13,913 nucleotides of DNA from Haloquadratum sp. J07HQX50 (lineage in GTDB: Archaea; Halobacteriota; Halobacteria; Halobacteriales; Haloferacaceae), in contig KE356562.1 in the NCBI GenBank assembly GCA_000416005.1, positions 651,356-665,268 of the forward strand, written 5' to 3'. Below, in pieces: positions 1 to 13,913 of this stretch; the stretch's first letter is position 1, and the number at the start of each line of letters is the position of its first letter. The notes under the pieces were generated by a model. That model worked only from the letters and a program-made list of their open reading frames with translations. It was not told where the DNA came from and did no database searches. The translations under genes and the position numbers were made by a program.

Positions 1-40
1 GTTATTTCCCACACCATCTGTCTCACAGTAACGGCTCGTT

Positions 41-190
41 TTAATGAACGTTTTTGAACGGCATCACGGAGTCGGCAATGCTGTGGTCTGTGGGTTGGAC
101 CACTGAGCTTCCGCGCTTCCTCCCACGAGTAAAGGCGTTGGCCTCCGCGCTGTTACCGCTGTAAAAAATTACTCGGCAACAAATATCGAA
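41..190 (-). other. Possible C-terminal remnant of an unidentified, perhaps IS-borne, protein
   Basis: On the minus strand an open frame runs to a stop near position 41. Its last 40 or so codons encode a basic, serine-rich tail (ending SVMPFKNVH) and look more GC-rich than the genes that follow. The upstream part of the same frame lies antisense to the J-domain gene and is most likely a shadow, so only about 41-190 could be real. I do not recognise the protein. The composition and tail would fit the end of a transposase-type gene, but no catalytic or zinc-finger motif is visible. It could equally be non-coding. Confidence 0.2.
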
Positions 191-241
191 TTTCGTTGTC
201 TGGTACGCGTGGGACACGTCGAATACTACTTTTAGCATCAC

Positions 242-856
242 TTGTTGAGTACAACTGTGCTCAGCGATGTAATCAACGCAATCCCATCTTGGCTGGCGGT
301 TGGAATCGGAGTTGGGAGCGTCGTGTCGATTATTGTCGCTGGGGTCTTTGTCGTCGGTGGAAGACTCTTTCCGAAAGATGGTGATCCAACCAGGATTGGT
401 GGTGAAAACCGACGACATCTTGAGATAAGATCATATCTCCGCGAGGTTCATATCGATTTTCGGGAGAATCATGACATTGGGAGTATCGAAACCGAATTTT
501 ATCTTCCGAATGAGGATGTTGCGATTACCTTTGATCCGCATGTATACTTCCAATTGGAGTCGACCACGACGATCCCTGTTCTATGTGAACACGAGATGTC
601 GATTCGCGCGTTGAGCCGCCGTCTTCCCTTTGAGATAGCACAACAGACATTGCCGCCGCCTACCCAAGATCAACGCGTAAGAGAGGCGTTTGACACACTG
701 GAAATATCTGTCACCGCCGATCCGGCACAGATCCAGCAGGCATATCGTGAGCGAGTGAAGCACGCCCACCCCGACCACGGTGGCACACAGTCAGAGTTTC
801 AAGATTTACAAGAATCGTATGGGGTGGCAAAGACGCATGCTCAAACAAGCGGGTAA
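242..856 (+). CDS. Membrane-anchored J-domain (DnaJ-like) protein
   Basis: This 204-residue protein has a single hydrophobic segment at about residues 17-40, a middle region of about 100 residues that I do not recognise, and a C-terminal J-domain at about residues 147-197. The J-domain carries the diagnostic HPD tripeptide (H176-P177-D178, in HAHPDHGG), which in this family stimulates the ATPase of an Hsp70 (DnaK). The G/F region, zinc finger and substrate domain of true DnaJ are absent, so it is probably a specialised co-chaperone tethered to the membrane with its J-domain in the cytoplasm. The start is uncertain. An in-frame stop lies at 233-235, and the only candidates before the membrane segment are TTG at 242 or 245 and GTG at 257. 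The stop codon lies at the loop edge of a small hairpin. The next gene, a phosphoesterase, is on the same strand. Confidence 0.75.
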   Translation: MLSTTVLSDVINAIPSWLAVGIGVGSVVSIIVAGVFVVGGRLFPKDGDPTRIGGENRRHLEIRSYLREVHIDFRENHDIGSIETEFYLPNEDVAITFDPHVYFQLESTTTIPVLCEHEMSIRALSRRLPFEIAQQTLPPPTQDQRVREAFDTLEISVTADPAQIQQAYRERVKHAHPDHGGTQSEFQDLQESYGVAKTHAQTSG

Positions 857-863
857 ACCCGCT
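848..863 (+). terminator. Small perfect hairpin across the stop codon of the J-domain gene
   Basis: AGCGGG (848-853) and CCCGCT (858-863) form a perfect 6-bp GC-rich stem with the loop TAAA. The gene's TAA stop (854-856) lies in the loop. No T-run follows directly, so this could be a weak terminator, an mRNA 3' stabiliser, or chance. Confidence 0.35.
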
Positions 864-1051
864 GGGTATGAGCTGGGTTGAATACTACCTCAAAGCCATC
901 ACCAGAGTGCGAGGTGAAAGCAGCGGGGATTGAGTATCAAAAAATTGTGAATAGATGCATATATGTGTGCTCTTCGATCAATATCACCCCTGAAAATTCG
1001 CTTTGGAAAGTCATTGATACGAGCGGGTCCAACCTCACTAATATACCAATC

Positions 1052-1741
1052 GTGCAAGATATTCAATACAGAGACCGCAGTATTGTCCTCAATTCAGGCT
1101 CGATACTCGTGCTTTCAGACTTGCATATCGGCCGCGATGAAGCTTCAAATGTGGAATTCCCGCTTGGTGAGCAATCTGACTTGGTTGATCGGGTTGATAT
1201 GCACCTCACAACAGTGGCGCCGGAAGAGGTCGTGCTAGCGGGAGATATTTTCCATGAATTCGGCCGACTCACGGCACGTTCGCGATCCACAATTGACGCA
1301 CTGGAAGATTGCTGCCATGCTCATGGGGCGACACTCACGTGTATTCAGGGAAATCATGACAATATGTTAGCCGAGTGGTGGACAGGCAATGCTCACGAGT
1401 CGTACGTCATTAAAGACTCTCAGACGGTTGTCTGCCACGGGCATGAGATCCCATCAGTCGATGCAGGGCGGTATATTATTGGGCACGAACATCCCACGAT
1501 ACGCATTGAGGGAACCCGCCATCCTTGCTTTCTTGATGTTCAATGCAACGAATCTGATGTCCTCGTGCTCCCAGCATTCTCACGGCTGTCACCCGGAGTT
1601 GTTGTGAACCGTATGGGCAAGGATGCGTTTCAATCACCACTACTCGAAGATATAGACAGTATAACACCACTCATTTTTGATTCCTCAAGCGAGGATATAC
1701 TGGAGTTTCCACCACTCGCGGAACTCACAGAGTATCTGTGA
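1052..1741 (+). CDS. Metallophosphoesterase, archaeal Mre11/SbcD-related (COG1407 type)
   Basis: The protein carries all the metal-binding blocks of a calcineurin-like phosphoesterase in order: SDLHIGRD, LAGDIFHEF, QGNHDN, CHGH and GHEHP. These supply the Asp, His and Asn ligands of a two-metal centre. It resembles the stand-alone archaeal phosphoesterases related to Mre11/SbcD, whose substrate is usually unknown (a nuclease or a phosphodiesterase). The frame is open from a TTG at 878, but the first strand of the fold (the stretch YRDRSIVL just before SDLHIGRD) begins close to the GTG at 1052. That start gives 229 residues, the usual family size. The 58 extra codons upstream show no family resemblance, so I chose 1052; other in-frame GTGs are at 914, 947 and 965. 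The next gene converges on it 48 bp downstream. No repair partner is next to it. Confidence 0.8.
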   Translation: MQDIQYRDRSIVLNSGSILVLSDLHIGRDEASNVEFPLGEQSDLVDRVDMHLTTVAPEEVVLAGDIFHEFGRLTARSRSTIDALEDCCHAHGATLTCIQGNHDNMLAEWWTGNAHESYVIKDSQTVVCHGHEIPSVDAGRYIIGHEHPTIRIEGTRHPCFLDVQCNESDVLVLPAFSRLSPGVVVNRMGKDAFQSPLLEDIDSITPLIFDSSSEDILEFPPLAELTEYL

Positions 1742-1789
1742 TGTACGTGATGTGATCTAAGATGGTTCAATCGAGTTGTCTAGGATTGT

Positions 1790-3076
1790 TCAGACGGATG
1801 ATGGAAAATCTCGGTGGACCGCACCTGCTGCTTCTCGCCCACTACGAAGCGCTCCCTGTATTGCTGACCACGTCGTATAGTCTCCAGCTAGATACAGAGG
1901 CCCATCAGGGGCATCAACATCGGGAAGTTGATTATGTATGCCGGGTGGTTGTGCGAATTGTGCGAAGGGGACAGCAGTCGTTTCAACCACTTCAAGATCT
2001 GCCCACGATGTATCGGGGTACCATGCGCTGAGTGTTTCTCTCGTCTCTTCAGCAAGTCTGTCAGGGGATCGGTGCTGAGCACTCTCGTGAATAAATGTAG
2101 CGCTCAACAGAGACTCACCTGGTGGCGCATACTCGGGAGCGACACTTGATAAAGGAGCGATGGTATTTGGTGATGCACTCTCTGCGTTGAGCAGTAGCTT
2201 TGTCGAAGAGATGGGATTTTTATCAAATGGTAAGCGGTAGTACTGAGTGACAGAGCCACGTGCATCTGTCGGAATTGATGTGACTCCGCTTAGTCGTGTG
2301 GCTTCTTTGGGATCGGTCGCGATAACACCTGCATCTGCAGAGATGGAGTCATTTTCAGTCTCAATGTCAACTCCACTGTTCGTCCGGTGAATCGACTCAA
2401 CAGAGCGGTTGGTGACAATTGAGACTCCTGCAGTCCGCGCGCGACTCTCAAGTTGTTTTGCAATCGTTCCCATTCCTGCTGCTGGAATAGCTGTTCGGCC
2501 AGTGGCAAGTGATTTGAACGTATATTCGAACACACGTTTCGAGGTCGATAATGTTCGATCTAATGTAATACCGCCATAGAATGGGGAAATAAAATTATTG
2601 ATATATTGTTTTGAAAACCCCCATGACCTCAGATACTCCCGAATTGATTTATCCGGACTCTCAAAGATCTCCGTTTCTGATCGCGATTCAACGTGCTGTC
2701 TAAGCAGAAGCGTTCGGAGCTTATCGGTGAATGTCACCTCATCGTTTTGAATTGAGGCTAACGCCGACCGCGGATCACGGAGTGGGTCGGCTAACACAGA
2801 CCGAGAGTTAGGGCGGGCTATGATTGCCCCCGGAGTAAAGTATCGAAGCTGTAGTGCTTCAGTCTCTAATTCCCGTTGGACGGCAGGATATGAGGTAAAT
2901 AGCACTTGAAACCCCTCATCAAGCGTGAACCCATCGACTGTGTGGCTTCGAACGCGGCCGCCAAGTGATGAGCGTTGCTCAAATAGCATGACCTGATATC
3001 CCTGAACAGCTAACCGACGGGCAGCGACTAATCCAGCGAGTCCACCGCCAATAACGACGACAGACGATTCGTTCAT
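1790..3076 (-). CDS. FAD-dependent amine oxidase / phytoene-desaturase-like oxidoreductase
   Basis: This 428-residue flavoprotein starts with the dinucleotide-binding motif VVVIGGGLAGLVAARRL (glycines 10, 12 and 15). The acidic end of the second strand (LFEQ) and the GGR motif that contacts FAD (SSLGGRVRS) follow. It ends with the second FAD motif LYLAGDYTTWSAIQGALRSG, typical of the superfamily of protoporphyrinogen oxidase, monoamine oxidases and carotenoid desaturases. The protein is soluble apart from the hydrophobic N-terminal strand, which belongs to the Rossmann fold. The substrate cannot be read from the sequence; a desaturase or oxidase acting on an isoprenoid or pigment is possible. 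It is divergent from the threonine-synthase-like gene across 116 bp. The ATG at 3076 directly precedes the Rossmann motif, so the start is secure. Confidence 0.85.
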   Translation of the reverse strand: MNESSVVVIGGGLAGLVAARRLAVQGYQVMLFEQRSSLGGRVRSHTVDGFTLDEGFQVLFTSYPAVQRELETEALQLRYFTPGAIIARPNSRSVLADPLRDPRSALASIQNDEVTFTDKLRTLLLRQHVESRSETEIFESPDKSIREYLRSWGFSKQYINNFISPFYGGITLDRTLSTSKRVFEYTFKSLATGRTAIPAAGMGTIAKQLESRARTAGVSIVTNRSVESIHRTNSGVDIETENDSISADAGVIATDPKEATRLSGVTSIPTDARGSVTQYYRLPFDKNPISSTKLLLNAESASPNTIAPLSSVAPEYAPPGESLLSATFIHESAQHRSPDRLAEETRETLSAWYPDTSWADLEVVETTAVPFAQFAQPPGIHNQLPDVDAPDGPLYLAGDYTTWSAIQGALRSGREAAGAVHRDFPSSV

Positions 3077-3192
3077 GTCTGTACTTTCCTTTCATATCTT
3101 GATAGCGTTTCTATCCCCGTTGGAAAGCGAAGCTCTGTGGACACACCGGCTTGAATAGGTACTGATTAATCTGCAGAGTCAGATGTCTGGGT

Positions 3193-4356
3193 ATGACTCA
3201 CTCGTCCAGATATCAGGGGTTGTATTGCACTGCGTCAGGAAATGAACTATCCCCATTATCGACTGGGCCAACAGAGAGTGGTGGAAGACGTGAACCAGAG
3301 TATGAAACGACCCAACTTGGCTGGAAAGACGGTGAATTAGCCGACTACGTGAACTCAATGTGGCGGTACGCTGAGGCACTCCCATTCTGTACCCCCGTCA
3401 CGGCTGGTGAGGGACGCACACCACTTATCAAAACCGAGACACTCGCCGCAGACTGCGGGGTGAATGATCTCATAATCAAGGATGAGTCGCGAAATCCAAC
3501 AGGATCAGTCTTTGACCGCGGGCTGTCCGCAGCAGTAACAGCAGCTAAAGCGTCCGGCGCTGAACTGGTAGCCTCTGCTGGGGCCGGAAATAGTGCACAG
3601 TCAGCGGCTGCATATGCCTCAAAGGCTGGACTGCGGTCTTATGAATTCGTCCCATCACGGGCACCATTTAGCAACAAAGCGATGATTAACGTCCACGGGG
3701 GCGAAATGAAGGTTATTGATGGTCGATATTCGGATGCGAAAGCAGCTGCTGAGTCAGAACTGCAGACCGACTGGTATACATTACAGGAACGAGATAATCC
3801 ATTTCGTCATGATGCGTACAAAACAATCGCATTCGAGATCGCGGAAGCCCATAACTGGACGATGCCAGACGCGGTAGTTGTCCCCACGGCGAGTGGCGAG
3901 TTGCTCGCCGGTATTGCAAAGGGCTTTGATTGTCTCTCAGAAGCCGGGCAGATAGCCACTCAGCCACGTCTCTTTGGCGTCCAGGCAAGCGGATGTGCGC
4001 CACTTGTGGGAGCATCTGCAGAGAGCATATCTACGTGTGAAACGCCAGATACGATCATTGGAGAATTAGAAATTCCAGCTCCACTACTGGGGCATGCTGC
4101 AGTTACAGCAGCGACTGAGAGTGGTGGCTCAATCATCAGTGTTGATGACGATGTTATTCTCGAAGCTGCAGTGCAGGCCGCACAATCTGTCGCATTACAA
4201 GTCGGTGCTGCTGGTGGCGCAGCGATTGCAGGCTGTGAAGCCCTGCGTGAGATGGGAGAACTATCAGCGTCCGCACAGGTGGTTGTGATTAATACTGAGT
4301 CGGGGATACAGACGGCAGATATCCTCCGAAGCCATCTGATGGGTAAGGGCATTTAA
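3193..4356 (+). CDS. Threonine-synthase-like PLP-fold protein lacking the catalytic lysine
   Basis: This 387-residue protein follows threonine synthase over its whole length: EGRTPLIKTETLA near residue 73, the block NPTGS at 101-105, an asparagine-containing cofactor loop (SAGAGNSAQS, 128-137), VVVPTASGELLAGIAKGF, and a C-terminal NTESG phosphate-loop equivalent. In active enzymes the block reads NPTGSFKDRG, with Lys forming the Schiff base to PLP. Here it reads NPTGSVFDRG, with TTT (Phe107) at 3511-3513. The N-terminal zinc-ribbon pattern CxxCG is also reduced to CTASG (Cys12 kept, second Cys now Ser). The frame is intact and codon use looks selected, so this is not an obvious pseudogene. 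It probably does not perform PLP-lysine chemistry and may be a regulatory, scaffold or ligand-binding pseudoenzyme. The ATG at 3193 has an AT-rich TATA-like stretch (3163-3170) at about the right distance. Confidence 0.85.
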   Translation: MTHSSRYQGLYCTASGNELSPLSTGPTESGGRREPEYETTQLGWKDGELADYVNSMWRYAEALPFCTPVTAGEGRTPLIKTETLAADCGVNDLIIKDESRNPTGSVFDRGLSAAVTAAKASGAELVASAGAGNSAQSAAAYASKAGLRSYEFVPSRAPFSNKAMINVHGGEMKVIDGRYSDAKAAAESELQTDWYTLQERDNPFRHDAYKTIAFEIAEAHNWTMPDAVVVPTASGELLAGIAKGFDCLSEAGQIATQPRLFGVQASGCAPLVGASAESISTCETPDTIIGELEIPAPLLGHAAVTAATESGGSIISVDDDVILEAAVQAAQSVALQVGAAGGAAIAGCEALREMGELSASAQVVVINTESGIQTADILRSHLMGKGI

Positions 4357-4368
4357 TATTTTGTACCA

Positions 4369-4396
4369 CTAAACTTATTATTTAGATTGGTCTAAA
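4369..4396 (+). promoter_or_regulatory. TATA element with overlapping palindromic operator of the DtxR/MntR-type operon
   Basis: TTTAGA-TTGG-TCTAAA (4381-4396) is a perfect 6+6 inverted repeat ending 7 bp before the ATG at 4404. Just upstream, CTAAA (4369-4373) pairs with TTTAG (4381-4385) as a second, overlapping inverted repeat. The AT-rich stretch 4374-4382 lies about 26 bp upstream of the start, where a haloarchaeal TATA box for a leaderless transcript belongs. The TTAG/CTAA half-sites resemble boxes bound by DtxR-family repressors. A repressor bound here would block TFB or polymerase, so autoregulation of 4404-5838 by metal is a likely inference. Confidence 0.6.
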
Positions 4397-4403
4397 CTCG
4401 AAT

Positions 4404-5138
4404 ATGGTAAGCGACGTCATGGAAGACTATCTCAAGGCCCTCTATACACTGCAGCTACGAACATCGCCACCAATTCCTCCGTCAACATTAGCAACAGAAC
4501 TCGATCGAACGCCAGCGACAGTCAGTAGTATGCTTGATACGCTCGAAGAATGTGAGCTCATTGACCGTAAAAAATACCACGGAGCAACCCTCACCCAGAG
4601 GGGTGAAACACGGGCACTCGAAACCATTCGGCGGCACCGCTTGCTTGAGACGTACTTAGTCGAATATCTGGATTTTTCTTGGAGCGAAGTGCATGCAGAG
4701 GCTGAACGACTCGAACACCACATCAGTGAATTGTTTACCGACCGTGTCGCCACGGCGCTTGATGAACCAGAGGTTGACCCCCACGGAGATCCAATCCCGC
4801 GAGCCGACCTGCGTCATCCCGGATCTCATGAGGAACTCTCGCTTGCAGAGTGTGATGTCGGAGAAACTGTCTATGTCGTCAGGGTAAGAGATCGAAGTCA
4901 AGAAGAACTTGAGTACCTTGCTGCGAGTGGCATTCGGCCGGGCGCACTCCTGAGTATCACTGATTGTGCACCGTTCGGAATGACGACCGTCAATATTCAC
5001 ACGGAGGGACAGCAAAATGCAAGCGAATCCTCAGACACACAGAGTCTTCCCGAGCAGATTTCAGAGGCAATTTTCGTTCAAGCCCAGCCTGAAGCAGGAT
5101 CTGAGACTTCATCGGAGGTGAACAAAGTATATGAGTAG
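4404..5138 (+). CDS. DtxR/MntR-family metal-dependent transcriptional regulator
   Basis: This 244-residue repressor has an N-terminal winged helix-turn-helix (about residues 1-70), a dimerisation and metal-binding domain (about 71-118) and a C-terminal FeoA/SH3-like domain (about 145-200). The metal site reads MED near residue 8, RRHRLLE with His78 and Glu82, and VHAEAERLEH with His97, Glu101, Glu104 and His105. In iron-type DtxR/IdeR the position of Glu101 is a cysteine; in manganese-type MntR it is glutamate. The ligand set therefore favours Mn(II), which also fits the transporter encoded next. The last 8 bases overlap the start of that gene, so the two are almost certainly co-transcribed. 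A 45-residue, low-complexity acidic tail follows the FeoA domain. The ATG at 4404 matches the family N-terminus and its promoter spacing. Confidence 0.88.
   Translation: MVSDVMEDYLKALYTLQLRTSPPIPPSTLATELDRTPATVSSMLDTLEECELIDRKKYHGATLTQRGETRALETIRRHRLLETYLVEYLDFSWSEVHAEAERLEHHISELFTDRVATALDEPEVDPHGDPIPRADLRHPGSHEELSLAECDVGETVYVVRVRDRSQEELEYLAASGIRPGALLSITDCAPFGMTTVNIHTEGQQNASESSDTQSLPEQISEAIFVQAQPEAGSETSSEVNKVYE
5114..5121 (+). promoter_or_regulatory. Strong Shine-Dalgarno site inside the regulator gene
   Basis: GGAGGTGA matches the anti-Shine-Dalgarno end of 16S rRNA over 8 bases and ends 9 bases before the ATG at 5131. Most other starts in this window look leaderless and have no such site. 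It fits internal initiation of the second gene of the operon and supports 5131 as its start. Confidence 0.75.
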
Positions 5139-5838
5139 CTTTGCTGAGATATTTTTCGTTGCGCTCGTGGCTCAGTTAGTCGTACTCCCCGGCGAGAAGG
5201 TCCAGTTCATCATCGCTGGACTCTCCGCACGGTATGACCCTCTCGTCGTCGTTGCTGCCGCCGGGTCGGCGTTTGCAGGGTGGACGACATTAGAAATTAT
5301 GTTCGGACGTGCTCTTCAACGAGCGTTGTCACCACTGCTGCTTGACGGCATAACAGCGATACTATTTCTTGCATTCGCCATTCTCTTACTTCGGTCTGCA
5401 CCGGCATCTGCGAGCGGCGAAACAACAGCAAATCCAGAGACAGATGGAGGGCTGCCAACGCTTGAGCGGTTAGAACTACCAGGACCACTCCGGCAATATA
5501 GCAGCTCTCTCGGTGGATTTCTACCAATATTTGCACTCATGGTGACCGGCGAATTCGGCGATAAGACACAGTTAGTCACAATTGGTCTCGCGATCCAGTA
5601 TGGCGCCAGTGCCGCGATTTGGTTTGGTGAGATGGCAGCGATACTCCCAGTGAGTCTACTCAATGCATACTTCTTTCATACCTTCTCACATCGTGTGAAT
5701 GTACGCAAAGCTCACATCTTTTCGGCTGGACTCTTTGGCTTCTTCGGGCTGGATACGTTGCTTGGGATGATTACTGGATACTCTATCTGGGAAGATCTAG
5801 TCGGAACACTCACCACGGTCATCGGTTCGATTCTGTAA
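5131..5838 (+). CDS. GDT1/UPF0016 (TMEM165-like) family cation transporter, probably manganese
   Basis: This 235-residue membrane protein has six or so hydrophobic segments in two homologous halves, the architecture of UPF0016/GDT1 proteins. Members move Mn2+ or Ca2+, and bacterial ones export Mn. The second half carries the intact signature GEFGDKTQLVTIGLA (Glu141, Asp144, Lys145). The first half has only a modified form, LPGEKVQFIIAGLSARY, in place of the usual ExGDKT/SQ: its first Glu is lost and Asp is replaced by Glu. A polar linker of about 35 residues (91-125) separates the halves. Overlap with the MntR-like regulator and the shared upstream palindrome suggest expression controlled by metal, most simply for export of excess manganese. 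The ATG is fixed by the Shine-Dalgarno site. Confidence 0.85.
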   Translation: MSSFAEIFFVALVAQLVVLPGEKVQFIIAGLSARYDPLVVVAAAGSAFAGWTTLEIMFGRALQRALSPLLLDGITAILFLAFAILLLRSAPASASGETTANPETDGGLPTLERLELPGPLRQYSSSLGGFLPIFALMVTGEFGDKTQLVTIGLAIQYGASAAIWFGEMAAILPVSLLNAYFFHTFSHRVNVRKAHIFSAGLFGFFGLDTLLGMITGYSIWEDLVGTLTTVIGSIL

Positions 5839-5842
5839 GATG

Positions 5843-5855
5843 GATGAAATTCATC
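5843..5855 (+). repeat. Short palindrome between the transporter and LysE-family genes
   Basis: GATGAA-A-TTCATC is a perfect 6+1+6 inverted repeat 4 bp after the transporter stop and about 20 bp upstream of the TATA-like element of the next gene. It could be an operator, part of a terminator, or chance. Confidence 0.3.
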
Positions 5856-5873
5856 ACCAGCGAGGGTCGGTTC

Positions 5874-5880
5874 GTTTATT
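5874..5880 (+). promoter_or_regulatory. TATA-like promoter element of the LysE-family gene
   Basis: The AT-rich stretch GTTTATT is centred about 28 bp upstream of the ATG at 5905, the spacing expected for a leaderless haloarchaeal transcript. It indicates that the LysE-family gene can be transcribed separately from the regulator-transporter pair. Confidence 0.5.
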
Positions 5881-5904
5881 CGGCTTAGTCGCTCAGTACA
5901 TCTA

Positions 5905-6657
5905 ATGGTAACCGCGGGTATCACTCTTATTGCAGGCATTATTTTTGGAATCGCTCTTGCAGCCCCGCCTGGTCCGATGAACGCGATTATTGCTGAGGAG
6001 AGCGTCCTTCGTGGATGGAGTGCAGGCTTTTACGCTGGACTTGGGGCGATGTTCGCTGATGTGATTTTCTTCTTACTTGCTGTAATAGGCGTCGTGAGCT
6101 TCGTTCGAGACTTTCCACTGCTTCGAAGCGTGATGAGTGGTATTGGTGGCGTGTTGATGATTTACTTTGCAATGGGTGCAGTCTCTGAGCTTCGATATGA
6201 TTTTAGAATGGATCCCGAGCAATCACCTGCACCTGCGGATGACACCGATACTAATGCCAATTCCGGTGCCAGTTCAAATAGTCATACAGGATTTCTAAAA
6301 GCATTCATACTTGCACTAAGTAACCCATATCAGATATTATTCTGGTTAACGATTGGTGTTGGGTTATTACAATCAGGGCAGTTCGATATCTTAGCACAGA
6401 CACCCTATGTTGGTAATCAACTGGCAGGGATACTGATCGTTGAAACGGGGTCACCAGCGCTCCTCGTTGGCCTATTCGGTGGCATCACCGTCTGGATTAC
6501 TGGATTTCCAGCCGCGCTCGCACGGGCGAGACGACAGTCAACTCTATTAGGCCCAACAATCACTGTTCTCTCCGCGATTGTACTTGTTGGATTTGGGATA
6601 CTGTTTCTCACTCGTAGTGTCACGCAGTTGTTTCCTGTAGTCGATAGCGTCATATAA
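5905..6657 (+). CDS. LysE-family translocator (small-solute exporter)
   Basis: This 250-residue protein has about six membrane segments and the LysE/RhtB signature near the end of the first one, ALAAPPGPMNAIIAEESVLRG. The second conserved block is LSNPYQILFWLTIGVG. A hydrophilic, Asp/Asn/Ser-rich loop of about 35 residues lies between the two three-helix halves (about residues 100-130). Family members export amino acids such as lysine, arginine, threonine or homoserine, and related branches export metals, so the substrate cannot be assigned. It follows the putative manganese operon by 66 bp under its own TATA-like element, so a link to metal export is possible but unproven. The ATG at 5905 is directly followed by the first membrane helix. 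Confidence 0.85.
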   Translation: MVTAGITLIAGIIFGIALAAPPGPMNAIIAEESVLRGWSAGFYAGLGAMFADVIFFLLAVIGVVSFVRDFPLLRSVMSGIGGVLMIYFAMGAVSELRYDFRMDPEQSPAPADDTDTNANSGASSNSHTGFLKAFILALSNPYQILFWLTIGVGLLQSGQFDILAQTPYVGNQLAGILIVETGSPALLVGLFGGITVWITGFPAALARARRQSTLLGPTITVLSAIVLVGFGILFLTRSVTQLFPVVDSVI

Positions 6658-6695
6658 TCGAGAAAGATTTTCAGCTAGCACGTAGAGTGACACAT

Positions 6696-7742
6696 ATGTT
6701 CGAGAAGACGACGTGGATTAACCTCCCCAGGACGGTCCTCGTCGGCCATCGTGTAATCGATGATCTTGCTGCCGCGGTCGGGGGCCTATATCTCTCAGGG
6801 CCACCGCTCATCGTCACTTCGCCGACGCCCAATTCGCTTGTTGGTGACACTGTCCGCGAACAGTTTGATAACCCGGTTACCACTATCGTTGAGAAGGCGA
6901 GCTTTGAGGCTGTTGAGGGGGTTGTCGATACCGCGAGTGCGGCAGATGTCGGGTATCTACTCGCTGTCGGTGGGGGAAAACCAATCGATATCGCCAAGAT
7001 GGCTTCTGAACAACTTGGATGTGGGTTTGTGTCGGTCCCGACAGCTGCAAGTCACGATGGAATCGTTTCAGGTCGGTCCTCAATTCCAGAAGGAGATACA
7101 CGACATTCAGTTGCAGCAAACCCACCACTGGCAGTCGTGGCTGATACAGCGATTCTTGCTGGGGCCCCGTGGGAGCTCACCACAGCAGGCTGTGCAGATA
7201 TTATTTCAAACTATACGGCAATTAAAGATTGGCAGTTAGCAAACCGGCTGCGAGACGTCGGATACAGCGAGTATGCTGGAGCACTCTCTCAGATGACCGC
7301 CGAAATGCTGGTTAGCAGTGCTGACGTCATTAAGCCCGGGTTTGAGGAATCAGCGTGGGTGGTCGCAAAGGCGCTTGTCTCGTCTGGGGTTGCGATGTCA
7401 ATTGCAGGATCCTCGCGACCTGCCTCTGGAGCAGAGCATTTGATCTCACACCAACTCGACCGACTCATGCCCGGTGCGGCACTTCATGGACACCAAGTCG
7501 GGGTCGCTGCCATCTTGACAGAGTATCTTCATTCTGGGGACACAGGAGAGTACACTGACATTGCAACTGCCCTCGATGAGGTTGGAGCCCCAACGAAGGC
7601 TGCTGATCTTGGAATTGAGGAGGAGACGTTTATTGAGGCAGTGACCACTGCGCACACGATCAGAGATCGACATACAATCTTGGGCAATGGTATAAGCCGA
7701 ACCGCAGCCAGACAAGCCGCAACGGTAACTGAAATCATATGA
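6696..7742 (+). CDS. egsA: sn-Glycerol-1-phosphate dehydrogenase [NAD(P)+]
   Basis: This enzyme reduces dihydroxyacetone phosphate to sn-glycerol 1-phosphate, the step that sets the stereochemistry of archaeal membrane lipids. The 348-residue sequence carries the cofactor glycine motif VGGGKPIDIAK (91-101), the block VPTAASHDGIVSGRSS (114-129), CADIISNY with Asp168, SRPASGAEHLISHQLD with His248, and ALHGHQVG with His264. Asp168, His248 and His264 are the likely zinc ligands of this iron-alcohol-dehydrogenase-like fold. All key residues look intact and the length is normal. A GTG at 6687 would add MTH, but the ATG at 6696 gives the family-typical start MFEKTTW and lies about 26 bp after an AT-rich stretch (6664-6671). 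It is likely essential and monocistronic. Confidence 0.93.
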   Translation: MFEKTTWINLPRTVLVGHRVIDDLAAAVGGLYLSGPPLIVTSPTPNSLVGDTVREQFDNPVTTIVEKASFEAVEGVVDTASAADVGYLLAVGGGKPIDIAKMASEQLGCGFVSVPTAASHDGIVSGRSSIPEGDTRHSVAANPPLAVVADTAILAGAPWELTTAGCADIISNYTAIKDWQLANRLRDVGYSEYAGALSQMTAEMLVSSADVIKPGFEESAWVVAKALVSSGVAMSIAGSSRPASGAEHLISHQLDRLMPGAALHGHQVGVAAILTEYLHSGDTGEYTDIATALDEVGAPTKAADLGIEEETFIEAVTTAHTIRDRHTILGNGISRTAARQAATVTEII

Positions 7743-7778
7743 CGGAAACTAAAAGTCATCTGTTGAGTTAGCTAAGCC

Positions 7779-8408
7779 ATGAGTACGACAGCAGTACGGG
7801 GCTGGACGAAGGCACACCCCCTCATCGCGACGGTAGTGCTCGCTGTCATAGGGTATGCGACGGTTATCGGGACCTTCATTGGTTTCGTACCGGCGAATGT
7901 GTTTCCTGAATTAACTCTCGCGGCGGTCAATCGTCTTGCAGACGCTATTGCAATTATAAATGCAATTAACGTATTCGTTATCGCTTACGGTTGGCGAGCG
8001 ATCCGTCGTGGTGAGGTAAAAAAACACGCCACAGCAATGATGAGTTCGTTTGCTCTGATCATCATTTTCCTGGGCCTATATTTGACAAAGATTGGAGGAG
8101 GAGGAACAAAGGAGTTCGTTGGACCATCAGTCGTTTACTATCCATATTTGGCCATGCTCGCCGTTCATATCATCCTCTCGATCATCTCCGTTCCAGTTGT
8201 CCTGTATGCGCTCATCCTCGGGGCGACACACACTCCAGAGGAACTGCGAATGCAGACACCTCATCGCCGAGTTGGTCGTATCGCAGCGAGTACGTGGATT
8301 CTCTCACTCTCACTTGGTGTCATCGCTTACCTGCTACTGAATCATGCATACGGGTGGGAGTACATTGAGTCGACAGGTGCAGTCGTCGTTGGGATCATAC
8401 TGAGATAG
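7779..8408 (+). CDS. DUF420-family integral membrane protein
   Basis: This 209-residue protein has about five or six hydrophobic segments and matches the DUF420 family. The conserved part is the helix pair around WRAIRRGEVKKHATAMMSSF, with a histidine at the membrane edge, followed by AVHIILSI and later by HTPEEL and HRRVGRIA. DUF420 proteins are frequently encoded near cytochrome oxidase assembly genes, but their biochemical role is not established. Here the neighbours are the lipid dehydrogenase gene and a glycosyltransferase gene, so context gives no clear role. A TATA-like stretch (7748-7755) lies about 26 bp before the ATG. Confidence 0.82.
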   Translation: MSTTAVRGWTKAHPLIATVVLAVIGYATVIGTFIGFVPANVFPELTLAAVNRLADAIAIINAINVFVIAYGWRAIRRGEVKKHATAMMSSFALIIIFLGLYLTKIGGGGTKEFVGPSVVYYPYLAMLAVHIILSIISVPVVLYALILGATHTPEELRMQTPHRRVGRIAASTWILSLSLGVIAYLLLNHAYGWEYIESTGAVVVGIILR

Positions 8409-8556
8409 TATAGTGTAGGACGAGGGAAGTCGTCTCAGTATCACGTCAGTTGAGAGGTGACTCCGAGTCATCGCAGAAATCTTGCATTTCCAGACAGTTC
8501 TGTGGCATCTGCCTTGCACCGCCCATGACACGTCAAAGCAGAAAATACGGCGGTTT

Positions 8557-8564
8557 TTTTATAT
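8557..8564 (+). promoter_or_regulatory. TATA element of the glycosyltransferase gene
   Basis: TTTTATAT lies about 24 bp upstream of the ATG at 8584 and directly follows a run of T residues preceded by CGGCGG. The spacing supports leaderless transcription and excludes the upstream in-frame ATG at 8482 as the start. The GC-then-T pattern could also end transcripts from the DUF420 gene. Confidence 0.6.
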
Positions 8565-8583
8565 TCGATTGTGCTTACTCAGT

Positions 8584-9555
8584 ATGCGTGTGGCTATCGT
8601 CTCTTTGTACACTGAGCAAGCGCACCCAAGTGCTGCGACCAAACGGATGCGACGTGTATCTGAGTATATTGCCTCACGCGGTCACGAGGTGAGTGTTTTT
8701 TGTGCACAATGGTGGGAAGGCGATATCTTGTCATTCACACAGGCAGATGTGAGATATGTCGCTGTCACACAGACACAAGCAACTTATCAATTTGCTGTGA
8801 AATTACCACCGGCACTCTCGAAATATCGGCCGGATGTCATTCATGTGGCAAATAATCCACCACTTCAGGTTTTAGCCGCAAAGACTGGAGGGTTGTTTGC
8901 TCGAGCGCCGGTCATCATTGATTGGTGGGATGTATACGCGGGTAAGCACCCGTGGATCCGACGACGAGCAGCACACCTTGCGAGTCATCATACCGTTCCC
9001 TCAGAGATGGTCGAAGTAAATGTGCGTCGCCTCGGGATTGAGGACGATGTGGTGACACGCATCCCAGAGCCAATTTGTCTCGATAAGATTGAGCGCGCTT
9101 CAGTCGAAGACACCGCGCACATCGTATTCATTAATCGGTTAGATGCACACGCAAATATCGATTCGTTTCTGTTAGGACTGGCCGGACTGCGGAACAAACG
9201 CTGGCGGGCAGCAGTCATCGGAACTGGACCACAGCGAGCGCAGGCAGTGCAAACTGCGCGGAATCTGCGTATTCTCGACCGAACGAAGTTTGTAGATACG
9301 CTTGATCCAGAGCGGTTCGTACCGATACTTAAGGGTGCACGTGTATTTGTACAGACCGCAGCACGAGAGCCTTTTGCACGGTATCTTCTCTGGGCTCTTA
9401 GCTGTGGGTGTGTCGGAGTTGTCGAGTACCAAGCACGTTCAAGTGCACACGAGCTGGCTGAGAAACACGACCGTGGGGTACCAATTACGCAGTCACAGCA
9501 AATCGCCAGTGCCATTGCGGATGTGGCCAAGAGAGAGCAACAAAAACATCGATAG
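8584..9555 (+). CDS. Glycosyltransferase, GT4-like, GT-B fold
   Basis: This 323-residue protein begins MRVAIVSLYTE and keeps the layout of GT-B glycosyltransferases: an N-terminal acceptor domain (ASRGHEVSVFCAQWW, then PDVIHVANNPP) and a C-terminal nucleotide-sugar domain (VFINRLDAHANID, then AAVIGTGPQR). The donor-binding region is REPFARYLLWALSCGCVGVV, followed by SSAHELAEKHDRG. The usual E-x7-E motif keeps its first Glu (EPF), but the second is Trp or Ala here (EPFARYLLWAL), so donor binding may differ. It probably adds sugars to cell-surface glycans, the S-layer or a lipid; the substrate cannot be told. No other glycosylation genes are adjacent. The frame stays open back to an ATG at 8482, but those 34 codons precede the TATA box and lack family resemblance. 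Confidence 0.85.
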   Translation: MRVAIVSLYTEQAHPSAATKRMRRVSEYIASRGHEVSVFCAQWWEGDILSFTQADVRYVAVTQTQATYQFAVKLPPALSKYRPDVIHVANNPPLQVLAAKTGGLFARAPVIIDWWDVYAGKHPWIRRRAAHLASHHTVPSEMVEVNVRRLGIEDDVVTRIPEPICLDKIERASVEDTAHIVFINRLDAHANIDSFLLGLAGLRNKRWRAAVIGTGPQRAQAVQTARNLRILDRTKFVDTLDPERFVPILKGARVFVQTAAREPFARYLLWALSCGCVGVVEYQARSSAHELAEKHDRGVPITQSQQIASAIADVAKREQQKHR

Positions 9556-9651
9556 GACATTCACGATACGATGTGAAGCATCAATGAGCAGTTCGAGTCG
9601 TTATTTCAGCGGTTGGGGGGCTACTGACAGAGGAGACGAAGATATTCACAG

Positions 9652-9886
9652 ATGATATACTGGTCGAAGAAAGCCAACAGCTTCACTGAAGACGAGATGT
9701 GTAATAATCAACGAGACCACACGAATGCCGTCATGATTCACAGTGTCGATGTATACGTCCGGCATGTACAAACGCAGTGGGGATAAGTACAGAACGTTCA
9801 ACAGCAAAGCCTCGCGCTTCAACACGGAGAAGATGTCACGCGTCTTGAGGCGCACGACGTTCACGAGCCACCCGGCACGTGATTGA
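9652..9886 (+). pseudogene. Decayed GC-rich coding remnant, family not recognised
   Basis: The 387-bp interval 9556-9942 has no intact gene but shows broken coding signal on the plus strand. One frame reads 44 codons from the ATG at 9652 (start MIYWSKKANSFTEDEM) to a stop at 9784-9786. A second frame, open from 9737 to the stop at 9884-9886, reads on as SMYTSGMYKRSGDKYRTF and ends in a basic tail. In the second frame about four fifths of third positions are G or C, unlike the surrounding genes. Together they look like one foreign gene broken by a frameshift near 9737-9786. An overlapping minus-strand frame (9646-9864) is probably its shadow. I cannot name the protein; an IS or proviral origin is a guess. 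Confidence 0.35.
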
Positions 9887-9927
9887 ATCTTGAGAATATG
9901 TGTCTGTTCTATTTCCCCCGATTCAAT
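9882..9927. repeat. 8-bp inverted repeat downstream of the decayed remnant
   Basis: ATTGAATC (9882-9889) and GATTCAAT (9920-9927) are perfect inverted copies separated by 30 bp, between the remnant and the end of the halocyanin gene. This could be an element end, a weak terminator for the convergent genes, or chance. Confidence 0.25.
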
Positions 9928-9942
9928 ATTTCGGAGGTCGGG

Positions 9943-10497
9943 TCAGTTATCTTCTACGTCCCAATCCCCACCGTACTTCATGAAAAAGAATCCCATTCCC
10001 AGGGTTGCAATTAATGCAAACGTTGTCGCAACTCCAAGTGTCTTGGCAGAATCGGGGACTGCTGGAACGTTTGATGGAATCGGTGTGGAGATAGACTCGA
10101 CAATTTCAATCGTCGCACCCATCCCAGCGGTCTGATGTGGAGCACAGTAGTATTCATACGTCCCGAGTGTCTCGAACGTGTGCGAATAACTAAATCCCTC
10201 GTTCTCAATCGTCTCATGACCGTCCCATGATGCATCATCAGGCTGGGTATCAACAACGATATTATGATTATCCGAGTCCCATACGAACTCAATCGTCGTA
10301 CCAGGAGTGATTTGCATCGTTGAATCAGTCCCTGGTTCAAAAACTAAAGATCCGCCTGGTCCAACTGTCACTCTCTCTGTCTCTGTTGATGCAGACTCCT
10401 GTGCTGCAGCCGTGGAACTCACCCCAGCGAGTGCACCAGTAGCTGTTGCACTGCTGATAAATGCCCGGCGGGACAGTCCTGAATTGCCGTCAATCAT
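9943..10497 (-). CDS. Halocyanin-type blue copper protein, Tat-exported and membrane-anchored
   Basis: This 184-residue protein has a twin-arginine signal (SRRAFISSATATGALAG, residues 9-25) with an alanine-rich cleavage region near residue 32. The cupredoxin domain (about 40-133) contains the complete type-1 copper set: His78 in DNHNIVV, then Cys118, His121 and Met126 in YYCAPHQTAGMGA. A proline-rich linker leads to a C-terminal membrane helix (about 153-174) and a short charged tail. There is no lipobox cysteine, so anchoring relies on this helix. It should carry electrons on the outer membrane face, as halocyanins and plastocyanins do, between the respiratory chain and a terminal oxidase. 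Partner genes are not adjacent. A TATA-like AATACTTTG stretch (10526-10534) sits upstream on the minus strand. Confidence 0.9.
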   Translation of the reverse strand: MIDGNSGLSRRAFISSATATGALAGVSSTAAAQESASTETERVTVGPGGSLVFEPGTDSTMQITPGTTIEFVWDSDNHNIVVDTQPDDASWDGHETIENEGFSYSHTFETLGTYEYYCAPHQTAGMGATIEIVESISTPIPSNVPAVPDSAKTLGVATTFALIATLGMGFFFMKYGGDWDVEDN

Positions 10498-10602
10498 GCA
10501 TGTCGATTGAGTGTACCCGATAGTGAATACTTTGATTCAAACTTTTCCACAGAGAACTGATATTTCGGAACGTTTTTGCAAGTACTCCCATACCTCTGGG
10601 CT

Positions 10603-10860
10603 ATGACGGATGTCGAGGCGGAGCTACGCAATCAGTTTCGTGAGGCGTTCAGCAGGGCAGAGTTTCCGGTCACAAGTCAAATGGAGCTTGTACCGACACT
10701 CCCGGATGGACCAGCAACGAAGTTCCGAGCCGGGGATGTCACGCTCACTGCCATGGAGATGGGCCTGAAACTTAGCGCACATCAAGACTTCCCATATGAA
10801 GATGTCGACATATTGATAGAGGACGTGATGAAGGGATTACGGGCTGAGGAAATGATCTGA
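10603..10860 (+). CDS. MTH865-family small protein
   Basis: This 85-residue protein (start MTDVEAELRNQFREAF) matches the MTH865 family of small, helical, archaea-enriched proteins of unknown function. It has a central FRAGDVTLTAMEMG block and an acidic C-terminal helix, VDILIEDVMKGL. No enzymatic motif is visible. The frame is open from 10576, but the ATG at 10603 begins the conserved domain and lies about 26 bp downstream of a T-rich TATA-like stretch (10571-10579). It is divergent from the halocyanin gene and is followed by the decayed methylmalonyl-CoA mutase genes, from which it is separated by that module's own promoter. Confidence 0.82.
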   Translation: MTDVEAELRNQFREAFSRAEFPVTSQMELVPTLPDGPATKFRAGDVTLTAMEMGLKLSAHQDFPYEDVDILIEDVMKGLRAEEMI

Positions 10861-10925
10861 GCGTGTTTATGAGGGCATATGTACCCCGATCCGGGCTCCT
10901 CTCAGTAAAGCTGGATCGTGCACTC

Positions 10926-10934
10926 CTATTATAC
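10926..10934 (+). promoter_or_regulatory. TATA element of the decayed methylmalonyl-CoA mutase module
   Basis: CTATTATAC lies about 28 bp before the ATG at 10959, correct for a leaderless transcript. The promoter thus seems to have outlived the reading frames it served. Confidence 0.5.
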
Positions 10935-10958
10935 GATATGACAGCCATGGGCAATCAT

Positions 10959-11234
10959 ATGAACGAAGACAGCGCACATGAACGGAGATCGAAAATCCGA
11001 TGTCTTATGACGAAGGCGGGACTTGATGGCCACGACCGAGGAGCACATATTATTAGCCGGTCATTTCGCGATGTGGGCTTCGAGGTAGTCTATTCAAGGA
11101 CCGCATCGCTCACCTGAAGAGATCGTGCCGGCGGCTGTTCAAGAGGATGTCAACGTGCTCGGTATTTCAATCCTCTCAGGTGCACACTGCACGCTATCGA
11201 GTTTGTGCATGAACATGCCCCAAGCCACGGTTGA
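10959..11234 (+). pseudogene. Broken methylmalonyl-CoA mutase B12-binding (small) subunit gene
   Basis: The 5' part encodes the start of a cobalamin-binding domain: IRCLMTKAGLDGHDRGAH with the B12 motif DGHDRG, then FRDVGFEVVYS. One extra A in the pair at 11096-11097 shifts the frame and leads to an early stop (TGA, 11114-11116). Removing it restores YSGPHRSPEEIVPAAVQ and continues through DVNVLGISILSGAH. The middle is also missing: the sequence jumps near 11193-11196 from the GAHCTL block to IEFVHEHAPSHG-stop, the expected C-terminus. About 45-50 residues are lost, including the second half of the B12 fold with its usual GG and GPGT loops. The remaining 92 codons compare with roughly 140 in intact archaeal subunits. 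It cannot yield a functional subunit. The neighbouring meaB-like gene is decayed too. Confidence 0.85.
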
Positions 11235-11236
11235 AC

Positions 11237-12263
11237 ATGGTCGATTCCACAACGCAAGGGCAACCAATTGTCGAAAGACTGGTAGATAGAGATCGGCGTG
11301 CATTGGCCAGGGCAATAGCGGTTATCGAAAACCGTGAACCAGGACATAAATCACTCGTTGGAAACCTGTATAATTACCAGCGGTCAGCAAATATCATTGG
11401 TATCACCGGTAGCCCTGGCGCTGGCAAATCAACACTTGTTGATCAGCTTGCCAAACGGTTCCGAGCGCAGAACAATACTGTTGGGATTTTAGCGATCGAT
11501 CCCTCCTCACCATTTACTGGCGGTGCCGTCCTCGGAGATCGTACTCGGATGGGGTCAGCAGCCGGAGACATGGGTGTGTTTATGCGCTCAATGAGTGCAA
11601 GAGGAGCGCTTGGTGGGCTTTCAATCGCCTGTAGTGATGCAATTACGGCGTTAGGGGCGTTCAACACAGATATTATTCTTGTTGAAACGGTCAGGGCCGG
11701 GCAGGATGAAATTGACATTGTCCGTACAGCAGAGACAGTGGTTGTATTACTCCAGCCCAGCAATGGAGACGATACTCAAATGCTCAAGGCAGGAATCTTA
11801 GAGATTGCAGATCTGTTTGTCGTGAATAGAGCTGATCAACCAGGCGTTGAAAAACGATGACTGAACTCAAGCGGATGGCTCAGCGCCGTCATCTATCTAC
11901 TGGTAACGGCGTTTCACATGAAACAACTGTCGAAGCACAGGATAACGAATGCTGGGAAGTCCCAATTGAAGCGACAGTTGCGACGAGTGGGAAAGGTATC
12001 GAAGACGTAATCAACGCGATTGAAGTACATCAAACGTTTTTATCGACACCAGATACTGGAGTCCAATCTCACCGTGCACGGATTCAAACTAGCGAACGCG
12101 ACAGGAGGTCGCACGACGGATTGAAGAGGTAACCACATCGGCTCTCAGAGAAGAAGCCGTGGATAGGATCATGAGTGGATTGAGCGATCCGTATGATGAG
12201 GTTGAACGGATACTCACTGAGGCAGGCATCGAGACAGTGACAGACACGAATCAGTCTCGATAG
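11237..12263 (+). pseudogene. Frameshifted methylmalonyl-CoA mutase-associated GTPase gene (MeaB/ArgK family)
   Basis: The first 208 codons encode the G domain of MeaB, the GTPase that loads and protects B12 in methylmalonyl-CoA mutase: GITGSPGAGKSTLVDQLA (Walker A), AIDPSSPFTGGAVLGDRTRM, and NRAD as a variant of NKxD. The block normally VETVGAGQ reads VETVRAGQ. A one-base loss in the A-run at about 11849-11853 brings a stop right after GVEK; the next frame continues with TMTELKRM. A second one-base loss near 12085-12105 shifts again, and the last frame gives EVARRIEEVTTSALREE and the C-terminal dimerisation helices to the stop at 12261-12263. Repairing both gives about 342 codons, a normal length. 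The ATG at 11237 follows the mutase stop by 2 bp, so the two formed an operon. Confidence 0.87.
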
Positions 12264-12314
12264 CTACACCGCACCGTTCATGATGCTGAAGCGACTTGCT
12301 AACGAATAGTAATC

Positions 12315-13235
12315 ATGAACATCAAGCGAGGGATTTCAGCAGGGGTCGCCGGACTCGGTGCACTTGCAGCTTCAAATGGACTGCTACGCCGCCGAGCGGG
12401 GCCACTCGAGCCACCACTTTCAGGCAGTCAAGAGACGTTTCAATGGCACGATACTGCAGTGCGATATGTGACTGCTGGAAACCCCAGTTCACAGACGGTT
12501 GTACTGCTTCATGGAATGAATGCTGCTGGTTCAAGTGGTGAGTTCCGCCAGATATTCGACCAGCTCGCTGAGACGTATCACGTGGTTGCCCCAGACCTAC
12601 CCGGATTTGGGATGTCTGACCGCCCAAAACTCCGGTATTCAGCTGCATATTATGAATCGTTTGTTGAAGTGTTTCTTAAACAGTACGCCGACCCAGTAGT
12701 CATTGCCTCATCACTAACAGCAGGATTTACTGCAGAGGCACTTCAGACGGTCTCAAGTAGCGAGTTCATTGCGATTTGTCCGACCGATACAACCGCTCCA
12801 CAGCAGCGAACTGTCGTACGAGAGCTCCTCTACGCACCGCTAATCGGCAGGGCTCTATTCAATCTACTGACGACCAAGTTCGCTATTCGGTATTTCAATG
12901 CCGATCATGGCTACTATGACACCGAAAATGTGTCCGAGAGTTGGATAGAGTACGAATGGCAAACGGCTCACCAGCCAAACGCTCGATTTGCGCCTGCCTC
13001 ATTCATTAGCGGGTTTTTAAATAGTGACGTCTCCCTCAAACAGTCACTTATTGATATTGACGTGCCTACTACCCTTATATGGGGCCGGGACGCAGAGCTG
13101 ACGCCGCTCAGCAATGGGCGTGAGTTAGCCGAAGCAACAGGGTCACGACTGGTTGTATTCGATGCAGCAAAACTGTTGCCACATGTTGAGTTTCCAGAGA
13201 AATTCATACAATCAATTGGTGAGGCTTTACGATGA
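12315..13235 (+). CDS. Alpha/beta-hydrolase fold protein
   Basis: This 306-residue hydrolase has the oxyanion-hole motif VVLLHGMNAAG (62-72) and DLPGFGMSDRP (94-104). The nucleophile elbow is VIASSLTAGFTAEA, in which Ser133 sits in an A-S-S-L-T context rather than the usual G-x-S-x-G. The likely triad is Ser133, Asp259 (IWGRDAELTPL) and His290 (LLPHVEFPEKF). The N-terminus is short, hydrophobic and alanine/glycine-rich with a preceding Arg (MNIKRGISAGVAGLGALAAS), so it may be membrane-associated or exported. Substrate is unknown; esterase, lipase or haloperoxidase-like activity is possible. The gene is intact although it lies between the decayed mutase module and a broken transposon gene. No clear TATA element is visible in the 51 bp upstream. 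Confidence 0.85.
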   Translation: MNIKRGISAGVAGLGALAASNGLLRRRAGPLEPPLSGSQETFQWHDTAVRYVTAGNPSSQTVVLLHGMNAAGSSGEFRQIFDQLAETYHVVAPDLPGFGMSDRPKLRYSAAYYESFVEVFLKQYADPVVIASSLTAGFTAEALQTVSSSEFIAICPTDTTAPQQRTVVRELLYAPLIGRALFNLLTTKFAIRYFNADHGYYDTENVSESWIEYEWQTAHQPNARFAPASFISGFLNSDVSLKQSLIDIDVPTTLIWGRDAELTPLSNGRELAEATGSRLVVFDAAKLLPHVEFPEKFIQSIGEALR

Positions 13236-13418
13236 GTGTCGCCTGAGTTGAATATCTGTCTCGTTTCAGAGATGATTTCATCGGATGTCAAGGCGGATAC
13301 CCCGACCCTTGAGATCGAGGAGGAAGCCGACAGTTCACTCAACAAACCACGTTCGATGATAAATATGACTCTCCACCACAATATACCCGTTCAAATATTT
13401 CTAAGGTTACTACGAAGA

Positions 13419-13913
13419 GTGGAGATTGTTCGGAACATCCAAGTCAACCTCGGCGTTTCCGAGGACGACCACGAAGTCCTTGATGAGACGTCCGAGCAGT
13501 TCCGACAAGCGGCGAAACACTTCGCAGATCACGAATGGAATGGCAACCCAAGCCACGGACGCGAGGAATACCTTCCACGACGAGACCTACTCTGACGTTC
13601 GTGAGGCCCTCTCTCTGTAATCCAGTGTTGCCCAATCAGCACGTAACCTTGTTTCGACGGCAGTTGGGAACTGTAAAGACCACATCACCGAAGACGGTGA
13701 GAAAGCCAGCAAACACGAATTCAAGGGCACGGTCGTCGTGTACAATGGGCGAACTGTCACCTACAATGGCGACCACGTTACGCTTGGCATAACTGACAAG
13801 CAAGTGACTGTCGAATACGTTACGCCAGTCAACGACGAGGGAACGCCATTCGAGAAGTATTGGACTGACGGGAAAGGCGAAGCAACGCTCCACAAGCGCG
13901 ACGGCACGTACTA
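13419..13913 (+). pseudogene. tnpB: Broken IS1341-type tnpB (RNA-guided nuclease family), cut by the window edge
   Basis: Starting at GTG 13419 the frame gives EIVRNIQVNLGVSEDDHEV and FRQAAKHFADHEWN, the N-terminus of haloarchaeal TnpB (OrfB of IS200/IS605-type elements). Near 13545-13565 the frame is lost. The continuation NTFHDETYSDVREALSL lies in another frame and meets a TAA at 13618-13620, after which SSVAQSARNLVSTAVGNC and EFKGTVVVYNGRTVTYN continue to the window end. So there is at least one frameshift and one stop in the first 200 bases. The region looks more GC-rich than its neighbours, typical of a mobile element. No tnpA is seen upstream. A TATA-like AAATATTT (13393-13400) precedes the start. 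The RuvC motifs, right end and any guide RNA would lie beyond the window. Confidence 0.85.

Follow-up and report, generated by a model that had tools for sequence, protein, structure and literature searches.

A threonine-synthase-like gene of Haloquadratum without the PLP lysine: a likely pseudoenzyme among haloarchaeal homologues

What is retained, and under what selection, when a threonine-synthase-like gene has lost the lysine that holds pyridoxal phosphate (PLP) is the question raised by a locus of Haloquadratum sp. J07HQX50. The window, i.e. the whole stretch of DNA that was analysed, comprises 13,913 bp of contig KE356562.1 (assembly GCA_000416005.1). The gene in question, here the query, lies on the forward strand, and the 61 sequences grouping with it are referred to as the query clade.

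Sequence features of the gene

3193..4356, + strand: Lys-less threonine-synthase-like gene (P0001), 387 codons without internal stop
3226..3240, + strand: CTASG, N-terminal zinc-ribbon remnant (residues 12-16), by alignment
3493..3522, + strand: NPTGSVFDRG, degenerate PLP-lysine motif (residues 101-110), by translation and alignment
3787..3789, + strand: Glu199, acidic, at the alignment position of T. thermophilus Asn154, in 57/61 query-clade sequences
3883..3912, + strand: PTASGELLAG, altered PLP phosphate loop (residues 231-240) with the Glu236 codon at 3898-3900, by alignment
4063..4065, + strand: Glu291, Glu in 61/61 query-clade sequences and Gly in 45/48 Lys-bearing sequences
4318..4350, + strand: DILRSHLMGKG, C-terminal tail common to Lys-less and Lys-bearing orthologues with small changes

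The first-pass annotation of this DNA had described a single intact frame in which Phe replaces the PLP lysine and the CxxCG zinc ribbon is reduced to CTASG, and all of this was confirmed: codon 107 is TTT (Phe, 3511-3513) and codon 106 is GTC (Val), no stop interrupts the 387 codons, and homologues with an intact ribbon (P0081, L034) have CxxCG...CPxCG. The cofactor-loop asparagine, likewise reported as kept, is Asn133 and occurs in 59/61 query-clade sequences. The C-terminal NTESG had been taken for a preserved canonical loop, which it is not, as Lys-bearing orthologues mostly have NTGAG or NTGTG and residue 369 has changed from Gly to Glu. A second half of the change had been overlooked, namely the phosphate loop, which is PTGGGVGLVG in Lys-bearing orthologues versus PTASGELLAG in the query.

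Paralogues L002 and L048 showed no LRSHLM tail, and paralogue L043 has a diverged LRAHL; in the Lys-less and Lys-bearing orthologues the tail is conserved almost throughout and may carry a function common to both. At the opposite end, Cys12 (codon 3226-3228) is invariant in 41/41 sequences of one alignment (A2), and it alone is conserved, the remaining zinc-ribbon cysteines being gone in many of these sequences including the query. An Rfam search of the window gave no match at gathering score, and a promoter and terminator scan gave nothing above chance with a bacterial consensus, which is of little use for a haloarchaeal host.

Profile membership and predicted fold

The Pfam profile PALP (PF00291) matches residues 70-368 (E-value 3.1e-63; 214.3 bits against a cut-off of 35) and places the protein in the superfamily. 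Its best NCBIfam matches are threonine synthase models, all under their curated cut-offs, i.e. PRK08197 (NF006050) with 249.5 bits against 303 and TIGR00260 with 132.9 bits against 167.1. The AlphaFold2 model of the protein obtained a pLDDT of 89.8 and a pTM of 0.91, and among PDB matches to the model threonine synthases took ranks 1-17 in Foldseek and ranks 1-10 in VIA-align.

Compared with the threonine synthases of these models, the query has Phe107 at the position of the internal-aldimine lysine that characterises the PALP/fold-type-II superfamily, ASGEL where Lys-bearing orthologues have the phosphate loop GGGVG, and Glu236 and Glu291 at active-site positions. The substrate-side arginine of threonine synthase is present as Arg205, as in 164/164 sequences compared. 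Two hallmarks of a pseudoenzyme are found together: an essential catalytic residue is lost while the fold, as predicted, is kept, and purifying selection acts in the orthologous clade, as seen from dN/dS values of 0.07-0.26 and recurring neighbour genes.

Lysine site in relatives

Lysine was found at site 107 in 0/121 sequences, formed by the query and the best 120 of 2901 matches (L 102, Y 9, H 4, F 3, V 2, D 1). In the query and 80 named loci, the best 80 of 298 relatives, the site was occupied by L 51, K 7, Y 6, A 5, T 3, F 2, H 2, R 2, V 1, G 1 and N 1, and 42 of 108 further loci, some of them from genomes already sampled, had Lys. Altogether 13 different residues occupy the position among the Lys-less sequences of the 173-sequence set used for the later trees.

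The nearest named relative found, L057 of Haloquadratum sp. LUM.47, is 97% identical to the query and also has Phe107. Since L057 comes from a separate assembly and aligns with the query gene over 1164 bases at 97.5% DNA identity and with no gap, Phe107 cannot be put down to a base-calling slip. Recent inactivation or sequencing error, in which homologues would carry Lys and this genome alone would differ, was ruled out by the same Phe in L057 and by the 0/121 count. Among the 173 tree sequences the Val-Phe pair at 106-107 is confined to the query and this sister, the query clade having mostly Val-Leu or Phe-Leu; the idea that the site is conserved in an orthologous clade accordingly stands for the Lys-less state (0 Lys in 49 clade sequences) and fails for the exact pair.

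Changes in the cofactor pocket

Pocket residues were counted in 48 Lys-bearing and 116 Lys-less sequences (164), a set with nine more paralogue or long-branch sequences left out than in the 173-sequence tree, among them Lys-less L039, L042, L045 and L046. Positions 107, 199, 205, 236 and 291 align with Lys61, Asn154, Arg160, Gly190 and Ala240 of T. thermophilus threonine synthase, residues which we take to serve the Schiff base, the substrate phosphate (Arg160 on the substrate side) and the PLP phosphate loop, from this alignment and from general knowledge of the enzyme.

Phe106, the GGG loop, Val236 and Gly291 occur together in 45/48 Lys-bearing sequences, and the GGG loop is kept in 2/116 Lys-less ones. 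The other three Lys-bearing sequences (L110, L117, L188) have Ser106, a GxG loop, Thr236 and Glu291, so that lysine alone, found here in a spoiled pocket, is no marker of an active enzyme. L110 and L117 belong to Natrinema, and in all three Lys107 has been either kept or regained.

Within the query clade Glu236 and Glu291 are present in 61/61 sequences each and Glu199 in 57/61. The 61 sequences had first been selected by Glu236 and Glu291, which makes the 61/61 circular as first counted; when the columns around 236 and 291 are omitted, however, the same 61 form exactly one clade both in IQ-TREE (support 99) and in FastTree (0.998). Of the 49 clade sequences in the earlier 89-sequence tree 49 have Glu236, 49 Glu291 and 45 Glu199. 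Other Lys-less lineages are without this set (Glu236 6/55, Glu291 14/55). Arg205 is retained in 48/48 Lys-bearing and 116/116 Lys-less sequences, and all 116 Lys-less sequences also have Asp108 and Arg109. Judged from these alignments, the PLP half of the pocket appears to have been altered as a unit. A replacement lysine elsewhere in the pocket was ruled out, as no gained Lys was found among the 12 positions conserved within both groups and differing between them.

Phylogeny and number of lysine losses

In an 89-sequence tree rooted on canonical ThrC, the query clade comprised 49/49 sequences without Lys (SH-aLRT 99). Lys-less sequences were basal in this tree with Lys-bearing ones nested inside, giving four Fitch changes, and long branches were flagged. 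Taken literally, the topology means a regain of lysine; this conflicts with the later trees, and repeated loss is preferred.

The later 173-sequence trees were computed with the pocket columns omitted and were rooted on Lys-bearing paralogues. IQ-TREE gave 13 irreversible lysine losses (10 by Fitch) and FastTree 15; with the three spoiled-pocket Lys sequences counted as lost, the figures were 9 and 7, respectively. Several forks of the IQ-TREE topology are weakly supported (11-42), and the count, ranging over 7-15 by tree and coding, is probably best read as 'several' and not as an exact number. Loss is also visible between close pairs: L128 (Asn) and L215 (Lys) are 90.5% identical, L219 (Thr) and L216 (Lys) 78.5%, and L167 (Ala) and L162 (Lys) 68%.

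Left out of the 89-sequence tree were 13 near-identical clade sequences, the partial or broken L047, L055 and L056, the distant PALP genes L005-L007, and loci L008-L033, L036 and L054 of the first genome search. Also left out of the 173-sequence tree were L003, L004, L034, L035, L037, L038, L040 and L049-L053, of which L034, L035, L037, L038 and L040 are Lys-less, and 12 of the 108 new sequences, which have identical last 300 residues.

Gene neighbourhood

1790..3076, - strand: FAD-dependent amine-oxidase-family protein, divergent neighbour, by profile; H. volcanii counterpart by position HVO_0817
3077..3192, no strand: divergent intergenic region of 116 bp between the flavoprotein gene and the Lys-less gene, by frame coordinates
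4404..5138, + strand: DtxR/MntR-family regulator, by profile; SirR counterpart by position
5131..5838, + strand: GDT1-family divalent cation transporter, by profile
5905..6657, + strand: LysE-family exporter, weak match to TIGR00949 (homoserine/threonine efflux; 49.8 bits against a cut-off of 183.95)

At many loci the gene has recurring neighbours, i.e. a divergent flavoprotein gene, upstream phosphoesterase and DnaJ-domain genes, and downstream DtxR, GDT1 and LysE genes. The set also occurs beside Lys-bearing L215, L221 and L223 (flavoprotein within 0.7 kb; DtxR, GDT1 and LysE downstream) and beside Lys-bearing L134/L217 of Halostella pelagica, in which the flavoprotein gene is 3.3 kb away and DtxR, GDT1 and LysE follow downstream. 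The same genes thus surround canonical NPTGTFKDRG copies in other haloarchaea, and therefore the lysine was probably lost in place, repeatedly in one gene.

Among de-duplicated sequences with enough flank, a divergent flavoprotein gene within 2.5 kb was found in 39/48 query-clade, 9/31 other Lys-less and 19/39 Lys-bearing sequences. Within 3.5 kb downstream, DtxR was found in 29/42, 1/33 and 8/39, and LysE in 23/42, 6/33 and 17/39, respectively, and GDT1 in 20/42 query-clade sequences. The neighbour set is far from universal and is least common in the other Lys-less lineages. As first annotated, a gap of 116 bp separates the gene from the divergent flavoprotein gene (1790-3076, - strand), which had been proposed as a partner. 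The positional part of that proposal stands in the query clade; a link to lysine loss does not, because the flavoprotein gene is also divergent beside the 19/39 Lys-bearing sequences, and a specific partner of the Lys-less form was rejected on the same count.

In H. volcanii, HVO_0817 is a flavin amine-oxidase-family gene (available text of PMC4300041) and HVO_0819 is SirR (available text of PMC11349517). As these two match the flanking genes, the query orthologue would by position be HVO_0818, of which no mention was found in the open-licence literature. Farther along the window, at 10848-12129, frames that by the look of the sequence resemble a B12-binding mutase domain and a MeaB/ArgK-type GTPase lie in pieces, and the same stretch in L057 is also gapped relative to the window.

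Retention of the gene and threonine synthases elsewhere

Across 16 overlapping pairs, of which 14 consist of two Lys-less sequences, dN/dS ranged over 0.07-0.26, the low level anticipated for a maintained protein. The value for the window and L057, 0.263, is above those of five of seven neighbour genes. Within the genus, and setting the 97% sister aside, full-length copies with intact frames are 54-59% identical, as against 81-86% for canonical ThrC; the Lys-less gene evolves faster than canonical ThrC. Two same-genus copies are broken, L055 in G008 (two TGA, one TAA and a frame change) and L056 in G001 (a frame change), and the protein may be dispensable in these two species, unless the breaks are assembly errors. 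A relative at E-value ≤1e-50 was present in 281/293 haloarchaeal genomes, with Lys-bearing, Lys-less and paralogous copies pooled, and frames were open among the matches listed in this search. The genome of the window (3.02 Mb in two contigs of ~1.5 Mb each) is rated 68% complete and that of the sister 72%.

The canonical thrC sought in the same genome is there. Three other threonine-synthase-like genes of the genome carry Lys, i.e. L002 (NPTNTFKDRG), L003 (NPTGSFKDRG) and L004 (SPTGSFKDRG), and two pass curated cut-offs, L003 with 285.5 bits against 167.1 for thrC and L002 with 378.4 bits against 303. The query is 31-39% identical to these three paralogues. ThrC of the L003 type was found in 58/60 genomes searched, its own included (E-value ≤1e-100), and the two misses are rated 56% and 76% complete. 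In H. volcanii, a transposon in HVO_2969 (thrC3 by annotation) gave an auxotroph rescued by Gly, Ser and Thr (available text of PMC4300041). Compensation by a second PRK08197-type copy is not general: at E-value ≤1e-50, two matches are listed for the genome of the window and for many other family members, and one match for the five same-genus genomes besides the window's own and for each of the seven genomes of genus g43, in which the copies are Haloferax-like.

Proposed role and alternative explanations

We consider it likely, though well short of certain, that the gene encodes a pseudoenzyme, in which a PRK08197-type threonine-synthase fold has been kept by selection for a non-catalytic role. 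The earlier reading of a fold maintained without the chemistry is supported by the conserved Lys-less clade, the low dN/dS and the canonical ThrC elsewhere. Loss of the lysine together with Glu in the phosphate loop would leave no internal PLP aldimine, and because of these two changes PLP catalysis is very unlikely; on established enzymology, PLP-dependent beta- or gamma-replacement activity would not be expected. The retained scaffold, substrate-side Arg205 and C-terminal tail may serve ligand or partner binding and the regulation of amino-acid handling. Tentatively, a ligand might be bound through the Arg205 side, and the protein might serve either the canonical threonine synthase or the adjacent genes (LysE-type exporter, SirR-type regulator, flavoprotein) as sensor or regulatory subunit; the closeness of the exporter and the regulator is suggestive only. 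The lysine seems to have disappeared on several occasions with the gene retained, which makes it probable that the Lys-bearing ancestor already had the non-catalytic role. A bolder and more speculative scheme is that the haloarchaeal paralogue had two jobs, of which PLP chemistry was dropped in place repeatedly and a second, non-catalytic one was kept; in Haloferacaceae the cofactor half might then have been rebuilt with three Glu as a new ligand or cation site, in a sensor controlling amino-acid export and the metal or redox functions encoded beside it.

As an alternative, the protein could join a Lys-bearing threonine synthase of the L003 or L002 type as a subunit without catalysis of its own, forming one side of a fold-type-II dimer and tuning the activity of the synthase. 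The near-constant presence of canonical ThrC (58/60 genomes) and a scaffold well conserved where the pocket is not agree with this, and precedents are found in TSB-like with TSA (available text of PMC12727527) and in a dead deoxyhypusine synthase paralogue (available text of PMC3663545). However, the low identity to the Lys-bearing paralogues makes a shared dimer interface uncertain, and canonical ThrC is present also where the orthologue keeps Lys (families f6, f14, f17), no coupling with lysine loss being seen; such a subunit is rather unlikely. An enzyme working without a PLP Schiff base, through Glu199, Glu236 and Glu291 with Arg205 and His206 and perhaps a cation or a different cofactor, is improbable. 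The query clade does have three acidic residues of complete or almost complete conservation at active-site-aligned positions, and DtxR and GDT1 genes often follow downstream there, but other Lys-less lineages are without the Glu set, DtxR is downstream in only 1/33 of them, and the Glu may merely pair with basic residues left without phosphate.

Very improbable, in turn, is that PLP is still bound, non-covalently or through another lysine, in a variant reaction: NPTG, DRG and Asn133 are largely kept in the query clade and Lys96, Lys162 and Lys210 are conserved, yet copies with Lys107 conserve these three lysines to the same degree, which excludes any of them as a replacement, the GGGVG loop is gone with Glu236 in 61/61 clade sequences, and position 107 takes 13 residues among Lys-less sequences. 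Least credible is a decaying gene with no function left. The faster evolution relative to canonical ThrC, the broken copies in G008 and G001 and the loss of zinc-ribbon cysteines in part of the clade would fit decay; against it stand the dN/dS of 0.07-0.26, the relatives with open frames across haloarchaeal genomes as counted above, and Glu236 and Glu291 in 61/61 sequences of one clade, for which decay is largely refuted.

Comparison with known systems

Well-known pseudoenzymes have mostly been studied as products of one old duplication. LCB1 of serine palmitoyltransferase is a PLP-fold subunit of fold type I that has no lysine and is kept as the partner of an active subunit in an obligate heterodimer. 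The likely pseudoenzyme described here shares the absence of the lysine with LCB1 but differs in fold, and whereas the LCB1 heterodimer has been demonstrated, any partner of the query would be putative. Survival of the fold-type-II fold after removal of the lysine is indicated, by PDB title, by beta-K87T TrpB (2tys) and K95A beta-cyanoalanine synthase (3vc3), which are laboratory mutants of otherwise normal enzymes, while the query combines loss of the lysine with a rebuilt pocket.

The closest precedent identified is TSB-like of eudicots, a tryptophan synthase beta pseudoenzyme and allosteric activator of its partner TSA. TSB-like is presumed to descend from a duplication and has been traced to two substitutions, E190A and D386E (AsTSB numbering), neither of them at the PLP lysine (available text of PMC12727527). 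As far as that text goes, both are fold-type-II PLP proteins retained as non-catalytic, the query so judged by sequence; in the query, unlike TSB-like, the changes extend to the PLP lysine and the phosphate loop, and their loss was apparently recurrent and in place. No description of the Lys-less family was found in the open-licence literature.

Pseudoenzymes as such are already known; what is unexpected here is a loss that apparently recurred in place. Haloarchaea offer for comparison what looks like one gene in one setting of neighbours, both with the PLP lysine and without it, and intermediates are present in the 90.5%-identical Asn/Lys pair and in the Lys sequences with a spoiled pocket; the order of events in the retirement of an enzyme should therefore be readable, and testable in the Haloferax genetic model. 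The comparison also bears on annotation: of four Lys-less orthologues scored, two (L128 with Asn, 372.8 bits, and L107 with Ala, 308.6 bits) pass the PRK08197 cut-off of 303 and would be named threonine synthase, which makes automatic annotation under that name unsafe.
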